Origin: a virus
DNA length: 33,854 nucleotides
Virus record (IMG/VR): IMGVR_UViG_3300048925_000246
Coordinates: 1-33,854 of that record
Reading direction: 5' to 3' (one strand)
The position numbers and the translations under genes are program-made. The stretch's first letter is position 1. Every line of letters begins with the position of its first letter. The notes beneath the pieces are model-generated. The model had not been told where the DNA came from and did not search any database. It was given only the letters and a program-made list of their open reading frames with translations. Positions 1 through 33,854 of this stretch are shown here, one piece after another.

Positions 1-152
1 TCGATTTGCAGCGGTGCGCCAGTGATGGGGAGGGAAACACCGGCGGCGGTCGCGGCTAATGTCAGGTTGGCCAGAATTTTCTCAGGGGTACGGCGTTCTT
101 CGGGCAGGTTCAGCAGCTCGATCAGTAGGGTGTCAATCAGTTTGCGGTCCAT
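1..152 (-). CDS. Partial phage hypothetical protein (N-terminal 50 residues)
   Basis: This gene is cut by the left window edge. It begins MDRKLIDTLLIEL and reads open to the edge. The ATG has a good Shine-Dalgarno (GAGGT, 8 nt upstream), and it overlaps the 3' end of the upstream 60-residue gene by 20 bp, as is usual in a tightly packed early operon. I do not recognise the family. The visible part is helical and acidic/leucine-rich, then becomes Ala-rich. It is the last visible member of the leftward early operon. Confidence 0.65.
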   Translation of the reverse strand, partial: MDRKLIDTLLIELLNLPEERRTPEKILANLTLAATAAGVSLPITGAPLQI

Positions 153-315
153 GTGTGTTACCTCGGGGGTGGTTCCAGGCGATCTCGACGTGGGTGCGTA
201 CCAGCTCGCGTAGGTGCTCCGGTACTTCTGCCAGCGCGGCGATGCGTTCCTCACGGGTTCGCATCGCCGTGATCTGGCGGGCGTACTGGCGCGGCCAGTC
301 TTCGGGCTGTCTCAT
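133..315 (-). CDS. Small phage protein, unknown function (60 aa)
   Basis: A short charged protein beginning MRQPEDWPRQYARQI, with an Arg/Glu-rich centre and a helical ELVRTHVEIAW segment. It resembles small uncharacterised proteins common in Pseudomonas phage early operons (DUF7696-like), but I recall the family only loosely. Its ATG overlaps the stop codon of the upstream antirepressor-like gene by one base, and its end overlaps the next gene, so all are probably translationally coupled. No function can be assigned. Because its low-complexity Arg/Glu composition could favour chance frames, support comes mainly from gene packing. Confidence 0.65.
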   Translation of the reverse strand: MRQPEDWPRQYARQITAMRTREERIAALAEVPEHLRELVRTHVEIAWNHPRGNTHGPQTD

Positions 316-605
316 TACGCGACTTCTCGCGGGTCGGTTACGGCAGGTGGGGCTGGGCGCTCAATACCGATCTGCCCGGCCAGCCAGGAAATGCCAATAT
401 CGGTCACGCGCGTTGTGCGCTTGTATTGCATGCCGAGCCTCTCGTGAAACCAGCGGCTCTCGCGAGTAACTAGAAAGTCTTTGGTTGCGGCGGGGTTAGC
501 TGGCAGGTTTTTTTTATCCAGAAGACCTTTGTCGCGCATGCGTTTCATCAACTCGCGGTGACCCAAACCTAGGCGCTCGGCTGCGCGTTTGAGGGATAGG
601 CTCAT
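315..605 (-). CDS. KilAC-type phage antirepressor-like protein (96 aa)
   Basis: The protein starts MSLSLKRAAERLGLGHRELM and continues with a lysine-rich turn and a C-terminal part containing RESRWFHERLG and TDIGISWLAGQIG. This order (winged-helix-like opening, then a conserved aromatic strand and a closing 'G..WL...' motif) is typical of the KilAC/ANT C-terminal domain of phage antirepressors. Here it stands alone, without the usual N-terminal BRO or Rha domain. The start has a GAGGTG Shine-Dalgarno 7 nt upstream. By family analogy it may bind DNA or oppose the CI-like repressor encoded upstream. That role is inference; the domain assignment is fairly good. Confidence 0.7.
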   Translation of the reverse strand: MSLSLKRAAERLGLGHRELMKRMRDKGLLDKKNLPANPAATKDFLVTRESRWFHERLGMQYKRTTRVTDIGISWLAGQIGIERPAPPAVTDPREVA

Positions 606-614
606 GGCGGCACC

Positions 615-1175
615 TCATGCGGCGGCTGCGAGGCTATTGCGGTAGCCCTGCAGGAACTGGTTGAGGTTTTCAGCCAAGATTGCGTAGGCGTGCTGGTTAT
701 CGGCGGGCAGGGTGAGCACGCAGCCGGCGTCGTCGATTTCGAGCTTAACGATGTAGCCGCCGCGTGGGTTGCGCTGGATTTGTACAGAGGGTTCCAGTTC
801 GTCAGCGATCAGATGGTAAATGCCGCGCCCACGTCGGATTGCCAGACGTAGGGTGGCTTCTATATCACTGACAGCCTCATGTTCGTCTACGTCAGGCACG
901 CCGGTAGGGCTGCGGCCATTGGCGATACCTTCGATAAAGCTCGCTACGCGCGTGGCGTTGTTTTTGCGGTGCTTATCGAGGGTGACTGAGGTATTGCGCG
1001 TCCCGCAGATGCGCACCATTACCGTGATGCCATCGGTGCATTGCTCGATCTCGACCTGGGCCGCTACGAAGTGGCGATCATCACGCGAGTGCAGGGTGTG
1101 ATTGAAGGTTCCGCTGAGGTGCACCTGAGCCTGGAGGCGGATATAGGCGGCAGCGTTGAGAGATAGCCTGTTCAT
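615..1175 (-). CDS. Phage early protein, unknown function (186 aa)
   Basis: I chose the ATG at 1175 over a more distal in-frame start because GGAGG lies 9 nt upstream and because the ATG overlaps the stop of a 56-residue gene (ATGA). The protein begins MNRLSLNAAAYIRLQAQVHL. Its first half looks beta-rich and alternates polar and hydrophobic residues. The second half contains VDEHEAVSDIE, a basic RLAIRRGRG stretch and a final helical segment ending in an Ala run. No catalytic motif is apparent and I do not recognise the family. It lies inside the leftward early operon between the switch and the antirepressor-like gene, so a role in early takeover or regulation is possible but unproven. Confidence 0.75.
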   Translation of the reverse strand: MNRLSLNAAAYIRLQAQVHLSGTFNHTLHSRDDRHFVAAQVEIEQCTDGITVMVRICGTRNTSVTLDKHRKNNATRVASFIEGIANGRSPTGVPDVDEHEAVSDIEATLRLAIRRGRGIYHLIADELEPSVQIQRNPRGGYIVKLEIDDAGCVLTLPADNQHAYAILAENLNQFLQGYRNSLAAAA

Positions 1176-1342
1176 GCTGCACGCCCTCCATCGTCTGGAT
1201 TGAAGGGGGTTGGCGTTGGGCTGGTGGTTGATTTGCGTTTGGTGGGGGCGAAGGCGCAGCCGTGGATTATTGCTAGGCGGCGCACCTCGAAAACGCGGCT
1301 TTCTGGGCACGTTGGTAGGACGTGCAACGTTGCGGTTTGCAT
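1172..1342 (-). CDS. Small phage early protein (56 aa), first gene of leftward operon
   Basis: This short frame encodes a protein starting MQTATLHVLPTCPESRVF and ending in a Thr/Pro-rich tail. Its TGA overlaps the ATG of the next gene (ATGA), and GAGG lies 9 nt before its own ATG; both support real translation. It is the first gene behind the operator-controlled leftward promoter at 1379-1407. Small proteins of this look are common at this place in Pseudomonas phages, but no function is known to me. A competing, longer in-frame extension of the downstream gene covers the same DNA in another frame; coupling and ribosome-binding sites favour two genes. Confidence 0.6.
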   Translation of the reverse strand: MQTATLHVLPTCPESRVFEVRRLAIIHGCAFAPTKRKSTTSPTPTPFNPDDGGRAA

Positions 1343-1378
1343 GGGAATTGCCTCGCTCTGTGGTAGGAGAGTGAGGCA

Positions 1379-1407
1379 AAATTAGCAACAGCTAATTTTT
1401 TATGCAA
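1379..1407 (-). promoter_or_regulatory. Leftward early promoter (PL-like)
   Basis: On the minus strand, TTGCAT (1402-1407) is followed after 17 bp by TAATTT (1379-1384). The spacer contains a perfect operator palindrome. The two hexamers match consensus only moderately, but the layout is the same, base for base, as the rightward promoter beyond the repressor gene (TTGCGT, 17 bp, TAATCT, same operator position). It would transcribe the operon from the 56-residue gene to the left edge, separately from repressor transcription. Confidence 0.6.
1381..1396. promoter_or_regulatory. Operator OL1: perfect palindrome ATTAGC-N4-GCTAAT
   Basis: The 16-mer ATTAGCAACAGCTAAT has 6-bp perfect arms around a 4-bp centre. 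It overlaps the -10 element of the leftward promoter, so bound repressor or Cro would block RNA polymerase. The same consensus occurs at 2248-2263. Confidence 0.75.
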
Positions 1408-1421
1408 TAGCAAATGCTAAA
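1406..1421. promoter_or_regulatory. Operator OL2: near-palindrome, same consensus
   Basis: AATAGCAAATGCTAAA matches the operator consensus ATTAGC-N4-GCTAAT at 5 of 6 positions in each arm. Its edge overlaps the -35 of the leftward promoter. Its centre lies 25 bp from OL1, the same distance as between OR1 and OR2 on the other side of the repressor gene. Confidence 0.7.
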
Positions 1422-1422
1422 A

Positions 1423-2187
1423 TTAAATGTCGATGTATTTTGACGACTTCAAGATTGCGGCCACGTAGTGGACTTTTTCGACGAGATGCTCATCCAAAAA
1501 GATCGGAGGATAGCCGTCGCTAATGCTGTCGAATCTATATTGTCCGTCCCGGAGGTAAATGAACTCCTTGACCATAGACCTGCCATCCGTTGTTTTTACG
1601 AGCACCTCGTCGCCGGTCTGATAGCGATGATTTGGTTCAATAAGAACAAACTCCCCGCTTTTGATGCGTGGGTGCATGCTGCTACCCACCATTTTGAGGC
1701 CATAGGCGTCGGGGTCGGAGCTGACTATATCTATGTAGCCATCACCATGTCCGGCTGGGTAGTCAAGCGCGTCAAAGTAACCATCAGATCCCAGCATAGC
1801 TTTACCTACTACGGGCACCGGTGCTGCCTGGCGGTTCTTAGCGGACCACTCCCTTTCCTCGGCAGCACGTTGGGCGGTTTCGTTGATCGCTGCGTTGAAA
1901 AACGCGGGATGGGGAAGTGTTGGCGGTTTGAGGTCAAGTGCTAGCCATTTTGCCGTTATGCGGTTCTGGTCTGCTGCAGAGTAATTGCCTGTTGTTAGGA
2001 GTTCTGCTGGAACAGCTAATTTTTTAGCAAGATTCATCGCAGCGCGATCCCCTAGCGTCCGATGACCGTTAAGGATCTGCGAAAGATAGGAGGCGTCAAC
2101 ATCGGTATGAGCTCCTGCAAAATCCTTCAGCTGGTTTTCACCAATGAGGGCCTTGAGGATCGTTAAGCGTTTTTCGTAAATATCCAT
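1423..2187 (-). CDS. CI-like phage repressor, HTH plus S24 peptidase-like domain
   Basis: This 254-residue protein should maintain lysogeny. Residues about 5-65 form an HTH_3-like fold (LKDFAGAHTDVDASYLSQILNG is the recognition region). Residues about 125-245 are a LexA/S24 domain with the Ser motif VGSSMHPR (Ser170) and the Lys motif SMVKEF (Lys207). The usual cleavage dipeptide Ala-Gly or Cys-Gly is not obvious; the expected region reads GKAMLGSDG (Leu-Gly at about 132-133). No Shine-Dalgarno precedes the ATG. A possible -10 (TAGATA, 2200-2205) would start transcription only a few bases upstream, as in leaderless lambda cI mRNA. It is divergent from cro, with operators between them and a second operator pair just behind its stop codon. 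Confidence 0.9.
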   Translation of the reverse strand: MDIYEKRLTILKALIGENQLKDFAGAHTDVDASYLSQILNGHRTLGDRAAMNLAKKLAVPAELLTTGNYSAADQNRITAKWLALDLKPPTLPHPAFFNAAINETAQRAAEEREWSAKNRQAAPVPVVGKAMLGSDGYFDALDYPAGHGDGYIDIVSSDPDAYGLKMVGSSMHPRIKSGEFVLIEPNHRYQTGDEVLVKTTDGRSMVKEFIYLRDGQYRFDSISDGYPPIFLDEHLVEKVHYVAAILKSSKYIDI

Positions 2188-2207
2188 AGATAAATCATGT
2201 ATCTAGC

Positions 2208-2223
2208 GTTAGCAGCTTGTAAA
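2208..2223. promoter_or_regulatory. Operator OR3 (degenerate), next to repressor promoter
   Basis: GTTAGCAGCTTGTAAA matches one arm of the consensus at 5 of 6 positions and the other at only 3 of 6. It abuts OR2 and lies just upstream of the proposed -10 for the repressor gene, where a weak site would allow autoregulation in the manner of lambda OR3. The match is poor, so this call is tentative. Confidence 0.4.
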
Positions 2224-2238
2224 TTACGTTCTGCTATT
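2223..2238. promoter_or_regulatory. Operator OR2
   Basis: ATTACGTTCTGCTATT matches the arms ATTAGC and GCTAAT at 4 of 6 and 5 of 6 positions. Its last two bases are the first two of the rightward -35 hexamer, exactly as OL2 overlaps the leftward -35. Centre-to-centre distance to OR1 is 25 bp. Confidence 0.6.
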
Positions 2239-2265
2239 GCGTGGCGGATTAGCGTTTGCTAATCT
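2237..2265 (+). promoter_or_regulatory. Rightward early promoter (PR-like)
   Basis: TTGCGT (2237-2242) and TAATCT (2260-2265) are separated by 17 bp that contain OR1, whose final TAAT forms the start of the -10. It would drive cro and the rightward early genes. The 20-bp leader leaves room for the strong GGAGGTG ribosome-binding site of cro. Confidence 0.6.
2248..2263. promoter_or_regulatory. Operator OR1: perfect palindrome ATTAGC-N4-GCTAAT
   Basis: ATTAGCGTTTGCTAAT has perfect 6-bp arms and overlaps the -10 of the rightward promoter. It has the same arms as OL1 and differs only in the 4-bp centre. Confidence 0.75.
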
Positions 2266-2287
2266 CGTGGTTGTTCTGGAGGTGAAC

Positions 2288-2548
2288 ATGACTCTACTCG
2301 ACTACCTAAAGAGTTTGGATGCGGCGCAGCTCGAAGCATTTGCCGCTTGCTGTGGCACATCGGCAGGACAGCTTAAGCAAATTGCCTATGGTAATCGTCG
2401 ATCCAATGCGGGTCTCGCAATTGCTATTGATAGGCAGACCACAGGTCAAGTCACTTGCGAATCGTTACGTCCGGATATCGATTGGGAGTATTTGCGAATG
2501 CAGGTAAATACAGCAGTTGTTGCGGATGCCTCAGCTCAAGCGGCTTAG
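2288..2548 (+). CDS. Cro-like HTH transcriptional regulator
   Basis: The start at 2288 is preceded by GGAGGTG 3-4 nt upstream, much better than the alternative start 51 bp earlier, which lies inside the operator region. The 86-residue product begins MTLLDYLKSLDAAQLEAF and contains a compact helix-turn-helix (CCGTSAGQLKQIAYGNRRSN) of the YdaS/Cro type, followed by a short PDIDWEYL segment. Being divergent from the repressor gene and directly behind the operators fits a Cro that represses repressor synthesis and early promoters. It is the first gene of the rightward early transcript. Confidence 0.85.
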   Translation: MTLLDYLKSLDAAQLEAFAACCGTSAGQLKQIAYGNRRSNAGLAIAIDRQTTGQVTCESLRPDIDWEYLRMQVNTAVVADASAQAA

Positions 2549-2572
2549 AAAAAAGGCGACCGAAAGGCCGCC
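2549..2572 (-). terminator. Minus-strand intrinsic terminator converging on cro
   Basis: Read on the minus strand this is GGCGGCC, loop TTTC, GGTCGCC (one G-U pair), then six T residues. Read on the plus strand the stem has an A-C mismatch and no T run follows, so it works only for leftward transcription. No protein gene is seen on that strand here, which points to an untranslated leftward RNA from the region to the right. Confidence 0.65.
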
Positions 2573-2821
2573 CAGTTCCTCCCGATACACACCACCACAG
2601 TGCTGTCGGGTCGCGATAAAGGTAGGCGGGCAAACCACATGCAAACCGCTTCCCTCTATCGCGCAACCAAGGCACGGATGCCTTGGGTTGCCTGCTAACC
2701 CACCACGGTCTGCAGGCTGTAACGGCAAGGCACATGCAGAGCGTGTGCCTTGCCATTGGGGTGCAGCCGGACTTCCTACCACAGAGCAACCGGCTGCATG
2801 CGACCACTTGTGAGTGACCAC
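2549..2821 (-). ncRNA. Candidate structured antisense RNA between cro and the cII-like gene
   Basis: No convincing gene occurs here, but stems are unusually dense: CCCGA/TCGGG (2581-2610), CGCGATA/TATCGCG enclosing GCGG/CCGC (2612-2663), a 12-bp stem with one bulge (2663-2691), an 11-bp perfect stem GGCAAGGCACA/TGTGCCTTGCC (2724-2754), and a 9-bp perfect stem TGCAGCCGG/CCGGCTGCA (2762-2798). A minus-strand promoter candidate sits at 2828-2856 and a minus-strand terminator at 2549-2572, giving a predicted RNA of about 270 nt. Phage precedents are lambda OOP and the C4/CI antisense RNAs of P1/P4; I cannot verify kinship. The stems could also act in the plus-strand leader of the cII-like gene. 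Confidence 0.4.
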
Positions 2822-2827
2822 GGCACA

Positions 2828-2856
2828 ACTGTATCAAACAGGCGTGCGGCGGTCAC
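2828..2856 (-). promoter_or_regulatory. Candidate leftward promoter between cro and cII-like gene
   Basis: On the minus strand GTGACC (2851-2856), a 17-bp spacer and TACAGT (2828-2833) match sigma-70 hexamers at four of six positions each. Transcription would start near 2821. In lambda the equivalent place holds PRE, the CII-activated leftward promoter; here transcription would stop at 2549 before reaching the repressor gene. Confidence 0.35.
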
Positions 2857-2880
2857 TGGCAGAGTTTTTGGAGTTTTGCC

Positions 2881-3390
2881 ATGAACCGTAAACAGTTCAA
2901 TTCCATTGAGCGCGCACGGCGTTCGCTGTTGACCCTACCGCAAGCTTTGCTCCACGCGGCACGTGATTATCCTGGCGGTGCCACTGCTATTGCCGCTATC
3001 GACGGCGGCAACGCCACTACCCTTAATCATAAGCTGAGCCTGACCAACACCAGCCACACGCCCAATATCGGCGATCTTGAATTGGTGCTGGATGCAACGC
3101 GCGATCCGCGCATTGTAGATGCGTTGTTGCATCCCATTGGCTGGGTGGGTATCGACGTTTCCGAGTTGAGCGACACCGACACGGCGCAGTCGCTGATGGC
3201 AAGCATTGGCGAGTTGCTTTCTCGTGAGGGAGAGTTGGCCACGCATGTATCGGCTTCATTGACTGATGACAAATTGGACGATGCCGAACTGGCCGAGTTT
3301 GAGCTGCTGGCTGAGCGCATGGTGCAGGCTGTATTCAAGTTGCGCGCGGTGCTCCGCAAGATGCATGCGGAGGATCTGACTTATGTCTGA
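2881..3390 (+). CDS. Phage regulatory CII-family protein (CP76-like)
   Basis: The 169-residue protein starts MNRKQFNSIERARRSLL and contains the family signature: a helix AARDYPGGATAIA, then NATTLNHKLSLTNTSHTPNIGDLE, typical of the phage regulatory CII (CP76) family, in which this region forms a lambda-repressor-like DNA-binding fold. The C-terminal half is acidic and helical and probably oligomerises. Known relatives control the choice between lysis and lysogeny. A GGAG lies 8 nt before the ATG. It is the first gene after the hairpin-rich leader and overlaps the next gene by 8 bp. The leftward promoter just upstream (2828-2856) would be an attractive target; that is inference. Confidence 0.85.
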   Translation: MNRKQFNSIERARRSLLTLPQALLHAARDYPGGATAIAAIDGGNATTLNHKLSLTNTSHTPNIGDLELVLDATRDPRIVDALLHPIGWVGIDVSELSDTDTAQSLMASIGELLSREGELATHVSASLTDDKLDDAELAEFELLAERMVQAVFKLRAVLRKMHAEDLTYV

Positions 3391-3601
3391 CAACGCAGAT
3401 GTTGCTGATAACGTCATTGCTCTTAATCTTGCCGTGGCCATGGCCGCGCGACCTACTGCCAATCCTGGCCAATGTACGCTCAGGTGCGCGGACTGCGGGG
3501 ATGCCATTCTAGAGGCTCGGCGGTTGGCAATGCTTGATCGCGGCTGTACGCGCTGCACTGACTGCCAGGACCTGGCAGACCGGCGTGGAGTACGGGCATG
3601 A
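3383..3601 (+). CDS. DksA/TraR-family zinc-finger protein
   Basis: This 72-residue protein carries the compact four-cysteine finger of small phage TraR/DksA relatives: CADC (Cys35, Cys38) and CTDC (Cys58, Cys61), with an Ala-Arg-Arg motif between them. The N-terminal 30 residues are a hydrophobic/acidic helix. Family members such as F-plasmid TraR bind RNA polymerase through the secondary channel and reprogramme promoter activity; the same is inferred here. It overlaps the cII-like gene by 8 bp and the primase gene by ATGA, so the three are coupled. Confidence 0.85.
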   Translation: MSDNADVADNVIALNLAVAMAARPTANPGQCTLRCADCGDAILEARRLAMLDRGCTRCTDCQDLADRRGVRA

Positions 3602-5820
3602 CTAATCACGAACTACTTGATGATGTGTTGGCCCAGTTGCAGGACTACGGGCTTAAACCAGAAACCCCACTTGTGATTGGCAAGCGGACGCGTTGCGAGT
3701 GCGACGGTGATAAGGCTCCGGAGAAAACGGGCTGGTACGTGATCTATGAACATCTGACTGGCGGCAAGACCTTCTATTGCGGCGCGTTTGGCGACTGGCG
3801 CCAGGGTGAAAAGGGCAGTTGGCAGAAGATCAAGGTCAAGGGTGGCCGGTTGAGCGCTGAGGATCGGGCGGTGATGCGGGCTCGGGCCGAGGAGGGGCAG
3901 CGTAAGGCGGCTGAGGCCGAGGCGCGCAAGCATCGAACTGCCGCGCGCCGTGCTGCGGGCATGTGGAAGCATTTGGAGGAAAAGGGCCACTGCGCTTATC
4001 TGGATGCGAAGCGTGTGGCCGGTTTCGGCCTGCGTTTTAAACGCAAGTCGGGCTGTGCGCTTGTACCGATGCGCAATGTGAAAACCAGAGAGGTGATCGG
4101 CCTGCAGGTGTTGTTCCCTGAGGTGCAGCCCAAACTGGGGCGTAATAAGACCTATTGGCCGGCGGGCTTGGAGAAAGAGGGGGCAGTGCATTTGATCGGC
4201 CCTGAGCCTGAGCCCGGTGACGTTATTCTGGTGTGCGAGGGTTACGCGACTGGGGCGAGCTTGCATATGGCGACCGCGCTGACGGTGGCGGTGTGCTTTG
4301 ATGCTGGCAATCTGTTGCCGGTGGCGCAGGGGTTACGGGTGCGTTATCCCGGTCGCCCGCTGCTGTTCTGTGCGGATGATGATTGGAAAACCCAGGTGCA
4401 GGGTAAGCCGTTCAACACGGGCAAGGTGAAGGCGGAGAATGCGGCGGTGGTCGTTGGTGGCCAGGTGGTGTTGCCGATCTTCGATAATGACCGTGAGGCT
4501 GGTTGGACGGATTTTAATGACCTGCACTGTGCCCAGGGCTTAGAAGCGGTGCGCCGCCAGGTGTTGGCGCTGGTGAGGCCCGCGACGGATGCTGGATGGC
4601 ATGAAAAGCTGCTGCGGTCTGCTAAGGGCGGGATTCTGGCGCACCCCTATAACGTCGGATTGATTCTGAGTAATGACTCGCGCTGGAGCGGGGTGATTGC
4701 GTGGGATTCGTTCGCGTCGAAAATTATTAAGGCGCGCACACCGCCGTTTGGTGGCAGTGCAGGTGACTGGGAGGATATCGACGATATCAAGGTGATGATG
4801 TGGCTGGCCGAAGTCTACGGGTTGTCCGTGAAGTCACCGAATGTGTTTGAGGCAGTAAACTCGGCTGCACATGACAATGCCTTTCATCCTGTGCGCGAGT
4901 ATCTGAATGGGTTGGTGTGGGATGGCACGCCGCGACTGGAGCGGTGGCTACAGGATCGGCTGGGCGTTCCAGATAGTGAGTACACGCGTAAAGTGGGCAA
5001 GCGTTGGATGCTGTCTGCTGTGGCACGGGTGTTCCAGCCTGGCTGTAAGGTGGATGTGATGCTCATTCTGGAGGGGTTGCAGGGTGAGGGTAAGTCGACG
5101 GCCGCCGGCATACTTGCCGGTAAGTGGTTTATGGATACGGCATTCGATATGAGCAGCAAGGATGCGTATCAGGCGATCCGGGGTAAGTGGATCATTGAGA
5201 TGGCGGAGCTGGATGCGCTGAACAAGTCCGATACGACAAAGGCCAAGCAATTTGTTTCATCGGCTACGGACCACTACCGAGAGAGCTACGGACGGCGGCA
5301 TTTGAGTGTGCCGCGCCAGAGTGTATTTATCGGAACGACTAACCAGGATGAGTACCTAAAGGATGACACGGGCAACCGCCGTTATTGGCCGGTGACGTGT
5401 ACGAAGGTTGATCTGGATGGCCTGCGGGCAGAGCGTGATCAACTCTGGGCCGAGGCGGTAGCCTGTTTTCGCGCGGGTGATATTTGGTGGGCTGAGCGTG
5501 AAGAGAGCGAACTGTTTGCGGCTGAGCAGGATAAGCGCTTCCAGGCAGATATGTGGGAAGAACCAGTGGTTCACTACCTGGTAGCCAAACATATTGGCGA
5601 AACGGTGACGGGCGCGTATCTGTTGCAGCATGCGCTGAATATCGACCCGAGCCACTGGGGCAGACCCGAGCAGATGCGGATCGGCAAGATTATGCATCGA
5701 TTGAAATGGCCGCGCCGACGCCAGACTAGCGGCTACGTTGGAGTGCGTGGTTATGAGTATGTGAAACCGGCCAATTGGAAGCGCGGGACGGTCGAGCCCA
5801 GGCAGGAGTCTGCATTTTGA
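3598..5820 (+). CDS. Phage replication primase-helicase (Toprim + VirE-type ATPase)
   Basis: This 740-residue protein combines priming and helicase functions. An N-terminal region with CEC (33-35) and a basic linker (about 85-120) precedes a Toprim-type primase domain with VCEGYATG (Glu214) and the acidic CADDD (258-262). The C-terminal half is a VirE/D5-type superfamily-3-like ATPase: Walker A EGLQGEGKST (492-501, Lys499), an acidic Walker B-like WIIEMAELDAL (531-541), a sensor-like FIGTTNQDEYL (577-587) and DDTGNRRYWPV (589-599). It should unwind the origin and prime replication. No separate helicase loader or O-like gene is seen. The ATGA overlap with the zinc-finger gene fixes the start. 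The origin-like inverted repeat lies 430 bp downstream of its end. Confidence 0.92.
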   Translation: MTNHELLDDVLAQLQDYGLKPETPLVIGKRTRCECDGDKAPEKTGWYVIYEHLTGGKTFYCGAFGDWRQGEKGSWQKIKVKGGRLSAEDRAVMRARAEEGQRKAAEAEARKHRTAARRAAGMWKHLEEKGHCAYLDAKRVAGFGLRFKRKSGCALVPMRNVKTREVIGLQVLFPEVQPKLGRNKTYWPAGLEKEGAVHLIGPEPEPGDVILVCEGYATGASLHMATALTVAVCFDAGNLLPVAQGLRVRYPGRPLLFCADDDWKTQVQGKPFNTGKVKAENAAVVVGGQVVLPIFDNDREAGWTDFNDLHCAQGLEAVRRQVLALVRPATDAGWHEKLLRSAKGGILAHPYNVGLILSNDSRWSGVIAWDSFASKIIKARTPPFGGSAGDWEDIDDIKVMMWLAEVYGLSVKSPNVFEAVNSAAHDNAFHPVREYLNGLVWDGTPRLERWLQDRLGVPDSEYTRKVGKRWMLSAVARVFQPGCKVDVMLILEGLQGEGKSTAAGILAGKWFMDTAFDMSSKDAYQAIRGKWIIEMAELDALNKSDTTKAKQFVSSATDHYRESYGRRHLSVPRQSVFIGTTNQDEYLKDDTGNRRYWPVTCTKVDLDGLRAERDQLWAEAVACFRAGDIWWAEREESELFAAEQDKRFQADMWEEPVVHYLVAKHIGETVTGAYLLQHALNIDPSHWGRPEQMRIGKIMHRLKWPRRRQTSGYVGVRGYEYVKPANWKRGTVEPRQESAF

Positions 5821-6176
5821 TCCCTGAAATGGATGAGATGTTGAAGTTGTGGGCGCTCGATATGCATGGCTGTGGGGGTGCAAATGGATCTGCTAGCACC
5901 ATGTTGGGCCAGTTGATGGATTGCAAGGGAGAACTGATTCGTGGCACGCGCGGTGGTTCGAGGATGCTGCTGCCATGGAGTGCGGACATTGAGGTGATAG
6001 TAAACAAGCATCTGTCTTGGGAGCTGGGGCAGGTGGTACGCGAGCATTACCTGAACCATGAGAGCGTAGAGCGTCAGAAGTGGGCGCATTGTGGATGCGG
6101 ACGTACGCAGTTCTATGAGCGCTTGCATGCTGCCCATCTGGAGATCGCAGTTTTGTTGCTGGAGCGCGCAGCGTGA
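5817..6176 (+). CDS. Antitermination protein Q-like (119 aa)
   Basis: I place the start at the TTG that overlaps the primase stop codon (TTGA), because AGGAG lies 8 nt upstream; the first ATG, four codons later, has no such site. The protein contains LWALDMHGCGGANGSASTM and ends in a sigma-region-4-like helix-turn-helix (LGQVVREHYLNHESV, then CGCGRTQFYERLHAAHLEI). This combination is typical of small phage antitermination Q proteins. Its place, last in the early operon and directly before a promoter-terminator pair and the late genes, fits that role well. The motif match is from memory of the family, so a different late regulator remains possible. Confidence 0.65.
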   Translation: MIPEMDEMLKLWALDMHGCGGANGSASTMLGQLMDCKGELIRGTRGGSRMLLPWSADIEVIVNKHLSWELGQVVREHYLNHESVERQKWAHCGCGRTQFYERLHAAHLEIAVLLLERAA

Positions 6177-6251
6177 TTGTGCTTTTTGGCCCACCTTGCC
6201 TACTGGTGTTATTGCTGGTGGAGCAGACGCAGACCGCGCCAATCGGGGCTC

Positions 6252-6384
6252 TGACCTACTGTCCTACCTTTTCCGGGATTTCCCCGCGTAGTGCGTGCAC
6301 CCTCGCACGCGCGTGTCACGCGCAGCGTTTGTTAATCTCTCTCTATACGGGGGAAAAGGTAATAAATAGTAGGACAGTAGGTCA
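6252..6384. repeat. Long-range inverted repeat with 8-bp internal repeats; origin candidate
   Basis: TGACCTACTGTCCTAC (6252-6267) is perfectly inverted at 6369-6384, 101 bp apart. A second inverted pair lies inside, TACCTTTTCC (6265-6274) and GGAAAAGGTA (6352-6361). Each outer arm is two 8-bp repeats of the form GNCCTACN, so there are four iteron-like copies in a dyad. The interior contains alternating GC hairpins (around 6290-6325). No gene covers it. Proximity to the primase gene suggests a replication origin; an RNA structure in the late leader is the alternative. Confidence 0.5.
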
Positions 6385-6431
6385 GCGCTTTGATTTTTGT
6401 GGGCTGTAAGTGGCGCACTTGTCTTTAGTTA

Positions 6432-6449
6432 GGTGGGTCAGGTCGGTCA
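6432..6449 (+). repeat. Tandem 9-bp repeat GGTGGGTCA / GGTCGGTCA
   Basis: Two adjoining 9-mers differ at one position. They lie about 90 bp upstream of the late promoter candidate, in a gene-free region. They could be binding sites for a regulator, but two copies are weak evidence. Confidence 0.3.
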
Positions 6450-6537
6450 ATGCCCTGCGGGGCGGTAGCCAGTTACGTTATATGTCCGCTGATTGCAGGT
6501 GTGAGGCCGTTGATTGCGGGGTGGCAGCGCGAAACGC

Positions 6538-6566
6538 TTGCTGCCACCGGACTGGAGGGGTATAAA
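6538..6566 (+). promoter_or_regulatory. Candidate late promoter (pR'-like)
   Basis: TTGCTG (6538-6543), 17 bp, TATAAA (6561-6566). The -10 matches at five of six positions. A hairpin with 8-bp perfect arms (GTGGCAGC at 6521-6528, GCTGCCAC at 6540-6547) overlaps the -35 and could mark a regulator or Q-binding site. Transcription would start near 6573 and meet the terminator at 6610 within about 40 nt. Confidence 0.55.
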
Positions 6567-6609
6567 TCAGTCATGTTCAGAGAGGTACGCAACCAGGCGA
6601 CCTCACCAC

Positions 6610-6634
6610 AAACCCGGCCCTCGCGCCGGGTTTT
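6610..6634 (+). terminator. Intrinsic terminator ahead of late genes (tR'-like)
   Basis: AAACCCGGC, 6-nt loop, GCCGGGTTT, then TTCGCG. The 9-bp perfect stem ends in a short T run. It sits between the proposed late promoter and the holin gene, where Q-type antitermination would be required to reach the 23-kb late operon. Confidence 0.75.
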
Positions 6635-6654
6635 CGCGTTTATGGGGACCAGCA

Positions 6655-6999
6655 ATGACCAACGAACAGCAAGCGCTGGCAGAAATGCCGATCTGGTTAG
6701 TGATCGTCCTGGCCCTGGTGGGTGGAGTGTCGGGCGAGATGTGGCGCGCGGACAAGGAAGGGGCGCGGGGTTGGGCGTTGATCCGGCGTTTGGCTCTTCG
6801 TTCAGGCGCCTGCGTGGTCTGCGGGGTGTCGGCGATCATGCTGCTGTACGCGGCGGGCATGTCGATCTGGACATCTGGTGCGATTGGATGCCTGACAGCG
6901 ATGGCAGGTGCAGATGTGGCGATCGGGTTGTACGAACGATGGGTGGCCAAGCGACTGGGTGTGAGTGAGGCGTCCGCCGATGTCCAGTCAGAGCAATGA
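6655..6999 (+). CDS. Phage holin (LydA-like, three hydrophobic segments)
   Basis: The start at 6655 follows GGGGA by 9 nt and lies directly behind the terminator; upstream in-frame starts would run through that terminator. The 114-residue protein has hydrophobic stretches at about 12-28, 51-68 and 73-92, separated by short charged loops, with a polar C-terminus. This is the size and topology of holins of the LydA/phage_holin_3 type, which open the inner membrane so that endolysin can escape. It is the first late gene, unusually far (about 22 kb) from the endolysin and spanin genes, but this split is known in Pseudomonas phages. Confidence 0.75.
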   Translation: MTNEQQALAEMPIWLVIVLALVGGVSGEMWRADKEGARGWALIRRLALRSGACVVCGVSAIMLLYAAGMSIWTSGAIGCLTAMAGADVAIGLYERWVAKRLGVSEASADVQSEQ

Positions 7000-7348
7000 A
7001 CGTCGCGCCAGCAGCACGCAGCGCGGTTATGGGTACAAGTGGCAGAAGTCCCGCGATGGGCATCTGCGGGAGAACCCCTACTGCACGATGTGTTCGACCG
7101 AACAGCGGCCCGTCGCTGCAACAGTGGTCGACCACAAGATTGCGCCCAAGCTCAAGGAAGCCAAGGACAGTGGCGATCCGGTGCGGCTCAAGGCGGCATG
7201 GAAGCTGTTCTGGAACCCAGCGAACTGGGCGAGTCTCTGCAAGTTCTGCCACGACTCGACCAAGCAGCGGATGGAGCGGACCGGCGTGGTCCCAGGCTGC
7301 AACCTTGATGGTCGCCCCGTGGATCCCAGCCATCACTGGAATCGGTGA
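6980..7348 (+). CDS. HNH endonuclease (terminase-associated)
   Basis: The ATG at 6980 has GAGG 9 nt upstream and is preferred over a GTG 15 bp earlier. The 122-residue protein has a compact HNH fold: zinc pair CTMC (Cys35, Cys38), the catalytic segment VVDHKI (Asp51, His52), Asn82 in NPANWASLC, then CKFCHD (Cys87, Cys90, His91). Homologues such as HK97 gp74 lie next to terminase and are needed for packaging-related DNA cleavage. Here it directly precedes the small terminase gene, with the likely cos region between them. It overlaps the holin gene by 20 bp. Confidence 0.9.
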   Translation: MSSQSNERRASSTQRGYGYKWQKSRDGHLRENPYCTMCSTEQRPVAATVVDHKIAPKLKEAKDSGDPVRLKAAWKLFWNPANWASLCKFCHDSTKQRMERTGVVPGCNLDGRPVDPSHHWNR

Positions 7349-7502
7349 CCAGGGGGCGAAAACGCACCAAAAAATGGCGCTCCCTAGGGCAGGGGGGGTG
7401 AAAAACTTTTTCCGGGATTCGTTCTAGACCGCTCGCCCCCCTCCGTGCGCAACGTCGGGAAAAATGAGGGAGGGGGGGTATCAACAGGTAGGGGTTATTT
7501 TT
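7349..7502. other. Gene-free segment between HNH and terminase genes; candidate cos region
   Basis: This 154-bp stretch has G-runs and C-runs in inverted positions: AGGGGGG (7391-7397) with CCCCCCT (7436-7442), and CCCCCCTCC (7436-7444) with GGAGGGGGG (7469-7477). HK97-like phages with an HNH protein and P27-type terminase often have their cos site at this spot. The actual nicking positions cannot be read from the sequence. Confidence 0.4.
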
Positions 7503-8036
7503 ATGGCCGGAAACGGAAATTCGGGGCGCCCTGGAAAACCAGCGGCGCTCAAACTGCTGCAGGGAAATCGTGGTCGGGAAAATATCAGCGACCTGTTGGC
7601 CGAAGTCGCGGCGCCGTCGGTTCCGGTCGGCGCACCGCCCATGCCAGATGTGCTGTCTGCTGAAGCGATCGCTGAGTGGGAGCAGCTGGTGCCTGCGCTG
7701 ATTTCGTTGGGTATCGTTTCGCAGCTGGATGCTATGGCGCTGGCCACCTACTGCCAGGCTACCGCTGATTGGCGCCGCTATCAGCGGTTGATCGCGAAGC
7801 GCAATAAAGCCTCCGATGATGACCTGGGCGGCGAAATCCAGACTTTCAAAACCGGCGCCCAGCAAATGCATGTACTTCGCCAGCTTGCGAATGACGCGGA
7901 AAAACGCGCCAACGCCGCCGGCGCGCAGTTCGGTCTGTCGCCCGTGTCCCGACGTAACCTGAAAACGTCGGCGGCGCCGCAAGGTGAGCTATTCCCCAAT
8001 GACCAACGAGACGCTGCAGACAAGTACTTCAACTGA
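7503..8036 (+). CDS. Terminase small subunit, P27 family
   Basis: The start at 7503 follows AGGGG by 8 nt and gives the characteristic opening MAGNGNSGRPGKPAALKLLQ (Gly/Lys-rich DNA-binding tail of P27-type small terminases). Later motifs AIAEWEQLVPALISLG and DAMALATYCQATADWRR are typical of the family's helical core. At 177 residues it has normal length. It should recognise the packaging site and deliver DNA to the large subunit. Its 3' end overlaps the large-subunit gene by 38 bp. Confidence 0.92.
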   Translation: MAGNGNSGRPGKPAALKLLQGNRGRENISDLLAEVAAPSVPVGAPPMPDVLSAEAIAEWEQLVPALISLGIVSQLDAMALATYCQATADWRRYQRLIAKRNKASDDDLGGEIQTFKTGAQQMHVLRQLANDAEKRANAAGAQFGLSPVSRRNLKTSAAPQGELFPNDQRDAADKYFN

Positions 8037-9816
8037 TGATCGCATCAGCGCATTCGCTCTGGCGGTGTTGGCCGGTAAAACAGTCGCCGGCCCTGATGTC
8101 CGCAACGCCTGTAAGCGGCATCTGCTTGACCTGAAACACGGCCCGTCTCGCGGCCTGATCTGGGATCTGGCCAAGGCCAACCGAGCCATCGGTTTTTTTG
8201 AAGAGGTGCTTTGCCTCAACGGTGGCGACTACGAAGGCATGCCCTTCCTGTTGGCCCCGTGGCAAGCGTTCGTCATCGGCAGTTTGTTCGGGTGGATGAC
8301 GGTAGACGGGTTCCGACGCTTCCGTCTGGGCTACATCGAAACCGGCAAAGGCTCGGGCAAAAGCCCGCTGGTGGCTGGGATCGGCCTATACGGCCTGGTG
8401 TCTGATGGTGAGCAGCGCGCCGAGATCTATGCCGGTGCGACCAAGCGCGACCAGGCGATGATCTTGTTTCGTGACGCCGTGTCGATGGTCGACATGTCGA
8501 AAAAACTCACCTCACGGTTGGTGCAGTCGGGCCGGAACGAAAAGGTCTGGAACCTGTTTTACCCCAACACGAATTCTTTCTTCCGGCCAATCAGTGCCGA
8601 CGAAGGCAAGTCAGGGCCACGGCCACACATCGGCTTGCTTGATGAGGTGCACGAGCACAAAACCGCCGCCACCGTGAACATGATGCGCGCCGGTACCAAG
8701 AACCGGCGCAAGGCCATGGTGGTGATGATCACCAACAGTGGCTCCGACAAGAAAACTGTCTGCGGTCAGTATCACGACCTAGGCGTGCGGATCTGTGCCG
8801 GCATTGAGGAGGACGACAGTTTCTTTGCCTTCATCTGCTCGCTCGATGAAGGTGACGATCCGTTCAGGGACGAGAGTTGTTGGGCGAAGGTTAACCCCTC
8901 GCTCGATCACATCGCCGATGGGCAGGACGATGGCATCCCTGGTCGCAAGTATTTACGCGAGCAAGTGAAGGCCGCGCGGGGGTTGCCGGCTCAAGAGTCG
9001 GTAGTTCGCCGCCTGAACTTCTGCGAATGGACCCAGGCCGATGCGCCGTGGATTTCCTGGGCGGTTTGGAAACAGGCAGAAGAGCGAGTGCCGATGCGCA
9101 TGTTGCGCAACCGCCGGTGCGTTGGCGGACTGGATTTGGCGAGCACCACGGACTTGACGGCATTCGTTCTGTTGTTCTGGCCGGCACCGCACGATCCGCA
9201 CTGGCGGTTGTTGCCGTACTTCTGGATCCCAGACGATGACCTGCAAGGGCGTGAGGATCGCGACAAGGTGCCTTATGCCATGTGGGTCAAGGCCAAGCAC
9301 CTTGAAACCACTCCTGGCCGGGCGATCAGCAAGCTGCATGTGTTGCGGCGACTGGTGACGATCACCGCCTACTTTGGCGTTGAGCGCATCGCGTATGACC
9401 GCTGGCGGATCGAAGACCTGCTGCAGCTGATGTCCGAGTACGACATCACGCTGCCTGAGATGGTGGGTTTCGGCCAGGGGTTCAAGGATATGGGCCCGGC
9501 TGTTGATGAGTTTGAACGGCGCCTGTTGGGCCTGGCCCCCGAGGAAGAGGGCGTGATTGACCTCGATCCTAGTGAGTGGGAGCTCGTCGAAAGCGAGACA
9601 GTCGAAACCCTGCGGCATGACGGCAACCCGGTAATGACCTGGAACGCCGGCAACGCGGTGATCGTCTCTGACCCTGCCAACAACCGCAAGGCTGACAAGG
9701 CCAAGGCCACGGGCCGTATCGACGGCATTGTCGCCGCCATCATGGCTACCGGCATCAGCAGCAAGTCGGGCGGTGCGAGCGGTACATCCATTTATGACGA
9801 AGGGATCAGTATATGA
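7999..9816 (+). CDS. Terminase large subunit (Terminase_1 type)
   Basis: The start at 7999 (MTNETLQTST) is preferred to a GTG five codons upstream because AAGGTGAG lies about 10 nt before it. The 605-residue protein has the packaging ATPase motifs ETGKGSGKS (Walker A, about 114-122) and IGLLDEVHEH (Walker B, Asp215/Glu216), coupling motif TNSGS, and the RNase H-like nuclease start GGLDLASTTDLTAF (Asp379, Asp385). It translocates DNA into the prohead and cuts genome ends. Together with HK97-type portal and protease it indicates cos-type packaging. Confidence 0.95.
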   Translation: MTNETLQTSTSTDDRISAFALAVLAGKTVAGPDVRNACKRHLLDLKHGPSRGLIWDLAKANRAIGFFEEVLCLNGGDYEGMPFLLAPWQAFVIGSLFGWMTVDGFRRFRLGYIETGKGSGKSPLVAGIGLYGLVSDGEQRAEIYAGATKRDQAMILFRDAVSMVDMSKKLTSRLVQSGRNEKVWNLFYPNTNSFFRPISADEGKSGPRPHIGLLDEVHEHKTAATVNMMRAGTKNRRKAMVVMITNSGSDKKTVCGQYHDLGVRICAGIEEDDSFFAFICSLDEGDDPFRDESCWAKVNPSLDHIADGQDDGIPGRKYLREQVKAARGLPAQESVVRRLNFCEWTQADAPWISWAVWKQAEERVPMRMLRNRRCVGGLDLASTTDLTAFVLLFWPAPHDPHWRLLPYFWIPDDDLQGREDRDKVPYAMWVKAKHLETTPGRAISKLHVLRRLVTITAYFGVERIAYDRWRIEDLLQLMSEYDITLPEMVGFGQGFKDMGPAVDEFERRLLGLAPEEEGVIDLDPSEWELVESETVETLRHDGNPVMTWNAGNAVIVSDPANNRKADKAKATGRIDGIVAAIMATGISSKSGGASGTSIYDEGISI

Positions 9817-9992
9817 AATTGGTCATCCTGTCCTGGCTCTCCGGCTTGCTGGGCTTCGGTCTGCTGGTCGGTGGCGTGGCGATGATGCATGTGCCCGCTG
9901 CGTGTGTCGTTGCGGGTGTCGGGCTGATGGCCTGGTCCCGGCTGGCGGATCGCGCTGCTGCTGCAATGAAACCTAAATCCAAAGGAGGTTGA
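9813..9992 (+). CDS. Small membrane protein between terminase and portal genes (59 aa)
   Basis: The ATG overlaps the terminase stop (ATGA) and AGGG lies about 9 nt upstream. The product starts MKLVILSWLSGLLGFGLLVG, has a second hydrophobic stretch (about 27-42) and ends in a Lys-rich tail, so it probably forms two membrane helices with a cytoplasmic C-terminus. Small two-helix proteins are often found here in HK97-type phages, with no known function. Its last codons contain the AGGAGG ribosome-binding site for the portal gene. Confidence 0.7.
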   Translation: MKLVILSWLSGLLGFGLLVGGVAMMHVPAACVVAGVGLMAWSRLADRAAAAMKPKSKGG

Positions 9993-9994
9993 GC

Positions 9995-11266
9995 ATGTTC
10001 TTTTCAAGCGTGCTCGGCGAAGGTCGCGGCAGTCTCACGGAAACGGGCGGTGGCTTCTGGCGCGGCCTGATCGGCAGCGGGCGCAACAGTACCGGAGTGA
10101 AGGTCACGCCGGAGACGGCGCTGGGTCTGCCGATTCTGCAAAACTGCGTCACGCTGCTGGCTGAGACAATGGGGCAACTGCCCTGCGAGATGTACAAACG
10201 GCTGGAAAAAGGCCAGCGGGAGGCGGCGATCAACCACCCGGCGTACGACGTGCTTCGGTACCAGCCGAACGGCTTTCAGACGCCGTACGAATACATGGAA
10301 TGCATGCAGGGCGCTGCGGGTTTGCGGGGCAACGGTTACAGCTTCATTGACCGTCGGGATGACGGCAACGTGATGGCGCTCTGGCCGCTGTGCAACGAAA
10401 AGGTGCAGGTACTCAAGGGCGGCGACATGCTGCCGTACTACCGGATCGCCGGCGGCGACGCGCTGCCGATGCGCATGATTCACCATGTGCGGTGGTTCAG
10501 TACCAACCACTACGTTGGGCTTTCGCCGATTGAGGTTCATGCGGAATCAATAGGACTGGCCCAGGCCGTAAGGCAGTACACGGGTAAGAGCTTCGCCAAC
10601 GGTGTGACGGTATCTGGCGTGATCGAAAGACCGCGTGAAGCACCGCCCATCAAGGATCAGAGCAGCATCGACAAGATCGTCGATCAATGGGGGCAGAAGT
10701 TCGGCGGCATGGACAACGCCAAGAAGGTGGCCTTGCTGCAAGAGGGCATGACCTTCAAACCCGTCTCCATGAACAACGTCGACGCCGAGGTGCTTGGGAT
10801 CCTCAAAACCACGGGTACCGATATCGCCAGGATCTACAAGATCCCGTTGCCTATGGTCAACGACCTGGAGAAGTCCAACTACAACACCCTTGAGCAACTG
10901 ATGATTCAGTTCGTGGTGTTCGCGTTGTTGCCGTGGGTCAAGCGCCATGAACAGTCGATGATGCGCGACTTCCTGTTGCCTGCCGATCGGCGCAACTACT
11001 TCATCGAATTCAACCTGTCCGGGTTGCTGCGTGGTGATCAGAAGAGCCGGTACGAAGCCTATGCCATCGGACGGCAGTGGGGGTGGCTGAGTGCCAATGA
11101 CATCCGGCGCTTGGAAAACATGCCGCCGGTACCTGGTGGTGACATCTACATGCAGCCGCTGAATATGGTTGATGCGGGTAAGAGCGGCACCGACTTGACC
11201 AACCCGGCAGTGCGCGCGCAACTCGAAATGCAGCACGCTGAAATTGAGAGGATTCTGGCGCAATGA
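9995..11266 (+). CDS. Portal protein, HK97 family
   Basis: AGGAGG 6 nt before the ATG at 9995 decides the start. The 423-residue protein has the classic HK97 portal course: early LPILQNCVTLLAETMGQLP, then DVLRYQPNGFQTPYEYME, GNGYSFI, a central ATGKSFANGVTVSG-like segment (YTGKSFANGV) and the clip/crown region with FKPVSMNNVDAEVL and IPLPMVNDLEKSNYNTLEQ. It forms the dodecameric channel for DNA entry and the tail attachment site. It sits in standard order between terminase and protease and shares ATGA with the protease gene. Confidence 0.95.
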   Translation: MFFSSVLGEGRGSLTETGGGFWRGLIGSGRNSTGVKVTPETALGLPILQNCVTLLAETMGQLPCEMYKRLEKGQREAAINHPAYDVLRYQPNGFQTPYEYMECMQGAAGLRGNGYSFIDRRDDGNVMALWPLCNEKVQVLKGGDMLPYYRIAGGDALPMRMIHHVRWFSTNHYVGLSPIEVHAESIGLAQAVRQYTGKSFANGVTVSGVIERPREAPPIKDQSSIDKIVDQWGQKFGGMDNAKKVALLQEGMTFKPVSMNNVDAEVLGILKTTGTDIARIYKIPLPMVNDLEKSNYNTLEQLMIQFVVFALLPWVKRHEQSMMRDFLLPADRRNYFIEFNLSGLLRGDQKSRYEAYAIGRQWGWLSANDIRRLENMPPVPGGDIYMQPLNMVDAGKSGTDLTNPAVRAQLEMQHAEIERILAQ

Positions 11267-12207
11267 AAAATTACCTTCGAGCCTCCAGCCTGCTGTTCAA
11301 TCAGCCGCTGTTGGTGATGCCTGATATCTTGGACCTGGGCGTTCGCTGGGCCAACCAGGTGATGAGCTTGAACATCGTCAACATCGGCGCCCAGGGTGCA
11401 CCCGGCCTGTGGTCAGATGACGGTATGGACCGCATCGCCCAGCGCGAAGAAGAGCGTCGAACTGCGATCGCCCGTACTGGTATCGAGGTGATTCCGGTCA
11501 GTGGCGTGTTGGTCAGTCGTGGCAGCCATATCGGCATGTGCGAGACGATGACCAGCTATGAACAGCTGCGCAGCCAGATCCGCAACGCGGTTGCCGACCC
11601 GATGGTCGAGCGGATCGTGCTGGATATCGACAGCCCCGGCGGCTCTGCCGTAGGGGCGTTCGAACTGGCGGCAGATATCCGCGCGATGTCTCAGCAGAAG
11701 CCCATCACCGGCATCGTGAACTTCATGGCCTACAGCGGCGGCTACCTGCTCGGCTCTGCCTGTAGCGAACTGGTGGTGAGCCAGACCAGCGGTGTCGGCT
11801 CCATCGGGGTTATCGCCAGTCACATGGACCGCTCCAAGATGGAGGAGGGCATGGGCGTCAAGGTGACCACGGTGTTTGCCGGAGCCCACAAAAATGACCT
11901 CAGCCCTCACGAGCCCTTGAGCGATCAGTCGCTTAAGTATCTCAATGACGTAGTGCAAGAGAGCTACCAGCTCTTTGCCAACGCCGTTTCCGAGTACCGG
12001 GGGATGTCCGTTCAACAGGTTATGGCGACGGAGGCCGGGCTTTATCGCGGCCAGGCAGGCATCAGCGCCGGGCTCGCAGATCGACTGCAGAACCCGCAAC
12101 AGGCCGTTGATGACCTTTCCCATTCTGTTGCGGTAAGCCGAGCGAATCGCCAAGGCAGCCGTATCGCGGTTCGCGCTTCAGCGCTGACTCTTCAAACACT
12201 GATCTGA
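11263..12207 (+). CDS. Prohead protease, S49 (SppA/lambda C-like)
   Basis: This 314-residue protein has a peptidase S49 core: VLDIDSPGGSAVGAFELA (119-136), the Ser nucleophile in FMAYSGGYL (Ser158), TSGVGSIGV and a candidate catalytic Lys in GAHKND (Lys210), a Ser-Lys spacing close to that of bacterial SppA. In phages such enzymes process scaffold and capsid subunits during head maturation. HK97 itself uses a different protease (U35), so this is a modular replacement. No separate scaffold gene is visible; the N-terminal region of the capsid protein probably does that work. Confidence 0.9.
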   Translation: MKNYLRASSLLFNQPLLVMPDILDLGVRWANQVMSLNIVNIGAQGAPGLWSDDGMDRIAQREEERRTAIARTGIEVIPVSGVLVSRGSHIGMCETMTSYEQLRSQIRNAVADPMVERIVLDIDSPGGSAVGAFELAADIRAMSQQKPITGIVNFMAYSGGYLLGSACSELVVSQTSGVGSIGVIASHMDRSKMEEGMGVKVTTVFAGAHKNDLSPHEPLSDQSLKYLNDVVQESYQLFANAVSEYRGMSVQQVMATEAGLYRGQAGISAGLADRLQNPQQAVDDLSHSVAVSRANRQGSRIAVRASALTLQTLI

Positions 12208-12231
12208 CCGCGTTCGCGGCAGTCACCAAAG

Positions 12232-12253
12232 CCCGCTCTGTGCGGGTTTTTTT
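12232..12253 (+). terminator. Intrinsic terminator-like hairpin before capsid gene
   Basis: CCCGC, loop TCTGT, GCGGG, then seven T. It sits 16 bp before the capsid ATG. Similar CCCGC/GCGGG hairpins with T runs recur at three further late-operon boundaries, so under antitermination it may shape transcript ends or stability rather than stop the operon. Confidence 0.8.
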
Positions 12254-12269
12254 ATGCCCAGGAGGCACC

Positions 12270-13580
12270 ATGTCCCTTGTACTTCAAATGCGTAGCGAAC
12301 GCGCCAAACTGGTTGAGCAGGTCCAGGCACTTGCCCAGATCGAGGCCGGCGGCGTTAGTCTCACCGCTGAGCAGCTCGCGCAGTTTGCGCAACTGGAAAC
12401 TCAGATCAACGAAATGACCGCGAAGATTACTCGCGCTGTAAGCGCCGAACGTATCGCGGCAGAAACTGCGGTGCCCGTTGACGAAAGCGCTCAGGGTAAT
12501 AAAGGGTCTCCCAGTCGTGTGGAGGTGCGAACTGAACCCACTAAGCCCGGCATTGCGATGGCGCAAATGGTGCGCCTGATGGTCCAGGCGGGCGGCAATC
12601 AGCAGGTTGCTGCTGAAATGGCCAAGACGGGCGGTTACGGCGCTGATGTGCACATGGCACTGTCCACTGTGACCCCTGGCTCTGGCGGTGTGCTGGTGCC
12701 GGAGAATTTCAGCACCAGTGTTATCGAGTCGCTGCGGCCCAAGTCCGTAGTGCGCAAGATGGGCGCAGTCAGCCTGCCGTTGAACAACGGTAACCTGACC
12801 CTGCCCCGCGTACTGGGCAACACCCAGGTGACCTACCTGGGCACCGAGGAAGATATTTCGATCACTGATATGCAGTTCGGTGACCTCAAACTCTCCGCCA
12901 AGAAGGCCGCTGCGATCGTGCCGATCTCCAATGACCTGTTGGCTTACTCCGGTGTCAATCCGCGCGTCGACGGTCAGGTCAGCAGCGATCTGTCGGTCAG
13001 CATGGGCTTGTCGGAAGATCTTCACTTCATCCGTAGTGCTGGTGGCGGCTCGCTTCCGAAAGGTCTGCGCTACTGGGCCCTACCTGGGAACGTGATGGGT
13101 GCGCCTGCTGGCGCGACGCTCGCGATCGTTGACCTGTACCTGGGCGGCATGATGCTGCGCCTGGAAGCCGCCAATGTGGACCTGGCCGGCTGCGGCTGGA
13201 TCATGGCCCCGCGCACCATCCGCTGGCTGCAATCGTTGCGAGACGGTAACGGCAACAAGGCGTATCCGGAAATCGACGGCGGCATGTTGAAGGGGTACCC
13301 AGTGGCATTGACCACTCAGGTACCTGTCAATCTGGGCGCCAACGGTAATGAATCCGAGATCTACTTCGTGAACTTCGCTGATTGCTACATCGGTGAAGAC
13401 ACCACGCTGGCGATTGCGATCAGCACCGAGGCGTCCTACAAGGACGCCGCCGGTAACACGGTCAGCGCATTTCAGCGCGACCAGACCCTGATCCGTGTGA
13501 TCAGCAAGCACGACTTCGGCCCGCGTCACGTCGAGTCTGTTTCCGTGGGCACCGGCATCACCTGGGGCGTCGGTATGTAA
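12270..13580 (+). CDS. Major capsid protein, HK97 fold
   Basis: AGGAGG 6 nt before the ATG at 12270 gives a 436-residue protein. Residues about 1-110 are a helical, Gln/Glu-rich delta-domain (scaffold-like) that S49 protease probably removes. The mature part begins near AMAQMVRLMVQAGGN and contains GSGGVLVPENFSTSVIESLRP (N-arm/E-loop region), KKAAAIVPISNDLLAYS, GLRYWALPG and a C-terminal DQTLIRVISKHDFGPRH, all typical of HK97-type capsid proteins. It builds the icosahedral head. A hairpin (TGGCCCT/AGGGCCA, 13587-13610) without T run follows the gene. Confidence 0.93.
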   Translation: MSLVLQMRSERAKLVEQVQALAQIEAGGVSLTAEQLAQFAQLETQINEMTAKITRAVSAERIAAETAVPVDESAQGNKGSPSRVEVRTEPTKPGIAMAQMVRLMVQAGGNQQVAAEMAKTGGYGADVHMALSTVTPGSGGVLVPENFSTSVIESLRPKSVVRKMGAVSLPLNNGNLTLPRVLGNTQVTYLGTEEDISITDMQFGDLKLSAKKAAAIVPISNDLLAYSGVNPRVDGQVSSDLSVSMGLSEDLHFIRSAGGGSLPKGLRYWALPGNVMGAPAGATLAIVDLYLGGMMLRLEAANVDLAGCGWIMAPRTIRWLQSLRDGNGNKAYPEIDGGMLKGYPVALTTQVPVNLGANGNESEIYFVNFADCYIGEDTTLAIAISTEASYKDAAGNTVSAFQRDQTLIRVISKHDFGPRHVESVSVGTGITWGVGM

Positions 13581-13631
13581 TTCCCCTGGCCCTACCAACA
13601 GGCAGGGCCAACTACTTGAGCAGGCAACAAT

Positions 13632-13982
13632 ATGACCGATATGAAAATCGTCACCTTCAAGAAGGCTTGGCGTGGCTACGCCGTCGGGGAAACCGCTGGT
13701 TTTGATACTTCTGCCGCTGATGCTCTGATTGAGGCGGGCCGGGCAAAGCTTTATGTGGAAAAGACTGCCTCTGAAAAGGTGGTCACCCCGCCTACTGCCG
13801 CCGAAAAGGTGGTCACCCCACGTACTGGTAAGAAAACCGGCGGCAAGAAGAATGCGGCCCAAAAGCCTGCTGAACAGCCTTCGGAGGAAAATCCGGAAGA
13901 AGAACCGCCAGAGCAGGCGCCGCCGGAACAGCAGGAACAGCAGGAAGAAGAGGAAACCGAAGAAACCGAAGAGAAGCCTTAG
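13632..13982 (+). CDS. Small head-region protein with repeat linker and acidic tail (116 aa)
   Basis: The N-terminal part (MTDMKIVTFKKAWRGYAVG, then AGFDTSAADALIEAGRAKL) resembles a short domain found in many phage head operons next to capsid genes, of uncertain role. It is followed by a tandem 10-residue repeat (EKVVTPPTAA / EKVVTPRTGK), a Lys-rich patch and a Glu/Pro/Gln-rich tail. Codons of the repeat include a 17-bp identical DNA block at 13773-13789 and 13803-13819. A decoration or head-completion role is possible; sequence alone does not say. The acidic tail suggests a flexible exposed or DNA-mimicking segment. Confidence 0.75.
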   Translation: MTDMKIVTFKKAWRGYAVGETAGFDTSAADALIEAGRAKLYVEKTASEKVVTPPTAAEKVVTPRTGKKTGGKKNAAQKPAEQPSEENPEEEPPEQAPPEQQEQQEEEETEETEEKP

Positions 13983-13985
13983 GTC

Positions 13986-14537
13986 ATGGCTCGTCGAGTG
14001 GAGTATTTCGGTGAGCCGGTCCTGACGCTTGCCCAGGTGGCGTTCCAGTGCCGTGTTGAGCCGGAGGACATGGCGCCTGAGTTGATCGAGCAAATCATCA
14101 TCCCTGGCGTCACCGCTCAATGCGAGTCAAAAACGGGTGCGGCTATTCGGGGCGCTGTGTACGAGGAGGAGTGGCCAGCGGATCGGCAGGGTGGTCATGC
14201 GCTGGATGTCGGCCAGGCGAGCGAGATTGTTTCGGTGTTCGCCCTGCAGGCCAGTGGCAGTTGGGTGGAGCAGGTCGGTCCTTTCGACCTGCGGCGGGAT
14301 CAGCGGGAAAGCTTTCTGCACTTCCCAGCAGGTCGGCCTGCTGGGCGGCTGCGGATCCGGTACAAGGCAGCGCTTGATGTTGACTTGCATCCGGGCGTAC
14401 GCAACTGGTTGTTGATGGCGGCGGCGACGATCTACCGACACCCCGAGGTATTTCTTGTCGCGCAGACGCTGGCCGAACTGCCCTCGACATTCCTTGATCA
14501 CCTGGTTGCGGATATCACCGTTCCTCCGAGGTTCTGA
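13986..14537 (+). CDS. Head-tail connector (phiE125 gp8 / gp6-like adaptor)
   Basis: The 183-residue protein begins MARRVEYFGEPVLTLAQV and has the adaptor pattern: an N-terminal segment with 'hEPVTLAQVAFQCRV'-type residues, a helix around EDMAPELIEQIIIPG, a beta-rich middle (PFDLRRDQRESFLHFPAG), then a helical C-terminus (VRNWLLMAAATIYRHPE). This corresponds to phiE125 gp8/HK97 gp6-like adaptors that dock on the portal. Its place immediately before the head-closure gene supports this. Confidence 0.8.
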   Translation: MARRVEYFGEPVLTLAQVAFQCRVEPEDMAPELIEQIIIPGVTAQCESKTGAAIRGAVYEEEWPADRQGGHALDVGQASEIVSVFALQASGSWVEQVGPFDLRRDQRESFLHFPAGRPAGRLRIRYKAALDVDLHPGVRNWLLMAAATIYRHPEVFLVAQTLAELPSTFLDHLVADITVPPRF

Positions 14538-14539
14538 AT

Positions 14540-14902
14540 ATGGCCATGCGCGAACCGAGTGCCGGCGAGTTAGACCGTCGCATCTTGTTGCGATTGCGGT
14601 CTGACATACCCGCCCAGGACCTGGGGCTAGATTCGGTGTTCACCGATCAGAAAAAACGGTGGGCAAAGATCGAGCCGGTTGGAACTGCTGTTTATGCAAA
14701 CGGTGTTCAGACGGACGTGAAAATCACGCATCGGATCATCTTTTACTACCTGAAAGGCATGAGCGAGGCACATGAGGTCGTGCACGGTAATTCCATTTAT
14801 CGAGTGCGCCGCGTTGCCGATATGAATGGCGCCCGACGCTTCACGATGCTGGAGGTGGAAGAGTTGGGCACCCTCAAAACCGGCGGAGGCATCTATGTCT
14901 AA
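14540..14902 (+). CDS. Head closure / head-tail joining protein (SPP1 gp16-like)
   Basis: The 120-residue protein opens with EPSAGELDRRILLRLRSD and is beta-rich; the motif KKRWAKIEPVG, the HRIIFYYLKG strand and the HGNSIYRVRRVADMN pattern match the phage head-tail joining family (PF05521), which closes the portal channel after packaging. A second ATG lies two codons downstream, so the exact start is uncertain. It overlaps the following gene by 8 bp. Confidence 0.85.
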   Translation: MAMREPSAGELDRRILLRLRSDIPAQDLGLDSVFTDQKKRWAKIEPVGTAVYANGVQTDVKITHRIIFYYLKGMSEAHEVVHGNSIYRVRRVADMNGARRFTMLEVEELGTLKTGGGIYV

Positions 14903-15416
14903 TTCGGCTTCGATAGACGGCTACTTGCACATTGAGGGTTATAACAACCTGCCGCGCGATATTTTCGATAAGCGAAAAATTCGTGCCGGGATGCGCAAGG
15001 CCGGGCGGTTGGTGATGCAACGAGCACAGATGAATCTTGCACTCGCTCGAGGAGAGGAGGGATACCCGGTCAACCGCACCGGGGCGACATTGGAGTCGAT
15101 CACCTTCAAGGTGTCCCGCTCGGGTTTCCTGGTGAAGGTGGCTCCTCATAAGACCAGCAGAATGGAGGAGTACTACCCGGCCTACCTGCACTACGGGGTG
15201 AAGAAAGGCTCACGGCTCGGCAAGCTGGCACCTGGCAAAGGCAAGGGTAAATCCAACCGGCGCGCCGCCGGCGCACGTGCAGCAGCTCTTGCTGCGCGAG
15301 CTGCTGGTGAATGGCGGATCAAACCCCGCGACAACTACATGGCCGACGCACTGCAGGACTCCAAGTCCGAAGTGCAAGCCATTCTCTCTGCGGCGTTCGC
15401 TGCGGCACTGAGCTGA
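14895..15416 (+). CDS. HK97 gp10-like tail-completion protein
   Basis: GGAGG 5 nt upstream fixes the ATG at 14895 inside the end of the head-closure gene. The 173-residue protein has an N-terminal basic helix (KRKIRAGMRKAGRLVMQRAQ) and the family-typical GYPVNRTGATLESITFKVS and PAYLHYGVKKG, followed by a Lys/Ala-rich low-complexity insert (about 115-140) and a C-terminal helix. gp10-like proteins sit at the head-tail interface. The basic insert is longer than usual as I remember the family. Confidence 0.8.
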   Translation: MSNSASIDGYLHIEGYNNLPRDIFDKRKIRAGMRKAGRLVMQRAQMNLALARGEEGYPVNRTGATLESITFKVSRSGFLVKVAPHKTSRMEEYYPAYLHYGVKKGSRLGKLAPGKGKGKSNRRAAGARAAALAARAAGEWRIKPRDNYMADALQDSKSEVQAILSAAFAAALS

Positions 15417-15459
15417 CCCCAGCCAGTATTTTTTGGCACCTCTAACGCTGGAACACACG

Positions 15460-16053
15460 ATGAAAATCAGTCTGATCGTCGCGCAGCTGCGTGCGTATTG
15501 TCCTGCCTTTTCCGCCAGGGTATCGGCGGGTATTGATTGGGATGCGGTGGCCAGCAGCGCAAAGCTGAGTCATCCCTCGGCCTACGTGATCGCCGCCGGT
15601 GACGACGCATCCGCCAACGATGTGGATAACGCCATACGCCAGGATATTACCGACCTGTTTGACGTGATCCTGGTGCTCGATAGCACCGACGAGCGTGGCC
15701 AGGAGGCTGCAGATCTGCTGCACGATTTGCGTGCGAGCTTGTGGAAAGCGTTGGTGGGCTGGAAGCCCAGCACCGAATACGACCCGATCGAGTACGGCGG
15801 TGGAAGTTTGATCTTCATCAACCGCGCCCGTGTTGTGTACCGCTTCAGCTTTGAGGCCGCGTTTCAACTGGGACGCAATCGGGCATCCGAACCTGCTGAA
15901 ACCTGGGAGGAGTGGAAACTTGACGGCCTCCCCGCGTTTGAGGGCATGGATGTCAATGTCGATTTTATCGAGCCCTCTGACCCCAACCTACAAGCGCCCG
16001 GCCCTGATGGCCGGATCGACGCGCAGTTTTCCGTAGAACTTCCCCAACCGTAA
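15460..16053 (+). CDS. Tail terminator-like protein (gp37-type)
   Basis: The start at 15460 (MKISLIVAQLRAYCPAF) has only a weak ribosome-binding site; a non-ATG start 27 bp upstream is less likely. The 197-residue protein contains AYVIAAGDDASAND, the central DLFDVILVLDSTDERGQEAADLLHDLR and a C-terminal FRFSFEAAFQLG-like strand (VYRFSFEAAFQLG), matching the phage tail terminator family that caps the tail tube and sheath. Position between gp10-like and sheath genes agrees. Confidence 0.75.
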   Translation: MKISLIVAQLRAYCPAFSARVSAGIDWDAVASSAKLSHPSAYVIAAGDDASANDVDNAIRQDITDLFDVILVLDSTDERGQEAADLLHDLRASLWKALVGWKPSTEYDPIEYGGGSLIFINRARVVYRFSFEAAFQLGRNRASEPAETWEEWKLDGLPAFEGMDVNVDFIEPSDPNLQAPGPDGRIDAQFSVELPQP

Positions 16054-16064
16054 GAGGATTTCTC

Positions 16065-16283
16065 ATGTCCCGCATCACTGTGTACCCGGCTGAGGGCCGG
16101 AAGACCCCGGATCCGGAGGCCGGTGATTATTTGCCGCCCGAAGGCCGTGCAGTTCCTCGCAACACCTACTGGTTGCGGCGCTTGAGTGACCATGACGTCA
16201 CTGAACAGGCACCGAAGAAAACCAGGGCCACCACCAAACCTGCCGCCGATGTCGTCGCGGCTGAACCTGGGAGCGCTGAGTAA
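16065..16283 (+). CDS. DUF2635 protein of Mu-like tail module (72 aa)
   Basis: The protein MSRITVYPAEGRKTPDPEAG continues with LPPEGRAVPRNTYWLRRLSD, the hallmark of DUF2635, a small protein placed immediately before the sheath gene in Mu-like tails. The C-terminal 25 residues are Ala/Lys-rich. GAGGA lies 8 nt before the ATG. Its TAA overlaps the sheath ATG (TAATG), giving tight coupling. Function is unknown; the conserved position suggests a tail structural or assembly role. Confidence 0.85.
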   Translation: MSRITVYPAEGRKTPDPEAGDYLPPEGRAVPRNTYWLRRLSDHDVTEQAPKKTRATTKPAADVVAAEPGSAE

Positions 16284-17779
16284 TGAGTGAAGTCAGCTTT
16301 AACAATATTCCCAGTGACATTCGGGTGCCTCTGTTCTATGCCGAAGTAGACAACAGCCAGGCGAACAACGCGACATCCAGCATGGCGCGCCTCATCGTCG
16401 CCCAAGTCAATGACGACTCGGTTGCCGAGGAAATCGGACAGTTGACCTTAGTCTCCAGCCTCGGGTTGGCCAAAAGTATTGGCGGCGTGGGCTCGATGCT
16501 GGCACAGATGTACGAAACCTGGCGCTTGAGCGATCCCGCTGGCGAGGTCTGGTGCTTGCCTGTTAAAGGCCTGGGCACCAAGGCCACTGGCACAGTCACC
16601 ATCACCGGCGCTGTTACCGCTGGTGGGGTGATCAATCTGTACATCGGCGGAGCTCGTGTACGCGCTACAGTGGCGACTGGTGCCAGTCCCACGGTGGCAG
16701 CCGCAGCACTGGTAACAGCCATCAATGCTGCTGGACTGGCCGTCACCGCTGCAGCAACTGCCGGTGTCGTCACCCTGACCTGTAAATGGTCGGGTGACAG
16801 CGGCAACGACATTGCGCTGCAGCTCAATCGGCTTGGCCGCAACAATGGCGAAACTACCCCCGCAGGCTTGACTGTGGTGCTTGCGGCCATGGCTGGCGGC
16901 GTCGGGTCGCCTGATGTGACCGCGGCTCAAGCGAGTCTTGGTGATGAGCCTTTCGAGTTCATCTGTGCGCCCTGGTCGGATACGACCTCGCTGGATGCCT
17001 GGAAGGAATTTATGGGCGATTCCAGCGGTCGCTGGAGCTGGGCCAAACAAATCTATGGCCATGTGTATGCCGCGAAACGCGGAACGTTGGGTTCTCTGGT
17101 TGCGTTCGGATCGGCGCGTAACGATGAGCACGTCACGGTGCACGGGTTCGAGGCTCTTGTGCCGGATCCATTTTGGAAAGTGGCAGCGGGCTATGCGGCG
17201 CGCCAGGCAGTCTTTATTTCCGCTGATCCGGCTAGACCCACACAGACTGGGGAGCTGACCGGCGTTAACCCTGCGCCGGCGGGTAGCCGTTTTTTGCTAC
17301 TTGAGCGGCAATCGCTGCTGACGCACGGTGTCGCCACGGCTTACTACGGTGGCGGTGCAGTACGCATCGAGCGCGCAATCACCACTTATCAGCGTAATGC
17401 GTTTGATCAAAGCGATGATTCGTACCTGGACAGTGAGACGTTGCACACCTCTGCCTATGTCATCAACTTCCTGAAAACGCGGGTCACCAGCAAGTATGGC
17501 CGTCACAAGCTGGCCGACGACAGTACCCGCTTTGGTGCCGGCCAGGCGATCGTGACCCCGTCCGTTATCCGCGCCGAACTGGTCGCGGGTTATTACGCGC
17601 TGGAGCAGTTGGGCATTGTCGAGAACGCTGACGCGTTCGCCGAAAACCTGATCGTCACGCGATCCTTGAGCAACCCCAACCGGGTCAACGTCCTGTATCC
17701 GCCGGACCTGATCAATCAGTTGCGCATCTTCGCGCTGCAGTATCAGTTCCGCCTGCAGTACGCCGCCGACGCCGCGTGA
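16283..17779 (+). CDS. Contractile tail sheath protein (Mu gpL-like)
   Basis: The 498-residue protein starts MSEVSFNNIPSDIRVPLFYAE, the typical Mu-type sheath beginning that inserts into neighbouring subunits. An internal Ala/Thr/Gly-rich domain (about 95-200) is followed by the conserved core (WKEFMGDSSGRWSWAKQIYGH, DPFWKVAAGYAARQA, GGAVRIERAITTYQRNAF) and the C-terminal handshake region (RVNVLYPPDLINQLRIFALQY). It polymerises around the tube and contracts to drive it through the envelope. Presence of this gene makes the virion a myovirus despite an HK97-like head. Confidence 0.95.
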   Translation: MSEVSFNNIPSDIRVPLFYAEVDNSQANNATSSMARLIVAQVNDDSVAEEIGQLTLVSSLGLAKSIGGVGSMLAQMYETWRLSDPAGEVWCLPVKGLGTKATGTVTITGAVTAGGVINLYIGGARVRATVATGASPTVAAAALVTAINAAGLAVTAAATAGVVTLTCKWSGDSGNDIALQLNRLGRNNGETTPAGLTVVLAAMAGGVGSPDVTAAQASLGDEPFEFICAPWSDTTSLDAWKEFMGDSSGRWSWAKQIYGHVYAAKRGTLGSLVAFGSARNDEHVTVHGFEALVPDPFWKVAAGYAARQAVFISADPARPTQTGELTGVNPAPAGSRFLLLERQSLLTHGVATAYYGGGAVRIERAITTYQRNAFDQSDDSYLDSETLHTSAYVINFLKTRVTSKYGRHKLADDSTRFGAGQAIVTPSVIRAELVAGYYALEQLGIVENADAFAENLIVTRSLSNPNRVNVLYPPDLINQLRIFALQYQFRLQYAADAA

Positions 17780-17796
17780 CGGATCGAATAACCATG

Positions 17797-17819
17797 GCCC
17801 GCCACGTGCGGGCTTTTTT
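17797..17819 (+). terminator. Intrinsic terminator-like hairpin between sheath and tube genes
   Basis: GCCCGC, loop CACGT, GCGGGC, then six T. It may tune the ratio of sheath to downstream tail messages or stabilise the sheath mRNA 3' end. Confidence 0.8.
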
Positions 17820-17833
17820 GTAGGAGTAAGGCC

Positions 17834-18181
17834 ATGGGCCAGAAAGTCGCCGGCACCGTCTACATCAAGGCGGACGGTATCCAGTTCACAACGACGGGTG
17901 GTGTGGAATGCCCGCTGAGTGACGTTAAGCGCGAATCCGTAGCGCCAGGTTTTTTCAAGGAAGAGGATCTGGTGGCCTATGTGAAAGCCACCATCGTTCA
18001 TTCCCCTGACTTGCCCATCAAGCAAATCACGACCGCCACGGACCAGACCATTACCGTCGAGTTCAAGAACGGTGGCGTTTACGTATTGTCAGGCGCCTAC
18101 GTCATCGGAGAGCCGGTGTCGAAGGGTGATGACGGGACCATCGACATCCAATGGGATGGCACCAAGGGAGGTTGGCAATGA
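17834..18181 (+). CDS. Tail tube protein (Mu gpM-like)
   Basis: The 115-residue protein begins MGQKVAGTVYIKADGIQF and is beta-rich with VECPLSDVKRESVAPGFFKEED and a C-terminal GEPVSKGDDGTIDIQWDG, the pattern of the Mu-like tail tube family. It forms the inner tube that passes DNA. TAGGAG and TAAGG precede the start. Its stop overlaps the chaperone ATG (ATGA). Confidence 0.9.
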   Translation: MGQKVAGTVYIKADGIQFTTTGGVECPLSDVKRESVAPGFFKEEDLVAYVKATIVHSPDLPIKQITTATDQTITVEFKNGGVYVLSGAYVIGEPVSKGDDGTIDIQWDGTKGGWQ

Positions 18182-18474
18182 GCGAAATCGTAAAGCTGTC
18201 CGCGCCCATTGAGGCCCACGGCGCGCAATTGAGTGAGCTGACCATTCGCCGACCTACTCCGCAGGAAGCCAGGGCCATCAAGGCGTTGCCCTACAAGATC
18301 GACAAGGATGAAGCCGTATCGATCGATCTGGACATCGCCGCCAAATACATCGTCGTTTGCGCGGGCATTCCATCGTCCTCGGTCAACCAACTGGACCTGG
18401 CTGACCTGAACAGCCTCAGTTGGCAGATTGCTGGTTTTTTCATGACGCCGGCATCTGCGACCTTGACGGCCTGA
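18178..18474 (+). CDS. Tail assembly chaperone, short form (Mu gp41-like)
   Basis: The 98-residue product starts MSEIVKLSAPIEAHGAQLSE and has the gp41-type motif TIRRPTPQEARAIKALP and the IAAKYIVVCAGI helix. Such proteins coat the tape measure during tail assembly. A GGGAGG precedes the ATG by 6 nt. In this family a fraction of ribosomes makes a longer form by -1 frameshifting; the canonical heptamer T TTT TTC occurs in frame at 18435-18441, eleven codons before the stop. Confidence 0.85.
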   Translation: MSEIVKLSAPIEAHGAQLSELTIRRPTPQEARAIKALPYKIDKDEAVSIDLDIAAKYIVVCAGIPSSSVNQLDLADLNSLSWQIAGFFMTPASATLTA

Positions 18475-18605
18475 TAGCCGTTGCCTACGACCTGGCCTAT
18501 TTCTGGAAAACGGACCCAGAGCTGGTAATGGCCAGGTCGCTGGATATCGTTCTTGAGTCTATTGCGCACGCCCAGCGCATCAACAATGTGTTGGAGGGGG
18601 AGTGA
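18420..18605 (+). CDS. Frameshift extension of tail chaperone (-1 frame, gp41/gp42-type fusion)
   Basis: The open stretch after the slip site reads HDAGICDLDGLIAVAYDLAYF and ends ...NNVLEGE. It lies in the -1 frame relative to the short chaperone and overlaps it by 55 bp, without a convincing ribosome-binding site of its own. Slippage at 18435-18441 would fuse 88 residues of the short form to 54 residues here, giving about 142. This T-extension normally recruits tape measure and tube protein. The frame continues to the tape measure start, which overlaps its stop codon (TGATG). The listed first base is only the frame's first ATG; translated extension begins at 18441. Confidence 0.8.
   Translation: MADCWFFHDAGICDLDGLIAVAYDLAYFWKTDPELVMARSLDIVLESIAHAQRINNVLEGE
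18435..18441 (+). promoter_or_regulatory. Programmed -1 ribosomal frameshift site T TTT TTC
   Basis: In the chaperone frame the codons are GGT TTT TTC, so the preceding T with TTT TTC forms a canonical X XXY YYZ slippery heptamer. A shift by -1 enters the downstream frame directly. Conserved use of such shifts between tail genes is well established across long-tailed phages. Confidence 0.8.
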
Positions 18606-20524
18606 TGGCAGATAAGTTTCAGCTCAAGGCGTTGATCACCGGCGTTGATAAACTTTCGCCTATGTTGGCTGGCGCCCGCAAAAACGTCGCCGCGTTCCGT
18701 AAGGGGCTGGAGAAAACCGGCCTTGGCAAGATTGGGTTCAGCGATGTTGTGACTGGCGGCGTATTGGCTGCACCCTTTGTCGCGGGTGCCAAAGCGGCCA
18801 TTGATTTTGAGTCGCAGATGGCAGGCGTGAAGAAGGTTGTTAACTTCGACACGCCGCAACAGTTCAAGCAGATGGGGGATGATATTGGACGAATGTCCGA
18901 CCGCTTGCCGATGGCTGCTGGCGACATTGCCAAAATTGTAGCGGCGGGCGGGCAGGCGGGTTTTGCCCGTGAAGAGCTGCTGGGCTTTGCTGAGTCTGCG
19001 GTGAAGATGGGGATTGCGTTCGACCAGACCGCTGAGCAAAGCGGCGACATGATGGCTACGTGGCGAACCGCGTTCAGGATGACCCAGGAAAGCGCAATTC
19101 GCCTGGCCGATCAAATCAACTACCTGGGTAATACGGGGCCAGCCAACGCACAGAAGGTCTCGGGGATCGTCACGGAAGTAGGGGCCCTGGGGGAGGTCGC
19201 GGGTCTGTCAGCCGCTCAGGTCGCGGCGCTCGGGGCGACGATGGCCGGTGTCGGCGTGAAACAAGATGTGGCAGCTACAGGCATCAAAAACTTCATGCTG
19301 TCGTTGACCAAGGGTACTGCAGCGACCAAGAGTCAGTCGCTCGCTTTTAAGTCGTTGCGCCTGGACTCAAAAAGCGTTGCCGAGGGGATGCAGAAGGATG
19401 CCCAAAAAACGCTACTGGATGTCCTCACGCGCATCTCAATGGTGGATGCCGCCAAGCGCCCGGCCCTGTTAACCGAGTTGTTCGGCAGTGAGTCGGTAGC
19501 GGCTATTACGCCCTTACTCACAAACCTCGAACTGTTGCGCACGAACCTGCTGAAGGTGGGGGATGCCACCAAGTATGCCGGTTCGATGGAAAAGGAGTAC
19601 CAATCAAGGGCAGACACGACGGCAAACAACCTGCAGCTGTTACGCCAAAGCGTCGACGGTGTCGCACGAGCGTTGGGGAGCGCGTTACTCCCAGGTATCA
19701 ACTCGGTGGTGGATGCACTTCGGCCAATGATCGTTCAGGTCGCTGAGTTTGTTCAGGCCAATCCTCAACTGGTCAAAGGCCTGGCGGTTGCAGGTGTCGC
19801 GTTCACAGCGCTTCGTGCAGGCGTTTTTGCTGCGACCGTGGCTGTGCGGGTGCTGGGTGTCGCCTTCGCTGCCACCCCGATCGGCATTATTGCGGTAGCG
19901 ATCGCGGCGGCGGCAGGCTTGATCGTCGCCAACTGGGCGACCGTTGGACCGTTCTTCACGGCGTTGTGGGATCTGATCAAGGCTTACACCACTCCCTTCA
20001 TTGACTTCATGAAATCGGTTTTTGGTTGGACGCCTATGGCACTGATCATTAAAAACTGGACGCCGATCACGGAGTTTTTCAAGAAGTTGTGGGAGGACAT
20101 CCAGCCCTACATTCAGCCGATTCTGAAGCTGTTTGGCATGGAAGACGGTGGCGTCGGGTTGACCGCGAAGGTCCAGCAGCAGGCCGAGGCACAGCGCATT
20201 CGCAATGCTGGGGTGGGTGGCGGTACAGGTGCGTTCGTGATGGCGAATGCACCGCAGACAATACGCAGTCAACAGGCCCAGCGTAACGCGAGCCAGACGG
20301 GGCTGGATCCGAATCAGTTGCTGCGTGTCCCCGGCTTACCTGCCCCCGGCTCACTGCTCCAGCAGACGGCAGCAGCGAACAAAACGCAGCTAAACGGTGA
20401 GCTGGTGATGCGCTTTCAAAACGCTCCGCCGGGGTTGCGGGTTGACCCGGCTAAAACCAGCCAGCCAGGGCTTTCCATTACACCAAAGGTCGGCTATCGG
20501 TCCTTGTCGGGAGATGCACCATGA
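18605..20524 (+). CDS. Tail tape measure protein (TP901-core type)
   Basis: I use the ATG at 18605, which overlaps the stop of the chaperone extension and follows GGAGG closely. The 639-residue protein has the tape measure core: KAAIDFESQMAGVKKVVNF, IAKIVAAGGQAGFAREELL, GIAFDQTAEQSGDMMATWR, NYLGNTGPANAQKVSGIVTEVGA-like segment and GVKQDVAATGIKNFM. Central hydrophobic stretches (about 395-455, including VAIAAAAGLIVANW) are probable membrane-entry segments. It sets tail length; at roughly 1.5 angstrom per residue, the tail would be near 95 nm (inference). The C-terminus is Gln/Pro-rich and flexible. Confidence 0.92.
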   Translation: MADKFQLKALITGVDKLSPMLAGARKNVAAFRKGLEKTGLGKIGFSDVVTGGVLAAPFVAGAKAAIDFESQMAGVKKVVNFDTPQQFKQMGDDIGRMSDRLPMAAGDIAKIVAAGGQAGFAREELLGFAESAVKMGIAFDQTAEQSGDMMATWRTAFRMTQESAIRLADQINYLGNTGPANAQKVSGIVTEVGALGEVAGLSAAQVAALGATMAGVGVKQDVAATGIKNFMLSLTKGTAATKSQSLAFKSLRLDSKSVAEGMQKDAQKTLLDVLTRISMVDAAKRPALLTELFGSESVAAITPLLTNLELLRTNLLKVGDATKYAGSMEKEYQSRADTTANNLQLLRQSVDGVARALGSALLPGINSVVDALRPMIVQVAEFVQANPQLVKGLAVAGVAFTALRAGVFAATVAVRVLGVAFAATPIGIIAVAIAAAAGLIVANWATVGPFFTALWDLIKAYTTPFIDFMKSVFGWTPMALIIKNWTPITEFFKKLWEDIQPYIQPILKLFGMEDGGVGLTAKVQQQAEAQRIRNAGVGGGTGAFVMANAPQTIRSQQAQRNASQTGLDPNQLLRVPGLPAPGSLLQQTAAANKTQLNGELVMRFQNAPPGLRVDPAKTSQPGLSITPKVGYRSLSGDAP

Positions 20525-21780
20525 GTGAGTGGCGTGACCGAAAACAGGCCGCATCCTTTCGTGGGGTTCCGTTTTGGGTTGATACAGACCGGGTTCCCGT
20601 GGGCCGGCGCACGCAGGTTCATGAGTACCCCCAGCGTGATCAGCCTTACACGGAGGATATGGGGCGCCAGACACGCAAATACCGGTTTTCCGGATTTGTC
20701 GTGGGTGACGACTGCTTGTCGCAACGTGATCGCCTGCTGACCGCGCTGGACAAACCGGGCACGGGCGAGTTGGTTCACCCCTGGTTTGGCCGGCTGACGG
20801 TTACAGCGGGGGAGTGTGAGGTTTCTCACGCGCGGGATGAGGGGGGCATGGTTCGCTTCGCGCTGGAGTTCATCGACGGCACGTTGGAGTTTCCAGTCCA
20901 GGCCCCTAATACCAAACAGCAACTGGTCAAACAGCAGGATTCTTTGCTGGAGTCTATACAGGGCCGATTCAGCACAGCGATGTCCTCCGTCAACTTGGCC
21001 GGGCAGCGAGCGCGGGCATTGCGCACTGCGCTGTCAGGCGTGTACGCCTTTGGCATCAATTTCTTGAAGCCTATGACGTCGTTAGCGTCGGATCTAGACG
21101 CTTTCGTCGATGCCCTGCTGAATGCGCCGGATGCGTTCGCGGCGAGCTTGTTGAGTGATCAGGTTCGCTTGGAAAGAACATTCGACGGCTACGGCGCCGG
21201 CAGTCAGTTGAAGAGCAGCCAGGCCATGGCGGAGGCAATACCGGCGCTTGAAACTGGGGCGCCTGTGACGTCGACCGCCGATGAAGCTGCGATTCAGGCG
21301 GCGGTCATCGGACTGATCCAAGACGCTGCCATTCTGGGCCTGGTGCTGGACATGGCAGAGGTGCCCATTGCTGATGTGTCCAGTTCTGGCCAGGCCGCTA
21401 GCGTGGCTGCCCAGCTGGGTGAGCAGGGGCTGACGACGGTAGCGGGTGAGGCCGAGTTGACCAGTGTCCCGGTCGCTGACGACATTCTTGAATTGCGTGA
21501 TGCAATCAGCGAGGCCGTATGGGCCGTTGCCGCCGATAGCGCTCCGGATCACTTCAGCGTCCTCAGTGATGCACGGCTACGCCTAGATCGCCATTTGACC
21601 GAGGTTGCCCGCAGTGGTGTGTGGTTGCGCGCCTACACCCCACGGCAAACGGTTCCGTCGCTTGTTCTCGCTTACAGCCTTTACGGCGATGCGCTGCGCG
21701 GCGCTGAGATTGTTTCGCGCAACCGCATCCGTCATCCCGGCTTCGTGCCGGCCACTGAGCTACAAGTCGCCAAGAGCTGA
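20521..21780 (+). CDS. DNA circularisation N-like baseplate protein (Mu gp43-like)
   Basis: The 419-residue protein starts MSEWRDRKQAASFRGVPFWV, the DNA_circ_N domain signature, continuing with RTQVHEYPQRDQPYTEDMGRQ and a GELVHPWFGRL motif. The remainder is Ala-rich and helical. In Mu the equivalent gp43 (N) belongs to the tail tip/baseplate; the name refers to old genetic data. It overlaps the tape measure by ATGA and precedes the gp44-like gene. Confidence 0.88.
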   Translation: MSEWRDRKQAASFRGVPFWVDTDRVPVGRRTQVHEYPQRDQPYTEDMGRQTRKYRFSGFVVGDDCLSQRDRLLTALDKPGTGELVHPWFGRLTVTAGECEVSHARDEGGMVRFALEFIDGTLEFPVQAPNTKQQLVKQQDSLLESIQGRFSTAMSSVNLAGQRARALRTALSGVYAFGINFLKPMTSLASDLDAFVDALLNAPDAFAASLLSDQVRLERTFDGYGAGSQLKSSQAMAEAIPALETGAPVTSTADEAAIQAAVIGLIQDAAILGLVLDMAEVPIADVSSSGQAASVAAQLGEQGLTTVAGEAELTSVPVADDILELRDAISEAVWAVAADSAPDHFSVLSDARLRLDRHLTEVARSGVWLRAYTPRQTVPSLVLAYSLYGDALRGAEIVSRNRIRHPGFVPATELQVAKS

Positions 21781-21782
21781 TT

Positions 21783-22895
21783 ATGGATCAATCCAATATC
21801 GTCACCCTAAGCGCTGGCGGGTACGACTACGCCGGGTGGAAATCTGTGCGGATCAGTGCCGGCCTGGAGCGCCAGGCCCGCGACTTTGAGTTGGGCATCA
21901 CCTGGAGCTGGCCAGGCGGTGGTGATGTGCCGGTACGCATCAAACCGGGTGAAGCGGTCGAGGTGCGGATCGGCAGAGAGTTGATCCTGACGGGGTATGT
22001 GTCATCAGCCCCCGTTCAGTACGATGGCCGGGCCGTCAATCTGTCGATCTCGGGAAAGTCACGGACAGGCGACTTGGTTGACTGCGCTGCGATCAATACT
22101 CCTGGTCAATGGCGCGCCCAGAGCGTGCAGAGCATCGTTGCCGCACTGGCGGGTGAGTACGGGATCACTGTTGTTGATGATTCCGGCCTGGCGCAGGCGA
22201 TCGATGACCATACGATCGAGCCCGGTGAAACGGCGTTCAAGAGCATCGACCGATTATTGACTCTGTCTCGCCTGTTCAGCACCGACGATGGTCGCGGGCG
22301 TTTGATTATCGCCTCACCAGGTAGTGCTGGCCGTGCGGCTGATCGGCTGGTGCTGGGTGAGAACATCCTGACCGGCGATGCGCAGATGGATTTCTCCAAT
22401 GTGTTCTCCCAATACGTTAGCAAGGGTCAGCGGAGTGGTACCGATACGAGCTTCGGTGTCGCTGCAACAGAGGTCGAGGCCTCGGTTACGGATGATCGAA
22501 TCGGTCGCAAACGCGTCAAGGTCATCCAACAGTCAGGTCAACTTACCCCAGCTATTGCGCGTGCGCGTGTCGTGTGGGAGCGCGCCAATGCCATCAGCAA
22601 GGCCCTGGCTGCCACCTACAAATACCAGGGCTGGCGACAGAGTAACGGCGAGCTGTGGCGGCACAACATGATTGTGCGTGTGGTGGATCCCATTATCGGT
22701 TTTGACCGGGACATGTTGATCACGGAAATCAGTTACGAGCTCGTCGAGCAAGGCACTTTTGCCACGCTCAGTGTTGCTCCACCCGATGGTTTTCTGCCCG
22801 AACCGAATGATGCCTACGAGAAGCGCAAGCTTCGCAAGGGCAAGAAAACAGACAACTTTGAATACCTCATACCAGCGGACTACAAACCCTCATGA
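21783..22895 (+). CDS. Baseplate hub protein (Mu gp44/gpP-like)
   Basis: The 370-residue protein has a beta-rich gpD/gp27-like fold: GYDYAGWKSVRISAGLERQ, RIKPGEAVEVRIGRELILTGYV, SISGKSRTGDLVDCAA (typical of phage late control/VgrG-like hubs), and TYKYQGWRQSNGELWRHNMIV near the end. It links the tube to the spike. Four residues of overlap (ATGA) join it to the spike gene. Confidence 0.9.
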   Translation: MDQSNIVTLSAGGYDYAGWKSVRISAGLERQARDFELGITWSWPGGGDVPVRIKPGEAVEVRIGRELILTGYVSSAPVQYDGRAVNLSISGKSRTGDLVDCAAINTPGQWRAQSVQSIVAALAGEYGITVVDDSGLAQAIDDHTIEPGETAFKSIDRLLTLSRLFSTDDGRGRLIIASPGSAGRAADRLVLGENILTGDAQMDFSNVFSQYVSKGQRSGTDTSFGVAATEVEASVTDDRIGRKRVKVIQQSGQLTPAIARARVVWERANAISKALAATYKYQGWRQSNGELWRHNMIVRVVDPIIGFDRDMLITEISYELVEQGTFATLSVAPPDGFLPEPNDAYEKRKLRKGKKTDNFEYLIPADYKPS

Positions 22896-23407
22896 GCGCA
22901 CTGACGAACTTCCTCGCGCGTGGTGTGGTTGCCTTGGCCAACTCAGCCAGCAAGTTGCAGGGCCTGCAGCTTCGTCTGTTGGCTGGCGAAGTGAAGGACC
23001 AGGTCGAGCACCTTGAGCCCTACGGGTTCACGGCCTGTCCGCATGACGGTGCTGAGGCTCTGGCTGGCTTCATTGGTGGCGATCGCAGTCACGGGGTGGT
23101 GATTGTAGTGTCGGACAGGCGATACCGCTTGGTTGGAATGAAGCCCGGTGAGGTGGCCATCTATACCGATGAAGGCGACAAGGTCCACTTCAAGCGTGGC
23201 CGAATCATCGATATCGAAACTGAAACTCTCAACATCAAAGCCACGGCAGGCGTCAACTTTGATACGCCGAAAATCACCCAGACGGGGAGCATCGTCAGTG
23301 ATGGCGATCAGGTAGCCGGCGGGGTCAGCCAGATCAATCACCCACATGAAGGCGTCCAGAAAGGTACCGACCAAAGCGGGCCGCCCATTCCGGCTGGAGG
23401 CGATTAA
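22892..23407 (+). CDS. Baseplate spike protein (Mu gp45/gpV-like)
   Basis: The 171-residue protein contains the gpV-type sequence EHLEPYGFTACPHDGAEAL, HGVVIVVSDRRYRL and the beta-helix tail (ETETLNIKATAGVNFDTPKITQTG). The C-terminus has NHPHEGVQKGTDQSGPP, a His-rich motif that in this family helps build the membrane-piercing tip. The gp44-gp45-gp46 order is as in Mu. Confidence 0.93.
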   Translation: MSALTNFLARGVVALANSASKLQGLQLRLLAGEVKDQVEHLEPYGFTACPHDGAEALAGFIGGDRSHGVVIVVSDRRYRLVGMKPGEVAIYTDEGDKVHFKRGRIIDIETETLNIKATAGVNFDTPKITQTGSIVSDGDQVAGGVSQINHPHEGVQKGTDQSGPPIPAGGD

Positions 23408-23796
23408 TGACTGAACGTGAGCAGCTTCTTCGACGCGCCGTAACCATTAGCTTGTTTTCCTGGCGCCGGGCCAATGATGACGATGACTTGGACGACAGTG
23501 ACCGCCAGGGTTGGTGGGGAGACAGCGTGCCCACCGTGGCGGGTGATCAGATAGGTTCACGCCTCTGGTTGTTGCGCCGGCGATCGCTGGTGCCGGACAC
23601 CTTCAAGGATGCCAAGGATTATGCCGATGAGGCCCTGGCCTGGATGGTCGCGGATGGCATCGTCACGGAGGTCGCTGTCACCGTAGAGCGCTACGGCATC
23701 AACGGGATGCGCATGAGGGTGCTGATGACCGAGGCAAACGGCGAAGCGCTAGAACTGGCCTTTGAGGATACCTGGAGTTTAATCAATGCCTTATGA
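23407..23796 (+). CDS. Baseplate wedge protein (Mu gp46-like)
   Basis: The 129-residue protein has the GP46 family pattern: an early TISLFSWRRAND, then DRQGWWGDSVPTVAGDQIGSRLWLLRR, YADEALAWMVADGI and VERYGINGMRMRVLM. It is gp25-like and forms the inner part of the wedge. Its ATG overlaps the spike stop (TAATG), and its end overlaps the gp47-like gene by 11 bp. Confidence 0.92.
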   Translation: MTEREQLLRRAVTISLFSWRRANDDDDLDDSDRQGWWGDSVPTVAGDQIGSRLWLLRRRSLVPDTFKDAKDYADEALAWMVADGIVTEVAVTVERYGINGMRMRVLMTEANGEALELAFEDTWSLINAL

Positions 23797-24829
23797 CATC
23801 CCAACGCTGCCTGCGCTGATTACGCGTACGGAGGCAGACTTTGAGCGAAACGCCCCCGATGCGTTGCGCCGATCTGACGCTAAGGCCGCTGCCCGCGCAC
23901 ACAGCGGCACCGCTTTCGAGCTGTATGGCTATCAGCAATGGATCGCCAAGCAGTCGCACCCGGCCACTTGTGATGAGGAAAACCTTCTGCGCTGGGCTGA
24001 CTGGCGGCTGGAGAAGGGGAGAACAGCTGCAGTTGCTGCTACGGGCCCGATAGCTGTTACAGGGGTGTCTGGCTCTTTGGTCGACGCTGGCGTCGTCTAC
24101 CAGTATGAAGACGGGCGCCTCTATACCGTTACCCAGACCACCACTCTGGTAGCCGGTACTGCCGTTGTTCCTGTTACGGCAAATGATGTCGGGACGATTG
24201 GCAACCTTGCCGGGGGTACCTTGACGGCGGTTTCTCCAGTAATCGGTGTTAATTCCACGGCGACCATCGGTGTCGGTGGCATCGTCGGCGGAACCGATCA
24301 GGAAACGGTAGAGGCCTTACGCGCCAGGGTACGGCAGGCGTTCAAGAACCCGAGCAAGGTAGGAAACGGTGCGGACTTTGTTGAGTGGGCCTTGGAGGTG
24401 CCTGGGGTCACTCGGGCCTGGCCTCTGCCGCGCTGGATGGGACCGGGTACGTTTGGCCTGACCTTTGTGCGTGACGCGGATGTCAGCATTTTCCCCACGC
24501 CTGCCCAGGTGGCAGAGGTTCAGGCTCATTTGGATGCCAGGCGCCCAGTTACCGCTGAAGTCTACGCCTTTGCGCCGATTGATCGGGTGCTCAACTTCTC
24601 GATCAAGTTGACGCCTGATAGCACTGCGTTGCGTACGGCGGTAACGCAATCATTGGCAGCGCTGATCAATGATGAAGCGGGAGCTGATTCTACTCTTTTG
24701 ATTTCCCATATCCGTGGCGCGATCGGCAATACCGCTGGGGAGACAGACCATGTGCTGTCGTCTCCCACTGCCGATGTGGTCATTGCCAATAACGAAGTGG
24801 GCTCACTTGGAGTGATCACATGGCTTTGA
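23786..24829 (+). CDS. Baseplate J-like protein (Mu gp47-like)
   Basis: The 347-residue protein begins MPYDIPTLPALITRTEADFE and contains the Baseplate_J hallmarks LRWADWRLEKGRTAAVAATG, a Gly-rich IGVGGIVGGTDQETVEALRARVRQAF and an EVPGVTRAWPLPR segment. It forms the outer wedge ring and triggers sheath contraction with gp46- and gp48-like proteins. It overlaps its neighbours at both ends. Confidence 0.94.
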   Translation: MPYDIPTLPALITRTEADFERNAPDALRRSDAKAAARAHSGTAFELYGYQQWIAKQSHPATCDEENLLRWADWRLEKGRTAAVAATGPIAVTGVSGSLVDAGVVYQYEDGRLYTVTQTTTLVAGTAVVPVTANDVGTIGNLAGGTLTAVSPVIGVNSTATIGVGGIVGGTDQETVEALRARVRQAFKNPSKVGNGADFVEWALEVPGVTRAWPLPRWMGPGTFGLTFVRDADVSIFPTPAQVAEVQAHLDARRPVTAEVYAFAPIDRVLNFSIKLTPDSTALRTAVTQSLAALINDEAGADSTLLISHIRGAIGNTAGETDHVLSSPTADVVIANNEVGSLGVITWL

Positions 24830-25461
24830 GTGAGGACGACTACAAGCAGCAGATGCAACAACTGCTGCCGCCCGGTCCGGCATTTGACATTGAACTACAG
24901 CCCGATATTGCGGCGCTGGTTGCGGCCTTCGCGCCCGAATTCTGGCGCATTGATGTCGCCTTAGATGGCCTTCAAGCAGAGCTCAATCCCGCCAGTGTCA
25001 CCCAGCTTTTAACTGACTGGGAAGAGTACCTGGGCATTCCGGATGCTTGTGTTGTGCCTGGATCACAAACGGTGGCTGAGCGTCGTCAAGCGGTGCTGAA
25101 CAAGATGAGTGCGACCGGGGCTCCTCAGCGTGCGTACTACCTGCGAATGGCCAAGCAGACCGGCATCGGCATCACCATTGATGAGTTTCGCCCCGCTCGT
25201 GTCGGCTCGACCAATGCGGGCGACTTTCTGTATGGAGAGGGTTGGCCCTGGAGCTGGCTGGCGTCGGCACCGATCAATGCTTTCGGTACTGCAGAAGCCG
25301 CCACGCTGGATTGTCGCCTGCAGCTGGAGGCGCCTGAATACACAGATGTGGTGTTGGGCTTTGGGCAGGAAGTCGTCGCCGGCATTTTTAGTCAGGTCGA
25401 CATCTTTTTTAACGCGATCCATTACGTGATGCCCTCAGCGGTCGCCGGAATTGAGGACTAG
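24820..25461 (+). CDS. Baseplate wedge/tail protein (Mu gp48-like, DUF2313/YmfQ)
   Basis: The 213-residue protein starts MALSEDDYKQQMQQLLPPGPAF, the standard YmfQ/DUF2313 opening, followed by LTDWEEYLGIPDACV, TVAERRQAVLNKMSATGAPQ and a C-terminal CRLQLEAPEYTDVVLGF-type strand. It finishes the wedge and is the attachment point for tail fibres, which follow directly. GGAG lies 8 nt before its ATG. Confidence 0.92.
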   Translation: MALSEDDYKQQMQQLLPPGPAFDIELQPDIAALVAAFAPEFWRIDVALDGLQAELNPASVTQLLTDWEEYLGIPDACVVPGSQTVAERRQAVLNKMSATGAPQRAYYLRMAKQTGIGITIDEFRPARVGSTNAGDFLYGEGWPWSWLASAPINAFGTAEAATLDCRLQLEAPEYTDVVLGFGQEVVAGIFSQVDIFFNAIHYVMPSAVAGIED

Positions 25462-25465
25462 TAGC

Positions 25466-26377
25466 ATGCAGCGAATTTCTAGTTGGACCGATCTGGTCAC
25501 GGTACTTGGCCGGTTTCGCTACGGTTCCTTAGTGGGAGGCGTGAGCCCTACACCGATAAAGGCCGAATGGCTGAACATGGTTCAGGAAGAAATCTCCAAC
25601 GTCATTCTCGATGCTGGTATGGAGCTGAAGGCAGAAGAAGAGAATCAGCTCAGCCAGGCCTTGGCGCTGATGATGGAGGGGTACCTGCCTCTTTTAGGGG
25701 GCACGCTAACAGGGCGCTTGAATGCAACCAAAGGCGTCAGGACGGCTAAGGGGTTGCCGACAACCAATGCCAGTGAGGTCGGGTTTTCATTCGACGGGGA
25801 CGGCGACAGCGGCTTATTCGCGGCGTCCGGTACAGATGCAGATGGATCTTACCTGGTGTTAGTCATTGATGGAGAGGAGGTCTGCCGTTGGGACGCTGAT
25901 GGAAGTCTCACGATCCCAGGGGAACTGACCTTAGCCGGTGGAAAAACGACTTACCACACTGGCAACAAGCCGGCGTTACTGGGGCTCGTTTATCCGGTGG
26001 GTTCAATCTACATTAATGCCGGCGTGGCCACTTCTCCCGCTGATCTGTTTGGGTTTGGCTCCTGGGTGCAACTGGCCCCTGGTCGTTTGTTGATAGGCGC
26101 TGGTACTGGTGAGGACAGTCGCGGCGAGAGTCGAACCTTTGCGGGTGGTGCGGTCGGTGGTGAATACAGCCATGTGCTGTCGGTAGATGAAATGCCGGCG
26201 CACACCCACACAAACCCCCAGGGCGGTGTCTTGGGGACCGGTGGGTCACTCACATCGGGTGATGACACGACAGACAGTGTTCTTTCCAATCCTCAATCCA
26301 GCTCTACCGGAGGCAGTGCGGCGCACAACAACATGCCGCCTTACCTGGTGGTGCACATGTGGCAGCGTACTGCCTGA
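25466..26377 (+). CDS. Tail fibre protein with C-terminal collar-like domain
   Basis: The ATG at 25466 follows GAGGA. The 303-residue protein opens with MQRISSWTDLVTVLGRFRYG and WLNMVQEEISNVILDAG, a pattern of baseplate-attaching fibre N-termini. A short shaft (GRLNATKGVRTAKGLP, GFSFDGDGDSGLFAAS, GELTLAGGKTTYHTGNKP) leads to a C-terminal domain with YPVGSIYINAG, a His-containing EMPAHTHTNP, and NNMPPYLVVHMWQRTA, common in phage and pyocin fibres. It probably binds the cell surface. At about 300 residues it is short; the downstream SGNH protein may be a second receptor-binding component. Confidence 0.88.
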   Translation: MQRISSWTDLVTVLGRFRYGSLVGGVSPTPIKAEWLNMVQEEISNVILDAGMELKAEEENQLSQALALMMEGYLPLLGGTLTGRLNATKGVRTAKGLPTTNASEVGFSFDGDGDSGLFAASGTDADGSYLVLVIDGEEVCRWDADGSLTIPGELTLAGGKTTYHTGNKPALLGLVYPVGSIYINAGVATSPADLFGFGSWVQLAPGRLLIGAGTGEDSRGESRTFAGGAVGGEYSHVLSVDEMPAHTHTNPQGGVLGTGGSLTSGDDTTDSVLSNPQSSSTGGSAAHNNMPPYLVVHMWQRTA

Positions 26378-26397
26378 GATAGATCCCTGACGCCCGG

Positions 26398-26419
26398 CCC
26401 GCAAAAGCGGGTTTTTTTT
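26398..26419 (+). terminator. Intrinsic terminator after tail fibre gene
   Basis: CCCGC, loop AAAA, GCGGG, then eight T. It lies between the fibre gene and the SGNH-domain gene, the third use of this stem type in the late region. Confidence 0.85.
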
Positions 26420-26436
26420 CGACTGGAGAAACGTTA

Positions 26437-28035
26437 ATGACCGATATTTCAGCACTGGAGGCTTACGCCGGCCAGTTGGCTGAGGCGGCTGAACTTGCCA
26501 CCTCCTCAGCACAAAAGCAGCATGCGGTTGTCAACGGTGACGCGTCGACGGACGTGCTTACCGAATCGGGTTTGGTACCGACGCTGGCTAAACAAGCTGT
26601 TTTGTCTCAGGCCAAAGTTACTGCGTCGTTGACTGAGGTTGCTTCGCAGATGGCCGGCGCGATGACTTACCCAACTATCGCTCTCGGGCTGGCCAGAACG
26701 GTCAACGGTGGGTATTTCAGTGTGCCGTCACCCGATGCCGATGAGTATCTGATCCTGTACGAGAACGTCGCCGGCGTAGCGACTGAGCGAAAGCGCTACC
26801 CAAGTGCGGACGGCATCCTGAACCTTATCCGTAAGACGGGCAGTCGCGATGTGTTACGTGTTCTGGATCGAGTCGGAAAGTCGGCACTACGAATCACCAG
26901 GTCCGGCGGGTTTATTGTCCTGGGCCGGGATATATTTGCGGAGCTTGGTGTGGCCCTTGGTGTGGCTAAAAATGTCTTGTTCAGCGGCAGTGCCCGAGGT
27001 GGCGCAATTGCATTTGGGGACAGCCAGGGCAAAGCGCCGTTGACACTGACCAGAACGGGCCGATTCAAAGTGTGGGGCCGTGACATCCTGCGCGAGTTGG
27101 ACGCGCTTGGTGATGGTGCCGCGTTCGCTGCGAAGCTGGACAGCATCAACCAAATGCTCACCCCAAACAAAAACCTGATTGTCGCCGGCGACTCGTTGTC
27201 TGCCTACGCTGATTCATGGGTACGCACTTTGATTCCGGCGCTGACGGATCAGAGTCGTACCCTGACAAACCTGGCTGTCGGAGGGCAGACGTCCTCTCAG
27301 CAGGCCGGGCGCCTCGGCGCGTTACCGTTCCTGCTGACCCTCCAGAACAACAAGATTCTGGCATCGGGCGCAACGACTGTGTCGGCTTCTCAGATGCTCG
27401 CCCCGGACGGGGTGACCCTTGTCACCGTCTGGCCGATATCGTCACAGGGTACTGGTCCGACCTGGCGTGCCCGCGTGTCTGGCGTACTGGGCACCTTCTC
27501 CAGCGCAACGTTCACCGGCGAGGTACCCACGGCATTGGTATTCACGCCGGACGCAGGGCAGCTCTCTGCAGATCTACCTGTTGAGGTGGGTGTGCCTACT
27601 GAGTCGGCCTGGGCGGCTGGGCATGAGTACGACACGTTGCTGATCGCCATGGGGCGCAACAACTTCCAAGACACAGCGACCGTCAAGCGCGACTGGCTAG
27701 CGGTGAGGAACTGGCAGCGCACGCTCAACAAGCGGTGCGTCATGGTCACACCGCCGAACATGTCGGGCGAAGGTATCGTCTCGGGGCCGGCCAAGTATGC
27801 GGCCATCGTGGAACTGGAGCGTTACGCGCAAGAGCTGTTTGGCGAGTACGTGGTGGTGTCGCGCCAGGTGCTCATGCGTCACCCGGACACCAGCCTCACC
27901 GCCGACGTCGACGCTGTGGCCGATGGTCGTGTCCCTCCATCGCTGACGTCCGACGGCCTGCATTGGTTGCCGGCAACGGGGCACGCGTACATCCGGGCGG
28001 CTGCAGCTGCCATCATCAATCGTAAGGGATACTGA
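26437..28035 (+). CDS. Tail protein with SGNH hydrolase domain (possible glycan esterase)
   Basis: This 532-residue protein has an Ala-rich helical N-terminus (about 1-75), a shaft with duplicated modules (residues 151-170 and 203-222 share an ITRSGGF..LGRDI-type sequence) and a C-terminal SGNH hydrolase. Visible catalytic blocks are VAGDSLS (Ser253), LAVGGQTS (Gly283), GRNN (Asn408) and SDGLHW (Asp506, His509). About 110 residues are inserted between blocks II and III. SGNH domains in phage tails remove acyl groups from surface polysaccharides; that substrate is inference. It lies behind the fibre gene with GGAG 8 nt before its ATG. Confidence 0.85.
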   Translation: MTDISALEAYAGQLAEAAELATSSAQKQHAVVNGDASTDVLTESGLVPTLAKQAVLSQAKVTASLTEVASQMAGAMTYPTIALGLARTVNGGYFSVPSPDADEYLILYENVAGVATERKRYPSADGILNLIRKTGSRDVLRVLDRVGKSALRITRSGGFIVLGRDIFAELGVALGVAKNVLFSGSARGGAIAFGDSQGKAPLTLTRTGRFKVWGRDILRELDALGDGAAFAAKLDSINQMLTPNKNLIVAGDSLSAYADSWVRTLIPALTDQSRTLTNLAVGGQTSSQQAGRLGALPFLLTLQNNKILASGATTVSASQMLAPDGVTLVTVWPISSQGTGPTWRARVSGVLGTFSSATFTGEVPTALVFTPDAGQLSADLPVEVGVPTESAWAAGHEYDTLLIAMGRNNFQDTATVKRDWLAVRNWQRTLNKRCVMVTPPNMSGEGIVSGPAKYAAIVELERYAQELFGEYVVVSRQVLMRHPDTSLTADVDAVADGRVPPSLTSDGLHWLPATGHAYIRAAAAAIINRKGY

Positions 28036-28038
28036 AAC

Positions 28039-28884
28039 ATGACCACCCAAATCCTTTCAGACGCCGCGTTCTACGACCCAAACAACTTGATCCCGTACAT
28101 TGAGCTGGACGACGCCATCGTGCGTGGCGCTACTTTAGCCATGCTTGATTTCAGCAACGGCGATTGCTACACCGGCAGCGGTGCCGTCGCCGCCGGTGCA
28201 CAGATGCTCAGCCTCACCAATGATCGTGCTGTGGCGACTGCTGCCACCGCGTTGGGTGCGGTGACGCAAGGACTCCTGGGCATTCCCAGCTCGGTGACCA
28301 GTCCAAAGCTCAACTTGCCCAACAGCTTTTTGCTGCCGTCCACTTGCCGGCGGTTTCTGTCGATCGCCTGGCTGAAAGCACCGGCGTCCGGTTGGGCCGC
28401 ATCCGGCTCGACGTACTCCCTAATCGGCGTTCTCAATAACACCACGACGACGGCGCAATGGGGGATCACGTTGACTAACTCGGCGGGCACGATCGCTAAA
28501 GCCTCTGTCATCTTCCCGATCTCCTCGAGCTCCGCCGGCGGACTTGATATTTCAGGTGCTGCCCTGGCTGCGATATTGGACGGCAACTTGCACCAGCTCG
28601 CTGTTGAGTGGTCGGTGAATGATGTTGCACACACGTACACCGTCAATGTGTATTCGGACGGGGTCAAGATCGCGAGCGGGAGTGGTGCGTACAGTGACGC
28701 TACCATCGTGGTTCCTGCTACCGCCCCGTGCATTGGCCGCGCAGGCAGCAGCTTTATCACCACCTATGCCCCCGACGTCTACATTGGGCGTCCATCGTTG
28801 TGGAACTTGACCAATCGTACTGACTTACTAGTGGCCAATATCCTGGCCGACGATGCAGAAGCCGCCGGGGGCTACCTCTCATAG
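28039..28884 (+). CDS. Tail-associated beta-sandwich protein, possibly lectin-like (281 aa)
   Basis: The 281-residue protein is beta-rich and Ala/Ser/Thr-rich. Around residues 190-220 it has GNLHQLAVEWSVND followed by YTVNVYSDGVKIASG, the pattern seen in LamG/concanavalin-like domains (H.lavew..., ...vYvDGv..a). Its start lies three bases after the SGNH protein, with a weak ribosome-binding site, so translation is probably coupled. A glycan-binding partner of the SGNH protein is a reasonable guess. I do not recognise a named family. Confidence 0.75.
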   Translation: MTTQILSDAAFYDPNNLIPYIELDDAIVRGATLAMLDFSNGDCYTGSGAVAAGAQMLSLTNDRAVATAATALGAVTQGLLGIPSSVTSPKLNLPNSFLLPSTCRRFLSIAWLKAPASGWAASGSTYSLIGVLNNTTTTAQWGITLTNSAGTIAKASVIFPISSSSAGGLDISGAALAAILDGNLHQLAVEWSVNDVAHTYTVNVYSDGVKIASGSGAYSDATIVVPATAPCIGRAGSSFITTYAPDVYIGRPSLWNLTNRTDLLVANILADDAEAAGGYLS

Positions 28885-28914
28885 CCGCCCGTACATTCCC
28901 GCAGTTTCTTCCAA

Positions 28915-28935
28915 CCCGCCAAGTGCGGGTTTTTT
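28915..28935 (+). terminator. Intrinsic terminator before endolysin gene
   Basis: CCCGC, loop CAAGT, GCGGG, then six T. It separates receptor-binding genes from the distal lysis genes. Confidence 0.82.
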
Positions 28936-28951
28936 ACGTCTGGAGAAAAGT

Positions 28952-29485
28952 ATGCCGATTACCGAGCAGCAGTTGCTGCAGATCCTTCCCCATGCTGGCT
29001 GGCGTGCCGGCGTTTTTGTTCTCGGGCTTAACGCTGCCATGAGCCAGTACGCGATCGATACGCCGGCGCGGATCGCGGCGTTCATCGCCCAGATCGGGCA
29101 CGAGTCTGGCCAACTGCGCTTGTTGCGCGAGATCTGGGGCCCAACAGCGCAGCAGGCCGGGTATGAAGGTCGTGCCGACCTGGGCAATACCGTGCCGGGC
29201 GACGGGTTCAAGTACCGTGGCCGGGGCTTGATCCAGATCACCGGCCGGGCCAATCACCTCGCGTGCGGCGAGGCGCTGGGTTTAGACCTGATCAATAAAC
29301 CTGAACTGCTGGAGGTGCCGCAGCACGCATCGATGTCGGCGGCCTGGTTCTGGTCGACGCGTGGGCTGAATATCTTGGCCGATCGCGGTGCGTTCTCGAG
29401 GATCACGCGCCGCATCAATGGTGGGCTCACTGGCCAGGATGATCGTCAGGCGCTGTACGACAGAGCGCTGAAGGTGCTGGCATGA
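28952..29485 (+). CDS. Endolysin, glycoside hydrolase family 19-like
   Basis: The ATG at 28952 has GGAGA upstream; starts further upstream would cross the terminator. The 177-residue protein carries the GH19 core: FIAQIGHESGQLRLLREIWG with the two candidate catalytic acids Glu51 and Glu60, GFKYRGRGLIQITGRANH (87-102), and a C-terminal SAAWFWSTRGLN and RRINGGLTG. It cleaves peptidoglycan. No signal sequence is seen, so it needs the holin encoded 22 kb upstream. Confidence 0.92.
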   Translation: MPITEQQLLQILPHAGWRAGVFVLGLNAAMSQYAIDTPARIAAFIAQIGHESGQLRLLREIWGPTAQQAGYEGRADLGNTVPGDGFKYRGRGLIQITGRANHLACGEALGLDLINKPELLEVPQHASMSAAWFWSTRGLNILADRGAFSRITRRINGGLTGQDDRQALYDRALKVLA

Positions 29486-29793
29486 GCGGTACCGGCTTTA
29501 CCAGGTTGTCACGGGTGCTGGCCAAGGCGAAGGACGACAGTCTTTTCTTTGAATGCCCAGGCTGTGGCATGGCCCACGGTATTTCCCATGGTGCAGGCCC
29601 TGGTCCGCGCTGGGGTTGGAACGGCAACGTCAATGCGCCCACGTTCACACCGTCGATATTGGTCCGATACACCTGGTCGGACGGCTCACGGGTTTGCCAT
29701 TCGTTCGTGACCGATGGGCGCATTCAGTTCCTGGAAGACTGCACGCACGAACTGGCTGGCCAAACTGTTGATCTGCCTGACTGGGAGGAATAG
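29482..29793 (+). CDS. DUF6527-like phage protein with CxxC motif (103 aa)
   Basis: The protein contains FFECPGCGMAHGI (a CPGC knuckle), WGWNGNVNAPTFTPSILV and VCHSFVTDGRIQFLEDCTHEL. This arrangement is well known in small phage proteins grouped as DUF6527 and usually lies within or next to lysis genes. The cysteines and histidines suggest a bound metal. It overlaps the endolysin gene by ATGA and precedes Rz. Function is unknown. Confidence 0.8.
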   Translation: MSGTGFTRLSRVLAKAKDDSLFFECPGCGMAHGISHGAGPGPRWGWNGNVNAPTFTPSILVRYTWSDGSRVCHSFVTDGRIQFLEDCTHELAGQTVDLPDWEE

Positions 29794-29795
29794 TG

Positions 29796-30308
29796 ATGAC
29801 CATTTTGCAGAAGCTGGCATGCTTGTTGGTGGCGATGGGCATTGCCTTTGGATGCGCCTGGCAGGTGCAGACTTGGCGCTATGACGGGAAATTGGCCAAT
29901 CAGACCGCACTGCACCTGGCGGATCTGTCATCGATCAGCAATGCCGCCACATCCCAAGTACAGGCCGAGCAGGATAAGCGCCTGGCTACCGAACAGCGGC
30001 TTTCTGCCGCTGACCAACAACACAGCCGAGAACTATCCGATGCCCAACATAACCAGGCTGCTCTGCGTGATCGCCTTGCCACTGCTGATGTGCGGCTGTC
30101 AGTCCTTCTCGACGCCACGGATTCAGCCAGTGGCTGCAACGTGTCTGCCGCCCCCTGCGCCGTCGGCGTGGTTCATGCAACCCGTCGAGCCCAACTTGAC
30201 CCAGCGCATGCTCAACGAATTATCGGCATCACCGATGCCGGCGATCAAGGATTAATCGCTTTGCGGGCATGCCAGGCTTACGCAAAAGCGGTCTCGGTAC
30301 CTAGGTAA
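29796..30308 (+). CDS. Rz: Rz-like inner-membrane spanin subunit
   Basis: The ATG at 29796 follows GGAGG by 8 nt; a GTG one codon earlier is less likely. The 170-residue protein has an N-terminal membrane anchor (LACLLVAMGIAFGCAW) and a periplasmic region rich in heptads (about 50-100: SSISNAATSQVQAEQDKRLA onwards), then CNVSAAPCAVG and a helical end, as in i-spanins of the Rz family. It joins with Rz1 to disrupt the outer membrane at lysis. Rz1 is nested in another frame of its 3' half. Confidence 0.87.
   Translation: MTILQKLACLLVAMGIAFGCAWQVQTWRYDGKLANQTALHLADLSSISNAATSQVQAEQDKRLATEQRLSAADQQHSRELSDAQHNQAALRDRLATADVRLSVLLDATDSASGCNVSAAPCAVGVVHATRRAQLDPAHAQRIIGITDAGDQGLIALRACQAYAKAVSVPR
30040..30255 (+). 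CDS. Rz1: Rz1-like outer-membrane lipoprotein spanin, nested in Rz
   Basis: A 71-residue frame lies wholly inside Rz in a different reading frame. It begins MPNITRLLCVIALPLLMCGC, a lipoprotein signal with the modified Cys at residue 20, and then a Pro-rich segment (CLPPPAPSAW), the two features that define Rz1. The embedded arrangement is the classical one in lambda. Longer in-frame upstream starts would destroy the signal peptide, so this ATG is chosen. Confidence 0.8.
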   Translation: MPNITRLLCVIALPLLMCGCQSFSTPRIQPVAATCLPPPAPSAWFMQPVEPNLTQRMLNELSASPMPAIKD

Positions 30309-30380
30309 AAAAAGGCGAAACTCTACTTCTGGTGTGAGACCTTGACGTTTTCTAACAGAATGTTGCCATGGCTTTAGCAA

Positions 30381-30409
30381 TTGAAGATGATGTCGAGAGG
30401 CTATTAAAT
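30381..30409 (+). promoter_or_regulatory. Candidate moron promoter
   Basis: TTGAAG (30381-30386), 17 bp, TTAAAT (30404-30409), fourteen bases before the ATG of the secreted-protein gene. The match is moderate. Base composition drops in GC here, as expected at the edge of an independently acquired gene. Confidence 0.4.
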
Positions 30410-30422
30410 AAAGTGACTTGTT

Positions 30423-30737
30423 ATGAAAACTCTATTGGCTATAGGCTCTGCCTTGGCATTCTCAGTGTCGCCCACTGTTTTTGCGCAGACCTATCCGGTC
30501 AAAACACTTCAGGCTAATGCGATTATTTGCTTTGAACGCAGTGATTGGGAAGAAATGATTGCCGCATCTGTTGATCAGGATACCGCTGCGGCATCTCGAC
30601 TTGTTTCTTCTGGAGCATGTCGGGTGGTATCTAAGCCAACCTGGGTGTTATATCTCGATAAGGCTGGAAATTCAGGCTCATTGATTCAAATGCCTAGCGG
30701 TAAAGGGGCCTATACATCAGACTCTTTCATCAAGTAA
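30423..30737 (+). CDS. Secreted/periplasmic protein of unknown function (104 aa)
   Basis: The product starts MKTLLAIGSALAFSVSPTVF and has a clear signal peptide with a probable cleavage after VFA (residue 21). The mature part of about 83 residues has two cysteines (Cys36 and Cys66) that could form a disulphide, and otherwise mixed alpha/beta character (FERSDWEEMIAASVDQD, PTWVLYLDKAGNSG). I do not recognise it. It lies directly behind the lysis genes, is AT-richer than the late operon and may have its own promoter, features of a moron expressed in the lysogen. A periplasmic role such as superinfection exclusion is possible but not shown. No ribosome-binding site is obvious. Confidence 0.7.
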   Translation: MKTLLAIGSALAFSVSPTVFAQTYPVKTLQANAIICFERSDWEEMIAASVDQDTAAASRLVSSGACRVVSKPTWVLYLDKAGNSGSLIQMPSGKGAYTSDSFIK

Positions 30738-31190
30738 ATCGCACGGAACCCGGGAAAAATGGAACAAACATCATACCCGTTCGTGTTCTTCGATTACTGC
30801 TGAAGGATATAAATTACTTTTCAAAGAACCACCTTTATAGCTAAGGGCGTAGGCATCTTGTTGTTCGTAATTCATCAAAAGTTGGTTGGGGTATTGGTGT
30901 CTGTGTAAACATGGTAAGGAGGTGGGAGGGGAGTAAGTCGCTAACTCCTCCCTAGATGCAAATGTTTAGGTCAATATTTGTTGGGTTTGAAACGCTAACT
31001 CAAACGAGCAATTGATTTTATTCTTTCCTAATGTAATTGACTAAAATGTTTGTTATTGAATTCATTCAGTACTTCATGCTTACATCCCGGCGCAGTGGCC
31101 AAAATCGAAAGCGTTCCAAGGGTGGGGGGGCTTGATGTGAACTGTGCCGACGTGATAACAAGAATCTACACACACAGCAAGGAATGGATT
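30738..31190. other. AT-rich gene-free stretch of the accessory region
   Basis: No supported gene is seen in these 453 bases on either strand. The stretch contains an imperfect hairpin (GGGAGGGGAGT with ACTCCTCCC, 30924-30952) without a T run, and a TTGACT (31037-31042) that could be a -35, though a good -10 at the right distance is missing. The composition contrasts with the GC-rich late genes, suggesting separate acquisition or remnants of a lost gene. Confidence 0.6.
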
Positions 31191-31541
31191 ATGTCTGTAA
31201 TTTTTTACTCTGCTAGCCCTAAGGATCTTCTCGCAAACTTTGACGCTAAGATCGCTCAAACAGAGCCTAAGGGAAAAATCACAACGTGGAAAAAAACAAC
31301 AACGGGGCACTACACCCATAAGGCCGCCGAATGGACCCATAAGGCATTTTTTTTACCTAAAATTGAGGCGGGCAAGCTTGTATTTAACTTAATCCGTCCC
31401 GCAGATGAGAACGTATCTGTAACGGTCTACGGATACTATCATGGACATCTGACGGAAACGTTTCTGAATCACTTTGATAAAATGTTCACCGTAGCGCAAT
31501 GCTCAGCACATGGAACTGCAGGTGATAATCTAAACGCATGA
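31191..31541 (+). CDS. Unrecognised accessory protein (116 aa)
   Basis: AAGGA about 8 nt upstream supports the ATG at 31191. The protein begins MSVIFYSASPKDLLANFDAK and has a Lys/Thr-rich stretch (EPKGKITTWKKTTTGHYTHK), a HKAFFLPKIEAGKLVFNLIRP beta-like region and a C-terminal HGHLTETFLNHFDKMF. Histidines are frequent (about seven), with no recognised catalytic or metal motif. No signal peptide is present. A good terminator follows, so it forms a single-gene unit. No function can be given; accessory phage genes at this place often act in the lysogen. Confidence 0.75.
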   Translation: MSVIFYSASPKDLLANFDAKIAQTEPKGKITTWKKTTTGHYTHKAAEWTHKAFFLPKIEAGKLVFNLIRPADENVSVTVYGYYHGHLTETFLNHFDKMFTVAQCSAHGTAGDNLNA

Positions 31542-31552
31542 GAAATCAGGGC

Positions 31553-31576
31553 ACGGAGTGTTTTGGCACTCCGTTT
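31553..31576 (+). terminator. Terminator after the 116-residue accessory gene
   Basis: ACGGAGTG, loop TTTTGG, CACTCCGT, then TT. The stem is 8 bp and perfect, but the T run is short. It lies 11 bp behind the stop codon. Confidence 0.65.
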
Positions 31577-31647
31577 CCCCTCATGCTTCAAGCCTAGCGT
31601 GCGAGGAGCGATCGCCATGTAGGTACGACAGGGCCGTATTCGCAGAC

Positions 31648-32067
31648 TTACTCTGTACGAGAGTACCTGGTTAGATCATGGTGCTCACCTTTAGTCTGCG
31701 TGTATGTTTCACCTAGACATGATATGCGGCTTAGGGATGGGTTCGTAAGCCTTGAGCTGATATTGAAGCAGGGATATTGACCACGAATGTCTGGGTGTAG
31801 GAACGCCGCTACTACCACGTCGGAGCTGGATACATACCTGCCAGCCCAGCGCTGGATTAGATGCTTTATGTCGTAACGTTTTTTTTGCAAGCCTTTGGTT
31901 TTTGTCTGTGCATCAAGCCATTCATAGGCAAAGCGTATGCAGTCGCGATGTTCAGGCACGTTACTTTCGCCCGGAGTCTTTGGAGCGGCCTTAATTGCGA
32001 AATCAATCTGCTGATCGGTAAGTATATGCGTCTCTCCATGCAAGGCGTTGGACCAGAAAGCTATCAT
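31648..32067 (-). CDS. Unrecognised accessory protein, leftward (about 139 aa)
   Basis: I favour the ATG at 32067 (MIAFWSNALHGETHILTDQQ); a GTG three codons upstream is possible, and neither has a clear ribosome-binding site. The sequence reads like a real, mostly helical soluble protein: TDQQIDFAIKAAPKTPGES, CIRFAYEWLDAQTK, YDIKHLIQRWAGRYVSSSDVV and AAFLHPDIRGQYPCFN. I do not recognise a family. It is transcribed opposite to the adjoining gene to its right, with about 127 bp between the starts, so expression is probably independent of the late operon. A chance frame cannot be fully ruled out, but the amino acid composition argues against it. Confidence 0.65.
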   Translation of the reverse strand: MIAFWSNALHGETHILTDQQIDFAIKAAPKTPGESNVPEHRDCIRFAYEWLDAQTKTKGLQKKRYDIKHLIQRWAGRYVSSSDVVVAAFLHPDIRGQYPCFNISSRLTNPSLSRISCLGETYTQTKGEHHDLTRYSRTE

Positions 32068-32194
32068 GCCATACACGCGTCAAAGCTGAAATATCAGCGA
32101 GCGTGGCTAGGTTGTGAAAAAAAAATGGGCGATGTGCCATCGGATCGAATATCTTGAGCATTCCGATAAGCACGTTTACGATAAGGAAGCTGCA

Positions 32195-32551
32195 ATGAAA
32201 TTAAGAATTGATTTTGTTCACGGTCACGGAGATGCTAACGAAGAGCGGGTTGTATTAACTGTTCTTGATGATTGCAATTTGAATCGCTATATGATTTGTG
32301 ATGCAACATATAACGGCGATGGAACAATTTCAAATAAGAATCGACATTCCAAGTGGTTTGACGGCAAGGATGTTAAGAAAGGCGCACGGATTTCCCTTCA
32401 TACCCGAGTTGGGAGCGATCACGATATAGAGCACAAGGGCGTGATGTGGCATCATATTTTTTGGGACTTTAAAAGCCCTATTTGGAACGACACCGGTGAT
32501 GCTGCTGTTTTGATAGAACTTTCCAATTGGGAAACGACTAAAGCCCGTTAA
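32195..32551 (+). CDS. Unrecognised accessory protein (118 aa)
   Basis: AAGGAAG 6 nt upstream decides the ATG at 32195 over an earlier in-frame start. The protein starts MKLRIDFVHGHGDANEERVV and appears beta-rich with VLTVLDDCNLNRYMI, KWFDGKDVKKGARISLHTR, HKGVMWHHIFWDFKSP and a final AVLIELSNWE. It is rich in His and Trp, carries Asp/His clusters that could bind metal or sugar, and lacks a signal peptide. No family is recognised. A terminator-like hairpin overlaps the stop codon, so it is probably a single-gene unit like its neighbours. Confidence 0.72.
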   Translation: MKLRIDFVHGHGDANEERVVLTVLDDCNLNRYMICDATYNGDGTISNKNRHSKWFDGKDVKKGARISLHTRVGSDHDIEHKGVMWHHIFWDFKSPIWNDTGDAAVLIELSNWETTKAR

Positions 32552-32567
32552 AATTCATACGGGTTTT
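32544..32567 (+). terminator. Possible terminator overlapping the 118-residue gene's stop
   Basis: CCCGT, a 10-nt loop containing the TAA, ACGGG, then four T. The 5-bp stem and short T run make it weak. Confidence 0.4.
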
Positions 32568-32861
32568 GTACAGAAACAGACAGAGTGTTTAGGGGCTAAG
32601 GGAGTAGGTCCGAGTTCGGAGTGGCTTGTTTTAGTAGGTTCAGCAGCATAGCAGCCAGATCCGCGAGCGAGTTCGATTTAGGTCGGCAGGGCGCGGGGAG
32701 AGCGTTATGCCGTTTTAAAGTTTCCCCGCTGGGACCAGTTTTGGGACCAGCGGTGGCTTTTCGGTGTGTTATCGCTGATTGCTGATAACAAGTTCACGCC
32801 GCAAACACTAATAAGCAGCAATCACATGAATGCCTTTCATGCCGAGTGGTAATGTCTTCTT
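32552..32861. other. Gene-free stretch with repeats; possible integrase arm or regulatory sites
   Basis: No gene is supported here. Visible structure: GGGACCAG twice with 12-bp spacing (32731-32738, 32743-32750); TGTTATC/GATAACA, a 7-bp inverted repeat (32767-32773, 32784-32790); and TGATTGCTG/CAGCAATCA, a 9-bp perfect inverted repeat (32776-32784, 32816-32824). Such clusters could be recombinase arm-type sites, but the distance to the tmRNA (about 1 kb) is large for that. Confidence 0.45.
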
Positions 32862-33683
32862 TTATTTAAGGATGTTCAGCAGCATCGCGCCTACGGGGGC
32901 CAAGGCTATGGCAGCAGTTTGGTATCCTGAAGTTAAGTCGTTCACCTTGCCTAGGACATCAAAAAAACTTATTACAAAAGGATTTTTATTAGTAAGTTCA
33001 GCCTTGATAGCCAACTGGTTTCGCAGTACGCAGCCTGCAGCTTGCTCAAGCGCTGCTTCCAAGCCGACAGGTCCAGATATTCTGTAATCGAAAAGCGCAG
33101 ATCTAAGCGACTGCAGCTGCCTGACAAATAGCCTTTTGAGCTCATCCGTAAGGTCCGAGGCCAGGCAGGACTCAATGAGCTCATCAATTTTTGCCAATAC
33201 GGAAACAACTTTATCTTGGGTCTCAGGGGTGGGCTTCAAAAAATGAGCATCTAGCATATGCTCTATAAATATGAGAGAGGTCATGGTCTGATCATCTACC
33301 ATTGCCCTAACTGAGTTCCATTGGGTATGCATTGCCATTACTGAAAGAAGTTCGTCGATCTGATCGAATGGCTTGAAGAAAAACGCGGGACTGTCTTTGG
33401 TATATGCAAGCGTAGCTTCCCTAGCCTCCGAATTGAGCCTGAACATCATGCTGATGCCACCGAAAATAGCCTGGGTATCGTTGACTGAGCACTCAAATAC
33501 GTTGGCCCAGAGGTGCATGATCTGGGTATCGGGACGTGCGTTATCCTTAAATTTGTTCAAAGCATCGCGCAATCGACCGACTGGATTATTTTTTATTTCC
33601 AAACCTATTATCCCCCAATTCCGATAGCGTCGGAAGCTGTCATTAAGCTGGCATAAGTGAGCCAACCCCCCCCATTCAGGCAC
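32862..33683 (-). CDS. Unrecognised helical accessory protein next to the ssrA junction (273 aa)
   Basis: The longest reading starts at a GTG one base beyond the ssrA terminator, without a ribosome-binding site. A TTG at 33602 with GGGGGA upstream is an alternative start (about 246 residues). The protein is largely helical: NPVGRLRDALNKFKDNARPD, FFFKPFDQIDELLSVMAMH, DELIESCLASDLTDELKRL, DYRISGPVGLEAALEQAAG, and ends in a hydrophobic stretch (TAAIALAPVGAMLLNI) that may be a membrane anchor. No family is recognised. Cargo genes between phage late genes and an integration site often serve host defence or fitness; for this gene that is only inference. Confidence 0.72.
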   Translation of the reverse strand: MPEWGGLAHLCQLNDSFRRYRNWGIIGLEIKNNPVGRLRDALNKFKDNARPDTQIMHLWANVFECSVNDTQAIFGGISMMFRLNSEAREATLAYTKDSPAFFFKPFDQIDELLSVMAMHTQWNSVRAMVDDQTMTSLIFIEHMLDAHFLKPTPETQDKVVSVLAKIDELIESCLASDLTDELKRLFVRQLQSLRSALFDYRISGPVGLEAALEQAAGCVLRNQLAIKAELTNKNPFVISFFDVLGKVNDLTSGYQTAAIALAPVGAMLLNILK

Positions 33684-33716
33684 AAAAAAGGCACTAGCGG
33701 TAAACGCTAAGTGCCT
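33684..33716 (-). terminator. Intrinsic terminator of tmRNA
   Basis: On the minus strand AGGCACTTAGCG, loop TTTAC, CGCTAGTGCCT with one bulged base, then a run of T. It begins 17 nt after the tmRNA 3' end. If the phage inserted at the tmRNA end, this terminator is phage-supplied or was restored with the junction. Confidence 0.8.
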
Positions 33717-33733
33717 GATTTGTATGGATCATT

Positions 33734-33770
33734 TGGTGGAGCCGGGGGGATTTGAACCCCCGTCCGCCAG
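33734..33770. other. Probable attachment site region (attR/attL core in tmRNA 3' end)
   Basis: Phage-type genes lie downstream of the tmRNA 3' end and the 3' end is complete, as expected where an integrating phage supplies a copy of the tRNA-like part. No second copy of this segment is visible in the window; it should be at the other prophage end, left of position 1. The exact core length is unknown. Confidence 0.5.
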
Positions 33771-33854
33771 TACTCCGCTGTCGGTACTACATGCGTAGCC
33801 GTTTCTATTAAGTTAACCCTCAGCGACCCGAAGGGCAGGGTGCTTTGGGCGAGT
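33734..33854 (-). ncRNA. ssrA: tmRNA, 3' portion (runs off right edge)
   Basis: The minus strand ends in GGGGGTTCAAATCCCCCC, then GGCTCCACCA, the T-arm and acceptor stem with encoded CCA of tmRNA. Further upstream comes the Pseudomonas-type run AACTTAATAGAAACGGCTACGC preceded by a pseudoknot-like CCTGCCCTTCGGGTCGCTGAGG segment. The tag-peptide frame and 5' half lie beyond the window. tmRNA rescues stalled ribosomes. It is a frequent integration target, and here its 3' end appears intact, as needed for function after integration. Confidence 0.93.

Follow-up and report, generated by a model that had tools for sequence, protein, structure and literature searches.

A very probable lambda-type lysogeny switch with paired operators, and matched elements in both early leader RNAs, in a family of temperate phages

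Genes of the immunity region

The window analysed here, the whole 33,854-nucleotide stretch of IMG/VR record IMGVR_UViG_3300048925_000246, is viral, and its named relatives belong to Pseudomonas, namely P. fluorescens (99% repressor identity) and four others (79-82%). It carries cI-like and cro-like genes that diverge around an operator region holding the promoters PR and PRM, a CII-type gene behind cro, and a second operator-promoter module, OL/PL, which lies behind cI and points away from OR (Table 1). Membership of the repressor in the S24/LexA-type group is supported by matches to Pfam PF00717 (Peptidase_S24, E 5.8e-13) and phrog_4 (transcriptional repressor, E 7e-28), and by an AlphaFold model (mean pLDDT 82, pTM 0.49) whose best PDB fold matches were LexA and lambda repressor, whereas a PDB search with the CI sequence returned no matches. 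The Ser and Lys columns of the S24 dyad (S170 and K207) are conserved among 30 aligned repressors and kept in the window's CI, the domain being absent from the 185-aa repressor of L053. At the aligned cleavage place the window's CI reads KAMLGS, without the canonical Ala-Gly, and the repressors of L064, L137 and L052 read QAGE. Across 30 diverse repressors with diverging C-terminal halves, six helix-turn-helix residues (S33, S36, Q37, G41, H42 and R43) never vary, a pattern that fits fixed operators.

The Cro-like protein belongs to the YdaS family by sequence and is encoded at the position of cro, and it matched PDB chains 8co2/8c7k ("antirepressor protein Cro") at E 5e-7. Together with the HTH and S24 domains of the repressor and the CP76-family gene behind cro, this gene order is, as judged from sequence, that of a lambda-type immunity region, in which CI is of the S24 family and encoded on the minus strand, Cro is of the YdaS family, a CII is present, PL stands behind cI and PR before cro. 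Farther along the left operon, a gene at 315-605 (minus) encodes an ANT/KilAC antirepressor domain (PF03374), a possible induction route without need for repressor cleavage. Just past the cro stop codon, at 2554-2573 (minus), there is a leftward terminator-like hairpin with a T run that recurs with similar sequence and location in most close relatives and would face transcripts arriving from the cII side.

Table 1. Coordinates of the immunity-region features in the window; promoters and transcript starts are predictions.
Feature	Position	Strand	Description
First gene of PL operon	1172-1342	minus	56 aa; phrog_35204; counterpart at the same place in most relatives
PL leader palindrome/hairpin	1346-1378	minus	TTGCCTC-aCTCT-CCTACCAC-AGAGc-GAGGCAA; loop carries element A (1355-1368)
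PL	1379-1407	minus	-35 TTGCAT 1407-1402; 17 bp spacer; extended -10 TG-C-TAATTT 1384-1379; predicted start ~1372
OL1	1381-1396	minus	ATTAGCTGTTGCTAAT; 0 mismatches, perfect palindrome inside PL; conserved
OL2	1406-1421	minus	TTTAGCATTTGCTATT; 2 mismatches, weaker; last two bases are the start of the PL -35
cI-like repressor gene	1423-2187	minus	254 aa; N-terminal helix-turn-helix and S24 peptidase-type C-terminal domain
PRM	2194-2223	minus	-35 TTTACA 2223-2218; 18 bp spacer; -10 CATGAT 2199-2194; then 6 nt to the cI ATG
OR3-like site	2208-2223	plus	GTTAGCAGCTTGTAAA, GTTAGC-N4-tGTAAA; abuts OR2 with centres 15 bp apart; lies over the -35 and spacer of PRM
OR2	2223-2238	plus	ATTACGTTCTGCTATT; 3 mismatches, weak inner half ATTAC; last two bases are the start of the PR -35
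PR	2237-2265	plus	-35 TTGCGT 2237-2242; 17 bp spacer; extended -10 TG-C-TAATCT 2260-2265; predicted start ~2272
OR1	2248-2263	plus	ATTAGCGTTTGCTAAT; 0 mismatches, perfect palindrome inside PR
Cro-like gene, YdaS family	2288-2548	plus	86 aa; PF15943, E 1.6e-11; phrog_35
Structured PR leader (cro-cII gap)	2549-2880	plus	z -6.5; a hairpin loop carries element A TCCTACCACAGAGC at 2774-2787
Element B	2638-2649	plus	CATGCAAACCGC; in PR leader; elements A and B recur in the PL leader in the same sense
CII-like regulator gene, CP76 family	2881-3390	plus	PF06892, E 2.5e-20; phrog_101; behind cro

Operators and promoters

A preliminary description of this DNA had proposed that OL and OR share one geometry, and direct reading of the sequence places all four sites and both promoters where it had put them. 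OL1 and OR1 are exact ATTAGC-N4-GCTAAT palindromes, each accompanied, upstream in the direction of its promoter, by a weaker site at 25 bp centre to centre; the centres of the two pairs (1401 and 2243) lie 842 bp apart, and OL2 ends 1 bp past the cI stop codon. At both PL and PR an extended -10 (TGCTAATNT) lies inside the operator with its TG supplied by the operator half-site, a feature absent from the preliminary description, and the -10 pattern TAATNT is conserved across relatives.

The exact 16-mer, observed twice in the window, averaged 0.0033 occurrences per shuffle over 300 dinucleotide shuffles, and the longer module pattern, likewise observed twice, never occurred in them; chance palindromes were accordingly rejected as the source of OL1 and OR1. 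By letters alone the weak sites are at chance level (7 sites with at most 3 mismatches in the window against 8.45 expected); their support comes from position and conservation. OL2 has 1-2 mismatches in 51/51 non-redundant loci. A near-match inside a gene at 1509-1524 and the other 3-mismatch matches were discarded as chance-level. A 16-nt sequence made up of part of OL1 and spacer (AACAGCTAATTTTTTA, 1387-1402) recurs without change inside cI, at 2011-2026.

The two modules had also been called identical, and this did not survive comparison: OR2 differs from OL2, and OR alone has a third conserved site. The inner half of OR2 reads ATTAC, conserved and weak, against TTTAGC in OL2, probably because that half carries PRM. 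The OR profile from 51 loci (GTTAGCAaaNtGTAAATTACgNttTGCTATTGC-N7-aTTAGCaaTTGCTAATcT) takes in the third site left of OR2, and the two together form a larger palindrome around GTAAATTAC. This OR3-like site is degenerate and kept at 2-5 mismatches among the 51 loci, compared with 4-11 at the same offset from OL, where neither the profile nor the mismatch table revealed a third site; as in lambdoid phages, OR thus has a third, here degenerate, operator overlapping PRM. OR2 and the OR3-like site are poor palindrome matches that overlap by one base, and it is doubtful that both are occupied at once, since they lie only 15 bp apart with that shared base, unlike in lambda, in which operator spacing is 23-24 bp.

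A TTTAC-type -35 with a 17-18 bp spacer and 5-7 nt to the cI ATG was found in 47/51 loci, and an SD-like motif lies upstream of cI in 1/51 compared with upstream of cro in 32/48. Given how closely PRM abuts the cI start codon and how rare such a motif is there, the cI mRNA is likely to be leaderless, as in lambda and CP-933P.

Conservation and the slot between cI and OL

Among loci found through the repressor protein, OR was present in 29/29 and OL in 28/29, the remaining contig breaking off within cI. Searching with a profile of 30 diverse repressors, we kept 80 of 247 relatives and saw both modules by strict criteria (no more than 2 mismatches in the 16-mer, and TTGC at its set position) in 59/80 loci, OR only in 5, OL only in 7 and neither in 9; as this set was built on recognition-helix peptide patterns, it misses repressors with other helices, and several of its contigs repeat those of earlier sets. 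In most of the 21 incomplete loci these positions hold similar sites whose letters have drifted, TTGT commonly standing in place of TTGC, while L182 is cut by a contig end and L220 has an OR1-like site without a clear OL.

Scanning with the operator pattern yielded at least 120 stretches with the module. In the loci picked in this way (L034-L153) the selection itself guarantees one module; the other module, OR3, PRM, leaders and distances are free of selection, apart from the pairing requirements, which demanded TTGC at the -35 and allowed the site at -25 no more than 5 mismatches. The pairing set comprised the window and 151 loci, from which 18 were dropped as having no repressor N-terminus in the stretch. 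Of the 134 loci with a repressor N-terminus, 130 have OR, 94 have OL and 90 have both, many of the incomplete ones being cut by contig ends. The 51 non-redundant loci, drawn from the window and this collection, were selected by k-mer similarity and are not independent; the distance from OR1 to the cI start codon is 59-62 bp in all of them. The geometry does have exceptions: LPPA56 (L032) has OL, but its OR2 and OR1 stand farther apart, at ~33 bp. L007-L023 had been suspected of being tailocin clusters, a reading given up because cro and cII neighbours are present.

Of the earlier proposal that a repressor-controlled PL stands right behind cI with only the repressor gene between the modules, the position of PL holds and is conserved in repressor-found relatives; the compactness is true of this phage and varies in the family. 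The OL-OR distance ranges from 773 to 2985 bp among the 51 loci, being at most 910 bp in 27, just under 1000 bp in 2 and over 1000 bp in 22, and the extra length falls mostly between cI and OL, where it is filled with varied genes. In L087 these are a RexA-like gene (PF15969, E 2.4e-54) and a RexB-like gene (PF15968, E 4.6e-5, below its cut-off; phrog_14878, E 1.9e-5), in L053 and L152 HipA-like kinase genes (PF20613) behind the repressor, and in L137 an MqsA-like gene on the opposite strand. The compact arrangement here therefore represents the short side of the family's spread, and the slot serves as it does in lambda.

Matched elements in the early leader RNAs

The PL and PR leaders, compared in the window as 1332-1378 (minus) and 2549-2880 (plus), share elements A and B (here TCCTACCACAGAGC and CATGCAAACCGC) in the same sense; across the family element A takes the forms CCTCTCACCA, CCCACTYACCA and CCTACCACAG, and element B the form GACACAGCAC. 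The longest string common to both leaders of a phage averaged 11.7 nt in the sense orientation, 7.2 nt antisense and 7.1 nt against shuffles of two-base blocks (45 of 51 loci testable). Common strings of at least 10 nt occur in 37/45 phages, against 3% of shuffles and against 26% of pairs taken across phages (1752 pairs whose PL leaders are dissimilar). A second, protein-found set gave such strings in 20/24 non-redundant PL leaders in the sense orientation and in 1/24 antisense. In PR leaders, hairpins with a CYNACC(A/C) loop number 3.24/kb (51 in 15.75 kb), against 0.25/kb in the antisense orientation and 0.34/kb elsewhere in the loci. Their loop letters match within one phage and vary between phages, for example CCTCTCACCAAAGA in L035 and CCACTTACCAAGG in L055.

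The lambda nut and HK022 put elements are same-sense, sequence-matched elements carried by both early transcripts, at the start of PL and after cro. The elements described here resemble them in occurring as same-sense matched copies at these two places, and differ in the repeated PR-leader hairpins, in the rarity of boxA and in that no N-like protein was found. A boxA-like sequence (TCTTTNACA) is present in the PL leaders of 4/51 loci and absent from those of the window and of the other loci (47/51 in all). Among the four, L053, L094 and L152 have a PL leader without element A, and L093 fits the loose element A pattern; the PR leaders of all four (L053, L093, L094 and L152) have no CYNACC(A/C)-type hairpins, and their right operons also differ. 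No N-like protein was matched among 9 early proteins scanned, and the first left gene was modelled as a low-confidence strand-helix-strand protein without N-like resemblance. Window positions 1-6500 had no Rfam match at E up to 1, and open PMC text yielded no description of nut, boxA or put elements in Pseudomonas phages. Matched elements occur in both the PL and PR transcripts of one phage, as in a nut-type system, which fits a nut/put-like role. Since this phage has no boxA and the early proteins scanned gave no N-like match, we did not file the elements as nut sites; they are a nut/put-like candidate, perhaps new.

Discussion

The evidence taken as a whole makes us highly confident that OL and OR serve as operators in a lysogeny switch of the lambda type. 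From the sites, their geometry, conservation and distances, and the gene identities, all established by sequence and comparison, we infer how this switch would work with regard to binding, cooperativity, PRM activation, Cro preference and looping. CI dimers would bind OL1 and OR1 across the spacer and extended -10 of PL and PR, and also, probably cooperatively, the weaker OL2 and OR2 next to the -35s, and would thereby shut both early operons in the lysogen. At OR2 the repressor probably activates PRM, its own promoter, since the centre of OR2 lies at about -43 relative to the predicted PRM start, the place used by lambda CI. PRM, lying over the OR3-like site, would yield leaderless cI mRNA, while the YdaS-family Cro probably binds OR3 first and shuts PRM. 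OL and OR could be joined by looping. On loss of CI, PL and PR would fire outward, PL into the left operon including the ANT-domain gene, and PR through cro and the structured leader into cII and the replication genes. The hairpin-loop elements common to the two leaders may then be the site of a shared post-initiation control, such as antitermination.

In lambda an OL pair beside the cI gene is the arrangement that loops, and the 25-bp spacing kept at both OL and OR is as expected of paired dimers on one helix face. Both points count against a switch without looping or strong cooperativity, in which OL and OR would be repressed independently and OR3 would be only the -35 context of PRM or a Cro site. 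We regard this variant as possible but on balance rather improbable: OL is without a third site and the OL-OR distance varies from 773 to 2985 bp, and a two-site OL would work as described for 933W, which has three OR and two OL sites (PMC8065619) and for which a lack of apparent cooperativity is reported (PMC3317979). Pfam files YdaS as "Bacterial toxin YdaS", so that the PF15943 match could suggest that the divergent pair is a toxin-antitoxin module with the palindromes as its autoregulatory sites. We rejected this as extremely unlikely, given that the YdaS-like PDB chains are named Cro and that YdaS and YdaT of CP-933P are described as acting as Cro and CII analogues and not as a toxin-antitoxin pair (PMC8630535); moreover, the gene next to it in this phage encodes an S24 repressor, followed by a PL operon, and a CII gene lies in front. 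It is also very unlikely that OL is a promoterless operator array that strengthens repression at OR, with the left operon read through from PRM. The PL -35/-10 hexamers are weak by consensus count, promoter prediction named neither PL nor PR, and no leftward terminator-like site was found between cI and OL in the window; yet PL equals PR in -35 type, spacer, extended -10 and operator overlap, its TAATNT is conserved, and several relatives have a GCGGG-T7-8 stretch, like an intrinsic terminator, upstream of OL.

As regards the leader elements, we tentatively suggest, with rather less than even confidence, that a large phage family (Pseudomonas where the host is named) combines a fixed operator module with an undescribed nut/put-like RNA system marking both early transcripts. 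Under this proposal, and at the same level of confidence for the whole, elements A and B in the PR-leader hairpin loops and at the start of the PL transcript would serve a common antitermination or processing factor, and the four members without the PR hairpin array would have a classical boxA in the PL leader instead. Alternatively, the elements may not be antitermination sites but signals for translation or mRNA processing, or a lock that guards the first left gene against read-through, which we hold to be about as plausible and similarly short of probable. In many phages the arms of the PL palindrome start inside the -10, so that RNA started at PL would lack much of the 5' arm while PRM read-through RNA would contain it, and the window's PL leader folded from 1373 onward gave no stable hairpin (z -0.29). 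The letters of the arms differ between phages with complementarity kept, and in the folded read-through RNA the region upstream of the gene-1 start is less accessible in 40/40 distinct leaders, which are not independent (z-scores in the PL-leader accessibility analysis are from mononucleotide shuffles). The palindrome may therefore act in PRM read-through RNA as a lock on the first left gene; open PMC text held nothing specific on read-through locks. However, a lock alone is insufficient, since the loop letters recur phage by phage in PR hairpins that are not upstream of this gene; a lock role and an antitermination-type role are not mutually exclusive.

The lambda immunity region has the order OL/PL - rexBA - cI - PRM/OR/PR - cro - cII. 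The present region resembles it in gene order and strands, in paired operators ~25 bp apart over PL and PR, in a PRM with adjacent OR2 and a predicted leaderless cI, and in the Rex-like genes that L087 carries between cI and OL. It differs in its operator sequence, YdaS-family Cro, CP76-family CII and two-site OL, in an OR3 that abuts OR2 at 15 bp, in having nothing between cI and OL, and in that no N gene was identified. The nearest demonstrated parallel is CP-933P, a cryptic prophage of E. coli O157:H7 (PaaR2/YdaS/YdaT), for which a YdaS Cro, a leaderless CI analogue, PL -35/-10 hexamers identical to those of PR and operators at both promoters were shown by experiment (PMC8630535); our phage has the same type of Cro, a predicted leaderless cI and matching PL/PR hexamers. 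As far as CP-933P is described there, its PaaR2 is small (~15 kDa with His tag) and not an S24 repressor, it has three OL sites, paaA2-parE2 stands between repressor and PL, and the operator letters are other ones. For the count of three OR and two OL sites, the Stx phage 933W is nearest (PMC8065619). In its C-terminal half, CI shares ~51% identity with the CI of phi24B, a phage whose immunity region is noted as 933W-like. The operator sequence and hosts of 933W differ from those of this phage, in which, moreover, OR3 overlaps OR2. Lambda-like immunity regions with PL behind cI have been described in the Pseudomonas phages D3 and vB_PaeP_YA3 (PMC7326022; D3 as cited there). According to the available text of that report, both differ in having an ORF between cI and PL, and the YA3 Cro is P22-Cro-like; the likeness to these phages is one of gene layout.

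Conclusions

The original reading of OL and OR is right in substance and ordinary in kind, that of a lambdoid immunity region, with corrections concerning OR3, PRM and compactness; the switch design is already known, lambda-like immunity regions of Pseudomonas phages included. For a widespread family of temperate phages (Pseudomonas where the host is named), the analysis provides an operator code that can be tested, together with a complete map of the switch. It predicts that phages differing in the repressor C-terminus and in their cI-OL cargo have a common operator specificity, and perhaps immunity, and it identifies the cI-OL slot, with its RexA/RexB-like, HipA-like and MqsA-like genes, as an accessory-gene site outside enterobacteria. 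The part that merits experiment is the set of common leader elements, which, if they are antitermination or processing signals, would constitute a new system for the control of early transcripts.

Follow-up and report, generated by a model that had tools for sequence, protein, structure and literature searches.

The intergenic gap between the cro-like and cII-like genes of a Pseudomonas-type temperate phage record (33,854 nt, referred to here in its entirety as the window) is predicted to encode, on its minus strand, an antisense RNA of approximately 273 nt with two seeds and more than one target, which probably represses translation of the leftward (pL) operon in trans. Computation identified a promoter, a terminator, a conserved fold and complementarity to the targets that covaries between phages. 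A preliminary description of the same DNA had proposed a structured, terminated leftward RNA, and this part stands, but its view of the RNA as a cis-antisense regulator is incomplete, as the stronger signal is trans pairing with the pL mRNA. The additions made here are this trans target and the prediction that the RNA switches genes off.

The 332-bp gap (2549–2880) is flanked by early genes transcribed in both directions. The genes relevant to the argument are:

315–605, minus strand: KilAC-domain gene in the leftward operon, apart from the matched genes
1172–1342, minus strand: first gene of the leftward (pL) operon, 56 aa, PHROG 35204, the proposed sRNA target
1423–2187, minus strand: CI-like repressor, peptidase S24
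2288–2548, plus strand: Cro-like regulator of the YdaS family
2881–3390, plus strand: CII-like regulator (Phage_CP76, PHROG 101), whose leader is the sense strand of the predicted sRNA

A 186-aa gene, also leftward, lies beside the 56-aa gene, and a DksA-like gene and a primase/helicase are listed after the CP76 gene. The first pL gene and its homologues (PHROG 35204/13491) encode a small conserved protein with the pattern ..LHxHPxC..ELRRAA..DPNDGGRAA. The 3′ part of a tmRNA is found at the right end of the window (33734–33854, minus strand), suggesting that the prophage is probably integrated in ssrA.

The predicted sRNA and its signals map as follows:

2549–2821, minus strand: predicted antisense sRNA, ~273 nt, defined by promoter, terminator, fold (z = −6.1) and covariation
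2851–2856, minus strand: promoter −35 hexamer GTGACC, conserved in related loci
2828–2836, minus strand: extended −10 element TGA-TACAGT, with the −10 hexamer at 2833–2828 and a 17-nt spacer to the −35
2549–2572, minus strand: intrinsic terminator GGCGGCC-TTTC-GGTCGCC-TTTTTT (7-bp stem 2555–2561/2566–2572, GAAA/TTTC loop, T6)

The RNA would start near 2821 and end in the U-run at 2554–2549. The leftward promoter GTGACC-17-TACAGT at 2856–2828, first proposed in the preliminary description, is present and conserved in relatives; what had been overlooked is the extended −10 (TGA before TACAGT), whose TGN is kept in relatives with A, G or C as N. With 8 of 12 matches, this promoter is missed by a consensus scanner used on its own; it rises above chance because the same arrangement is conserved at homologous places. 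At 4 of 6 matches the −35 is poor, and an activator may therefore be required. The promoter is enclosed by a structurally conserved inverted repeat, AGTGACC..GGTCACT (2813–2857), which is a possible operator for the CP76/CII-like protein or another regulator. At the cro end, the minus-strand terminator was correctly placed before: seven pairs including one G–U, followed by T6 (A6 on the plus strand at 2549–2554), directly adjoining the cro stop codon. The expected RNA of about 270 nt, antisense to the leader between cro and the cII-like gene, is thus predicted as 273 nt between a conserved promoter and terminator. Judged from sequence, a functional minus-strand RNA very likely exists.

The minimum free energy structure of the gap is, on either strand, a string of about eight hairpins, with z-scores of −6.5 (plus strand) and −6.1 (minus strand) and no shuffle equally good, in agreement with the stem-packed gap noted earlier. 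Protein coding by the open reading frames in the gap (96, 98 and 128 aa) was ruled out by frame-breaking indels: in alignment A2, 62 of the 68 pairwise indels have a length not divisible by three, and we therefore regard the gap as non-coding. In phage Haddon, CDS0011 (L215 4013–4153), annotated as a hypothetical protein, falls within the RNA array and probably does not represent a genuine gene. A conserved hairpin with a CGGA tetraloop (GGCACGGATGCC, 2667–2687, plus strand) resembles an RsmA/CsrA site.

Homologues of the CP76 protein led to 31 viral loci and 8 loci in Pseudomonas genomes, to which pattern searches added more; a bare 14-mer search of viral contigs returned mostly chance matches. 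Relatives of the gap are found in dozens of Pseudomonas prophages, ranging from more than 90% identity to families in which only modules are recognisable. Nearly all tabulated array loci carry GTGACC or TTGGCC exactly 17 nt from TAYAGT, five loci of P. aeruginosa type carry GTGCCA-18-TAGAGT, and two (L163 and L249) have a variant promoter. The spacers differ at most positions, save TTGN beside the −10, and this preservation of hexamers and spacing while the spacer drifts indicates a promoter under selection. The T6 terminator is kept in the lineages of the window, L148, L207, L247 and L150, where stem changes compensate each other, and is absent from the P. aeruginosa-type lineage (L214–L216 and others) and from mosaics such as L121.

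Covariation of the stems had been set beforehand as the test on which the structured RNA could fail. In minus-strand alignments, both-sided changes were found in 8 of 40 pairs (alignment A1) and 16 of 61 pairs (A2), compared with shuffle averages of 2.2 and 6.8; none of 500 shuffles reaches the observed values, and structures slid along the alignment as a control give 0–4 both-sided pairs.

Two groups of loci differ at the 3′ end of the array. In one (L121, L123, L124, L126–L128, L131–L136 and L153), cro and the 3′ third of the sRNA have been exchanged as a mosaic with loss of T6; a weaker hairpin at the cro end may replace the lost terminator in L121-type mosaics. The other (L214–L216 and L218–L258, P. 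aeruginosa type; for example L214 3940–4216) keeps array and targets, uses the promoter GTGCCA-18-TGT-TAGAGT, and has no leftward terminator ahead of cro and cI; by its sequence, this RNA may continue into cI in the manner of a PRE transcript.

The principal target is the leader of the pL mRNA. The elements involved are:

2774–2787, minus strand: sRNA seed 1, GCUCUGUGGUAGGA, located in a hairpin loop; its complement is in the pL leader, with 16 pairs in total over 1353–1368
2638–2649, minus strand: sRNA seed 2, GCGGUUUGCAUG, the complement of the region around the first pL gene's start codon
1379–1407, minus strand: predicted pL promoter TTGCAT-17-TAATTT, among operator-like TTAGC-N-GCTAA repeats, its position conserved in relatives
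1343–1372, minus strand: 5′ leader of the pL mRNA, with predicted +1 near 1372 and Shine-Dalgarno GAGG at 1354–1351
1353–1368, minus strand: target site 1, UCCUACCACAGAGCGA, overlapping the first Shine-Dalgarno bases
1332–1343, minus strand: target site 2, CAUGCAAACCGC, covering the start codon (1342–1340) and codons 2–4

The 14-mer TCCTACCACAGAGC occurs twice in the window, in the gap at 2774–2787 (plus strand) and at 1355–1368 (minus strand), where 0.13 occurrences are expected allowing up to two mismatches. A second shared sequence, CATGCAAACCGC, lies at 2638–2649 (plus strand) and 1332–1343 (minus strand). Of the minus-strand copies, one falls in the opening ~20 nt of the predicted pL mRNA and the other at the first gene's start codon, so that the sRNA is complementary to both; its loop is perfectly complementary over 14–16 nt to the 5′ end of the mRNA. 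Long bulged duplexes dominated a plain RNAduplex scan, which placed the best pL-leader window at about the 110th rank and was uninformative. We turned instead to contiguous helices, searched for on both strands over the entire window with correction for accessibility. The pL leader ranks first among 8,346 candidates, at −18.65 kcal/mol versus −10.52 kcal/mol for the next. The same scan in 15 other loci placed the pL leader first in 12, second in two and fifth in one (L163). In the distant Stutzerimonas phage PG1, which has a different loop sequence, leader loop and start codon take ranks 1 and 2 of 745. Joint folding of the sRNA with the pL leader of the window gains 17.5 kcal/mol, with the pairing passing through the Shine-Dalgarno sequence.

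The copies of leader and start region held in the array covary with their targets: TCCTACCACAGAGC and CATGCAAACCGC in the window are replaced by CTCTCCACCACAGAG and CACCATGCAA in P. aeruginosa phages and by ACCCACTTACCAC and TGGACACAGCA in PG1. Within the window's own lineage, the seed-1 match falls to 9–11 nt in several members. The pL promoters and operators vary between lineages while the target at the mRNA 5′ end stays constant, which makes selection on the RNA likely. The target also lies within a DNA palindrome, TTGCCTC..GAGGCAA (1348–1380 in the window, and in homologous leaders), that covaries in relatives; its outer arms are upstream of the predicted +1, so part of this element may work as DNA.

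A second target is apparent in relatives, matched by a further seed:

2630–2641, minus strand: sRNA seed 3, CAUGUGGUUUGC, in relatives complementary to the RBS-AUG (GGAGCAAACCACATG) of a second pL-operon gene

In L125, whose array is 99.4% identical to that of the window, and in other loci, the loop GCAAACCACATG is a copy of GGAGCAAACCACATG, the RBS-AUG of a gene (PHROG 28176/28364) that lies ~2 kb farther along the leftward operon and whose product has an N-terminal hydrophobic stretch. In L249, both the loop and the RBS-AUG of the second gene read GCACACCACATG, a co-change relative to GCAAACCACATG. Other lineages match the second-gene leader with other sequences, namely ACCACCATGCA (L214), GACCACCTTGCA (L207), and RCCACCTGAC together with a CCACCAC-loop hairpin (L148 and L150). 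When arrays and targets were compared across lineages in a matrix, the own second target scored best in five of six lineages and second in the other (binomial P ~7e-4, an approximate value because the rows are lineages sharing ancestry); for first-gene leaders, the matching blocks are CTACCAC-type, CCACCAC-type and PG1. A search of the record itself gave no match to the second target gene, whose expected place is left of base 1.

These observations suggest a mechanism in which the minus strand of the gap would be transcribed from its own sigma-70 promoter to the intrinsic terminator, yielding a small RNA. Its hairpin-loop seed (..CUCUGUGGURG..) would pair with the pL mRNA over its initial ~20 nt, as far as and into the Shine-Dalgarno sequence, and a second seed with the start codon of the first gene and/or the RBS-AUG of a second gene farther downstream. 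Pairing at these positions predicts translational repression: pL-gene translation would be blocked in the lysogen and whenever pL leaks, forming a second layer beneath CI, and the paired mRNA would probably be degraded. During lytic transcription, the rightward (pR) transcript across the gap should quench the sRNA, because it is its perfect complement. We regard trans-antisense action on the pL operon as likely, and, given such action, repression rather than activation is strongly expected.

The wobble test is compatible with this arrangement. GT:AC counts are 21:20 in helices within the sRNA and 19:7 in plus-only helices, which fits transcription of both strands only within the sRNA; taken alone, the test gives no strand preference inside it. 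The gap shows that one intergenic DNA can be under selection on both strands. Beyond the sRNA promoter on its right-hand side, the arrays of L143–L147, L150, L158 and L195–L206 carry additional plus-strand hairpins whose 7-nt loop is exactly CCACCAC, together with a second GACCACCTGAC near the cII-like start; group 3 (L150 and its relatives) has both, and GACCACCUGAC ranks first in the L150 target scan. The extra loops and the GACCACCTGAC copy could serve as decoys, or else as a third target, within the leader of the cII-like gene. More tentatively, and with somewhat less than even confidence, we envisage an undescribed family of phage antisense RNAs with captured RBS copies of several early genes, acting as an RNA-level switch: the sRNA would silence pL genes, the pR transcript (with decoy loops in some lineages) would titrate the sRNA, and loop divergence would set immunity specificity.

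The shared 14-mer was read at first as a pair of nut/put-like sense sites, a reading that was dropped because start-codon and RBS copies co-change and there is no boxA. In its general form, this explanation holds that a protein of the phage or of the host binds the CCACCAC/CTACCAC loops on the sense strand of the two early transcripts, for antitermination of the nut/put kind or for translational repression, with the minus strand irrelevant. The motif is indeed found in the sense of both early transcripts, placed like nutL and nutR; the exact loop CCACCAC recurs in hairpins with unrelated stems; and the plus-only extra copies of group 3 and the G–U preference of plus-only helices (19:7) would fit such sites. 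However, a protein would have no need for start-codon and RBS sequences that are gene-specific, copied and co-changing, the promoter and terminator conserved on the minus strand are left unexplained, and no boxA with one mismatch or fewer occurs anywhere in the window, making protein sites improbable.

We also doubt that leftward transcription only dampens the cro–cII-like leader, by antisense pairing or interference in cis similar to OOP or aQ, with the pL match incidental. The RNA is necessarily a perfect complement of the pR transcript and sits between cro and the cII-like gene, but the top-ranked, covarying matches to the pL leader and the second gene in many lineages would have no explanation. 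A PRE-like leftward promoter activated by a CII-type protein, with the array as the 5′ leader of the cI transcript and the terminator as an attenuator, would account for the weak −35, the lambda PRE position, the adjoining CP76 protein and the P. aeruginosa lineage without a leftward terminator before cro and cI. Yet the strong T6 terminator of most lineages halts transcription ahead of cro, and target copying is again unexplained; this possibility appears very improbable.

Repression of the pL operon by an antisense RNA would be of interest since the known examples of early phage genes controlled by RNA are a few enterobacterial ones (C4, P4 CI, sar and OOP). The predicted sRNA would add a separate case that is widespread among temperate phages of Pseudomonas, the P. 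aeruginosa phages LPPA36, Haddon and vB_Pae_U5 included. Its target predictions covary at the level of base pairs, are amenable to simple reporter fusions, and provide a first handle on the conserved, uncharacterised first genes of the pL operon. No Rfam family matched the element, and no account of the RNA appears in the titles and abstracts listed by literature searches on Pseudomonas prophage sRNAs and antisense RNAs, although a description elsewhere is possible; the one Pseudomonas phage RNA mentioned in a review of phage sRNAs is PAK_P4as15, which is antisense to an endolysin gene.

Among known phage RNAs, C4, which RNase P releases from a longer transcript as an RNA of ~77 nt, carries two recognition elements: one blocks the ribosome-binding site, and the other, upstream, confers specificity (PMC5320573). 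It provides second-layer control under a protein repressor, and its gene belongs to the very operon under its control (PMC8198154). As in C4 of P1/P7, there are two recognition elements here, one of them at the RBS, and small changes in the loops would set specificity. Seed 1 extends into the Shine-Dalgarno sequence and seed 2 covers the AUG, and likewise in PG1. Unlike C4, the predicted sRNA has its own promoter and terminator opposite pR, separate from pL, adopts a different fold, and would target another transcript and more than one gene; the matched genes are PHROG 35204/13491 and those for proteins with N-terminal hydrophobic stretches, whereas C4 targets the antirepressor ant. The preliminary description had guessed at kinship with C4 and suggested an Infernal search against the Rfam model (RF01695). 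The analogy is apt, but the covariance model gave no gathering-level hit in the window, and none up to E = 10 in window 1300–2900 or L150 3300–5050.

P4 CI RNA arises by processing of the early leader; by pairing with seqA and seqC, which lie up- and downstream of CI, it causes transcription termination (PMC4825925). The likeness lies in control of early phage genes by an RNA through short complementary sites; unlike the RNA proposed here, P4 CI acts within its own transcript. Lambda nut and HK022 put are related RNA elements present in both early transcripts, after pL and after cro; nut consists of boxA plus boxB, and put RNA acts in cis to render RNA polymerase resistant to terminators. The shared sequence of the window differs from nut in lacking boxA, in including gene-specific start codons and in sitting on the Shine-Dalgarno sequence.

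The sar RNA of P22 is 68/69 nt long and has a single target, ant. Lambda OOP and aQ act on the overlapping transcript, and we know of no pL-operon trans target for either. As a small antisense RNA, sar pairs with an early-control mRNA and blocks its synthesis; both sar and OOP are smaller than the predicted sRNA, each described with one phage target (PMC12197685). OOP and aQ are transcribed leftward, in antisense to early genes of the rightward operon, at or close to cII and Q (PMC12197685). The earlier comparison with OOP and PRE holds for position, and for position only. Like OOP, the RNA predicted here is leftward, has its own promoter and terminator, and lies at the cII region, its overlap being with the leader rather than the coding end.
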